In this document: positions 1 through 35,587 of the stretch, piece by piece
How positions within the stretch are numbered: the stretch's first letter is position 1
Layout: each line of letters begins with the position of its first letter
Origin: Gemmataceae bacterium
Lineage (GTDB): Bacteria; Planctomycetota; Planctomycetia; Gemmatales; Gemmataceae
Direction of reading: 5' to 3'
DNA length: 35,587 nucleotides
Assembly (NCBI GenBank): GCA_025055215.1
Contig: JANWYO010000088.1
Coordinates: forward strand, 1-35,587
Program-made: the position numbers and the translations under genes
Notes under the pieces: model-generated
Told to the model about the DNA's origin: nothing
Database searches by the model: none
What the model saw: only the letters and a program-made list of their open reading frames with translations

Positions 1-80
1 CCCGTTCCTCAACATCCCCCCCTACCGGCGTCTCCTGGGGCCGGGGCCCGCGCCCCCGGGGGGGCGCCCGCCCCCGCGAG
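1..80. other. Low-quality contig end
   Basis: The first 80 or so bases are runs of G and C with scarcely any other base. They encode an implausible Pro/Arg/Gly-rich stretch exactly where an iron alcohol dehydrogenase should have its conserved N-terminus. From about position 81 the same frame becomes a normal family sequence. I read this as base-calling or assembly error at a contig edge, not biology. Confidence 0.75.
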
Positions 81-1142
81 CTGGGCGGCCGGCGCGTCCT
101 GCTCGTCACCGACCCGGGGTTGGAATCAGCCGGCCACCCCCAGCGCGCCAGGGACTATCTGCTCGACGCCGGCATGGCCGTCTTCGTGTTCGATGATGTC
201 GAGGAGAACCCGACCACCCGCCACGTCGCCGCTTGTCAGAGTTTCGCGCAAAAGCACCACGTCGATTTCATCGTGGCCATCGGCGGCGGCAGCGCCATGG
301 ACTGCGCCAAGGGAGCCAACTTCCTCCTGACCAACGGCGGTCAGATGGCTGATTACAAAGGCTTCGGCAAAGCGACGAAACCGATGCTGCCGTCGATCAC
401 GGTGCCGACCACGGCCGGGACCGGCAGCGAGGCCCAATCGTATGCCCTGATCGCTGACGAAAAGAGCCACATGAAAATGGCCTGCGGCGACCGCAAGGCG
501 GCGTTTCGCGTCGCCATCCTCGACCCGGAGGTCACGGTGACACAGCCGCCGCGAGTCACAGCCGTCACCGGCATCGACGCCATCGCCCACGCCGTTGAGT
601 CGTTTGTCTGTTCACGGAGGAACCCGATGTCGCAGATGCTGGCTCGCGCTGCCTGGGGCATGCTGGAGCCGACCTTCGAGACGGTGCTTCGCGATCCGAA
701 CGACCTGGAGGCCCGCGGCGCCATGCAGCTGGGGGCCAACCTCGCCGGCTCGGCCATCGAAAATTCCATGCTCGGCGCCGCCCATGCCTGCGCCAACCCG
801 CTGACCGCCCATTATGGCCTGACGCACGGTATCGCCGTCGGTATCCTTCTGCCGCACGTCATCCGCTTCAACGCCCCGGCGGTGGCCGAACTGTACGCCG
901 AGCTATCCCACGAAACCGGCCTGTCCAACGGCGACCTGACCATCTCCGCCGAGACCCTCGCCCAACGGATCACCGAACTCCTGACACTCGCCGGCCTGCC
1001 GACGACCTTGTCGGAGTGCGGCGTCAGCGAGACCATCCTACCGCTGTTGGCCGAGGAGGCGGCCGGGCAGTGGACGGCACGTTTCAATCCTCGGCCGGTG
1101 ACAGAGAAAGAGTTGCTCCAGCTCTATCAGGCAGCTTTGTGA
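3..1142 (+). CDS. Iron-containing alcohol dehydrogenase (5'-partial)
   Basis: Group III (Fe-dependent) alcohol dehydrogenase, expected to interconvert alcohols and aldehydes with NAD(P) in the cytoplasm. The frame is open to the left edge. A start at the TTG at 120 would miss the family's N-terminal Rossmann strand: in-frame codons 81-119 give LGGRRVLLVTDPG, typical of the family, so the true start lies upstream in the damaged end. Visible motifs are GGGSAMDCAK (nucleotide binding), PTTAGTGSEA, the metal-ligand segment GIDAIAHAVE (Asp and His) and HACANPLTAHYGLTHG, which supplies the other two His ligands. The stop is 11 bases before the PQQ-repeat gene, so the two may be co-transcribed. The substrate cannot be told from sequence. 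Confidence 0.93.
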   Translation, partial: RSSTSPPTGVSWGRGPRPRGGARPRELGGRRVLLVTDPGLESAGHPQRARDYLLDAGMAVFVFDDVEENPTTRHVAACQSFAQKHHVDFIVAIGGGSAMDCAKGANFLLTNGGQMADYKGFGKATKPMLPSITVPTTAGTGSEAQSYALIADEKSHMKMACGDRKAAFRVAILDPEVTVTQPPRVTAVTGIDAIAHAVESFVCSRRNPMSQMLARAAWGMLEPTFETVLRDPNDLEARGAMQLGANLAGSAIENSMLGAAHACANPLTAHYGLTHGIAVGILLPHVIRFNAPAVAELYAELSHETGLSNGDLTISAETLAQRITELLTLAGLPTTLSECGVSETILPLLAEEAAGQWTARFNPRPVTEKELLQLYQAAL

Positions 1143-1153
1143 GGAGCGTCACC

Positions 1154-2278
1154 ATGCAGCGCCGCCTGATTCTCTCCTCCCTTTTCAGCATCGTGGCATC
1201 GTTGTTGGTCGGATTGCTGCTCGCCGATCAGGCGGCGACCGGCCCCAACCAATGGCCGGTCTTCCGCGGCAATCCCCTCCAATCGGGTGTCACCGAGGCA
1301 TCCCTCCCCGAGACGCTCACCGTCCGCTGGCGAGCTAATACCGCCGACGCCATCGAAGGCGCGGCGGCCATCGCCGACGGCGTGGCTTATGTTCCCTCGC
1401 AGGACGGCCATGTCTACGCCTTCGATTTGGCCACCGGCCAAGTGCGCTGGAAGTACCAGGGCGCGCCGTTCAAGGCCGCTCCCGGCGTCCGTGATGGGGT
1501 CGTTTACGTCGGCGACGGCGACGGCGTCTTCCACTCCATCGACGCCCGCTCCGGACACAAGCGGTGGACGTTTGCCACCAACGCCGAGATCGTCTCCGGC
1601 GCCAATTTCGCCGGCGACCGGGTTCTGTTCGGCTCCTTCGACGAACACCTCTACTGCCTCGACCGCGACGGTAAGCTCGTCTGGAAGTTCCGCATCGATG
1701 GCCCGGTCAACGGCTCGCCGGCGATCGTCGGTGACCGCACCTTCGTCGCTGGCTGCGATAGCGTGCTGCACATCCTCGACCTGAAGACCGGCCGCCAGCT
1801 GGCGTCGGTCGATCTTGAAGGCCAGGCCGGGGCCACGGCTGCTGTCCTGGGCGACCATCTGTACGTGGGCACCATGAGCAACCAGGTCTTGGCCATCCAT
1901 TGGAAGAAGCCCGAGGTTGTGTGGAAATACGAGGCTGCTCGGCGGCAGCAACCGTTTTACGCCTCCGCCGCCGTGACCGACTCGCTGGTCGTCGTCGGCA
2001 GCCGTGACAAACGGGTTCACGCCCTCGACCGCCGCACGGGCCGAGAGGTTTGGACCTTCGCCACCGAAGGGCGTGTGGACAGCTCACCCGTCGTGGTCGG
2101 CAACCGCGTCGTGGTGGGGTCGCTCGACGGGCATCTGTATGTCCTTGACCTGGCCCAAGGGACGCTGCGACAAAAGCTCGACCTGGGCGGCCCCATCTCT
2201 GCGTCGCCCGCCGTGGTCCACAATGCCCTCGTCATCGGCACGGAAAAAGGCGTGGTTTACTGCCTGGGCGGAAAGTAA
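1154..2278 (+). CDS. Exported PQQ-like beta-propeller repeat protein
   Basis: 374 residues. ATG at 1154 is chosen because GAGGAG at 1141-1146 sits at good spacing and the protein then opens with a clear signal peptide or anchor (MQRRL followed by about 18 hydrophobic residues). The rest is about eight tandem beta-propeller blades of the PQQ/BamB type, each with the pattern VYVGSxDGxxYALDxxTGxxxWxF; examples start near residues 80, 120, 160, 200, 285 and 325. The last is clipped at a C-terminal LGGK. Such proteins act as periplasmic scaffolds or, if PQQ is bound, as quinoprotein dehydrogenases. I see no dehydrogenase-specific residues, so a non-enzymatic WD40-like role is more likely. It follows the alcohol dehydrogenase by 11 bases. 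Confidence 0.9.
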   Translation: MQRRLILSSLFSIVASLLVGLLLADQAATGPNQWPVFRGNPLQSGVTEASLPETLTVRWRANTADAIEGAAAIADGVAYVPSQDGHVYAFDLATGQVRWKYQGAPFKAAPGVRDGVVYVGDGDGVFHSIDARSGHKRWTFATNAEIVSGANFAGDRVLFGSFDEHLYCLDRDGKLVWKFRIDGPVNGSPAIVGDRTFVAGCDSVLHILDLKTGRQLASVDLEGQAGATAAVLGDHLYVGTMSNQVLAIHWKKPEVVWKYEAARRQQPFYASAAVTDSLVVVGSRDKRVHALDRRTGREVWTFATEGRVDSSPVVVGNRVVVGSLDGHLYVLDLAQGTLRQKLDLGGPISASPAVVHNALVIGTEKGVVYCLGGK

Positions 2279-2350
2279 CCACGTCAGCCGAGATCGAAGG
2301 ACACGCTCCCCAGCTTGTCCAGGCTTCGCGCCTGGCCGCAACCGTGCGGC

Positions 2351-2376
2351 GCCGACCGGGGCTTACCCCGGTCGGC
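2351..2376. terminator. GC-rich hairpin between convergent genes
   Basis: Perfect 11-bp inverted repeat (GCCGACCGGGG and CCCCGGTCGGC) with loop CTTA, lying between the ends of the converging PQQ-repeat and RluA genes. There is no real T run on either side (TTGG on the right), so termination would be weak or factor-assisted. It could serve both directions. The remainder of 2279-2496 shows no gene. Confidence 0.5.
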
Positions 2377-2496
2377 TTGGTATGCTGCGGAGGACGCCTG
2401 GGTGGCGTGCTGAATCCAGACGTCCCCCGCGGCCAAGCGACAAAGGGGGACGGGTTTACCAGCCCGGATCGAGGCACGCGTCGAGGCGAAGGAAAG

Positions 2497-3471
2497 TCAA
2501 CTGGATCGGCGGCGGAGGCTGTCCAGCAGCTGTTTCATATCGTCGGGCAAGGGGGCTTCCCAGACCAGGAACTTGCCGGTCACGGGATGGACCAGGCCGA
2601 GGCGGACGGCGTGCAGGGCGACGCGCGGGAAGTGGCTGGGATCCGCAAGCGGCGCTCCGTGCACCGGGCGATCATAAATCCGTTCACCGCAGATGGGCGT
2701 GCCGGCTTCACCGAGGTGTATGCGGACCTGGTGCGTCCGGCCGGTCTCCAGTCGGCATTCGACGAGGGTGAAATTTCCGAGGCGTTCCAGGACTTTGACG
2801 TGGGTGATCGCCCGCTGCCCGTGGCCGGGCTGCGGGGCGCTGCCGCGTCGGCCGTCGCCGCGGTCGCGCACCAGCCACGATTCCAGCCGGGCATCGCAAG
2901 CTTGGCCCCGGACAATCGCCCAGTAGCGGCGTTCGATGGTGTGGGCGCGGAATTGCTGGCCCAGGTGGCGCTCAGCCGCTGGCGTTCGGGCAAAGACGAC
3001 CAGTCCACTGGTGTCCTTGTCGAGACGGTGCACGGCCCGCAGCCTCGGGCCGGGGCCGGGGCGGCGGCGGGCGATTAGCGGCGGCAAGAGTTCGGCCAGC
3101 GTGCGGGGCAGAAACCGTCGGGCACGCGCGCCGAACTCCGCCGCTTCGTGCGGATGGCGCATGGTCGTCAGCCCCGGCGGCTTGGCCACCACCACGATGG
3201 CGTCGTCGAGATACCGGATGGCCGACGCATCCAGCAGTGGGCGGACGCAGGAAACCTCGGCGCGACGCCGTCCGACCCGCGGCCACGACACCCGCTGACC
3301 AGCATGCACCCGCCGCCCCAGGTCGCGGCAGGCTTGTCCGTCCACCTCAATCCACCCTTGCTCCGCTAGCCGGCGCAGCTCGGCGCCGGCCACGGGTAAG
3401 TGGAGGCGCAGCAGAGCGGCGAGCGTTTGTCCCGATTCTTCCGGCTCGACGCGAACGCTATCCCGAGCCAT
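2497..3471 (-). CDS. RluA-family 23S rRNA/tRNA pseudouridine synthase
   Basis: 324 residues. Isomerises specific uridines to pseudouridine in structured RNA. An S4 RNA-binding domain occupies roughly residues 10-70 (LRRLAEQGWIEVDGQ, VHAGQRVSW). The catalytic domain carries the signature HRLDKDTSGLVV with H148 and the nucleophilic D151, and further family motifs AKPPGLTT, YWAIVRG and ETGRTHQVRIHL. Length and order match RluA/RluD enzymes. The target uridine (RluC, RluD or a planctomycete-specific site) cannot be assigned, so no symbol is given. The gene converges on the PQQ-repeat gene, and its start lies 42 bases from the stop of the LolA-like gene upstream, allowing a short operon. Confidence 0.92.
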   Translation of the reverse strand: MARDSVRVEPEESGQTLAALLRLHLPVAGAELRRLAEQGWIEVDGQACRDLGRRVHAGQRVSWPRVGRRRAEVSCVRPLLDASAIRYLDDAIVVVAKPPGLTTMRHPHEAAEFGARARRFLPRTLAELLPPLIARRRPGPGPRLRAVHRLDKDTSGLVVFARTPAAERHLGQQFRAHTIERRYWAIVRGQACDARLESWLVRDRGDGRRGSAPQPGHGQRAITHVKVLERLGNFTLVECRLETGRTHQVRIHLGEAGTPICGERIYDRPVHGAPLADPSHFPRVALHAVRLGLVHPVTGKFLVWEAPLPDDMKQLLDSLRRRSS

Positions 3472-3513
3472 TCCACTGTTCCTGACGTCGCCTCCCCAGA
3501 GCCCAGCCGTTGG

Positions 3514-4263
3514 TCACGGCTTGCCGAAGACTTTGTCGGGCAATCGCCCGGTGAGCTTGATGTCGAGCATCTCCACGTCCATGAACGGTTGGCCGTCGTG
3601 GCGGATGGAGACCTGGGTGGGCCGACGAAGCCCACCCACGTCCTTGTATTGGCCGTAGAACTCCTCCTGCGCCACTTCCCGGCCCAAGGCCGCGCTGTAG
3701 ACTCGGCGCTGCGACTTCACCAGCAGCCGACTAGTGGCGTCGAAGTACAGTTCGATGTCGCGGTGGCCGGCGGAAGCCACGCGAAGCCCGATCACCGGCT
3801 GCTCTCCGATCCGATCGGCACCGAGCATGCTGAACTGAAAACCGCGTTCCCGGACGAGGGGCAGGAGCCGGTGGACGCGGTGGGCGTACATCGTCTCCAG
3901 GGCCTCGGCCAGGAGGGGACCTTCGAGCGGGACAGTTCGGCCATCGACGCTCATCCAGCCCTTGTTGCCATCCACGACATGGACGACCAGGTTTTTCCGC
4001 CCTGCCTGCTCCAGTTGCATCACGGTCCGAAACTGGTTCGGAAGTTGGACGATCGACTCACCCACAAAAGGGACATCGCCCCGTGCCGTGTGGAGGACAC
4101 CGCGGGTGCGCAGCTGCTCCGCAGCGAGTTGGTCGAGCCGCCCTTGAACCCCAATCGCCCGGATCGCCTCCGCGAGCAGGCGCCCCGGGTCGTCCTGGGC
4201 GTGGAGCGCGCACGTCAGCCCGAGCAGTCCCACAACCGCCGGAGCGATTCCCATCCGTGGCAT
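3514..4263 (-). CDS. LolA-like exported protein (lipoprotein-sorting family)
   Basis: 249 residues. Two ATGs lie six bases apart (4269 and 4263); GAGGAG abuts the first, so the second, with a 6-base spacer, is preferred. It gives a signal peptide (GIAPAVVGLLGLTCALHAQ, cleavage after HAQ). The mature part has the layout of planctomycete proteins annotated as outer-membrane lipoprotein-sorting proteins: an N-terminal helix, then alternating beta strands with phrases such as VDGNKGWMSVDG, LYFDATSRLLVK and YKDVGGLRRPTQV. Known members bind lipoproteins or lipids in the periplasm; for this subfamily that is inference. It is divergent from YjbQ across 83 bases that hold an inverted repeat. Confidence 0.72.
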   Translation of the reverse strand: MPRMGIAPAVVGLLGLTCALHAQDDPGRLLAEAIRAIGVQGRLDQLAAEQLRTRGVLHTARGDVPFVGESIVQLPNQFRTVMQLEQAGRKNLVVHVVDGNKGWMSVDGRTVPLEGPLLAEALETMYAHRVHRLLPLVRERGFQFSMLGADRIGEQPVIGLRVASAGHRDIELYFDATSRLLVKSQRRVYSAALGREVAQEEFYGQYKDVGGLRRPTQVSIRHDGQPFMDVEMLDIKLTGRLPDKVFGKP

Positions 4264-4292
4264 GACCATCTCCTCGTGCCAAAGGGCGGGCG

Positions 4293-4320
4293 ATTGGTCA
4301 TCATTACACCAAGGACCAAT
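4293..4320. promoter_or_regulatory. Inverted repeat in a divergent promoter region
   Basis: ATTGGTC and GACCAAT form perfect 7-bp arms with 14 bases between them, so the half-sites are 21 bp apart (two helical turns on one DNA face). They sit midway between the divergent LolA-like and YjbQ starts. This geometry fits a dimeric regulator; no regulator gene is adjacent. Confidence 0.4.
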
Positions 4321-4346
4321 TGAGGCCGCAAGACAAGGGAGAAACC

Positions 4347-4748
4347 ATGCACACCTTGACCGTGCAGACCCACCGACGGAACGAATGGATCGACATCACT
4401 CCGCGGGTAGCGGAGGTGGTTCGCCGCGCCGGGCTGAAGCGTGGCCTGTGCCTGGTGTATTGCCCCCACACGACGGCAGCCGTCACCATCAACGAACACG
4501 CGGACCCGGACGTGGCCCACGATGTGCTGACCTGCCTAGCTCGTCTGGTGCCGCATCGGCACCCCGACGAGCGGCATGCCGAGGGGAACAGCGATGCCCA
4601 CGTGAAGGCGAGCCTGCTGGGTGCCAGCGTGCTGGTGATTGTCGAAGGCGCGGAGTTGGTGCTGGGGCAGTGGCAGGGGATTTTTTTCTGCGAGTTCGAC
4701 GGGCCGCGGTCGCGCCAGGTGCTGGTACAAACCCTGGCGTCGGCGTGA
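4347..4748 (+). CDS. yjbQ: YjbQ / UPF0047 family, secondary thiamine-phosphate synthase-like
   Basis: 133 residues, the usual length for the family. The ATG at 4347 follows GGGAGA at good spacing; a TTG at 4320 would only add unrelated residues. Family hallmarks are CPHTTAAVTINE, HADPDVAHD, the histidine-rich HRHPDERHAEGNSDAH, and the C-terminal GQWQGIFFCEFDGPRSR. The conserved His, Asp and Glu residues probably bind a metal. E. coli YjbQ has weak thiamine-phosphate synthase activity and can rescue thiE mutants, but the physiological role of the family is unsettled. No thiamin genes are nearby to support a dedicated role here. It is convergent with the flippase-like gene. Confidence 0.9.
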   Translation: MHTLTVQTHRRNEWIDITPRVAEVVRRAGLKRGLCLVYCPHTTAAVTINEHADPDVAHDVLTCLARLVPHRHPDERHAEGNSDAHVKASLLGASVLVIVEGAELVLGQWQGIFFCEFDGPRSRQVLVQTLASA

Positions 4749-4759
4749 GGGGAAAGACC

Positions 4760-4785
4760 GGGGCGGCGGTCGGGGCCGCCGCCCC
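4760..4785. terminator. GC-only hairpin between convergent genes
   Basis: Perfect 10-bp stem (GGGGCGGCGG and CCGCCGCCCC) around TCGGGG, filling most of the 50-base gap between YjbQ and the flippase-like gene. There is no T tract. It is likely a shared stem-loop that ends or protects both transcripts. Confidence 0.45.
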
Positions 4786-4798
4786 GCCGGCCGCCGCC

Positions 4799-5827
4799 TC
4801 AGGATGCCTCGTCGGCCATCACCGGCATGTCGAGCTTGGCGTCGGCCGACGTCCACGCAGGTTTCGCCTGGAGATAGACCATATAACCAACCAGCCCCAC
4901 CACCCAGGTGATCACCCGCTGCACCAGCGAACCGATCTCGCCCAGCTTGGCCTCGCGACCGAGCAGCAAGTACAAGCCCCCGAAGCTCAACTCGCCAATG
5001 CCGACGCCACCCGGCGTCGGCGACAAAGCCTGGACCACCATGCCGATGGGCACCACCAGGAAATGCTCGCGGAGGGAGGGAACCACATCCGGCTCCAGCA
5101 GGGTGCGGGCGGAGAGGTAGAACGTGCACACGAAGCCGACCTGGGCCACCAGCGACAGGCCGAGGGCCAGGAAGACCTGGCGACCTTTGCGGCGGTACAT
5201 CCAGGCAGCGCGCCAGGCCTCGGCGAGGCTTGGGCCGACCTTCGGCAGCAGTGACAGCCGATGAGCCAGGCGGTTGGCTCGCCGATCGGGGAGGAGGCCG
5301 AGCCCGGTCCAAGCGGCAAGCGAACCAGCGACGACCGTCAGGGCGGTGCCGACGACCCAGCGAAGGTTCGCGCTGGCCAGCACCGCGGGGTCGCCGATCA
5401 GCCAGAACAGCGCTCCCAGCAGCCCCACCAGCCAGAACAATCCCCACAACCCGATGATGCGATCGAACAGGACGGTGGCCACGGCCACGGTTCGCCGGCT
5501 CTGTTCCCGGGCAAGGAAGACGGCCTTAAAGATGTCGCCGCCGATCGAGCCGGGGAGGAAGGTGCTCCAAAACAGTCCCACCCAGCCGAGCCGGATCGCC
5601 TGGCCCACGGTAAAGGGCAATTCCTGGGCGCGCACGAGGACGAACCAGCGGACGAAGGTGAGCGCCACGGCCAGGCTGAACAGCGTCAGGGCCAGGGCAA
5701 AAGGGCCCCAATGGATGGGTCGTTGGAAGGCTTCCTCCAGGCCGTGCCAATTCTTGGCCACGACCCAGGACAACAGACCCAGGCCGACTGCGTACTTGGC
5801 GGCCGTCCAGAGGTGGTGTCGCGTCAC
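4799..5827 (-). CDS. Flippase-like integral membrane protein (lysyl-phosphatidylglycerol synthase TM / UPF0104 type)
   Basis: 342 residues from a GTG at 5827. An ATG at 5911 would add 28 Arg/Gly/Pro residues of no membrane character, and a TATACT box (5882-5887, minus strand) lies between the two, so the shorter form is preferred. It has about eight hydrophobic segments, beginning HHLWTAAKYAVGLGLLSWVV. The family-specific stretches are WSTFLPGSIGGDIFKA (loop with Gly/Asp), RIIGLWGLFW and the re-entrant SPTPGGVGIGE near the C-terminus. Relatives include the membrane domain of MprF and archaeal AglD-type proteins, thought to move or modify lipid-linked groups. The lipid handled here is unknown. 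No cytosolic aminoacyl-transferase domain is present, so it is not a full MprF. Confidence 0.85.
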   Translation of the reverse strand: MTRHHLWTAAKYAVGLGLLSWVVAKNWHGLEEAFQRPIHWGPFALALTLFSLAVALTFVRWFVLVRAQELPFTVGQAIRLGWVGLFWSTFLPGSIGGDIFKAVFLAREQSRRTVAVATVLFDRIIGLWGLFWLVGLLGALFWLIGDPAVLASANLRWVVGTALTVVAGSLAAWTGLGLLPDRRANRLAHRLSLLPKVGPSLAEAWRAAWMYRRKGRQVFLALGLSLVAQVGFVCTFYLSARTLLEPDVVPSLREHFLVVPIGMVVQALSPTPGGVGIGELSFGGLYLLLGREAKLGEIGSLVQRVITWVVGLVGYMVYLQAKPAWTSADAKLDMPVMADEAS

Positions 5828-5947
5828 GATTCGTCCCCGGAAGACACGGGCGGGGCCGACACGGGCGGAACCGACGGAGGAAGTATAAGGCCCCCGGGGA
5901 CGGCCTGCCATGCCGGTGGCGGCCGGCGGCGGGCACGTCCGCCGGCC

Positions 5948-7270
5948 TCAGGGGCGGGCGGAGCGCTCGCGCAGCCGAATCCGCTCGCTCACATCGCAGG
6001 CATGGACCAGGCTGGCGAGCAGCAGCTGCCGTCGATCCGTGGCGCTATACTCCCACTCGCGAACCGGCACGGCTCGCCCGAGGGTGCGGACGAATTGACG
6101 GACGGTTTGGGGCGAGGCGAACGACATCAGCAGGACGAGCATGGCAATGCCGAACATCTTCAGCCCCATCAGGACCGCGATGCCGGTGTGGAAGAGGACG
6201 GCGGCGGCGACCATCAGGCCCCGCAGCCGGGTCCAGACGAGGAAGGGAAAGCCGATCTCCAGCACGAGCGTGTACAGCACCCCGCCGGTCATGGTGATTT
6301 CCCACAGCCAGCGGTGGCGGCAAAGCCAGCGGAGGGCTTCTTCGTAGAACGGATAGCGGAGGGGGGCGAATTCGTAGTTTGCCAGGGTCCACCACAAGGC
6401 GGTGCCGGTCCACCAGCTGTTGCCCAGAAGTTTGGAAATTCCGGCGGCGAAGTAGATGATGCAGAAGTGCACCTGCATCAGCCGAATGGCGAAGTTCGCC
6501 GACACCAGCGGTTGCGGCCGCAGCACCGGCGGCGGCTCGTGTCGTCGCAAGGCCCGGTAGGTTTGCCACCAACGGCCAATGAGCCGATCCACCGACAGCG
6601 CTGCCCCGCTCGGGCCGATCATGGTGTAAATCAGGGCAATGTTCATCATGGTATCGACGCCGAACAGCGATGTCTGGCCCCGATTGATGTAGCTGAGCGC
6701 CGCCAGCCAGGTCAGCACCGACGTAATCCGTGTGGCGACCCCCAGCGTGTACAGCACCATGATGCCCAGAAAAGCGCGGTGCACCGCGAGCATCCAACCT
6801 GGATCAGTGACGTGGAACCAGATCGACCAGGCGGTCTGGCCCAGGGCAATCGCTTGCCGCTTGTCGCGGTTCCAGCGGGCGCGAAACTCCTCCAGCTCTT
6901 TTCGCTCCGCCGGATCGGTCGGCTCCGGCAGAGGTTCCTCCTCCCAACTGGACGGCTGCTTCATGTAGGGAAATTCCGTCCGGAAGAGGTTCATGGTGGG
7001 CAGGTCCAGCCAGGCCTCCGGGCCCATCAGCTCGTAGAGGTCGGTCCCGTACGCCCAGTGGATGTAGAGGACGAGCAAGCCAGTGCAGATGCGGATCAGC
7101 CCCAGCGGCGTTGGGTCGGCGGGCGTGAACCAGAAGCGGTTCCAGGCTTGCACCACCTCGCGGAGCCGTTGGCGAAAGCCGCGGCCATTGGCCGCCGTGT
7201 CTCCCCCTTCGCCTCCCGCGACGGCCTCCTTTTCGGGATTGACCGGACGCTCCGTCGGATCGTGGGTCAT
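5948..7270 (-). CDS. HTTM-domain membrane protein (vitamin K-dependent gamma-carboxylase-like)
   Basis: 440 residues. The start at 7270 overlaps the upstream stop as ATGA, with GGGAGGGGG just before it; a start 15 bases further upstream is less likely. HTTM proteins share the four-helix membrane core of vitamin K-dependent gamma-carboxylase. Here the first helix region reads PLGLIRICTGLLVLYIHW, followed by several more spans, HFCIIYFAAGISKL near the middle, and TRLRGLMVAAAVLFHTGIAVLMG toward the end. Family enzymes use reduced vitamin K in the membrane, but bacterial HTTM members are mostly uncharacterised. Coupling to the preceding membrane protein suggests the two form one complex. Confidence 0.85.
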   Translation of the reverse strand: MTHDPTERPVNPEKEAVAGGEGGDTAANGRGFRQRLREVVQAWNRFWFTPADPTPLGLIRICTGLLVLYIHWAYGTDLYELMGPEAWLDLPTMNLFRTEFPYMKQPSSWEEEPLPEPTDPAERKELEEFRARWNRDKRQAIALGQTAWSIWFHVTDPGWMLAVHRAFLGIMVLYTLGVATRITSVLTWLAALSYINRGQTSLFGVDTMMNIALIYTMIGPSGAALSVDRLIGRWWQTYRALRRHEPPPVLRPQPLVSANFAIRLMQVHFCIIYFAAGISKLLGNSWWTGTALWWTLANYEFAPLRYPFYEEALRWLCRHRWLWEITMTGGVLYTLVLEIGFPFLVWTRLRGLMVAAAVLFHTGIAVLMGLKMFGIAMLVLLMSFASPQTVRQFVRTLGRAVPVREWEYSATDRRQLLLASLVHACDVSERIRLRERSARP

Positions 7271-8514
7271 CGGTCCCCCTCCCAAGGCGAGCTGCCGGCA
7301 TGCCGCGTCAAATAGTCATCCGCCCCGACGATGGGGGCCTTGCGCGGGTCAGGAAGGACCTGGACTTGAAAAGGCCGCAATTCCGTGGGCGGAAGCGAAT
7401 AGCGGGGCACGATGGGAATCATCCAATACAAGAGAGGGTCGTTCGGGTCCTTAAGGTTGCCGTCGGCGTCAAATTCCCCCAGGTAATAGGGGACAAAGAG
7501 GAACTTCGCCAACGGGTCTACGTCCGGCCGGAGGAACTCTGCCGGCCGCATCATGTTGTGAACGACGCGGTACATCTTGACGCCGACCACCGGCAACTCG
7601 GGGTCGTGGGGATGGGGCGAATGGCGGGCGATGTGGCGGGCGTAGCTGGCGATCGTTCGGCGAGCGATCTCGGTGGGGACTTTGTATTGGATAGTATCGG
7701 AGAAGTACGGGTGCAGCGGGATCGGCCCCCGCGGAAACTGCTGCCCCGCGGTGACACGCTGATGGCGGATGGCGTCGGGAACGACCGGCGTCGGATAAGT
7801 GCTGTTCAGCGTTTCGGTGAGCGCCAGCCGCCGATAGTATTGCTGGCCCAGTGGATCCTTGTCGAGGTCGGCGGGACTGGGGACTTTGATCCATCGGGAG
7901 CTGCCGTCGGTATATTCCACCCGCGCCCAAAGCAGCGTCGCGGGGCCTGGCTCGGGTGAATAGAAGTGGTAGGCATTGTTGAGGTAGACGAACTGAAGAT
8001 ACGGGCGATAAAACCGAAGCCACAATTCGTTGGGCAGCCAAGCCGCGGGCGGGTCCCCTCCGGGCGTGGGGACGGAAAAGACGGCCGTCAGGATGCCACC
8101 GAAATGGAGCAACACCAGGACGCTGACGACGGCGCGAGCGGCCGCGCGGGGCACCAACACCAGCAGGCAGGCGACGGCAGCTACCGCGGCCATCACTCCC
8201 ACCACCAGTTGCGCCGAGTCCCATAGCAGCGCCGTCTCGGGCCGCGAGGTCTCAAAATCCATCGCCCAATAGACCAGCAGGGCGGTCAGCGCCGCCACGG
8301 CCAAGATCTCCGGCGCCCGCGGGCGAATCCACACCCCCACCCCGGCCGACACCAACGCCAGCAGAAACAGACCGACCTTCGGCAAGTACCATGCCCCCAC
8401 CACCGCCCCCAAAACGAACGCCACGGCACCGGCCGATAACCCCAGCAGCAGCGCCGGCCAGGGGTTGGTGACCAGGGCAATGTCCTCATCAGCAGCGGAA
8501 GCAGGCGCAATCAT
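7267..8514 (-). CDS. Planctomycete membrane protein of unknown function, coupled to HTTM protein
   Basis: 415 residues from the ATG at 8514; the longer frame upstream has unrelated composition. The first half has about six hydrophobic segments (for example WPALLLGLSAGAVAFVLGAV, VGLFLLALVSAGVGVW, ARAVVSVLVLLHFGGILTAV). The second half is soluble and probably extracytoplasmic, rich in Tyr, Pro and His (YLNNAYHFYSPEPGPATLLW, YKVPTEIARRTIASYARHIA, PVVGVKMYRVVHN). I do not recognise an enzymatic motif. It overlaps the HTTM gene by four bases, so the products are probably made in matched amounts. Proteins of this shape next to HTTM genes are, as I recall, recurrent in planctomycetes; the function is not known. 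Confidence 0.75.
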   Translation of the reverse strand: MIAPASAADEDIALVTNPWPALLLGLSAGAVAFVLGAVVGAWYLPKVGLFLLALVSAGVGVWIRPRAPEILAVAALTALLVYWAMDFETSRPETALLWDSAQLVVGVMAAVAAVACLLVLVPRAAARAVVSVLVLLHFGGILTAVFSVPTPGGDPPAAWLPNELWLRFYRPYLQFVYLNNAYHFYSPEPGPATLLWARVEYTDGSSRWIKVPSPADLDKDPLGQQYYRRLALTETLNSTYPTPVVPDAIRHQRVTAGQQFPRGPIPLHPYFSDTIQYKVPTEIARRTIASYARHIARHSPHPHDPELPVVGVKMYRVVHNMMRPAEFLRPDVDPLAKFLFVPYYLGEFDADGNLKDPNDPLLYWMIPIVPRYSLPPTELRPFQVQVLPDPRKAPIVGADDYLTRHAGSSPWEGDR

Positions 8515-8678
8515 CGTTCCGTTCACGCTTGGCGTGCCCAGGATCGGCCGACTCGCCGCGGTCGAGTCGGCCCTGAATCGCCTGTCAGGATACCCGAAAC
8601 TTGGTCGGTCGATGAAGGCGAATCTCTCTAACAGGAAACGGGGTCTGTTCGTTGGCTTGCGCTGTAGGGTAACAGGAG

Positions 8679-9164
8679 CTAATGGTCCAAGGCCCGGGCA
8701 TAATAGATTTTCCGCGCCACCTCCACGAAGCCGCACGCCGGGAACAACCTCGGGCCGATCGGATTCTGCTCCAGGGTTTCGATCTGGGCATGCGTCAATC
8801 CCTGCCTGCGGAAATAGTCCAGGGCATGCGCGATGAGTCGTTTGCCGATCCCTCGGCCCCGGTGGCCCGCGGCCACGACCAGATGCGGGATGTGGCCGAT
8901 GCCAGCCTCGGGATCGACACGGGTGCTGACGTAGCCGACGAGTTGTTCGCGGCCGTCAACGACTTCCACCGCCACAAAAAGCCCTGCGGGATTGGCGGCC
9001 AGGTCGGCGTCGAATTGTCGGGCCTTGCGCCAGCGCCAGTCGTGGCCGTGGATGAGTCCGAATCGTCGTTCAATGTTTTCGTCGATGCTGGTGCCGGCGA
9101 ACGCCTCGACGGTCATGGCCCGAAGGAGGTCTTCGTCACCGGGCCGGTAGCTGCGGACATGCAT
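8679..9164 (-). CDS. GNAT-family N-acetyltransferase
   Basis: 161 residues. The ATG at 9164 is preferred because GGAGG lies about 10 bases upstream and the protein then begins MHVRSYRPGDED, the usual first strand of a GNAT fold. The acetyl-CoA pyrophosphate loop is visible as AAGHRGRGIGKRLI (R/Q-x-x-G-x-G), followed by the helix and QIETLEQNPIGPRLFPACGF, the typical motif B region with an Asn and the hydrophobic GF end. The substrate is unpredictable from sequence. It is divergent from the RicT-like gene, with 107 bases between the starts. Confidence 0.88.
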   Translation of the reverse strand: MHVRSYRPGDEDLLRAMTVEAFAGTSIDENIERRFGLIHGHDWRWRKARQFDADLAANPAGLFVAVEVVDGREQLVGYVSTRVDPEAGIGHIPHLVVAAGHRGRGIGKRLIAHALDYFRRQGLTHAQIETLEQNPIGPRLFPACGFVEVARKIYYARALDH

Positions 9165-9271
9165 GGAACGGATACCTCCACGACTGGTCTTCCCTTCCGG
9201 TGTCGAACCTTTACAATGGGCAGACACGTTCTCTCCCCGAGAGGGGGCGAGCAGCGCTTGAGACCACGCTG

Positions 9272-10078
9272 ATGGCGTCCCAGTATATCGTCCGCCACGG
9301 TGCGATGCGCTTCCTTGGCGAGTTCCAGGCGGAGGTGCCTTATGCCCGGGGAGCGGCCGTGGTGGTTCGCACCGATCGCGGCCACGAGCTTGGTGAGGTC
9401 CTGTGCGAAGCGACGCCCCGGGCGGTGGAGTTGCTCGCCGAACCGACCCGCGGCCAGATCGTCCGTCTGGTGACGGAGACCGACCGCCAGCGGCAGGAAT
9501 CGCTGCGGGCCGGCGAGACCCGAGCCTTGGAGGTCTGCCGCCGGTTCGTCGCCCAGCGCCAGCTTCCGATGGAACTGGTCGATGTCGAGCACCTGTTCGG
9601 CGGCGAGCGGATCATCTTTTATTTTCTGGCCGAGAAGCGCGTCGATTTCCGGGAGCTGGTCAAAGACTTGGCCCGTGAGTTCCAGACGCGCATCGAAATG
9701 CGGCAGATCGGTGTCCGCGACGAGGCCAAGCTCCTGGCGGATTACGGCGACTGCGGCAAGCCGGTCTGCTGCAACACGCACATGTCCGTCATGCCGCCCG
9801 TGACGATGCGCATGGCCAAGCTCCAGAAATCGACCCTCGACCCGTCCAAAATTTCGGGGCGCTGCGGCCGGCTCAAGTGCTGCCTCCGCTTTGAACATGA
9901 AGTCTACGAGGAGTTCCAGCGTTCCCTGCCGCCGTCAGGCTCCCGAATCCTGACGGCCAAAGGCAAGGGCAAGGTGCTGGCGCAGGAAATCCTGGCCCGA
10001 AGGCTGTTGGTGGAGTTTGAGGACGGCCGGCGCGTGGTCATTGCCGCGGACGAAGTGCTGACCCGCTTGGGGTCTTGA
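9272..10078 (+). CDS. PSP1-domain protein, RicT/YaaT-like
   Basis: 268 residues from the ATG at 9272; a TACAAT box at 9212-9217 could be its -10 element, though I see no good -35. The PSP1 core is seen in VRTDRGHELGEV, LVDVEHLFGGERIIFYF and KRVDFRELVKDLAREF. Two cysteine clusters follow, YGDCGKPVCC and GRCGRLKCCLRFE. In Bacillus the RicT (YaaT) protein joins RicA and RicF in an iron-sulfur complex that steers RNase Y mRNA processing; the cysteines here are consistent with cluster binding. No RicA or RicF gene is close. A C-terminal extension of about 60 residues (GSRILTAKGKGKVLAQEI) looks like a small beta barrel seen in many bacterial members. The next gene starts 42 bases downstream. Confidence 0.88.
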   Translation: MASQYIVRHGAMRFLGEFQAEVPYARGAAVVVRTDRGHELGEVLCEATPRAVELLAEPTRGQIVRLVTETDRQRQESLRAGETRALEVCRRFVAQRQLPMELVDVEHLFGGERIIFYFLAEKRVDFRELVKDLAREFQTRIEMRQIGVRDEAKLLADYGDCGKPVCCNTHMSVMPPVTMRMAKLQKSTLDPSKISGRCGRLKCCLRFEHEVYEEFQRSLPPSGSRILTAKGKGKVLAQEILARRLLVEFEDGRRVVIAADEVLTRLGS

Positions 10079-10119
10079 CCGGGCCTTCGCCGGCCGACAC
10101 CGGCCGCAAACGTAGTGTC

Positions 10120-10533
10120 ATGACGATGCACCATCCCGGACTGGCGGACATTGTCCGCCGCGACTCGCGGTATGCCTATGAGGCATACGAGTTCATCTTC
10201 GCCGCCCTCGCCCACACCCAAAAACTGCTCAACCGGGTGCCCCACGGCCACGTCGAGGGGGAAGAGGCGGCCCAGTACCACGTCACCGGCCGCGAGCTGT
10301 GCGAGGGGATCCGCGACTTGGCCCTGCGGGAGTTTGGGCTGATGGCTCGAACGGTGTTTCACATGTGGGGCATCGACCGAACCGACGACTTCGGGGAAAT
10401 CGTCTTCAACCTGGTGGAATCCCGGTTGCTCAGCAAGACGGAAAACGACCGCCGCGAGGACTTCCACAACGTCTACGACCTCGACGAGGCACTGGTGCAC
10501 AACTTCCGCATCGACCTGCAAGAGGCGGAGTAA
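10120..10533 (+). CDS. Minf_1886-family protein (Planctomycete/Verrucomicrobia-restricted)
   Basis: 137 residues; two ATGs six bases apart (10120, 10126) precede the first conserved block. It shows IVRRDSRYAYEAYEFIFAAL, the invariant-looking HVTGRELCEGIRDLAL, and FGLMARTVFHMWGI followed by DDFGEIVFNLVE. I recall this as the Minf_1886 / TIGR04138 family, found in Planctomycetes and Verrucomicrobia and without known function. It has no signal peptide or membrane segment, so it is cytoplasmic. Its place between a RicT-like protein and a small membrane protein, all in one direction with short gaps, suggests co-expression and perhaps a role near RNA metabolism; that is inference. Confidence 0.85.
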   Translation: MTMHHPGLADIVRRDSRYAYEAYEFIFAALAHTQKLLNRVPHGHVEGEEAAQYHVTGRELCEGIRDLALREFGLMARTVFHMWGIDRTDDFGEIVFNLVESRLLSKTENDRREDFHNVYDLDEALVHNFRIDLQEAE

Positions 10534-10539
10534 GCGACG

Positions 10540-11046
10540 ATGAGCTCCGCGCCGCATGGCCCCGGCGAACCGTCCCCGCCGGGGGCGGTTCGCAACCTGC
10601 TGCTCGCTGCCGGTTCATTCGCCGCCTGGATTGCCTACCTGGCTTATCTGGTGGTGAGCACCTACACTTGGCGGCCATTCCATCGGCCGATCATCCTCTC
10701 GCGGCCCCAGTTTCTCCTCTCGCGGCTGGACGTGATCGCGGATGTCAGCGAGGCGGCAGGCCGACCCGAGGCGACGGTGCAGATACGAGAGGTGGTTCGC
10801 AGCCAAGGCGGCAAAGCGCCCGGGGTCGGGCCCGCGCTGCGCATTGCCAACCTGCCCGAGGCCGAGGGTTGGCAAGGCCCGGGAGCGTACATCTTGCCGC
10901 TGGTGCCGGACGGGCGTGGCGGCTACCTGGTGGCCGCCACGCCCGCATTGGGGATTGACCTCCGCGGCCAGGGGGGGCCGCCCCGCATTTACCCCCTCAC
11001 CCCCGGTACCCGCCGGCAACTGGAATCCTTGCCGAAACTCGACTGA
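10540..11046 (+). CDS. Small single-span membrane protein, unknown function
   Basis: 168 residues, starting 6 bases after the stop of the preceding gene. There is one hydrophobic segment at about residues 19-41 (NLLLAAGSFAAWIAYLAYLV) followed by a soluble part rich in Pro and Gly. Residues 55-100 look like beta-alpha elements (LLSRLDVIADV, TVQIREVV) and residues 120-150 contain AYILPLVPDGRGGYLVAATP. No known domain is recognised. Position suggests it is the last gene of the RicT-Minf_1886 run. It converges on the aldehyde dehydrogenase with only 14 bases between stops. Confidence 0.75.
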   Translation: MSSAPHGPGEPSPPGAVRNLLLAAGSFAAWIAYLAYLVVSTYTWRPFHRPIILSRPQFLLSRLDVIADVSEAAGRPEATVQIREVVRSQGGKAPGVGPALRIANLPEAEGWQGPGAYILPLVPDGRGGYLVAATPALGIDLRGQGGPPRIYPLTPGTRRQLESLPKLD

Positions 11047-11060
11047 CGCCCGCCATCCCC

Positions 11061-12548
11061 TCAGCTCAGACGGACGTAGACCGTCTTGACTTCGGTGTAC
11101 AACTCCAGGGCGTATTCGCCGAGTTCCCGGCCGAAGCCGCTCATTTTAAAGCCGCCGAACGGGGCCGCGGCGTCGAATACGTCGTAACAGTTGACCCAGA
11201 CCGTGCCTGCCCGGTACGAGTTCGCGATGCGGTGGGCCTTGGTGATGTCGCGGGTCCAGACGGCGGCCGCCAGGCCGTAATGCGTCTGGTTTCCTCGCTG
11301 GATCACCTCGTCGATGTCCTTGAACCGGAGGATGCTCATGACCGGCCCGAAGATCTCTTCCCGGGCAATCTTCATGCTGTCGCTGACGTTGTCGAAGACC
11401 GTCGGCTCGATGAAATAGCCTTTGGTCCCGAGGCGGTTGCCGCCGCACAGCAGTTCTGCCCCTTCTTTCTTGCCGGCGTCGATGTAGCCCAGGATGCGGT
11501 CCATCTGCTCCTGGGAGACTTGCGGGCCTTGCTCCGTGGTCAGGTCGAAGGGGTTGCCGACCTTGCGCGACTTGGCCTTCTTCAGCATTTTGTCCACGAA
11601 CTGGTCGTGGATCGCTTCCTCGACGAAAAGCCGACTTCCGGCGCAGCAGCATTGCCCCTGGTTGAAGAAGAGGCCGAAGTAGGCCCCTTCAATGGCGGCG
11701 TCGAGGTCGGCGTCGGCGAAGACGACATTAGGGCTTTTGCCCCCAAGCTCCAGGCTGACGCGCTTAAGGTTGCTCCGGGCGGCAGCCTGCATGATGATCT
11801 GTCCCGTGGTCGTCTCGCCGGTGAAGGCCACTTTGTCTACGTCCATGTGTTCGCTGATGGCTGCCCCCGCAGTGGGCCCATAGCCTGGCACCACGTTGAT
11901 GACCCCGTCGGGAAATCCGGCTTCCTGAGCCAGCTCCGCCACCCGCAAAGCCGTCAGCGGCGTCTGCTCCGCCGGCTTCAACACGACGGTGCATCCCGTC
12001 GCCAACGCCGGCCCCCACTTCCACGCCTGCATCAGCAACGGGAAGTTCCATGGAATGATCTGCCCCACCACCCCGATCGGCTCATGCCGCGTGTAGCAAA
12101 AGTACGGCCCCTCGACGGGGATCGTCTTGCCGTGAATCTTGTCGGCCCAGCCGGCGTAATAGCGGTAACACTTGATCGTCAGCGGCAAATCGACGTTCAA
12201 GGAATCGCGGATCGGCTTGCCGTTATCCAGCGATTCCAAGGCGGCCAGTTCCTTGAGGTTCTCTTCGATCAGGTCGGCCAATTTGTGCAACAATCGGCCA
12301 CGCTCCGCGGCGCTCATCTTCGGCCACGGCCCCGATTCAAATGCTTTCCGCGCTGCCTTGACCGCAAGATCGACATCCGCCTTGTCGCCTTCGGCCACCT
12401 GGCAGATGACCTCACCGGTGGCGGGATTGATCGTCGGGAATGTCTTGCCCGAAACCGCGTCCCGCCATTTTCCGCCGATGAACAACTTCTGGTCCTTGAC
12501 CTTGGGCGGTTTGATCGTCTTCGGCTTGGTTGTCGTTGCGCTGGCCAT
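11061..12548 (-). CDS. NAD(P)-dependent aldehyde dehydrogenase
   Basis: 495 residues, full length for the ALDH1/2-like class. Oxidises an aldehyde to the acid in the cytoplasm. The catalytic cysteine is C301 in GQCCCAGSR, the general base is E267 in LELGGKSPN, and the oxyanion-hole Asn lies in [10 protein letters not shown] near residue 168. The coenzyme loop reads FTGETTTG, with Glu where many relatives have Ser. A Lys/Thr/Pro-rich N-terminal extension of about 18 residues precedes the first ALDH strand. GGAGGA upstream supports the start. A promoter-like pair lies directly upstream, so the gene is probably monocistronic. The true substrate is unknown. Confidence 0.95.
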
Positions 12549-12586
12549 GACTTCCTCCGAGACTGGACGAAATGGATGCTCCGTGA

Positions 12587-12615
12587 ATTGTGGCCCAATG
12601 GGCGAGCAGGGTCAA
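12587..12615 (-). promoter_or_regulatory. Sigma-70-like promoter for the aldehyde dehydrogenase
   Basis: On the minus strand TTGACC (12615-12610), 17 bases, then CACAAT (12592-12587). Transcription would start about 30 bases before the gene's ATG, leaving room for the GGAGGA ribosome site. The -10 is imperfect. Confidence 0.45.
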
Positions 12616-12723
12616 TGGTTCGCGGCCTTGGGGCGAGTTCGGCGACGTGATGAAGCGTCCGTTGGCGAAATTCCGGTCCCCGTGCACGGCCGCAGCCCAA
12701 TCGGTGGGAAGACGGCGCGCAAC

Positions 12724-12756
12724 CGGTGGCCCTCCCACCGGGCGGGAGGGCCACCG
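12724..12756. terminator. Strong hairpin downstream of the DUF6263-like gene
   Basis: Perfect 13-bp inverted repeat (CGGTGGCCCTCCC and GGGAGGGCCACCG) with a 7-base loop, 24 bases past the stop of the minus-strand gene at 12780. It lacks a T tract. It lies upstream of the aldehyde dehydrogenase promoter, so it may insulate that gene. Confidence 0.5.
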
Positions 12757-12779
12757 TTGAGCTTGGCAGGCGGCCGAAC

Positions 12780-13736
12780 TTATTTCTTGCCTATGGGATC
12801 CTTGTCGGTGATCTTGAACGTCGTCTTCTGCGTTTGCTTGAGTTCGACGTCGTTGGACATCCCCGCGATCTCGATGGTCAGCTTGCCTTCGAGCGTCATG
12901 CCGATCTCGCCGCTTTCGACGCGACCTTTTTGTCGGTCAAACAGGATGAGGCCGCCGGCTTCCTTGCTCTGCAAGTCGGCGCTCTTGATGCGGAACGGCA
13001 ACCCACTCGCGGCCTGTTCCGTAGGGGCCGTATACTTCAGCTTCACCGCCACCTTGATCTTGTGCAAGCCCTTCTCCGGCCCCTCGTATGTGTACTCATG
13101 CGACGTTTCGTACGAGCCGATCGGCCCCAGGTTCAGCTTGCCGTCCCGCTTCCACGTCTCCCCCTTGGTCACTTCCTTGTGGGGCACCGCGGCGAAGAGC
13201 GGATCGGCCATCTGTTCCATCGCCTTGTCGCTCAAGATGGCGTCGAGCAAGGTCTTCATCTGCGGATTGGCCTTGGTCAACGAGTCGAGGAACTTTTCCC
13301 GTCCGTCGATCTTGGTAATCTTCATCTCCGGGCTGACGGTGAGCGTGAATTCCGCCCCGACCATCACCTTGAAAAAGTCGCCCAGCGGATTGTTGCTCGG
13401 TGTCGGGGACGTGGAATCATAGGTGATCTTGTTGCCGCCGATGTCGATGTCCATCTTCACCGCTTCGATCTTCTGCTTCAGGACCCAGTTCTTGTCGGCG
13501 TCCTGCTCGACCGGTGACCAGGAGAAGATGAACGTTTGCTTCTGCTTCTGCCCGATCTCCATGCCCGAGATCTTCATGTTCTGGTTGGTCTCGGTGGTCA
13601 TCTCCTGCCAGAACACTTTGTCTTTCTCGAACTTCCACTTCAGTTCGGCCTTGTCCTTGTCCTGAGACCGGGCCGGCAGGGCGACGGCAATCAACCCCCA
13701 CACCACGCACAGGGCAAGCAACCGACGGCACAGCAT
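12780..13736 (-). CDS. Exported DUF6263-like protein
   Basis: 318 residues from the ATG at 13736, next to GGAGGG; longer frames run into the promoter. A signal peptide (CRRLLALCVVWGLIAVALPARSQ) leads to a lysine-rich mature protein. Its pattern fits the DUF6263 family as I remember it: LKWKFEKDKVFWQEM near the N-terminus, an EQDADKNWVLKQKIEAVKM strand pair, FTLTVSPEMKITKIDGRE, and VTKGETWKRDGKLN ahead of an extended beta region with SYETSHEYTYEGPEK. No catalytic residues are evident. It is likely a periplasmic beta-rich protein of unknown role. It is divergent from the NagB-like gene and has its own promoter-like element. Confidence 0.75.
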   Translation of the reverse strand: MLCRRLLALCVVWGLIAVALPARSQDKDKAELKWKFEKDKVFWQEMTTETNQNMKISGMEIGQKQKQTFIFSWSPVEQDADKNWVLKQKIEAVKMDIDIGGNKITYDSTSPTPSNNPLGDFFKVMVGAEFTLTVSPEMKITKIDGREKFLDSLTKANPQMKTLLDAILSDKAMEQMADPLFAAVPHKEVTKGETWKRDGKLNLGPIGSYETSHEYTYEGPEKGLHKIKVAVKLKYTAPTEQAASGLPFRIKSADLQSKEAGGLILFDRQKGRVESGEIGMTLEGKLTIEIAGMSNDVELKQTQKTTFKITDKDPIGKK

Positions 13737-13790
13737 CACGACATTCCCTCCGTTACAAATCAGCACTGTCGGGTCCTCGGGCGTGTCGAT

Positions 13791-13819
13791 GTTGTACCGG
13801 AATCGGCCCCCGAAACCAA
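13791..13819 (-). promoter_or_regulatory. Promoter-like pair for the DUF6263-like gene
   Basis: Minus strand TTGGTT (13819-13814), 17-base spacer, TACAAC (13796-13791). The predicted transcript start is about 48 bases before the ATG at 13736, which supports that start over the longer open frame reaching 13850. Confidence 0.4.
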
Positions 13820-13911
13820 GGCATGTCGGCAGATTGCTGGTTGCCGACACGGGGCTTGGGCGTTAGCTTGTCGGGACGAACGACCCACGACGTCACCGAG
13901 GAGGATCAGCC

Positions 13912-14862
13912 ATGAACCTGCTAACCACTCTCGCTGGCTCGATGATGGAAGGCTTTCTGCCGCGGGGTTGGGACTTGGCCAAGATCGATCAGCTGGCGGA
14001 CCTGCCGCCCGAGCAGGTGAGCCGCCGCGAGCCCTGGTGGCATCCCCAATTCGAGCCGGTCGCCTGTGCCTCCTACGAGGACTTCGACACGTACATGGGC
14101 CACGAAATCGCCCGGGAAATCCTCCTGGCCCGCCAGGCATCTCGGCCACTGATCCTCATCCTGCCGGTCGGGCCGATGGGCATGTATCGCTGGACCGTCT
14201 TTTTCCTCAAGGAATGGGGCGTCCCCTGCGATCACGTCCACGGATTCAACATGGACGAATGGTCGGACGCCCAGGGAAAGACCCTGCCTCCGGACAACCC
14301 CGGCGCCTTCCAGTATGCGATGGAGCACGCCTTGTACGGGCCGCTCGGTTCGCTGACGGTGCCGCCCAAGCAACGGCACTTCGCCTTGCCCAGCGAGTTA
14401 CCGACCTATGCCGCTCAGATTGCCGACCTGCGGAAGCAAGGCGGCAAGCTGGTCACGGTCTTCGGCATCGGTCGGGTCTGTCACATCGCCTTCTGGGAGC
14501 CTCACTTTGCGGCGGAATTCGCGTCCGAGGCCGAGTGGCGGGCCCAGACCCACCGGTTGGGCGCTCGGCTCCATCCGCTGACGATTGAGCAAAACGCCCT
14601 CACCAGCTTCCGCAGCCGGACGACCCTGGTGCCGGCGTTTGCCAACACCATCGGCCCGGCCCTCTTCCTGGCGGCGGACCGGATCATCGGCGGTGCCGAC
14701 GGCATGTTCAATCGCGGCATGCAGTGGCAGGGTTTGTCGTTGCGCATGACCTTGCACCACGAGCCGACTACCTGGATTCCCAGTTCCTTCATGCCGACGC
14801 TGCCGGGGCGATTGTTTTACCTGAGCGACTTGGCCGGCCCCCTGCTCGCGGAATGCCACTGA
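13912..14862 (+). CDS. Glucosamine-6-phosphate deaminase-like protein with altered active site
   Basis: 316 residues, somewhat longer than the 266-residue E. coli NagB. GAGGAGGATC supports the start. The NagB fold is recognisable from [13 protein letters not shown] (phosphate loop region), FNMDEW with D115 equivalent to catalytic Asp72, and [13 protein letters not shown] aligned to the NagB motif GxGxDGHIAFNEP. In that motif His143 and Glu148 are kept (H191, E196), but Asp141 is V189 and the following Gly is Cys. Asp141 is part of the proton-relay needed for isomerisation and deamination, so ordinary NagB chemistry is doubtful. It could be a sugar-phosphate sensor, a changed-specificity enzyme or an inactive paralogue. 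It is divergent from the DUF6263-like gene. Confidence 0.8.
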
Positions 14863-14875
14863 TGCCCGTAGGCGA

Positions 14876-14914
14876 CGGCCGCGGCGGGACCGCCAAGAGT
14901 CCCGCCGCTGGCCG
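14876..14914. terminator. Long GC-rich hairpin after the NagB-like gene
   Basis: 15-bp stem with one bulged base (CGGCCGCGGCGGGAC with GTCCCGCCGCTGGCCG) around an 8-base loop, 14 bases after the NagB-like stop. There is no T run. It marks the last typical high-GC chromosomal feature before the composition drops. Confidence 0.5.
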
Positions 14915-15159
14915 AGGAACTGTCCAAAAGCCCGAGCACCAGCATCCAAGAGTTGGAGCGATTCATCGCCCCAGCCGCGGCCTCCTAGCCCGATCTCGCC
15001 TCCCTCATCGACATGGCCGACACATTCAAGGTCCGGCCCTTAGTCGGTGATGCGCCCTTCTCCAAGTCGCAGCCAAACCATGCCAAACAAGACCATGCCC
15101 ACGCTTGCGCCCCTCCGCTACGAGGCCCCCGAGTCCTAAAATGAGTGCCGGTGCCCGTC
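14915..15159 (+). other. Gene-poor junction with a possible decayed reading frame
   Basis: No gene is supported here. One plus-strand frame reads EELSKSPSTSIQELERFI, reaches TAG at 14986, then continues in the same frame as DLASLIDMADTFKVRPLVGD to TGA near 15142. Both halves have plausible protein composition, so this could be the tail of a decayed gene at the island edge, but I recognise no family. Nothing else is seen. Confidence 0.25.
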
Positions 15160-16680
15160 CTAACCCGTACGGAACCTTTCGACGAAGTCAAGTAACCTCT
15201 TGTTCTTTCCCTCATGTTTCCGTATGCGCTTTATCAATTGGCTTTTCCACATTGGAAAATTCATCTCTGACGAGATATTCGTCAAGAGAGTTAACACCGC
15301 ACTACTTGGCTCCGCGCCGAGTCTCTCCGCCAAGCTTCGCAGGCTTTGAATCATTTCCTCTTCATTCCGGAATATGCCATCTTCAGTCAACGGCGTTTCT
15401 GGCAAGCGTTTCACGAATTCTGCCTGCCAGGACTCTTCACGCAGATCGTTCGGTCCAAAATGGGCCTGCGATAATAGCTGGAAATAGCAGTGATAGATCA
15501 ACCACGGCCTTATCTTCACATCTTCCTCAGCTACTGCCTCCACCCTCCATTTCCGCAAATGGCGTAACATGGCCTCAGCTGTGGATCGCTGCCAAACGTC
15601 GTTAGCCCGGTCAACGTCCCTTATCTGCACAAACTTCCGTGCATACTCAGAAATCTTAGCATCCGGCCTGGTTGATAAAGCATAAATGCACCTCTTACCA
15701 TCCCTCTGCCACCATGACAAATAGTCCATCTCCTCCTCAATCTCACCCAGCAGCTTGGCGATCGACTCGCTCCCACTGTTCTTCCGCCCAAGCTTTGCGA
15801 CAAGATCTTTCAGGGCTCTCTGCACCTCATCCTTGTTTCTCGGAAATGCAGCCTTCTCGGGTAAGCGTGTCAGGAAGTGCACGTCAGGATGGTGTCCCTG
15901 GAGAGCGGCTCCGACCTGCTCCTGGCTCAGCGATTTCAAGAATCGATGAGCGGCTTTGATGTTGTCGTTACCGTCGTCCTCACAAAATGCAATGAACTTG
16001 TGCCAAAATCGCCATGATGGGGATGGAGTACTTTCATTATTCTCAACCGGCTTCTTCTGTGAAAGGTTGAGACTCCATTTCTCGGCCAGTTTAGCCATTT
16101 TTTGGGCTGCTTGGCGCAACTCTTCATCATTTTGAGATGGCCCACTGCCAATTGCCTGCCACGCAAGAGCAACACTCGCGATCACCACAATCATGCCCGC
16201 GACGACAAGGTACCATCGATGCCGATTCGTGACTCGATGCTCGACGCGTTCAGGGCGAGCGATGGGCTGACCAATCGCTACCCTCTGACGTATGGTAATC
16301 TTCAAAGCCTCATCGGGGCCGACCCTGTCGGTGGAAAGGCCCATCAAGTGGGGCACGATGGCTTGAATCTCGTCTTCATTGGGCTTGTTGGAAAGGAAGA
16401 CAACCCGCAGGATGGTGGGGGCGCGCCCTCGAGCTTTGGGATCGGAACAATTCCTATCATGCTCCATTTGTCCTAAGAGAAAGCCACCCATGGCTTCCTG
16501 AACAAACACCCTGTCTGCTCGGTCATCCATCCGCAGATCACTACGCCGATCCAACTCAGGTTTAACAGCAGCGAGCAGCGCATCGAGACGTTCTCGGAAC
16601 CAGGGATGATATGCCCACCCCTCACCATCGGCAAACCAACGATGAATGGCAACCACGCCAGCGTTGTCAACCTGCTTCAT
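15160..16680 (-). CDS. Single-span membrane protein with duplicated outer domain (island operon, gene 4)
   Basis: 506 residues. The ATG at 16680 lies 4 bases after the stop of the GTPase gene, so the two are surely co-transcribed; a longer frame would overlap that gene. Residues 1-150 are a cytosolic domain (YHPWFRERLDALLAAVKPEL, LRVVFLSNKPNEDEIQAIVP). A membrane segment lies at 156-178 (WYLVVAGMIVVIASVALAW), preceded by several Arg/His, giving N-in/C-out. The outer part holds two copies of an 85-residue unit at about 265-350 and 417-502: FLTRLPE, FPRNKDEVQRALKDLVAKLG, EIEEEMDYLSWW in the first match FVKRLPE, IFRNEEEMIQSLRSLAERLG, NISSEMNFPMWK in the second. No known domain is recognised. Its AT-rich codon use differs from the flanks. 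Confidence 0.8.
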   Translation of the reverse strand: MKQVDNAGVVAIHRWFADGEGWAYHPWFRERLDALLAAVKPELDRRSDLRMDDRADRVFVQEAMGGFLLGQMEHDRNCSDPKARGRAPTILRVVFLSNKPNEDEIQAIVPHLMGLSTDRVGPDEALKITIRQRVAIGQPIARPERVEHRVTNRHRWYLVVAGMIVVIASVALAWQAIGSGPSQNDEELRQAAQKMAKLAEKWSLNLSQKKPVENNESTPSPSWRFWHKFIAFCEDDGNDNIKAAHRFLKSLSQEQVGAALQGHHPDVHFLTRLPEKAAFPRNKDEVQRALKDLVAKLGRKNSGSESIAKLLGEIEEEMDYLSWWQRDGKRCIYALSTRPDAKISEYARKFVQIRDVDRANDVWQRSTAEAMLRHLRKWRVEAVAEEDVKIRPWLIYHCYFQLLSQAHFGPNDLREESWQAEFVKRLPETPLTEDGIFRNEEEMIQSLRSLAERLGAEPSSAVLTLLTNISSEMNFPMWKSQLIKRIRKHEGKNKRLLDFVERFRTG

Positions 16681-16684
16681 GGCT

Positions 16685-19015
16685 TCACTTGTCCGGATAG
16701 GGTTCAAGACTCGGGGGGACCACGGCGGGGCATTCAAGGTAGACAAGTACCTCCTTGTTATTCGAGCACACTGTTGTAAAGACTCCGTGGGCTTTCAATA
16801 ACACGAAGCATTGATCCGTTGCCTCGCCTCTGGCCCAGTCGTTAAAATCAGTGATGTCGTATTCCTCGACTTCCACCTTCAGTACGCCTCCTTGGCCCCA
16901 TTTTAGACGGAACGGGCCCAGCCTTTCCCCAATCTGCGGCGTCTGCCCCCGATACCAGGCGGTTGTGTGTCTTATCCCGTTGAGATCGATGTGCACACGG
17001 GGCTCCTCGGTCACGAAGACCTCGTCCAGATCACTTCCATCGGGAATACTAATTGTTTTTACCTCGATGTAGTAATCCCGTTCTTCCTTCAGGTCGTCAC
17101 ACCACTTTAGCCAACGTCTAACGTCCTCTTCGCAGCGCTTCAAGGGATGACTCCCGTTGAGGTATCGGCGGGCAATGTGTTCCGCGGCTTGGATGGAATC
17201 ACAATCTTTGGCCTCTCGCGTCGCCATGCACACTTTTTCGTATTCTGCCCTGTCCCAGCGAATCTGGGTGCGTTCAATCGTTTGCAGCGCCTCGTTCCGA
17301 TAAGCTGCCCCGGGCTTGTTCGCGTACTCCTGCGCCCGGCGAATTATTTCATCGAAATTTTTCGGATTTTGTCGTTCGTAACTGACAACAACCGCCCAAT
17401 CCTTTTCTCTCTTGGCATTTTCGTATGCTGCAAGGCATTGTTCGATCTCCTGCCGCTGAATTCGCCGGTTCGGAAACCGGACTTCCGGGAACTCAGCCAG
17501 GAACATGTTGCATTCTGCGATCGCCCGGTCGAAATCGTCCCCGATGCCTTGAAGTTTCGCGAGGAGTTGGCGATAACGTTCGTCGAACCGGAGGCAGTCC
17601 TGATACGCCTGAGCGCGGACCTGGTCATCGATCTGCCATCCTCTTACAATCGGCGCGTACCTCGAGCTGGGCCATCGTTGGAGAAAGTCTCGACAACGTT
17701 CGAAGCGTTTGTCCGCTGCCTCATCAGCCAGGTTAGTGCGGCGATATTCCTCTAGTGCCTCCAATTCTCGTTTCTCGCGCTGCTCGCGGTACTCTGTCTG
17801 TTGGCGGGCGATGTCGTCGCGCCAGCCAAACCACTGCGTCAGGGGATTCAGACTGGTCAAATACTGGTTGCAGGCTTGATGTACGTCGTCAGGATGCAGC
17901 GACGAGTCATCCAGGGCGGCGAGCGCGCGCTCCCGCGAGTTGCGCTCCTCCCAGAGAAGAGAACCGGCAATAGCGATCCAGGCAACGGTAGCAACCAAGC
18001 CGATCTGCCAGGCACGACGCCTGTAAAGTTTGTTCCGCCAATGCGACATCTCACTCCGGGCTTTTTCGTAGGTCGGTCCCTTATTGATGCCTTGCTCCCT
18101 CTCGAGATTTCGGAAGCAAGAAACGGCCCGACCATAGTGACGTTGCCACCACCACAACTGAGGGCCCGCATGCTGGAGCGCCTCGCGTCGGGCACGCTCG
18201 AGAAGCATTTCGTCGCTCTTATGGGCAATCCACACGAGCGGCTCGAGAAGCCCGAAAGGACGCGGACCCGTTGCAGGCGGTTGCGTGTTGTTGCGGTTGG
18301 CACCGAAGGCGGAAACAGGAAAGATTGCCACACGATCACCGCAGAGGCGCAAGCTGTCACCTATCTGCTTCAAGGCGGGTCGTGAATGGAGATACTCCAA
18401 GGCGCGCTGACGTTCACCATCGAAGTCGCCCGAAATACCGCCTTGAATATCCCATTTTGTCAACAAAAAGGCCAAGGGACGGCTAATCGTGTTGCCATCG
18501 GGGCTGAGCCTTTTCAATTCCGTGATCAGGAGATCGAGTTCATTGTGCCGTTCCCTCAGGGCCGCATCGTCTGCATCGCAATTCACGAAGAGAAGAATGG
18601 CGTGGCAGGCCCCCAGCCATTCCTTCACTTCCCTCTTGAGTTCGGGAACGCCGGTCTCCGACCGCTGGACCAAGGCACCGGCATAATCCCTCGTTGGAAT
18701 GTGCCAAGTCAAACCGTCTGCCTGAAGGCTAAGAGACAGTTCGGTGGGCAAGGTCAGAGCCGTAGCGTCCGGTACGTCTCCCCGCTCGAGAACCGTCCAA
18801 GCACGCTGCAAGTGATCGATCGAATGATCATCGTTGAACGTAACCGCCGCCTTTTGGGTGGCGCGATGGCCATACAAGCAAGCCAAGAAACAGGTCTTTC
18901 CCGTACCTCTCGCTCCATGGATGCCGAGTCGCCTCACCTTTCCAAGCGTTGTTGACAAAGGGATTCGGTTCTGCAAACCTGATGTTTTTAGCACACTTCC
19001 GGACGGAGTCTTCAT
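16685..19015 (-). CDS. Membrane-spanning GTPase with helical repeats and C2-like tail (island operon, gene 3)
   Basis: 776 residues; GGGAGAC supports the ATG at 19015. The N-terminal 260 residues form a P-loop GTPase: Walker A GARGTGKT (34-41), G3 as DYAG (110-113), G4 as TKWD (186-189) and G5 as VSAFG (234-238). A membrane span lies at about 336-354, with WRNKLYRRRAW before it, placing the GTPase inside and the rest outside. Residues 370-630 are helical, with repeats of the form CRDFLQRWPSSRYAPIVRGW, CNMFLAEFPEVRF and AEHIARRYLNGSHP. Residues 645-730 are beta-rich and end in LKVEVEEYDITDFNDW, reminiscent of a C2 domain. It may relate to the double-GTPase/GAP conflict-system families, but I cannot confirm that. 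It is not TssM, which is larger and has different topology. Confidence 0.85.
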   Translation of the reverse strand: MKTPSGSVLKTSGLQNRIPLSTTLGKVRRLGIHGARGTGKTCFLACLYGHRATQKAAVTFNDDHSIDHLQRAWTVLERGDVPDATALTLPTELSLSLQADGLTWHIPTRDYAGALVQRSETGVPELKREVKEWLGACHAILLFVNCDADDAALRERHNELDLLITELKRLSPDGNTISRPLAFLLTKWDIQGGISGDFDGERQRALEYLHSRPALKQIGDSLRLCGDRVAIFPVSAFGANRNNTQPPATGPRPFGLLEPLVWIAHKSDEMLLERARREALQHAGPQLWWWQRHYGRAVSCFRNLEREQGINKGPTYEKARSEMSHWRNKLYRRRAWQIGLVATVAWIAIAGSLLWEERNSRERALAALDDSSLHPDDVHQACNQYLTSLNPLTQWFGWRDDIARQQTEYREQREKRELEALEEYRRTNLADEAADKRFERCRDFLQRWPSSRYAPIVRGWQIDDQVRAQAYQDCLRFDERYRQLLAKLQGIGDDFDRAIAECNMFLAEFPEVRFPNRRIQRQEIEQCLAAYENAKREKDWAVVVSYERQNPKNFDEIIRRAQEYANKPGAAYRNEALQTIERTQIRWDRAEYEKVCMATREAKDCDSIQAAEHIARRYLNGSHPLKRCEEDVRRWLKWCDDLKEERDYYIEVKTISIPDGSDLDEVFVTEEPRVHIDLNGIRHTTAWYRGQTPQIGERLGPFRLKWGQGGVLKVEVEEYDITDFNDWARGEATDQCFVLLKAHGVFTTVCSNNKEVLVYLECPAVVPPSLEPYPDK

Positions 19016-19074
19016 GGCCGTCTCCCTTATGGGTTGGAGTGTTGAACCATGTTCACGTTGTTAGGATGGCGATT

Positions 19075-20091
19075 CTATTCACGAAATGGGTGCTGGCGAC
19101 GGAATTCTGATTCCTGTTTGGTCGACACATCAGAACCCCTCCGGATCGCCCCGAGAAGGCCAAGACAGATCCATCGGCGTACCCACGGTACGGCGAGGAG
19201 CAACATCAAGATGACAAAAACCGTTACCAGAGTCGTCGTGGCCGGGTCGTCGGCATAACGGGCCTTGATGGCGTCGACGAGACCGCCCACGGTGCCTTGC
19301 ACTGCCCCCGAAGATGCGGCAATTCCCAGTTCTGCGAGTTGTCGTAGCGCATACTCGGTTAGGTTCCCAATGGCATCATGAAACTTTTCCGGCATGATAA
19401 GGTACGTGGCTAACAATCCGGCAACCAACCACTTGGCCTTATGGGGCGCGATATAGGTCTTCCAGAAGACACCCGCCCCTTTCCCCATTTTCCGAATTAC
19501 CGATTTCCATAGCGGGATAAGGTGCTCAGGCTGCAAGGTGTTGGGAAGCGACTTAAGCGCCAGTGTCCTCGAAAGAGCGGTCGCCTCCTCCGGCCCGAGC
19601 TTCACGGCCCCCAGAGCTTTCGCAACGTCATCGGTCTGCAACCAGTGGGCGCCATCGACTACAAAATCACCATAAGTCCTGGCCTGGGCCAGTCCGCCGG
19701 CGTCAAGCTTTTGAATCAGTGCGAGGCCATCGTCGGGGTAACGCCGAAGCGCCAGCTGGACTCCCTCACCGAGTTCGACAACCAGCCGCTTTTCTGCAGG
19801 CTTCAAGGCACGAAACTCAGCCCGCAAGGTGTCATCCACGCCTGACAAGCGACTGAACCGAGTCATGAAAACATCATCGCTAGGGAAGGAAGCGGTTCGC
19901 CGCGCGAGAATCTTCAGCGCTTCATCCGATTCAGTAAAGACAATGCTGGCAGTGCCTTTGCCAAGTTGTCTCCCAACAGAGCGAGCAGCATTGCTCGCAA
20001 GCTTCTCTACGATTTTCAATGCCTGCGCGGGCGCTCCGCTCGGACAGGCGATGATTACCAGCGAGACGAAGAATAGTCGGGCGAGTGACAT
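19075..20091 (-). CDS. Signal-peptide protein with two membrane spans (island operon, gene 2)
   Basis: 338 residues. The start is 2 bases after the stop of gene 1, showing tight co-expression. Residues 1-24 are a signal peptide ending in PAQA. Residues 25-215 are helical and outside the cytoplasm, with motifs resembling those of gene 1 (LRRYPDDGLALIQKLDAGG, YGDFVVDGAHWLQ). Membrane segments lie at about 221-233 (short, WLVAGLLATYLIM) and 286-304 (TLVTVFVILMLLLAVPWV). A positively charged tail (RRWICLGLLGAIRR) should lie in the cytoplasm. I do not recognise the family. From its position it could anchor the nuclease protein, transmit a signal to the GTPase or act as an immunity factor; these are guesses. 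Confidence 0.75.
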   Translation of the reverse strand: MSLARLFFVSLVIIACPSGAPAQALKIVEKLASNAARSVGRQLGKGTASIVFTESDEALKILARRTASFPSDDVFMTRFSRLSGVDDTLRAEFRALKPAEKRLVVELGEGVQLALRRYPDDGLALIQKLDAGGLAQARTYGDFVVDGAHWLQTDDVAKALGAVKLGPEEATALSRTLALKSLPNTLQPEHLIPLWKSVIRKMGKGAGVFWKTYIAPHKAKWLVAGLLATYLIMPEKFHDAIGNLTEYALRQLAELGIAASSGAVQGTVGGLVDAIKARYADDPATTTLVTVFVILMLLLAVPWVRRWICLGLLGAIRRGSDVSTKQESEFRRQHPFRE

Positions 20092-20093
20092 GG

Positions 20094-22544
20094 TTACATT
20101 TCCCTTTCCATAAGGGCGATGGCAAAGTTATCAACCTGACCCGAGGATGGAGCTGCACTTGGCTGAACAAGAGTGCGCTGTCCCTTGCGCACGACTTCAC
20201 GTGGAGCAAGCGGCCCCGTGTTCATTCGCCAGAGGCCAATCCCGAGACGTTGGGCCATACCTACTGCTTGTTTGATCCGCGTCGATATGTCAAATTCGCC
20301 ACCAATTTTTCTGGCAAATTCAATCCAGGTACGCGACATTCCGGGCGTTCGTAACAATCCTGTCCGAGGATCGTCCACGGGCATAGGAAAAATTCTGCCC
20401 CGAGGTCCGGTGACTCGTTCCACCCGAGTTAATCCCGGTGTTCCTCGTACGTGTTCTGTTCGCACTACTTCCACATAAAGTCGACCATCTCGTGCCGCCT
20501 TCAAGACTTCATCCGCAACCTTTTTCTCTTCGGGAGAGGTAACAGGGCTGCGCGAGACCCATTCAGCAACTTTCTCAATGTATTCGACCGTCCCTTGTTC
20601 ATGGCCTCGATAGGTTTTCATCGGGCCACTGCCACCCTTGGCCTCGATGACGATGATCCGCTCGCCGTCTCGGTAGGGCGGTAGGTCGAATCCCATGCTT
20701 TGGCGCGGGGGCCAGCGGTTAAGCGGCTCATATCCGACAGTAGATGCATATTCGCGAGCGCCTTCAATACCAATTTCCTCGACCAATTGTGCTTTGCCAT
20801 TGACGTCTCCCTTTCTGACCAGCTCAAGATACTCTTGTCGCCGGTCGGCCAACTTCATCATTAGCCCTCCGGTCCTCGCTTCGAGCCGCCGAGTCGCGAT
20901 CTCCGTGGCCTTCGTGCCGAATCGCGTCAGGTCCGCTCCCTCTCGCTTCGCAGATTCAAGCGCCAGCTTTTGCGCCGACTCAGCAATTTGCTTCTGGGCA
21001 CTCTCTAGGGCCTTTTCGACGATTTCTTTTCTTGCTTGTGACAGACCTCGTTTGACTGCTAATTTAGCGCCTTCCTGGCTGAGTCTATGCCCGGTCCTTT
21101 GGATGCTCGTTGCGACCGCCCCGTGAACCATCGTTGCCGTCGATGCCGCGTCGACCGTTGCCCAGAACAAGTCACCGCCCGTAACGTGCTGGCCATCAGC
21201 CCACTTAGCTGCGGTGCGGTATGCTATGTAACCGGGTATCCACTCCCAAATGGTGTCCTCGGGGGCGGGACCGCGAACCTCTGCGAGCACCTGACCTTTC
21301 AGATTGGCGACATTTACATAGATGTCGAGTTTATCTTGCCCTTCGCGATAGATGTTGTGGATGGCATGAACCACGGCAGGCGGATTGTCGCGTGGATTCA
21401 TCAGGTCAGGTTCGCACCGTCGCAGAAAAGCGTGAAACTTTCCGTAGTCGCGGTAGCGATAGAACACTTGGTAAGCAGGCTCCCCGAGACGAGCCATCGC
21501 CACCAACGCCGGCCTTTTCAGAGAATTGTCGCTCGCATAACGACTGTAAATCAGGTCCGCCGCAGCCGGCCCGCAACGACGCAGCACTTCCGCTCCAAGC
21601 TTCTCTCCGTGCCAACTCTCGGTGAGGAGTCGCAAGGTGTTCGCATGATCAAGGGCAAGGTCCTTGAGAACCGGCGGAAGAGCGGCAAACGTGTCGATTG
21701 CCTCTTCGATCTCTTGGAGCGGTTTCCCCGAATCAAGCATCTCTTGAATCGCATCATAGTTGACGATAATTAATGCCAAAGCTGTTAATTCGTCGTCCAA
21801 GGTACGAAGAGCATGCTTGGTGATCTCCGGGAACTGTCGTGAACCCGTTTCCGTGCTCGGTTCCACGAGCAACAGCGCATAGGGCAAGCCGTAGTCTTCG
21901 TGAAGACGAAGAATCAAGTCGCCTTCCCTGGCAACGGTAGCGGCCACACGGTTCAGGTCCTGTGGGTGGTCGGCAAAGTTGATGGCCATGAACAGGCGCC
22001 AGGCCCGATCTCCGTACTTTTCAATCATAGCCACGGCCGTCTGCGACTTGTCGGTGCATAAGAGGGGCATGCTAGCGGGGCAGCTTTCCGCAATAGCCAG
22101 GCGGTCGGGAGCCAGCGCGGCCAAGCGCGCAAGGAACCGGCCCAGTTTTCCCGTCTGGGCCCAGTCCAAGACAGCCCGATTCCAAGGGCCAGTTGCCAGC
22201 CGAAACCGGACGGGATCCAACCGGACAACCCGCACGAGGGCAGCGAATGCGTCCGGCTTGCATTCCAGGCAGTAAGCAGCCTCGTCTTCAAATGCTTCCA
22301 AGACATGCAGGCCATCCTCGCCATGTCGCTCGGCCGCAGAGAGGGCGGTAAAACCCCAGTTTTGGGCCATCCTTTGCACAAGCAGCGGATCGGCCTCTGG
22401 CAGAACAGCTTGAAGTCGATCTTCGAGGCTTCTGGGTGCTTTTGATGGAGCGGCCGGGTACAGAAAGTAAGCAGCGGCGAGTGCCGCTATCAGAAGGAAG
22501 CAAATGCTCACGGCACACTTACGCATCGAAGGTGAGAGAGCCAT
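20094..22544 (-). CDS. Membrane-anchored helical-repeat protein with C-terminal PD-(D/E)XK-like nuclease (island operon, gene 1)
   Basis: 816 residues from the ATG at 22544, which follows AAGGGAAGAA; an in-frame ATG at 22604 coincides with the predicted transcript start and is rejected. A signal anchor lies at 8-29 (RKCAVSICFLLIAALAAAYF) with positive charge before it, so the bulk is outside. Residues 40-440 are helical repeats (YGDRAWRLFMAI, YGLPYALLLVE, LARLAALAPDRLAIAES). Residues 490-590 are Ala/Glu/Lys-rich and probably coiled coil. Near residue 615 comes GFDLPPYRDGERIIVIEAK with D620, E634 and K636 in the PD-(D/E)XK arrangement, then HEQGTVEYIEKVAEW and RLYVEVVRTEHV, as in restriction-endonuclease-fold toxin domains of polymorphic toxins. 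Nuclease activity is inferred, not shown. No immunity gene of a known type is adjacent. Confidence 0.82.
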   Translation of the reverse strand: MALSPSMRKCAVSICFLLIAALAAAYFLYPAAPSKAPRSLEDRLQAVLPEADPLLVQRMAQNWGFTALSAAERHGEDGLHVLEAFEDEAAYCLECKPDAFAALVRVVRLDPVRFRLATGPWNRAVLDWAQTGKLGRFLARLAALAPDRLAIAESCPASMPLLCTDKSQTAVAMIEKYGDRAWRLFMAINFADHPQDLNRVAATVAREGDLILRLHEDYGLPYALLLVEPSTETGSRQFPEITKHALRTLDDELTALALIIVNYDAIQEMLDSGKPLQEIEEAIDTFAALPPVLKDLALDHANTLRLLTESWHGEKLGAEVLRRCGPAAADLIYSRYASDNSLKRPALVAMARLGEPAYQVFYRYRDYGKFHAFLRRCEPDLMNPRDNPPAVVHAIHNIYREGQDKLDIYVNVANLKGQVLAEVRGPAPEDTIWEWIPGYIAYRTAAKWADGQHVTGGDLFWATVDAASTATMVHGAVATSIQRTGHRLSQEGAKLAVKRGLSQARKEIVEKALESAQKQIAESAQKLALESAKREGADLTRFGTKATEIATRRLEARTGGLMMKLADRRQEYLELVRKGDVNGKAQLVEEIGIEGAREYASTVGYEPLNRWPPRQSMGFDLPPYRDGERIIVIEAKGGSGPMKTYRGHEQGTVEYIEKVAEWVSRSPVTSPEEKKVADEVLKAARDGRLYVEVVRTEHVRGTPGLTRVERVTGPRGRIFPMPVDDPRTGLLRTPGMSRTWIEFARKIGGEFDISTRIKQAVGMAQRLGIGLWRMNTGPLAPREVVRKGQRTLVQPSAAPSSGQVDNFAIALMEREM

Positions 22545-22588
22545 ACTAGGATTCTTCCCTTGGCAACACCGTTCCAGCGCCTCTGTCG

Positions 22589-22602
22589 GGCCAGGATTGG
22601 CC
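22589..22602. promoter_or_regulatory. Palindrome at the operon's predicted transcription start
   Basis: GGCCA and TGGCC arms around GGAT, with TTGGCCAA overlapping the right arm. It sits about 9 bases downstream of the minus-strand -10 box, where a bound repressor would block initiation. It is short, so chance is possible. Confidence 0.35.
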
Positions 22603-22610
22603 AACTAAAA

Positions 22611-22638
22611 ATTTTACGCTCGGAATTCTGTGAGTCAA
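22611..22638 (-). promoter_or_regulatory. Sigma-70-type promoter of the four-gene island operon
   Basis: Minus strand TTGACT (22638-22633), 16-base spacer, TAAAAT (22616-22611), a near-consensus pair. It gives a leader of about 60 bases before the ATG at 22544. No other good promoter is seen within the operon, where gaps are 2, 59 and 4 bases. Confidence 0.65.
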
Positions 22639-22715
22639 CGAACACATGCCGGGTGTCTGCCGTCCTCGGAATAACTCAACCTCATTTGCGCAGTTGTCGA
22701 TAAGATGTTAAAGCA

Positions 22716-22730
22716 ACGCATGTTATGCGT
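22716..22730. promoter_or_regulatory. Inverted repeat upstream of the outer-membrane barrel gene
   Basis: ACGCAT-GTT-ATGCGT, perfect 6-bp arms with a 3-base centre, about 85 bases before the barrel gene's ATG and 100 bases from the operon promoter. It is a candidate operator. I found no second copy in the window. Confidence 0.35.
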
Positions 22731-22813
22731 GTTGAGGCCGTGAGATCCGGAAAATCTCGGGACCTTTAGATTCCGAATCCTCATCCTCACAGTCCTTAAA
22801 AGGAGGAGACAGG

Positions 22814-23707
22814 ATGAAAGTACGTCAGGCTCGTCAGTTCGGTCTACGGACAATCGCCGTGATAAGCTTGCTCGGCCTCGTGCTGCCGACGCCGTTGGCC
22901 TGGGCCCTAGACGATGGCGGCACTTCGAAGGAAGCCGTTCCCTCTGGCGTCTTCTGCTGTGTCAATCCCGACGCCTGTTGCGCCGCTAATCGCAATTGTG
23001 GCTTTTATGCGGGGATTCTTGTTGGCGGAGCGGTTTCTGCTAATGACCCAATCGTGCAAAGCGGCACAGCTTTTATCACACCTCCGTTGGCTGTCCGGGC
23101 ATCCGGCGATGCGAAGAGCCGCGCTGGGGTGATGGCGGGACTTCATCTCGGTTACCAGTGGGGCGAGCCCACAGTTGCTGGCGATTCCGACTGGAGGATT
23201 CTACCGGCCGTCGAGTTTGAAGCTTATTACTTGGGCACCCGGCAAGCCGGGTTGCTCAACAATCCCACCGATCGCCTGCCAGAGCATCTGTTCGATTACC
23301 GTGCTCCGCTGGATATAGCGGTACTCATGCCCAATCTGCTGCTGACGCTCCACACCCCCTACAGGATCCATCCTTACGTCGGCGTCGGCGTGGGGGCGGC
23401 GTTAGTTTCCAATCACGGAGTGACGTCTCTTCAGCTCTCGCCGCCTGAACCGGGGATCAATCACTTCAACTCTGATCCCAACGCTTCCGACTGGGCCATC
23501 GCGGCCACTTGCCGGGCTGGCCTGCGATTTGACCTCGGCGATTCCTGGTATCTCTTTACGGAGTACAAGTTCCTGGCGATTGGTGCAACCGATTACACGT
23601 TCGGGTCCACGGTCTATCCTATCCATCCGCCGACCTCGGCCTGGTCTGTGCATTACGGCACCATGTTTGAGCACATGGGTGTCCTGGGATTGGGCTGCCG
23701 ATTTTGA
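22814..23707 (+). CDS. Outer-membrane beta-barrel protein with N-terminal cysteine cluster
   Basis: 297 residues, with a strong ribosome site (AAGGAGGAGA). A signal peptide runs to about residue 31 (LLGLVLPTPLAWA). Just after it five cysteines fall within 16 residues (CCVNPDACCAANRNC), unusual for a barrel. From residue 63 on there are alternating amphipathic strands typical of OmpA/OmpW-like 8-strand barrels (GFYAGILVGGA, AGVMAGLHLGYQWG, HPYVGVGVGAALVSN, WYLFTEYKFLAIG), and the chain ends in Phe (GLGCRF), as barrel proteins folded by BamA do. It is divergent from the island operon and probably has its own control. It may be a passenger of the island or supply an outer-membrane partner for the operon's envelope proteins. 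Confidence 0.82.
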   Translation: MKVRQARQFGLRTIAVISLLGLVLPTPLAWALDDGGTSKEAVPSGVFCCVNPDACCAANRNCGFYAGILVGGAVSANDPIVQSGTAFITPPLAVRASGDAKSRAGVMAGLHLGYQWGEPTVAGDSDWRILPAVEFEAYYLGTRQAGLLNNPTDRLPEHLFDYRAPLDIAVLMPNLLLTLHTPYRIHPYVGVGVGAALVSNHGVTSLQLSPPEPGINHFNSDPNASDWAIAATCRAGLRFDLGDSWYLFTEYKFLAIGATDYTFGSTVYPIHPPTSAWSVHYGTMFEHMGVLGLGCRF

Positions 23708-23862
23708 GGAAGAAGCAGACAGCGACATTGCGACCACCCCAAACACGCCATAGTCGCCTCGCCCGCCCAGACGAGCGGATTGGCGCGGGGCGTGGTCGCC
23801 GTCGCTGTGGAGCCCGCTTCGCTTGGATGCATTGGGTGCTCCTGGTCAAGCTCAGACTGTCC

Positions 23863-24155
23863 GCCTCGCGGCACGACTTCTAGATACCTAGCGCCTCCGT
23901 CAAGAGGAGCGAGATCAGGTGGGCCCCCGTCTTGCCGAAGATCTCCATCGCCAGCGTGGCGCGGTGGGCGGGATTCGGGATTTGAGCGAGCCGCTCGACG
24001 ATCAACTCCAATTGCTGGTCGGGCGAGAGGGCGGATAGGTCGGTGATGGTCAGGCCGAGCCGGGCCAGGTTGCGGCGTGCGTCGGCCGAGCCGCGGGCGG
24101 CCTCGATGATGTTGCGGCTCATCGGGCGGAGTCCTTCTCCAGGTCCTCCGCGCCG
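23863..24155 (-). pseudogene. Frameshifted fragment of a phage tail tape-measure gene
   Basis: The central piece, from ATG 24122 to TAG 23880, encodes NLARLGLTITDLSALSPDQQ, then ERLAQIPNPAHRATLAMEIFGKTGAHLISLL, a pattern I know from tape-measure proteins of siphophage-like prophages. Homology continues in other frames at both ends. Upstream EDLEKDSAR ends at a TGA overlapping the ATG (frame change at about 24122). Downstream, after GAHLIS, the expected PLDGGARYLEVV continues one frame over (about 23890). Two frameshifts within 300 bases and no neighbouring tail genes mark a decayed remnant. A short independent gene of 80 residues is the alternative. Between 23708 and 23862 I see nothing. Confidence 0.6.
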
Positions 24156-24199
24156 CCCCTCGGCCGCCATCGCCCCATCGCTGGATTGTCGAATTTTTG

Positions 24200-24228
24200 T
24201 TGACAGTGGCATGTCTTCTCGCTATCAT
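24200..24228 (+). promoter_or_regulatory. Near-consensus sigma-70 promoter
   Basis: TTGACA (24200-24205), 17-base spacer, TATCAT (24223-24228): a consensus -35 and a 5/6 -10. It points toward the DUF4912 gene, whose ATG is about 400 bases away. It overlaps the region just upstream of the tape-measure fragment. Confidence 0.6.
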
Positions 24229-24234
24229 GCGGGA

Positions 24235-24631
24235 GGCGAGGGGGGGCGTGACTCTGTGGAAACCCTAAGAGCAAGTGGGTTCCCCTGTGAGCGTTGATCT
24301 CCACCCAGGTGCCAAGCGGTACCTCGACCCCCTGAGCCTTCCATCCCCCGACCCCGGGTTTGATTGCGCTTATCTGATCCCTCCTGCTGGATTTACCCGA
24401 CATCCTGTGTCGGTGTGGCAAACCTGGGCGCCTCCGCATCCAACCGGTCCCATCCCCTGGCCCGCGCGTCTTGAGCTAGGCGGGTTGAGGGTGGGTTGCC
24501 GAGGCATTCCGCATCGAATCGTATCCTCCCGGCATGGATCCGTTGGGAGACTTCCATCCGACGCACGGAGGCAGACGTCAACCACGTGATGCCGTGCCCG
24601 CCCGTGGCGGGCGCCGCCGGAGTCGTGTCGC
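24235..24631 (+). other. Long structured leader or small RNA ahead of the DUF4912 gene
   Basis: A stretch of nearly 400 bases without a convincing gene follows the strong promoter. It contains hairpins: AGGTGCC/GGTACCT with loop AAGC at 24307-24324 (one G-U pair), CCGACA/TGTCGG at 24397-24413, and GCCCGCC/GGCGGGC with a 3-base loop at 24596-24612, just before the start codon region. I see no signature of tmRNA, RNase P RNA, SRP RNA or a riboswitch known to me. A frame of about 100 codons from a GTG at 24275 has no family resemblance and no good ribosome site. It is either a regulatory 5' leader or an independent RNA. Confidence 0.35.
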
Positions 24632-25720
24632 ATGACCACCGATGAATTACGGGCCTGCACCAAGAAGGTGTTGGCCGAAATGGCCCGAGATCAGAACATC
24701 CCCGGATGGCATGGGATGCGCAAGGAGGAGTTGATTGCTGCTTTATCCGGCAAGCCGGGAAAGAAAAAAGGGCCTCGGCCGAAGCCGCAGACAGGGGCGG
24801 CCCGCAACACCGGCAATGGGACCTCGGTCGAGGAACAGGTCGAACGCAGCAAGTTTGATGTCGGGGTTCCTACGAAAGACCTCTCGGCCAAACTTCCCAA
24901 GCATTTGCCGGCCGGTTACGGCAAGGACCGTATTGTTGTGATGGTCCGCGATCCGTACTGGCTGCACGCATATTGGGAGGTGACGCGTCAGGCGATCCAG
25001 CGGGCGGAAGCTGCTCTTGGTCAGGAGTGGCATGGTGCCAAGCCGATCCTCCGGTTGCTCGACGTCAGCAGCCAAGACACCACGAACACCGCGGAAGCTA
25101 TCGTACGCGACATCGAAATCCACGGCGGGTGCAACAATTGGTACATCGAGGTGCAGAACCCGCCGCGATCGTATCGGGTGGATATCGGCTATCTCTCGCG
25201 CTCGGGGAAGTTTTATGTGGTGGCCCGTTCCAATGTGGTGACCACGCCCCGGGCGGGCGTCAGCGACGTCATCGACGAAAACTGGGCCGACATTGACGCC
25301 CGCACTGCCGACCGGATTTACGCCATGTCGGCCGGCTTTGATCCCACGGCCAGCAGTCTCGAACTCAAGCAGCTGTTCGAAGAGCGGCTTCGGCGGCCGA
25401 TGGGCTCGCCGGCCGTCACCAGCTTCGGTTCCGGGGCCTGGGGGCACATGAAGCCGCGGAAATTCTGGTTCCAGCTTGATGCCGAATTGATCGTTTACGG
25501 GGCTACCGAGCCCGATGCCCGGGTGACGCTCCAAGGCGAGCCGGTCAAGCTGCGACCCGACGGCACGTTCACCATGCGATTCAGCCTTCCCGACAGCCGA
25601 CAAATCATCCCCGCGACGGCTGCGTCGGCAGACGGAGTCGAAGAGCGCACCATCGTGCTGGCGGTCGAGCGGAACACCAAACACTTGGAACCGCTGTTGC
25701 ATGACATGGTCAACGAATAA
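24632..25720 (+). CDS. DUF4912-domain protein with Rho-N/SAP-like N-terminus
   Basis: 362 residues. Residues 1-40 (MTTDELRACTKKVLAEMARD, GWHGMRKEELIAALSG) form a Rho N-terminal or SAP-like helical module of the kind that binds nucleic acid. A basic linker (KPGKKKGPRPKPQ) follows. Residues 90-230 are the DUF4912 domain: GKDRIVVMVRDPYWLHAYWEVT, IEIHGGCNNWYIEV and SYRVDIGYLSRSGKFYVVARSN. The C-terminal part (FWFQLDAELIVYGATEPDAR, LRPDGTFTMRFSLPD) is an immunoglobulin-like strand set usually found with it. Function is unknown; by architecture a cytoplasmic nucleic-acid-associated protein is likely. A single gene between a strong promoter and a textbook terminator suggests a well-expressed monocistronic unit. 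Confidence 0.85.
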   Translation: MTTDELRACTKKVLAEMARDQNIPGWHGMRKEELIAALSGKPGKKKGPRPKPQTGAARNTGNGTSVEEQVERSKFDVGVPTKDLSAKLPKHLPAGYGKDRIVVMVRDPYWLHAYWEVTRQAIQRAEAALGQEWHGAKPILRLLDVSSQDTTNTAEAIVRDIEIHGGCNNWYIEVQNPPRSYRVDIGYLSRSGKFYVVARSNVVTTPRAGVSDVIDENWADIDARTADRIYAMSAGFDPTASSLELKQLFEERLRRPMGSPAVTSFGSGAWGHMKPRKFWFQLDAELIVYGATEPDARVTLQGEPVKLRPDGTFTMRFSLPDSRQIIPATAASADGVEERTIVLAVERNTKHLEPLLHDMVNE

Positions 25721-25748
25721 GTGCCCCCCGCGCGCGACCTGAATGTCC

Positions 25749-25782
25749 CAGCCCACGGCAACGGTGCCGTGGGCTGTTTTTT
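25749..25782 (+). terminator. Intrinsic terminator of the DUF4912 gene
   Basis: Perfect 12-bp stem (CAGCCCACGGCA and TGCCGTGGGCTG), loop ACGG, followed by six T. It is the only classical Rho-independent terminator I found in the window. It lies inside the longest open frame of the next gene and so argues for that gene's later start. Confidence 0.92.
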
Positions 25783-25805
25783 CAGTTTTGAGCGGTCCGG
25801 ATCTC

Positions 25806-26864
25806 ATGCACCGTCGTCGTTGGCTGTCGCTTGAGCAGATGGTTGAGACTGCCGGGCAGCTGGCCGCCGCCGTCGATCCGGCGCCGGTGTCACCGGAGAC
25901 GCTACCGCCCCGCGAGGTCGCCTTGCACCGCTTTGGCCGACGGGCGATGGCCACTTGGTTCGAGGTCTTCCTTCCCTTCGGTTGGCCGGGAGCACTATCG
26001 CTGGCCGAGAAAGCCTTCGGGGAGTTGGAGCGCCTTGAAGACCAGCTGACGGTTTATCACGAAGCCAGCGAGATTAGCCGGATCAATCGACTGGCGGCGT
26101 CGAGACCGGTGGTGGTCGAAGAGCGGCTATTTGGCTTGTTGGAGCGCTGCGCGGCCTTGACGAGGGCCACGGCGGGTGCCTTTGACATCACGGCCCATGC
26201 GCTGGTCGTGGCCTGGGGCTTTCATCGCCGTCAAGGCCGGGTGCCGACCGATGCCGAGCGGCGTGAGGCGTTGGCGCGGGTGGGCATGGGTCATGTGGTG
26301 CTCGAGCCGGAGCGGCGGACGATTGCCATCCGCCGTCCCGGAGTGGCGATCAATCTGGGAAGCATCGGCAAGGGCTACGCGCTTGATCGCATGGCGGAGG
26401 TGTTGCGTCGCGAAGGGAATTTATCGCTGGCCCTGTTGCATGGCGGGCAAAGCAGCGTGTACGCTATGGGGAGCTCACCGGCGAGCAGTCGCGGTTGGGC
26501 CGTCGGCGTGCAACATCCGTGGGAGGCTGGCCGTCGATTGGCCGTGGTTTGGCTCCGAGACCAAGGTCTGGGCACCTCGGCAGCCACCTTCCAGCACCTG
26601 GAACACCAGGGAATGAAGCTCGGCCACGTCCTCGACCCGCGGACCGGCTGGCCGGCCGGGGGGCTGGCCAGCGCCAGCGTCGTGGCGCCGACGGCCGCCG
26701 AAGCGGATGCCTTGGCCACGGCGTTTTTCATCCTCGGCGTCGAAGGGGCACGGGCTTATTGTGCCGAGCATCCGGGCATTGGGGCGATCCTTCTTCCCGA
26801 GGGGGAAGGTGCTCGGCCCGTGGCCGTAGGCTTGAGACCCGACCAGTACGATTGGTGCCCCTGA
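25806..26864 (+). CDS. apbE: ApbE-like FAD:protein FMN transferase
   Basis: 352 residues. The ATG at 25806 is chosen because upstream in-frame starts would lie in or before the terminator. ApbE enzymes attach FMN from FAD to Thr of target proteins such as Nqr and Rnf subunits. Visible are the N-terminal RRAMATWFEVFLPF, LEDQLTVYHEASEISRIN, the FAD/Mg region INLGSIGKGYALDRM and the metal-site signature GHVLDPRTGWPAG. Two deviations occur: the usual D-x-GGN loop reads LLHGGQSS and the TSG loop reads GTSAATF. There is no lipoprotein signal or lipobox, so it is cytoplasmic or a non-classical member. No Nqr or Rnf genes are close. The DoxX gene follows after 44 bases. Confidence 0.85.
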   Translation: MHRRRWLSLEQMVETAGQLAAAVDPAPVSPETLPPREVALHRFGRRAMATWFEVFLPFGWPGALSLAEKAFGELERLEDQLTVYHEASEISRINRLAASRPVVVEERLFGLLERCAALTRATAGAFDITAHALVVAWGFHRRQGRVPTDAERREALARVGMGHVVLEPERRTIAIRRPGVAINLGSIGKGYALDRMAEVLRREGNLSLALLHGGQSSVYAMGSSPASSRGWAVGVQHPWEAGRRLAVVWLRDQGLGTSAATFQHLEHQGMKLGHVLDPRTGWPAGGLASASVVAPTAAEADALATAFFILGVEGARAYCAEHPGIGAILLPEGEGARPVAVGLRPDQYDWCP

Positions 26865-26908
26865 TTTCGTGTCCGAGTTCTATCCGCAGTGCCAACGCAC
26901 GATCATCC

Positions 26909-27979
26909 ATGAATGTCCTGACCCGCATCGCCTTGGTGGCGCTCCGCTTGGCCATCGGCTGGCACTTCTTCATCGAGGGGGCCGAGAAGTTGCATGCTCC
27001 AACGTGGAGCAGCGAAGGCTACCTGCGGGAGGCCGCCGGCCCGTTTGCCGAGGCGTTTCGCCAGCTCGCCGGGGATGGGGTGATCGAGCGGCTGACGCCC
27101 TTGCCGCTGCCGGAGGGAGCAGACCCGGCCAAGGTGACGTATGCCCAGCGGTTTCCGCCGGCGCTCGAGCGGGACTGGCAGCATTATTTCCGTCAGTTTG
27201 TGGAGCATTATCAACTGACCCCCGACCAACTCGCCTTGGCGGACGCCAAGTTGAAGCAAGCCAAGGATCAGGCCGTGCGCTGGATGCTGTCGGGTAAAAA
27301 AACGGTGAAGCGGCAAGCACCGAACTCCCCCGCCGTAGAGGTGGAACTGACGGTGCCGGAGCGGGTCCAGGAATACCGAGACAAGCTGCAACGTGCCTTA
27401 CAGATTCAGGACAGGGAATTGGCCACCTTCGGCCCGAGCGTCAATGCCAAGCTGCGGGAAGCGAAGGCGGAGGCAAATCGGCTGCGGGCCGAGCTGCGGC
27501 ACGATTTGAACGCCCAGACGGAGGAAATGAAAAAGCTGCTGGCGACCATCAAACTCACCGCCGAGCAACTGGCTAAGGGGCCGGTCCCAGAGCCGGCCCA
27601 ACCGGGTGTGTGGGAGTTGGATCGGCTGGGGTTGGTGGATTTCGTGACCCGCTGGGGGATATTCCTGGTCGGCTGCTGTTTGTTGTTGGGATTGCTGACG
27701 CGTACGGCCTGCCTGGTGGGGGCAGGCTTTCTGCTGCTGTTTTACTTGGCGATGCCGCCGTTCCCCGGTGTCCCGGAGAACTTGCGGGCCGAGGGACATT
27801 ATTTGTACGTCAACAAGAACCTGATCGAGATGCTGGCATTGCTGGCCCTGGCAACGACCCGGTCGGGTCGCTGGCTCGGTTTGGATGCCTGGCTGCAATT
27901 TCTGGCTCCGAGCCGGTGGCGGTCGCCAGCCGCGCGCCGAGCCGAGCAAGCGTCGGCCGAGCCGTTGCCGGTGGGCTGA
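26909..27979 (+). CDS. DoxX-family membrane protein with large coiled-coil insertion
   Basis: 356 residues, against about 130-150 for a plain four-helix DoxX protein. The first helix (LTRIALVALRLAIGWHFFIEG) ends in the family's FxxxGxxKL-like motif. Some 210 residues then intervene before WGIFLVGCCLLLGLLTR, TACLVGAGFLLLFYLAMPPF and LIEMLALLALATTR, which complete the four-helix core. The insert has two parts: a conserved-looking WQHYFRQFVEHYQLT block, then a charged helix (PERVQEYRDKLQRALQIQ, KLREAKAEANRLRAELRHDL) that should form a coiled coil outside the membrane. DoxX proteins are linked to quinones, thiols or redox defence; the role here is unknown. It is probably co-transcribed with apbE. 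Confidence 0.82.
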   Translation: MNVLTRIALVALRLAIGWHFFIEGAEKLHAPTWSSEGYLREAAGPFAEAFRQLAGDGVIERLTPLPLPEGADPAKVTYAQRFPPALERDWQHYFRQFVEHYQLTPDQLALADAKLKQAKDQAVRWMLSGKKTVKRQAPNSPAVEVELTVPERVQEYRDKLQRALQIQDRELATFGPSVNAKLREAKAEANRLRAELRHDLNAQTEEMKKLLATIKLTAEQLAKGPVPEPAQPGVWELDRLGLVDFVTRWGIFLVGCCLLLGLLTRTACLVGAGFLLLFYLAMPPFPGVPENLRAEGHYLYVNKNLIEMLALLALATTRSGRWLGLDAWLQFLAPSRWRSPAARRAEQASAEPLPVG

Positions 27980-28098
27980 TCGGCCCGATGCGGGGCCGCG
28001 TCGGCCGCCTGGGTCGCGTGGCACCGCTGTCTGGCCGCGGCCGGCGCCGCCAAGCGATTCCGACTTTCGCCCGAGGCAGGAAGGAAGGAAAGAGACTC

Positions 28099-29775
28099 AT
28101 GGCCATCGACGTGACTCCTGAGCAGCGGGAAATTGGCAAGGCGAATTTCCATCGGGTCGTCGGGGGACTGGCGCAAGCTGAGCCGACGCGGCGGGATTTC
28201 ATGAAAGGGATGCTGGCCGGGGCTGCCGCCCTCCCCATTGGGGCGGCGGCATACTTCGGCTACAACGCCGATCGCCTCGATGGTCGGCCGGTGCGCACGG
28301 CCTTGATCGGCGCCGGGGACGAGGGCGGCGTGCTGGTCGGGGAACACAACCCGAGGTACCTGGAAATCGTCGCGGTTTGCGACATTCGGCCGTCGAATCA
28401 GAAGCGCATCTTCAAGGGGGAAGGGAAAGGGCCACGCTGGGGGCTGGAGCACCATTATGGCCGCGACGCGGCCAAGAAGATCAAGCTCTACACGAACAGC
28501 TACAAAGAGATGCTTGAGGATGCGAGTATCGAGGCGGTCATCATCGCCTTGCCGTTGCACCTGCACGCCCCGGTGGCGATCGACTGCATGAAAGCGGGCA
28601 AGCACGTCTTGTGCGAGAAGCTGATGGCCTGGAACGTGAGCCAATGCAAGGAAATGATCCGCGTCGCCCGGCAGACGAACCGCGTGCTTTCGATCGGGCA
28701 TCAGCGACACTACAGCCTGCTGTACGCTCACGCCGTGGAGGTGCTGCGCTCGGGGGTGCTGGGCGACGTCAAACACATTCGCGCCCAGTGGCACCGAAAC
28801 AACACCTGGCCGCTGATGGTCAAGGACAAAGACGGCAGGGACACGGATCGGCCGGTCCGCGACGCCCACGGGCGGATCGTCTTGCGCGACAGCTGGTGCC
28901 CGCCGATTCCCCCGGAAGATCGCGAGGCCTTGGAAAAGCGCGTGGCGGAATTTGGCTACAAGAGCATCGAAGAACTGGTGCGTTGGCGGCTTTTCAACCG
29001 CACCGGCGGCGGGCTGATGGCCGAGTTGGGCAGCCATCAGCTCGACGCCTGTAGCATCTTCCTGGGCAAGGTGCGCCCCCTGGCTGTCTCCGGCATCGGC
29101 ACCCGCTCCTTCTACCGGGAGCAGTACCGGAACAAGGAGCGAGAGGTGGAAGACCATGTTTTCGTCACCTTCGAGTTCCCCGGGCCCAATTACCGTGACG
29201 ACTGCGACGATGTGGTCATCGTCACCTACTCCTCGATCAGCACTAATGCCTTTGAACCCTATGGCGAATGCGTCATGGGGACGCGCGGCACCATGATCGT
29301 GTCGATGGAGCAGGAAGTGATGCTCTGGCCGGAGCGGGGCGGCCCCACGGGCCGCTCCACCGCCGTCGGCGTCGCGGTGGCCAGCGGCAATCAGCCGGTC
29401 CTCGACACCTCCGCGAGCACTGGTCCAGGGGCCACGGCGGCCCAGAGCCTTGGCCAACAGGCCCTCGGCAGCGGCCCGGTGAGCCGGGGCTACCGCGAGG
29501 AGATGGAGGACTTCGCCTACTGTATCCGACTCTGGGATGACAAGCTGGGTTACGAGAAAGACTCCGCCGGAAACTACCGCCAACGCCTCCCCCGCTGCCA
29601 CGGTGAAGTCGCCCTCGCCGACGCCGTCGTTGCCCTGACCAGCAACCTGGCCATGCGCGGCACGAAGGCCAGCGGCCATCGGCCCCAGCGCATCGACTTC
29701 CAGCCGTCATGGTTTGATCCGGACAGCAACGACGTGCCCGACGCCGAGATGGTCCCGGAGCCGGTCACGGTGTGA
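28099..29775 (+). CDS. TAT-exported Gfo/Idh/MocA-family oxidoreductase
   Basis: 558 residues; AAGGAAGGAAAG precedes the ATG. The twin-arginine motif TRRDFMKG (about residues 32-39) is followed by a hydrophobic segment (MLAGAAALPIGAAAYFGY), so the folded enzyme should be exported. The NAD(P) Rossmann part begins VRTALIGAGDEGGVL with VAVCDIRP after it. The family EKP motif reads CEKLMAWN, Leu replacing Pro, while the Lys is kept. The catalytic-helix area GGGLMAELGSHQLDACSIFLG carries the conserved His. The C-terminal 150 residues are longer than in ordinary members, including a Gly/Ala/Ser-rich stretch (TSASTGPGATAAQSLGQQAL). Planctomycetes hold many such paralogues, probably for sugar or polysaccharide oxidation; the substrate is unknown. 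Confidence 0.9.
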   Translation: MAIDVTPEQREIGKANFHRVVGGLAQAEPTRRDFMKGMLAGAAALPIGAAAYFGYNADRLDGRPVRTALIGAGDEGGVLVGEHNPRYLEIVAVCDIRPSNQKRIFKGEGKGPRWGLEHHYGRDAAKKIKLYTNSYKEMLEDASIEAVIIALPLHLHAPVAIDCMKAGKHVLCEKLMAWNVSQCKEMIRVARQTNRVLSIGHQRHYSLLYAHAVEVLRSGVLGDVKHIRAQWHRNNTWPLMVKDKDGRDTDRPVRDAHGRIVLRDSWCPPIPPEDREALEKRVAEFGYKSIEELVRWRLFNRTGGGLMAELGSHQLDACSIFLGKVRPLAVSGIGTRSFYREQYRNKEREVEDHVFVTFEFPGPNYRDDCDDVVIVTYSSISTNAFEPYGECVMGTRGTMIVSMEQEVMLWPERGGPTGRSTAVGVAVASGNQPVLDTSASTGPGATAAQSLGQQALGSGPVSRGYREEMEDFAYCIRLWDDKLGYEKDSAGNYRQRLPRCHGEVALADAVVALTSNLAMRGTKASGHRPQRIDFQPSWFDPDSNDVPDAEMVPEPVTV

Positions 29776-29791
29776 GAGGTGGAAACAGAGC

Positions 29792-29824
29792 GGCCGCGAT
29801 TCCCCGCGAGAGGGAATCGCGGCC
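29792..29824. terminator. Hairpin between the oxidoreductase and Hsp20 genes
   Basis: Perfect 13-bp stem (GGCCGCGATTCCC and GGGAATCGCGGCC) with a 7-base loop, the same stem and loop sizes as the hairpin at 12724. It sits between converging genes and has no T tract. Confidence 0.5.
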
Positions 29825-29854
29825 TAGACAGCCCTTGCCGATGCAGCGTGTCGG

Positions 29855-30304
29855 TCAGCATTTCACCTCGATCCGCCGACCCACCGCTTCGGCCTTCCGC
29901 GGCAGCCGCACCTCCAGCACTCCATGCCGATAGGTGGCCTCCGCCTTGTCGAGGTCAATCTCCGGCGGCAGCGAGATCACTCGTTTCACATAGACCCGTT
30001 CGCTCTCGCCGGCTTCCTTCTCGCCCTTGGCTTCTTTGTGTTCCGCCTCGAGCGTCAGCCGGTCGCCGCTGACCTCGACCTTGACCTCCTCCGGCGCGAA
30101 CCCAGGCAACTCAGCCCGAACCAGAACCTCCTTTTCCCTCTCCTCCGTCGTCAACTCCCAGCGGTATGGCCACTCCTCGGTGGGGAATGGGGCCATCAGC
30201 CGCTGGAACAACGGCTCAAACTCAGACCGAAGCCAACGGAATGGTTCGTCGAATACCGAAAGGGGCCTCGTCGTTCTCCGAGTCCACGGTGTCAAGGCGA
30301 ACAT
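29855..30304 (-). CDS. Hsp20 / alpha-crystallin small heat-shock protein
   Basis: 149 residues. GGAGGG 7 bases upstream fixes the ATG at 30304. An ATP-independent holdase that keeps unfolded proteins soluble. The N-terminal arm is rich in Phe/Trp/Pro (DEPFRWLRSEFEPLFQRLM). The alpha-crystallin domain spans about 48-140, with VRAELPGFAPEEVKVEVSGD, LTLEAEHK, YVKRVISLPPEIDLDKAEA and the typical GVLEVRLPRK. The C-terminal IEVKC gives a shortened I-x-V/I-type oligomer motif. It is divergent from the Hsp70-like gene, with a shared 606-base region that may carry joint stress control. It converges on the oxidoreductase gene. Confidence 0.93.
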   Translation of the reverse strand: MFALTPWTRRTTRPLSVFDEPFRWLRSEFEPLFQRLMAPFPTEEWPYRWELTTEEREKEVLVRAELPGFAPEEVKVEVSGDRLTLEAEHKEAKGEKEAGESERVYVKRVISLPPEIDLDKAEATYRHGVLEVRLPRKAEAVGRRIEVKC

Positions 30305-30910
30305 GTCACACCCTCCTTTCGTCTGCAACCTTACCCTCAACCATCTGGAGGCAGGCTCACCCGGGGTCGTGACAGCGGCTCGCAGTACCTTTCTTCTCAC
30401 CTCCCGGGCCGGGCCGTCGCGGTCCGGAACCGATTCGGCCGGGTCCCCGGGGTCGGAGTCGAGCCACGGCTCCGGGCCCCGTCCCCGCAGGCCCTCCACT
30501 TTAGCTTTGCGTTCCCCCAAGAGGGGGATCAGCGGCTAGCGCCGCTCAGCGCCTTCGGGCCTGCTGCCCGCCTCCAGCCTGCCGAGGACGTTCCTGACGG
30601 GCCGTCCACGAGGGCCAAGCCTCCCGCCGCAGCGGGCCGGTCGGCCACGGCTCCCGGCTGCCCATCGCAGGGATCGGCTGCTACAGCAGCCGGGAGGTTT
30701 CCGGCTCGCCCGGAATCTCATCCCATAAATTAGAGTGTGGCGGGACGGCGGTGGATTCGCGGTTTTGTCGGGGGTTTCGCGGTTTCTCCGCGGCGCGGCG
30801 GCACCATTTACCATTTATCAGTTCGCGCCTCGACCTGCCCCCAGAAGCGGGAAACCGGTATAACATCTCCGCCGCGCTAGGCAACAATCCGGCCACACGG
30901 AAGCGGAACC
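30305..30910. promoter_or_regulatory. 606-base divergent region between hsp20 and the hsp70-like gene
   Basis: No gene is seen. It holds a direct repeat, TTCGCGGTTT at 30756-30765 and 30776-30785, start points exactly 20 bp apart, and a TATAAC box at 30859-30864 about 47 bases before the Hsp70 start without a clear -35. Small hairpins are CCCCC/GGGGG at 30514-30527, AGCGGC/GCCGCT around TAGC at 30531-30546, and CGGCTGC/GCAGCCG around TACA at 30675-30692. No CIRCE element (TTAGCACTC inverted repeat) and no E. coli-type sigma-32 site were found. Confidence 0.45.
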
Positions 30911-32707
30911 ATGGCTGAGGTCATCGTCGGGATCGACCTGGGCACGACCAACAGCGAGGTCGCTGTCGTCCAACATGGACAAACGCGTGTCTTGTCGGAC
31001 GAGACGGGAGACCCCATTTTGCCGTCTTTCGTGGGTTTGTCGAGCGACGGCAAACTGCTGGTCGGCCGGGCGGCTCGCAACCAATGGGTCCTGGCCCCCG
31101 AGCGCACCATCAAATCGATTAAGCGAAAGATGGGCCAGGACGTGAAAGTGCCACTCGCCGACCAGCAGTATCAGCCGCAGGAAATCTCGGTCATGATCCT
31201 CAAGACGCTACGGGATCGGGCCAGCAAGGCGTTAGGGCGACCGATCAAGAAAGCGGTCATCACAGTGCCGGCCTACTTCAACGATGCCCAGCGGCAGGCG
31301 ACCCGCGATGCTGGTGAACTTGCCGGTCTGGAGGTCGTGCGCATCCTCAACGAGCCGACCGCCGCTGCCCTTACCTACGACCCCCGTCAACAAGACCTGC
31401 AACGGATCCCGGTCTATGACCTGGGCGGTGGCACTTGTGATGTCTCCATCGTTCAGGCCCAACAGGGAGTGGTCGAGGTCTTGGCCAGCCACGGCAACAC
31501 GCAGTTGGGGGGTGATGATTTCGACGAACTTCTTCTGAACCGGGTCTGCGATTCCTTCCAGCGCGAGCACGGCATCGACCTGCGTGCCGACCCCGTGGCG
31601 AAATCCCGGCTCTTGCAGGCCGTAGAGGCAGCTAAGTGTCACTTATCGTACCATTCGTACGCTCGCATCGACGAGGAGTTCATCGCCGAAAAAAACGGCC
31701 GGGCCCTCCACCTGTCGATGGAAGCCAACCGCGAGGAGTTTGAGGACATGATCCGTCCCCTGCTGCAACGCACTCTGGAGTGCGTGCAGCGGGCCTTGCG
31801 CGACGCCAAGTTGACACCTGCCGCCCTCGAGAGGGTCTTGCTGGTGGGCGGGAGTACGCGGATACCCTTGGTCAGCCAACTGCTGGAGGACCGCCTTCGT
31901 CAACGGCCCCACGCCGAGGTCAATCCCCACCTATGCGTGGCCTTAGGGGCGGCGGTGCAGGCGGCCATTATTGCCGGCGTGGAGGTCGGCGCCGTCCTCG
32001 TGGACATCACCCCCCACTCGCTGGGCATCAAATGTCTCGACCCGGATGGCGGCTCCAGCGGCTTCCCTTTCCGGCTCGCGCCGATCCTGCACCGCAACAC
32101 TCCTCTGCCGGCGTCGCGCAGCGAGTTGTTCAGCACGGTCCACGACAATCAGGAAGCCGTCGACATCGAGGTCTACCAGGGGGAAAATCCTGACATCCGC
32201 CGCAACCACCGCATTGGCAAGTTCCGGGTCCAGGGATTGGCGAAAGCACCAGCCGGCAATCAGATCGTGGTGCACCTTGACCTTAACCTCGATGGCGTGC
32301 TCAAGGTGTCGGCCCGGGAGCGAGTTACGGGGCTGCAAAAGCAGATCGTCATTGAGAATGCCTTGGCTCGCTACGTGCTGGAGGAACGCGATGCCGCTCG
32401 TGCCCGGCTGCGACAGTTGTGGGGCGAGTCAGGGACGGCGGCGGAGGAAGACGACGCTGACGACGCTACGGATGCGATGCCGACGCTCGTGCCCGGGCCG
32501 CGCGAGGGGCAGCGTGAGACGGTGCAAGCCCGGGCCCTGCTTGAAAAGGCGGAACGCTTGCTGGCCGGCGTTCGGCCGGAAGATAAAGCCGAGTTGGAAG
32601 GGTTGATGGAGCGTCTGCGGATGGCGCTGACCGACCGCCGATGGGAGGAGGTCACGGCGGCGAGCGACCAACTGGCGGATGTGTTGTTCTACCTGGAAGA
32701 GGCATGA
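30911..32707 (+). CDS. DnaK-like Hsp70 chaperone (short-tailed)
   Basis: 598 residues, shorter than DnaK proper (about 640). ATPase-driven folding chaperone in the cytoplasm. The nucleotide domain has IDLGTTNS (phosphate 1), VPAYFNDAQRQATRDAGELAG, ILNEPTAAALTYD, YDLGGGTCDVSI (phosphate 2) and LLVGGSTRIPLV (adenosine site). The linker and substrate domain follow from LVDITPHSLGIK, with NTPLPASRSELFST and DLNLDGVLKVSARE. The C-terminal lid is reduced and acidic (EEDDADDATDAMP), with no terminal EEVD-like tail, so client or co-chaperone contacts may differ from DnaK. No grpE or dnaJ is next to it, which suggests a paralogue and not the main dnaK. The next gene overlaps its stop as ATGA. Confidence 0.92.
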   Translation: MAEVIVGIDLGTTNSEVAVVQHGQTRVLSDETGDPILPSFVGLSSDGKLLVGRAARNQWVLAPERTIKSIKRKMGQDVKVPLADQQYQPQEISVMILKTLRDRASKALGRPIKKAVITVPAYFNDAQRQATRDAGELAGLEVVRILNEPTAAALTYDPRQQDLQRIPVYDLGGGTCDVSIVQAQQGVVEVLASHGNTQLGGDDFDELLLNRVCDSFQREHGIDLRADPVAKSRLLQAVEAAKCHLSYHSYARIDEEFIAEKNGRALHLSMEANREEFEDMIRPLLQRTLECVQRALRDAKLTPAALERVLLVGGSTRIPLVSQLLEDRLRQRPHAEVNPHLCVALGAAVQAAIIAGVEVGAVLVDITPHSLGIKCLDPDGGSSGFPFRLAPILHRNTPLPASRSELFSTVHDNQEAVDIEVYQGENPDIRRNHRIGKFRVQGLAKAPAGNQIVVHLDLNLDGVLKVSARERVTGLQKQIVIENALARYVLEERDAARARLRQLWGESGTAAEEDDADDATDAMPTLVPGPREGQRETVQARALLEKAERLLAGVRPEDKAELEGLMERLRMALTDRRWEEVTAASDQLADVLFYLEEA

Positions 32708-33009
32708 CGATGCGCTGTCCGGTGTGTCGGGCGGAAAATGCGGTCGGGCCCTATTGCCGCCGGTGCCGCGTCGATCTGTCCGTGTTGTGGCGGCTGCGGG
32801 AGCAAAGCGAGCGTCACCGGCAGCGGGCATGGGCATTGGCGGCGGATGGTCGCTGGGCCCAGGCCATCGCCTGGGCCGAGCACACGGATGCCTGCTGTGA
32901 TGGCCGCGATGGTGCTCGCCTGCGGGCTTTGCAGCATCTTTTGCAGCGCGACTTCACCGGGGCTTGGCATTGGTTTTGCCAAGCGCGACGGCCCCGTGCC
33001 ACCTCCTGA
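32704..33009 (+). CDS. Small zinc-ribbon protein coupled to the Hsp70-like gene
   Basis: 101 residues. The ATG overlaps the Hsp70 stop by four bases, so translation is coupled. A zinc ribbon at the N-terminus is given by CPVC and CRRC (residues 5-8 and 19-22). The rest is Trp/Arg/Ala-rich helix with a two-fold pattern like a TPR pair (RQRAWALAADGRWAQAIAWAEH and LRALQHLLQRDFTGAWHWFC). It could be a dedicated adaptor or co-chaperone of the Hsp70; this is inference from coupling and shape. Confidence 0.7.
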   Translation: MTMRCPVCRAENAVGPYCRRCRVDLSVLWRLREQSERHRQRAWALAADGRWAQAIAWAEHTDACCDGRDGARLRALQHLLQRDFTGAWHWFCQARRPRATS

Positions 33010-33031
33010 TCTCCTCGCTCATCTCGACGTG

Positions 33032-35401
33032 ATGACCTGGATGTCTCAGTTCATGGCGATGGTGCGGGATGGTGTCGCGGTGGCGGCCCGCCTGGCCGGC
33101 GCCTTGGGCTTGCGCCAGCTCATCCTCCGCCCGTCGCTTCCCCCGCGGCACGAGTCGCGCTTGGTGGACGGCCTGCATGGCCCCGTGACCATTCGCTTCG
33201 ATCGCTGGGGCGTGCCGCACCTTGAAGCCGCCGACGCCGCCGATCTCTTTTTCGGCCAAGGATACTGTCATGCCCGCGACCGTCTTTGGCAGATGGAGCT
33301 GAACCGACGATTAGCCCGCGGCGAGTTAGCGGAGGTTTTCGGGGGGCGTTTCCTGGAACTCGATCGGTTTCTCCGCCGGCTCGGCTTTCGAGCGGCGGCC
33401 GAGCGGGAGGTGCCACTGCTGCGCCCGGAGACGCGCCGCTTGTCGGAGGCTTACAGCGCCGGGGTCAATGCGTATATCGTGAGCCATCCCCGGCCGATTG
33501 AGTTTCGCCTGTTGCGCCTTCAACCTCGACCGTGGAACGTGCTGGATTCCCTGGCCTTCGCCCGATTGATGGCGTTGCTGCTGGGGTTGAACTGGGAGAT
33601 GGAGTTGATTCGGGCGCGGCTGGTGGCTGCCGTGGGCCCGGAGCGGGCAGCGGCCCTGGAACTTGACAGCCAGGCCGCCGCCGAGGCCGGCGTCGGCCTG
33701 GAGGTCGGCGTCCGCCTGGCCGCCGCCCAAGCCCTGCGCCCCTGGCTCGACGTCTGGCCGGGAGGCGGCAGCAACAACTGGGTGGTGGCCGGGTCACGCA
33801 CCGTTTCCGGTCGGCCGTTGCTGGCCAACGATCCGCACCTGCGGCCTCGGATGCCGGCGGCCTGGTATCTGATGGGCCTGCACGGCGGCGGCTTCGACTT
33901 GGCCGGTGCCTCTCTCCCGGGAATGCTCGGCATTCAGCTCGGCCACAATGCCCGTATCGCCTGGGGCATCACCGCGGCCTTGATCGACGTTCAGGACCTC
34001 TATTTGGAACGGCTCAATCCCAGGGAATCGGGCAGCTACCTCACCCCGGAGGGCTGGCAGCCGCTCCAGGTTCGCCGTGAGGAGATTCCCATTCGCGGCC
34101 AAGCCAAGCCGTGGATCGAGGAAGTGCCGCTGACCCGGCACGGTCCGCTACTGAACGGGACGCTCAATATCCCTCGCGACGGCCCGGGCTTAGCCTTGCA
34201 CCACACTCACGACGACTGGCCCGTCGCCGCCGACGCTCTTCTCGCCGTGCAGCGGGCAAATGATTGGCGCACGTTCCGCCAGGCATTGGCCGACTGGACC
34301 TTCCCGGTGTTGAACTTCATCTACGCGGATATCGACGGCCACATCGGCTACCAGCTCGCCGGCCGCGTCCCTATCCGTCATCCCGGGAGCGGCTACGGCC
34401 CCGTTCCGGGCTGGAACGGCGCGCACGACTGGAGCGGCTGGGTGCCGTTCGACGACTTGCCCTGTGTGTTCGATCCGCCCGAGGGGATCTGGGCCACGGC
34501 GAACACTCGCCCGGCCATTGAGCCGCTCCCGCTGCTGACCCGCGACTGGATCGACGATGGCCGCTGGCGGCGAATCATGGAGTTGCTGCGGAAGGAGGAA
34601 CGGCACAGCCTTCGGAGCATGAAGGCGATGCAAGCCGACGTGGTCTCCCTGCCGGCCCGTGCCATCATCCAGAGCCTGGGGGACGTCGTTCCTCGGGACG
34701 ATTTCGCTCGCCAGGTGCTTGAGTTGCTGAAGGGCTGGGACGGAGACCTGTCGGCGGAAAGCGTGCCGGCGGCGGTGTACGAAGTCTACCGCCGCCAGCT
34801 GCTGGAACGGCTGGCGCAACAGGTGCCGGCCCCACTCCGGGGGCACATCCTCGGACAGGGGGTTCACGAGGCCCTGATGTCGGTATCGATGTTTCATTTC
34901 CGTGGCTCGAGCCTGTTGATCGGATTTCTGGAGAAGCGGGCAACCGTGGAGGACCGCGCCGCGGCGTTCCACGCCGCGGTGCGCTGGCTGAGGGAGCATT
35001 TGGGGCCCAACCCGCGGCAGTGGGCTTGGGGACGCATCCATACGTGGTGCTTGATGCATCCCCTGGGACTCGCCTCCTCGCTCCTTGACCGCTTCCTCGA
35101 CCTCAGCCGCGGACCCTTTCCCGTGGGCGGCGATGCCGACACCATTGCCCAAGCCGGCGTCGATCCCTGGCAGCCGTTCGCCGCCACGTCGTTTGCGGTG
35201 TCGTGCCGGCTGATTGTGGACGTCGGCGACTGGGACCGCAGTTGCTTTCAGCTGCCCTCGGGCCAGTCGGGCCAGCCCGGCAGCCGACATTACGACGACC
35301 TGCTGTCGGCATGGCTGCGAGGCCGATACGTGCCGCTGTTGTTCTCTCCACGCGCCATCGAGCAAGCGACCAAGGCGACCGTGCGGCTGGCGCCGCGGCC
35401 C
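33032..35401 (+). CDS. Penicillin acylase-family Ntn hydrolase (3'-partial)
   Basis: Open from the ATG at 33032, 22 bases after the zinc-ribbon stop, to the damaged contig end; about 790 residues are readable. The family makes a precursor that cuts itself so that a Ser becomes the N-terminal nucleophile of the beta chain; substrates are amides such as beta-lactams or acyl-homoserine lactones. The alpha part has VTIRFDRWGVPHLEAADAAD and GYCHARDRLWQMELNRR. The cleavage site is GGGSNNWVVAGS with nucleophile Ser247, followed by LLANDPHLRPRMPAAWYLMG and GASLPGMLGIQLGHNARIAWG. The C-terminal PGQSG-like stretch (LPSGQSGQPGSRHYDD) is near the natural end, so few residues are missing. I see no classical signal peptide, unlike secreted acylases. 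Its natural substrate is unknown. Confidence 0.9.

Positions 35402-35587
<186 letters not shown>

Follow-up and report, generated by a model that had tools for sequence, protein, structure and literature searches.

A DO-GTPase family protein with a predicted membrane span and a C2-like outer end, and its gene neighbours in a Gemmataceae bacterium

How might a cytosolic GTP-binding switch be joined on one polypeptide to domains lying outside the membrane, and with which partners would such a protein act? The question is raised by an open reading frame on a contig of a Gemmataceae bacterium (GCA_025055215.1, JANWYO010000088.1; the whole analysed stretch of 35,587 nucleotides is called the window below). 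A preliminary description had read its product as an active GTPase with one membrane span, outer repeats and a C2-like end, and as a possible distant member of the double-GTPase conflict families. It is, to our knowledge, unusual in bacteria for a GTPase to receive its signal from an outer domain of its own polypeptide. The reported architecture is confirmed as real (Table 1), and homologues in other genomes keep the same order of parts, which argues against a chance arrangement. An AAGGGAG, resembling a Shine-Dalgarno sequence, precedes the ATG of the frame.

Table 1. Position of the GTPase gene, its parts and its neighbours in the window
Feature	Position	Strand	Basis or remarks
DO-GTPase gene	16685..19015	-	776 aa ORF, ATG start
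Order of parts in the GTPase			G domain (~26-270), membrane segment, helical repeats, C2-like domain
G domain, residues 26-270	18206..18940	-	motifs, alignment A5, structure model
G motifs			G1 34-41, G3 110-113, G4 186-189, G5 235-238
Predicted single membrane segment, residues 336-354	17954..18010	-	hydropathy, positive-inside rule
Outer helical-repeat stretch, residues ~355-645	17081..17953	-	structure model, Foldseek
C2-like domain, residues ~646-774	16694..17080	-	hhalign for the window; profiles and structures for relatives
p338	19075..20091	-	signal-like hydrophobic N-terminus, C-terminal membrane segment 286-304
p836	20094..22604	-	listed start TTG, with an in-frame ATG at 22544; membrane anchor near the N-terminus (30-48)
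Nuclease-like module of p836, residues 588-739	20388..20843	-	D...IEAKGG...Q pattern
p528	15160..16680	-	domain at the N-terminus, a single membrane segment, then an outer C-terminal region

The motifs claimed for G1, G3, G4 and G5 (GARGTGKT, DYAG, TKWD and SAFG) are all present. Across an alignment of 24 rows, that of the window included (A5; L137, L139 and L140 were omitted as fragments or a distant hit), Lys40 is kept in 23/23 rows having a residue there, Asp110, Gly113, Asp189 and Ser235 are each kept in 24/24, and Lys187 is kept in 21 and replaced by Arg in three. Pfam matched the protein to PF19975 (28.6 bits) and PF19993 (27.7 bits), both by small margins over cut-offs of 27; in a genome search PF19993 scored it at 30.6 bits. 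All nine rows of alignment A1, that of the window among them, match the same profile at E<=1, the lowest value being 6.9e-12; a control search with PF19993 gave matches in 5 of 14 genomes, above the cut-off in one. The proposed kinship with DO-GTPases is thereby borne out: by its sequence the protein is a member of this family, a Ras-like switch of a known bacterial kind, if with scores just above the cut-offs. A housekeeping identity was rejected, DO-GTPase1/2 being the sole Pfam matches above a cut-off, and NCBIfam gave only weak ABC-type P-loop matches far under cut-off. Compared with known structures, the G-domain model resembles Arf, Arl and Ras GTPases (best Z 16.1, 3.8 Å over 186 residues); searched with Foldseek, the whole model had two matches with E<=0.001, the titles of which name G-alpha chains, and a whole-protein profile matched PDB sequences weakly (best E 0.015). 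The first scan of genome contigs, queried with the window protein, found no relative.

The claimed membrane crossing stands as one likely span, called from hydropathy and positive-inside flanks. The segment has a hydropathy of 1.73 (Kyte-Doolittle, 19 residues, threshold 1.6) and is the only such segment in the protein, the scan giving none at the N-terminus. A maximum lies at the same place in 23/24 A5 rows, L126 being the exception, with values from 1.02 to 2.08 that fall below 1.6 in 14/24, and Lys and Arg are richer on its N side in every row, corresponding to N in and C out. Since the segment ends at residue 354 of 776, 422 residues follow it, in line with the roughly 420 outer residues described earlier. 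From this topology we infer that a signal might pass from the outside to the cytosol along the GTPase chain. Residues 471-640 of the outer part are modelled as helical (block pLDDT 78-95; whole-model pTM 0.39), and BamD chains are among the lower Foldseek matches of the model (E 0.039, 0.18 and 0.19).

The C-terminus, which had been called C2-like, is supported as such by homology with the corresponding domain of relatives, one of which was modelled. Aligned with hhalign, the window clade (five rows) matches the C-terminal domain of 21 relatives with a probability of 93.8 and a score of 48.3, column-shuffled controls scoring at most 19.0 (n=30). PF00168 matches 15 of 22 domain rows from relatives at E<=1 (best 4.7e-4), and the first match of their profile in the PDB is 9bkw, titled as a Trichomonas C2 domain (E 0.0012). 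With the whole GTPase model, VIA listed no C2 rows, the G domain filling its list, and the model has low confidence in the C2 region of the window protein (block pLDDT 28-66 over residues 641-770); the domain of the Singulisphaera acidiphila relative (L119) was therefore folded alone. The resulting model (pLDDT 90.0) has a C2 domain as its best PDB match in Foldseek (3.5e-6) and as its best match in VIA (Z 13.1, 2.6 Å over 114 residues). The structural check thus succeeded for the relative and not for the window's poorly modelled region, and because Pfam at E<=1 also finds no C2 match there, assignment of the fold rests on the relatives. Four loop aspartates, which we take to mark the Ca loops of the C2 domain, occur in most of 21 relatives (D31 in 18, D79 in 20, D81 in 17 and D84 in 11). 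Alignment A10 omits L126, close to L125, and L131, where the domain is absent. The window has Arg, Glu, Asp and Asp at these places, so two of the four are missing; many C2 domains bind no Ca2+.

The candidate partners are encoded next to the GTPase. The four genes, in the order p836-p338-GTPase-p528, are separated by gaps of 2, 59 and 4 bases, the ATG of p528 lying 4 bases past the GTPase stop. Judged by their hydrophobic segments, p836 and p338 are predicted to lie mostly outside the membrane, and p528 to cross it once. Pfam found no match at E<=0.1 in eight of eight rows for p836 and its relatives. The window p836 ends in a nuclease-like module whose D...IEAKGG...Q pattern is presumably that of PD-(D/E)XK enzymes, and the D...E-A-K...Q residues are invariant in 6/6 aligned rows. 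Pfam did not match the window row of this module, the PDB gave nothing meaningful (best E 0.65), and one scan found no viral relative. It recurs in separate proteins, which have signal-like N-termini, in 6 of 149 genomes searched, the window's own included. Among 12 p836 sequences compared by eye, the C-terminus is of three kinds that follow lineage and do not vary between close relatives. As for p528, it occupies the position held by a GAP1-N2-like gene beside several core GTPases; Pfam gave it no GAP1 match, and no GAP1-N2 match at E<=0.1 was found on the window's contig. A by-eye similarity of p528 to GAP1-N2-like proteins proved unsupported (hhalign probability 0.1), and a kinship suspected by eye with the single-span proteins of MlaE operons (L109, L110) gave no phmmer match at E<=10.

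A core form of the GTPase is present in 45/45 Isosphaeraceae genomes searched, and in 36 of the 45 p338 lies within 2.3 kb of it on the same strand. That every genome searched has it suggests for the DO-GTPase family a lineage-core envelope role besides conflict, testable in cultured species such as Singulisphaera acidiphila. The order p836-p338-GTPase also occurs at L025, L026, L027, L033, L101, L103, L104, L112 and L113. Beside the closest relative of the window protein (G094) neither p836 nor p338 is matched, so the window clade does not always have the four genes together. A second GTPase, of core type, is encoded in the window's own genome (G000:C308), and the window protein is an accessory, divergent paralogue.

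Taken jointly, the evidence is best explained by a membrane-anchored DO-GTPase switch in an envelope-facing complex, conserved in a related family and present in the window as an accessory copy whose partner p836 has a nuclease-like tail, a reading to which we give an even chance. In the protein, a single helix would connect a Ras-like switch in the cytosol to helical repeats and a C2 domain on the outer side, and the whole would act with the co-operonic p836, p338 and p528. The C2 domain and repeats may contact outer lipid or the p836 and p338 proteins, and this contact could alter the nucleotide state of the GTPase or be altered by it, while p528 may fill the place of GAP1 as regulator. Given that the window p836 ends in a nuclease-like module, the switch probably gates or senses a putative exported p836 effector.

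Whether the switch still cycles is brought into question by its G3 region. The residue after DxxG is Ala114 in the window protein (DYAGA) and Glu in the other 23 A5 rows, and activity, which had been expected from the intact motifs, therefore cannot be assumed. A conserved Walker-B glutamate is named as a family feature in the part of Kaur et al. 2020 (PMC7159879) drawn on here; if this is the residue directly after DxxG, which is our reading of the phrase, the feature is absent from the window protein. One might accordingly suppose that, with the glutamate lost, the GTPases of the window clade no longer cycle and have become scaffolds that bind GTP or are locked with GDP, a proposal that we regard as highly improbable. 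The alanine is common to the window and its four nearest relatives (G094, G481 and both copies of G445) and is shared by GTPases of three families (f1, f2 and f48), and this, with the remaining G motifs intact, suggests retained nucleotide function. The position is also not strictly fixed, as Tyr, Gly or Thr stands there in some other rows of the wider set, where rows unmatched by the motif pattern count as unread and not as negative. Glu is found in G079 and in L070 (G421, f48), whose very long branch is placed next to the window pair (support 83/72) in a tree that left out 28 of 78 rows as presumed duplicates, fragments or short rows. The residue after DxxG varies in other TRAFAC GTPases too.

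The remaining alternatives differ in what the switch would serve. In a conflict system as conceived by Kaur et al. 2020, the DO-GTPase would set the threshold at which an effector, here the p836 tail with its nuclease-like module, is released when the cell is invaded or to act against its neighbours. We consider this rather unlikely, though the DO-GTPase kinship agrees with it, as do the effector-like variety of p836 ends, the sporadic occurrence of the nuclease-like module elsewhere and the GAP1-N2 matches: such a match at E<=0.1 was obtained for 5 of 10 proteins whose genes lie downstream of core-type GTPases (best 2.4e-8), and one below the cut-off (23.1 bits against 24) lies next to the paralogue in the window's genome. 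That account, in the part used here, also places GAP1-N2 systems in planctomycetes, with domains past a membrane span. Yet a form found in all Isosphaeraceae genomes is unlike a patchy arms-race system, p338 recurs as its neighbour, the p836 ends track lineage, and the window operon has no recognised GAP1. Moreover, PADLOC matched only p836, twice and weakly (E 0.031 and 0.05), no immunity gene was recognised in the general searches, and an exported p836 is ill suited to serve as an intracellular anti-phage nuclease. Of the earlier suggestion of a distant member of the double-GTPase conflict families, then, the DO-GTPase kinship holds and the conflict membership is not established. As an observation apart, L023 (alignment A6) looks SGNH-type rather than GAP1, its matches having been assigned from sequence.

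Alternatively, the protein would be a switch for envelope lipid or envelope stress: its outer C2 would read membrane lipid, its GTPase would adjust how lipid is transported or the envelope assembled, and the nuclease-like tail of p836 would be incidental. Lipid binding is what C2 domains are best known for, and in a distant planctomycete family (f48) GTPases near the window clade lie in a gene run with an ABC-MlaE fusion (G445 and G481; MlaE matches 1.3e-14 and 9.7e-14), one of them with its own sub-cut-off C2 match (E 0.0015, 19.2 bits, cut-off 22). The universal core form in Isosphaeraceae fits as well, and a paper on PSP envelope stress, in the portion consulted, mentions a DO-GTPase predicted in membrane-related stress. 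Against this stand the MlaE neighbour being known from just two genomes, those whose neighbourhoods were read among the four of that family in the set, the DO-GTPase2 scores of those GTPases below the cut-off (20.8, 21.6 and 22.9 bits versus 27), the partial retention of Ca-type loop aspartates in the window and the absence of an MlaE match among ten window ORFs given to Pfam; we think this alternative unlikely. A broader synthesis, distinctly unlikely in our judgement, would see a bacterial transmembrane receptor-GTPase, with envelope lipid (or Ca2+) sensed by its outer C2 and its inner Ras/Arf-like domain switching in response. In Isosphaeraceae it would help to maintain the envelope as a core switch, in the distant family it would be linked to lipid transport of the MlaE type, and in the window lineage it would have been re-armed with an exported nuclease.

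How, then, does this locus compare with known systems? A literature search whose coverage excluded most subscription journals and supplementary files recognised no paper for this architecture. The main known setting of C2 domains is membrane traffic in eukaryotes; the relative's fold is alike (Z up to 13.1), with profile matches and loop aspartates kept in most relatives, whereas here the domain is predicted outside a bacterial inner membrane and joined to a GTPase, and the window copy lacks two of the four aspartates and a Pfam C2 match of its own. The p836 tail shares the D...E-A-K...Q pattern of PD-(D/E)XK (REase-fold) modules, known here from sequence, but has no meaningful Pfam or PDB match. 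With the core Isosphaeraceae DO-GTPase (Singulisphaera acidiphila NC_019892.1, L119) the window protein shares part order, p338 neighbour and terminal C2, but is only 26% identical to it; L119 keeps DYQGEH, and the p836 proteins read next to core-type loci of Isosphaeraceae have another kind of end, which lacks the nuclease-like tail. The nearest described relatives are the DO-GTPase/GAP1-N2 systems (PF19993, PF19975, PF20013), in which, according to the consulted part of Kaur et al. (eLife 2020, PMC7159879), GAP1 is encoded downstream or fused, 60% of DO-GTPases have N-terminal zinc ribbons and 13% N-terminal spans, membrane forms have four N-terminal spans and one C-terminal, some GTPases carry domains beyond the C-terminal span, a beta-sandwich among them, and conflict systems combine an FNIII-repeat partner with variable effectors. 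Like these, the window G domain scores above the cut-offs of PF19993 and PF19975, and several core-type relatives, and weakly the own-genome paralogue, have a GAP1-N2-like gene directly downstream. Unlike the membrane forms in that part of the account, the window protein has one span and no zinc-ribbon match (Pfam, E<=0.1), which does not exclude membership, these features being optional. It further differs in the replaced G3 glutamate, in p528 standing for GAP1, in partners p836 and p338, in the lack of an FNIII match in p338, p836 or p528 (Pfam) and in its C2, which is not among the domains named there.

The open reading frame proposed for the window GTPase is genuine and lies where the preliminary description had placed it: its ATG and stop codon were both located, and a Shine-Dalgarno-like AAGGGAG precedes the ATG. 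It is the third of four close-packed minus-strand genes in a draft assembly of 4.58 Mb and 347 contigs; the other three products are named by their lengths, p836, p338, and p528.

Coordinates of the GTPase operon and of other features in the window
Feature	Position	Strand	Remarks
p836	22604-20094	minus	first gene of operon
p338	20091-19075	minus	second gene of operon
GTPase	ATG 19015, stop 16685	minus	third gene of operon; 776 aa
p528	likely start ATG 16680	minus	4 bases past GTPase stop
Beta-barrel-like gene	22814-23707		divergent, adjoins p836; weak match to an outer-membrane beta-barrel family (PF13505, 20.3 bits, under the cut-off of 28.7)
DUF4912 protein, then ApbE-family protein	24632-26864	plus	weak Rho_N match in the former; 22-base gap
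HSP70-family protein	30911-32707		PF00012, 1.6e-151; about 8 kb from the GTPase operon and outside it

Profile searches bear out the proposed kinship with the DO-GTPases, if narrowly. The window protein passes the Pfam cut-off of 27 for both DO-GTPase1 (PF19975, 28.6 bits) and DO-GTPase2 (PF19993, 27.7 bits), by small margins in both cases. When 14 control genomes were searched with the DO-GTPase2 model, five gave a match, one of them above the cut-off. DO-GTPase2 was matched at E ≤ 1 by every one of the nine proteins in an alignment that includes the window GTPase (A1), the best at 6.9e-12, and DO-GTPase1 by six of them. A DO-GTPase2 search of the window genome at E ≤ 0.01 gave the window gene and one paralogue, on contig C308, both above the cut-off. 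In the AlphaFold model (mean pLDDT 70.8, pTM 0.39), the N-terminal part can be superposed on Arf, Arl, and Ras GTPases, the best match having a Z of 16.1 (3.8 Å, 186 residues). The G1, G3, G4, and G5 elements described as intact are all there; DxxG, however, is followed by alanine, whereas the other 23 rows of a 24-row alignment (A5) carry glutamate. The available text of Kaur et al. (PMC7159879) gives a conserved Walker-B glutamate as a feature of the DO-GTPase family. The alanine is shared with the four rows nearest the window GTPase in the tree (G094, G481, and both copies of G445), and some more distant rows have tyrosine, glycine, or threonine.

The single membrane span claimed for the protein is likely, on a signal that is consistent across the A5 sequences but modest. 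In the window protein only residues 336-354 exceed the hydropathy threshold, the maximum falls at this place in 23 of the 24 rows, and lysine and arginine are enriched N-terminally of the segment in all 24; segment hydropathy ranges from 1.02 to 2.08, with 14 rows below 1.6. In the predicted outer part beyond it, residues ~355-645 are helical, modelled confidently from ~471 to 640. This stretch is likely a TPR-like stack, since BamD chains are among the Foldseek matches of the window model (E 0.039 to 0.19) and YfiO of Pfam has matches at E ≤ 1 in five of the nine A1 rows, the strongest at 1.7e-6.

The last ~130 residues are C2-like, as had been claimed, although the case is made through relatives. 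At E ≤ 1, Pfam finds C2 in only one of the nine A1 rows and not in the window protein, whose own domain is badly modelled; its assignment therefore rests on hhalign, in which the window clade (5 rows) aligned with 21 other rows at probability 93.8, E 1.7e-7, and a score of 48.3, against a maximum of 19.0 among 30 column-shuffled controls. Of 22 domain rows, 15 gave a PF00168 match with E ≤ 1, the lowest E being 4.7e-4; the sole row with bits given falls short of the cut-off. In a profile search of the PDB, a Trichomonas C2 domain (9bkw, E 0.0012) came first, and C2 domains of extended synaptotagmin and dysferlin followed further down, mixed with unrelated matches. Modelled by itself, the domain of Singulisphaera reached a pLDDT of 90.0, a best Foldseek match of 3.5e-6, and a best structural match of Z 13.1 (2.6 Å, 114 residues); its listed matches are C2 domains or C2-containing proteins. 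The calcium-loop aspartates of the 21 relatives (D31 in 18, D79 in 20, D81 in 17, D84 in 11) are partly replaced in the window protein, which has R, E, D, and D.

The core GTPase, the usual Isosphaeraceae form, was matched in 45 of 45 genomes of that family by a profile built partly from the same family. There is one match per genome save in G202, where one gene is split across two contigs; G119 additionally carries a divergent second GTPase (L026). In 36 of the 45, p338 is found no more than 2.3 kb from the core GTPase and on its strand; in the remaining nine it is distant or on another contig (seven) or gave no match row (two). Within genus g60, G116 and G134 keep both genes non-adjacently, ~55 kb apart on one contig and on separate contigs, respectively; in G193 and G223 the two are on different contigs, but these are short. 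Three records titled Candidatus Kuenenia stuttgartiensis (L125, L126, L131) hold an Isosphaeraceae-type GTPase, and the titles may be wrong. The order p836-p338-GTPase recurs in genomes of another family (L112, L113) with a GTPase of another clade, and L029 and L030 have p836-GTPase without a p338 match. Downstream of core-type GTPases, 5 of 10 genes matched GAP1-N2 (PF20013) at E ≤ 0.1 (best 2.4e-8), and the paralogue on C308 has the same type of neighbour (23.1 bits, below the cut-off of 24). Pfam, hhalign, and a search of the window contig gave no GAP1-N2 match for p528; its homologues in G094, G079, and G020 have GTPase or GTPase-like genes close by.

In a tree of 50 of the 78 rows, where several long branches leave deeper placement unsure, the window GTPase pairs with that of G094 (99/86), and this pair shares an open fork (93/99) with G079, the GTPases of a distant planctomycete family (f48), and one long-branched f48 row. 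The core clade is separate (100/99) and includes the window genome's own paralogue; the window gene is therefore other than the usual copy of the family. In f48, three of the four genomes searched gave a match at E ≤ 1e-30. G445 has two GTPases in tandem and G481 one; all three score below the DO-GTPase2 cut-off, and the C2 match of one G445 copy is likewise sub-cut-off (E 0.0015). Very long f48 open frames of 1443-1736 aa (G445 contigs C187, C90, and C446; G481 C11; G421 C62) match the GTPase part of the profile. Both GTPase gene runs include an ABC-MlaE fusion; the fused ATPase-permeases, beside GTPases near the window's clade, lie at L109:4957-6564 and L110:9557-11173.

By eye, 12 p836 sequences show three kinds of C-terminus: that of six Isosphaeraceae proteins, that of L026, L029, L030, L112, and L113, and the window's own. 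Of 149 genomes, 6, among them the window's own, encode separate proteins that contain the window module (residues 588-739), and five of these proteins show by eye a signal-like N-terminal stretch and a glycine-rich tail; L170, L171, L172, L174, and L175, the last from the window's own genome, combine such a stretch with a D...IEAKGG...Q module and a tail that is Gly-zipper-like. Residues G, D, E-A-K, and Q are invariant in all six aligned rows, which is the pattern of PD-(D/E)XK nucleases, but Pfam and PDB profile searches with the module returned nothing meaningful.

The architecture of the window GTPase is supported; its function we infer. That the GTPase is kept by all the Isosphaeraceae genomes searched points to a lineage-core role of the parent system in the envelope. 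The altered G3, together with the change of downstream partner and the nuclease-like tail, speaks for the window gene being a specialised accessory copy. The window GTPase may belong to a conflict system, and a tie to lipid transport is likewise possible. Searches of the accessible literature on C2 with Planctomycetes and GTPase, bacterial C2, GAP1-N2, and Isosphaeraceae with GTPase gave no account of such a protein. GAP1-N2 occurs there in Kaur et al. alone, in whose available text HSP70 belongs to some GAP1-N2 systems (PMC7159879). The term DO-GTPase occurs there besides only in a study of PSP envelope stress, which, in its available text, mentions a DO-GTPase with a predicted role in membrane-related stress (PMC11237479).
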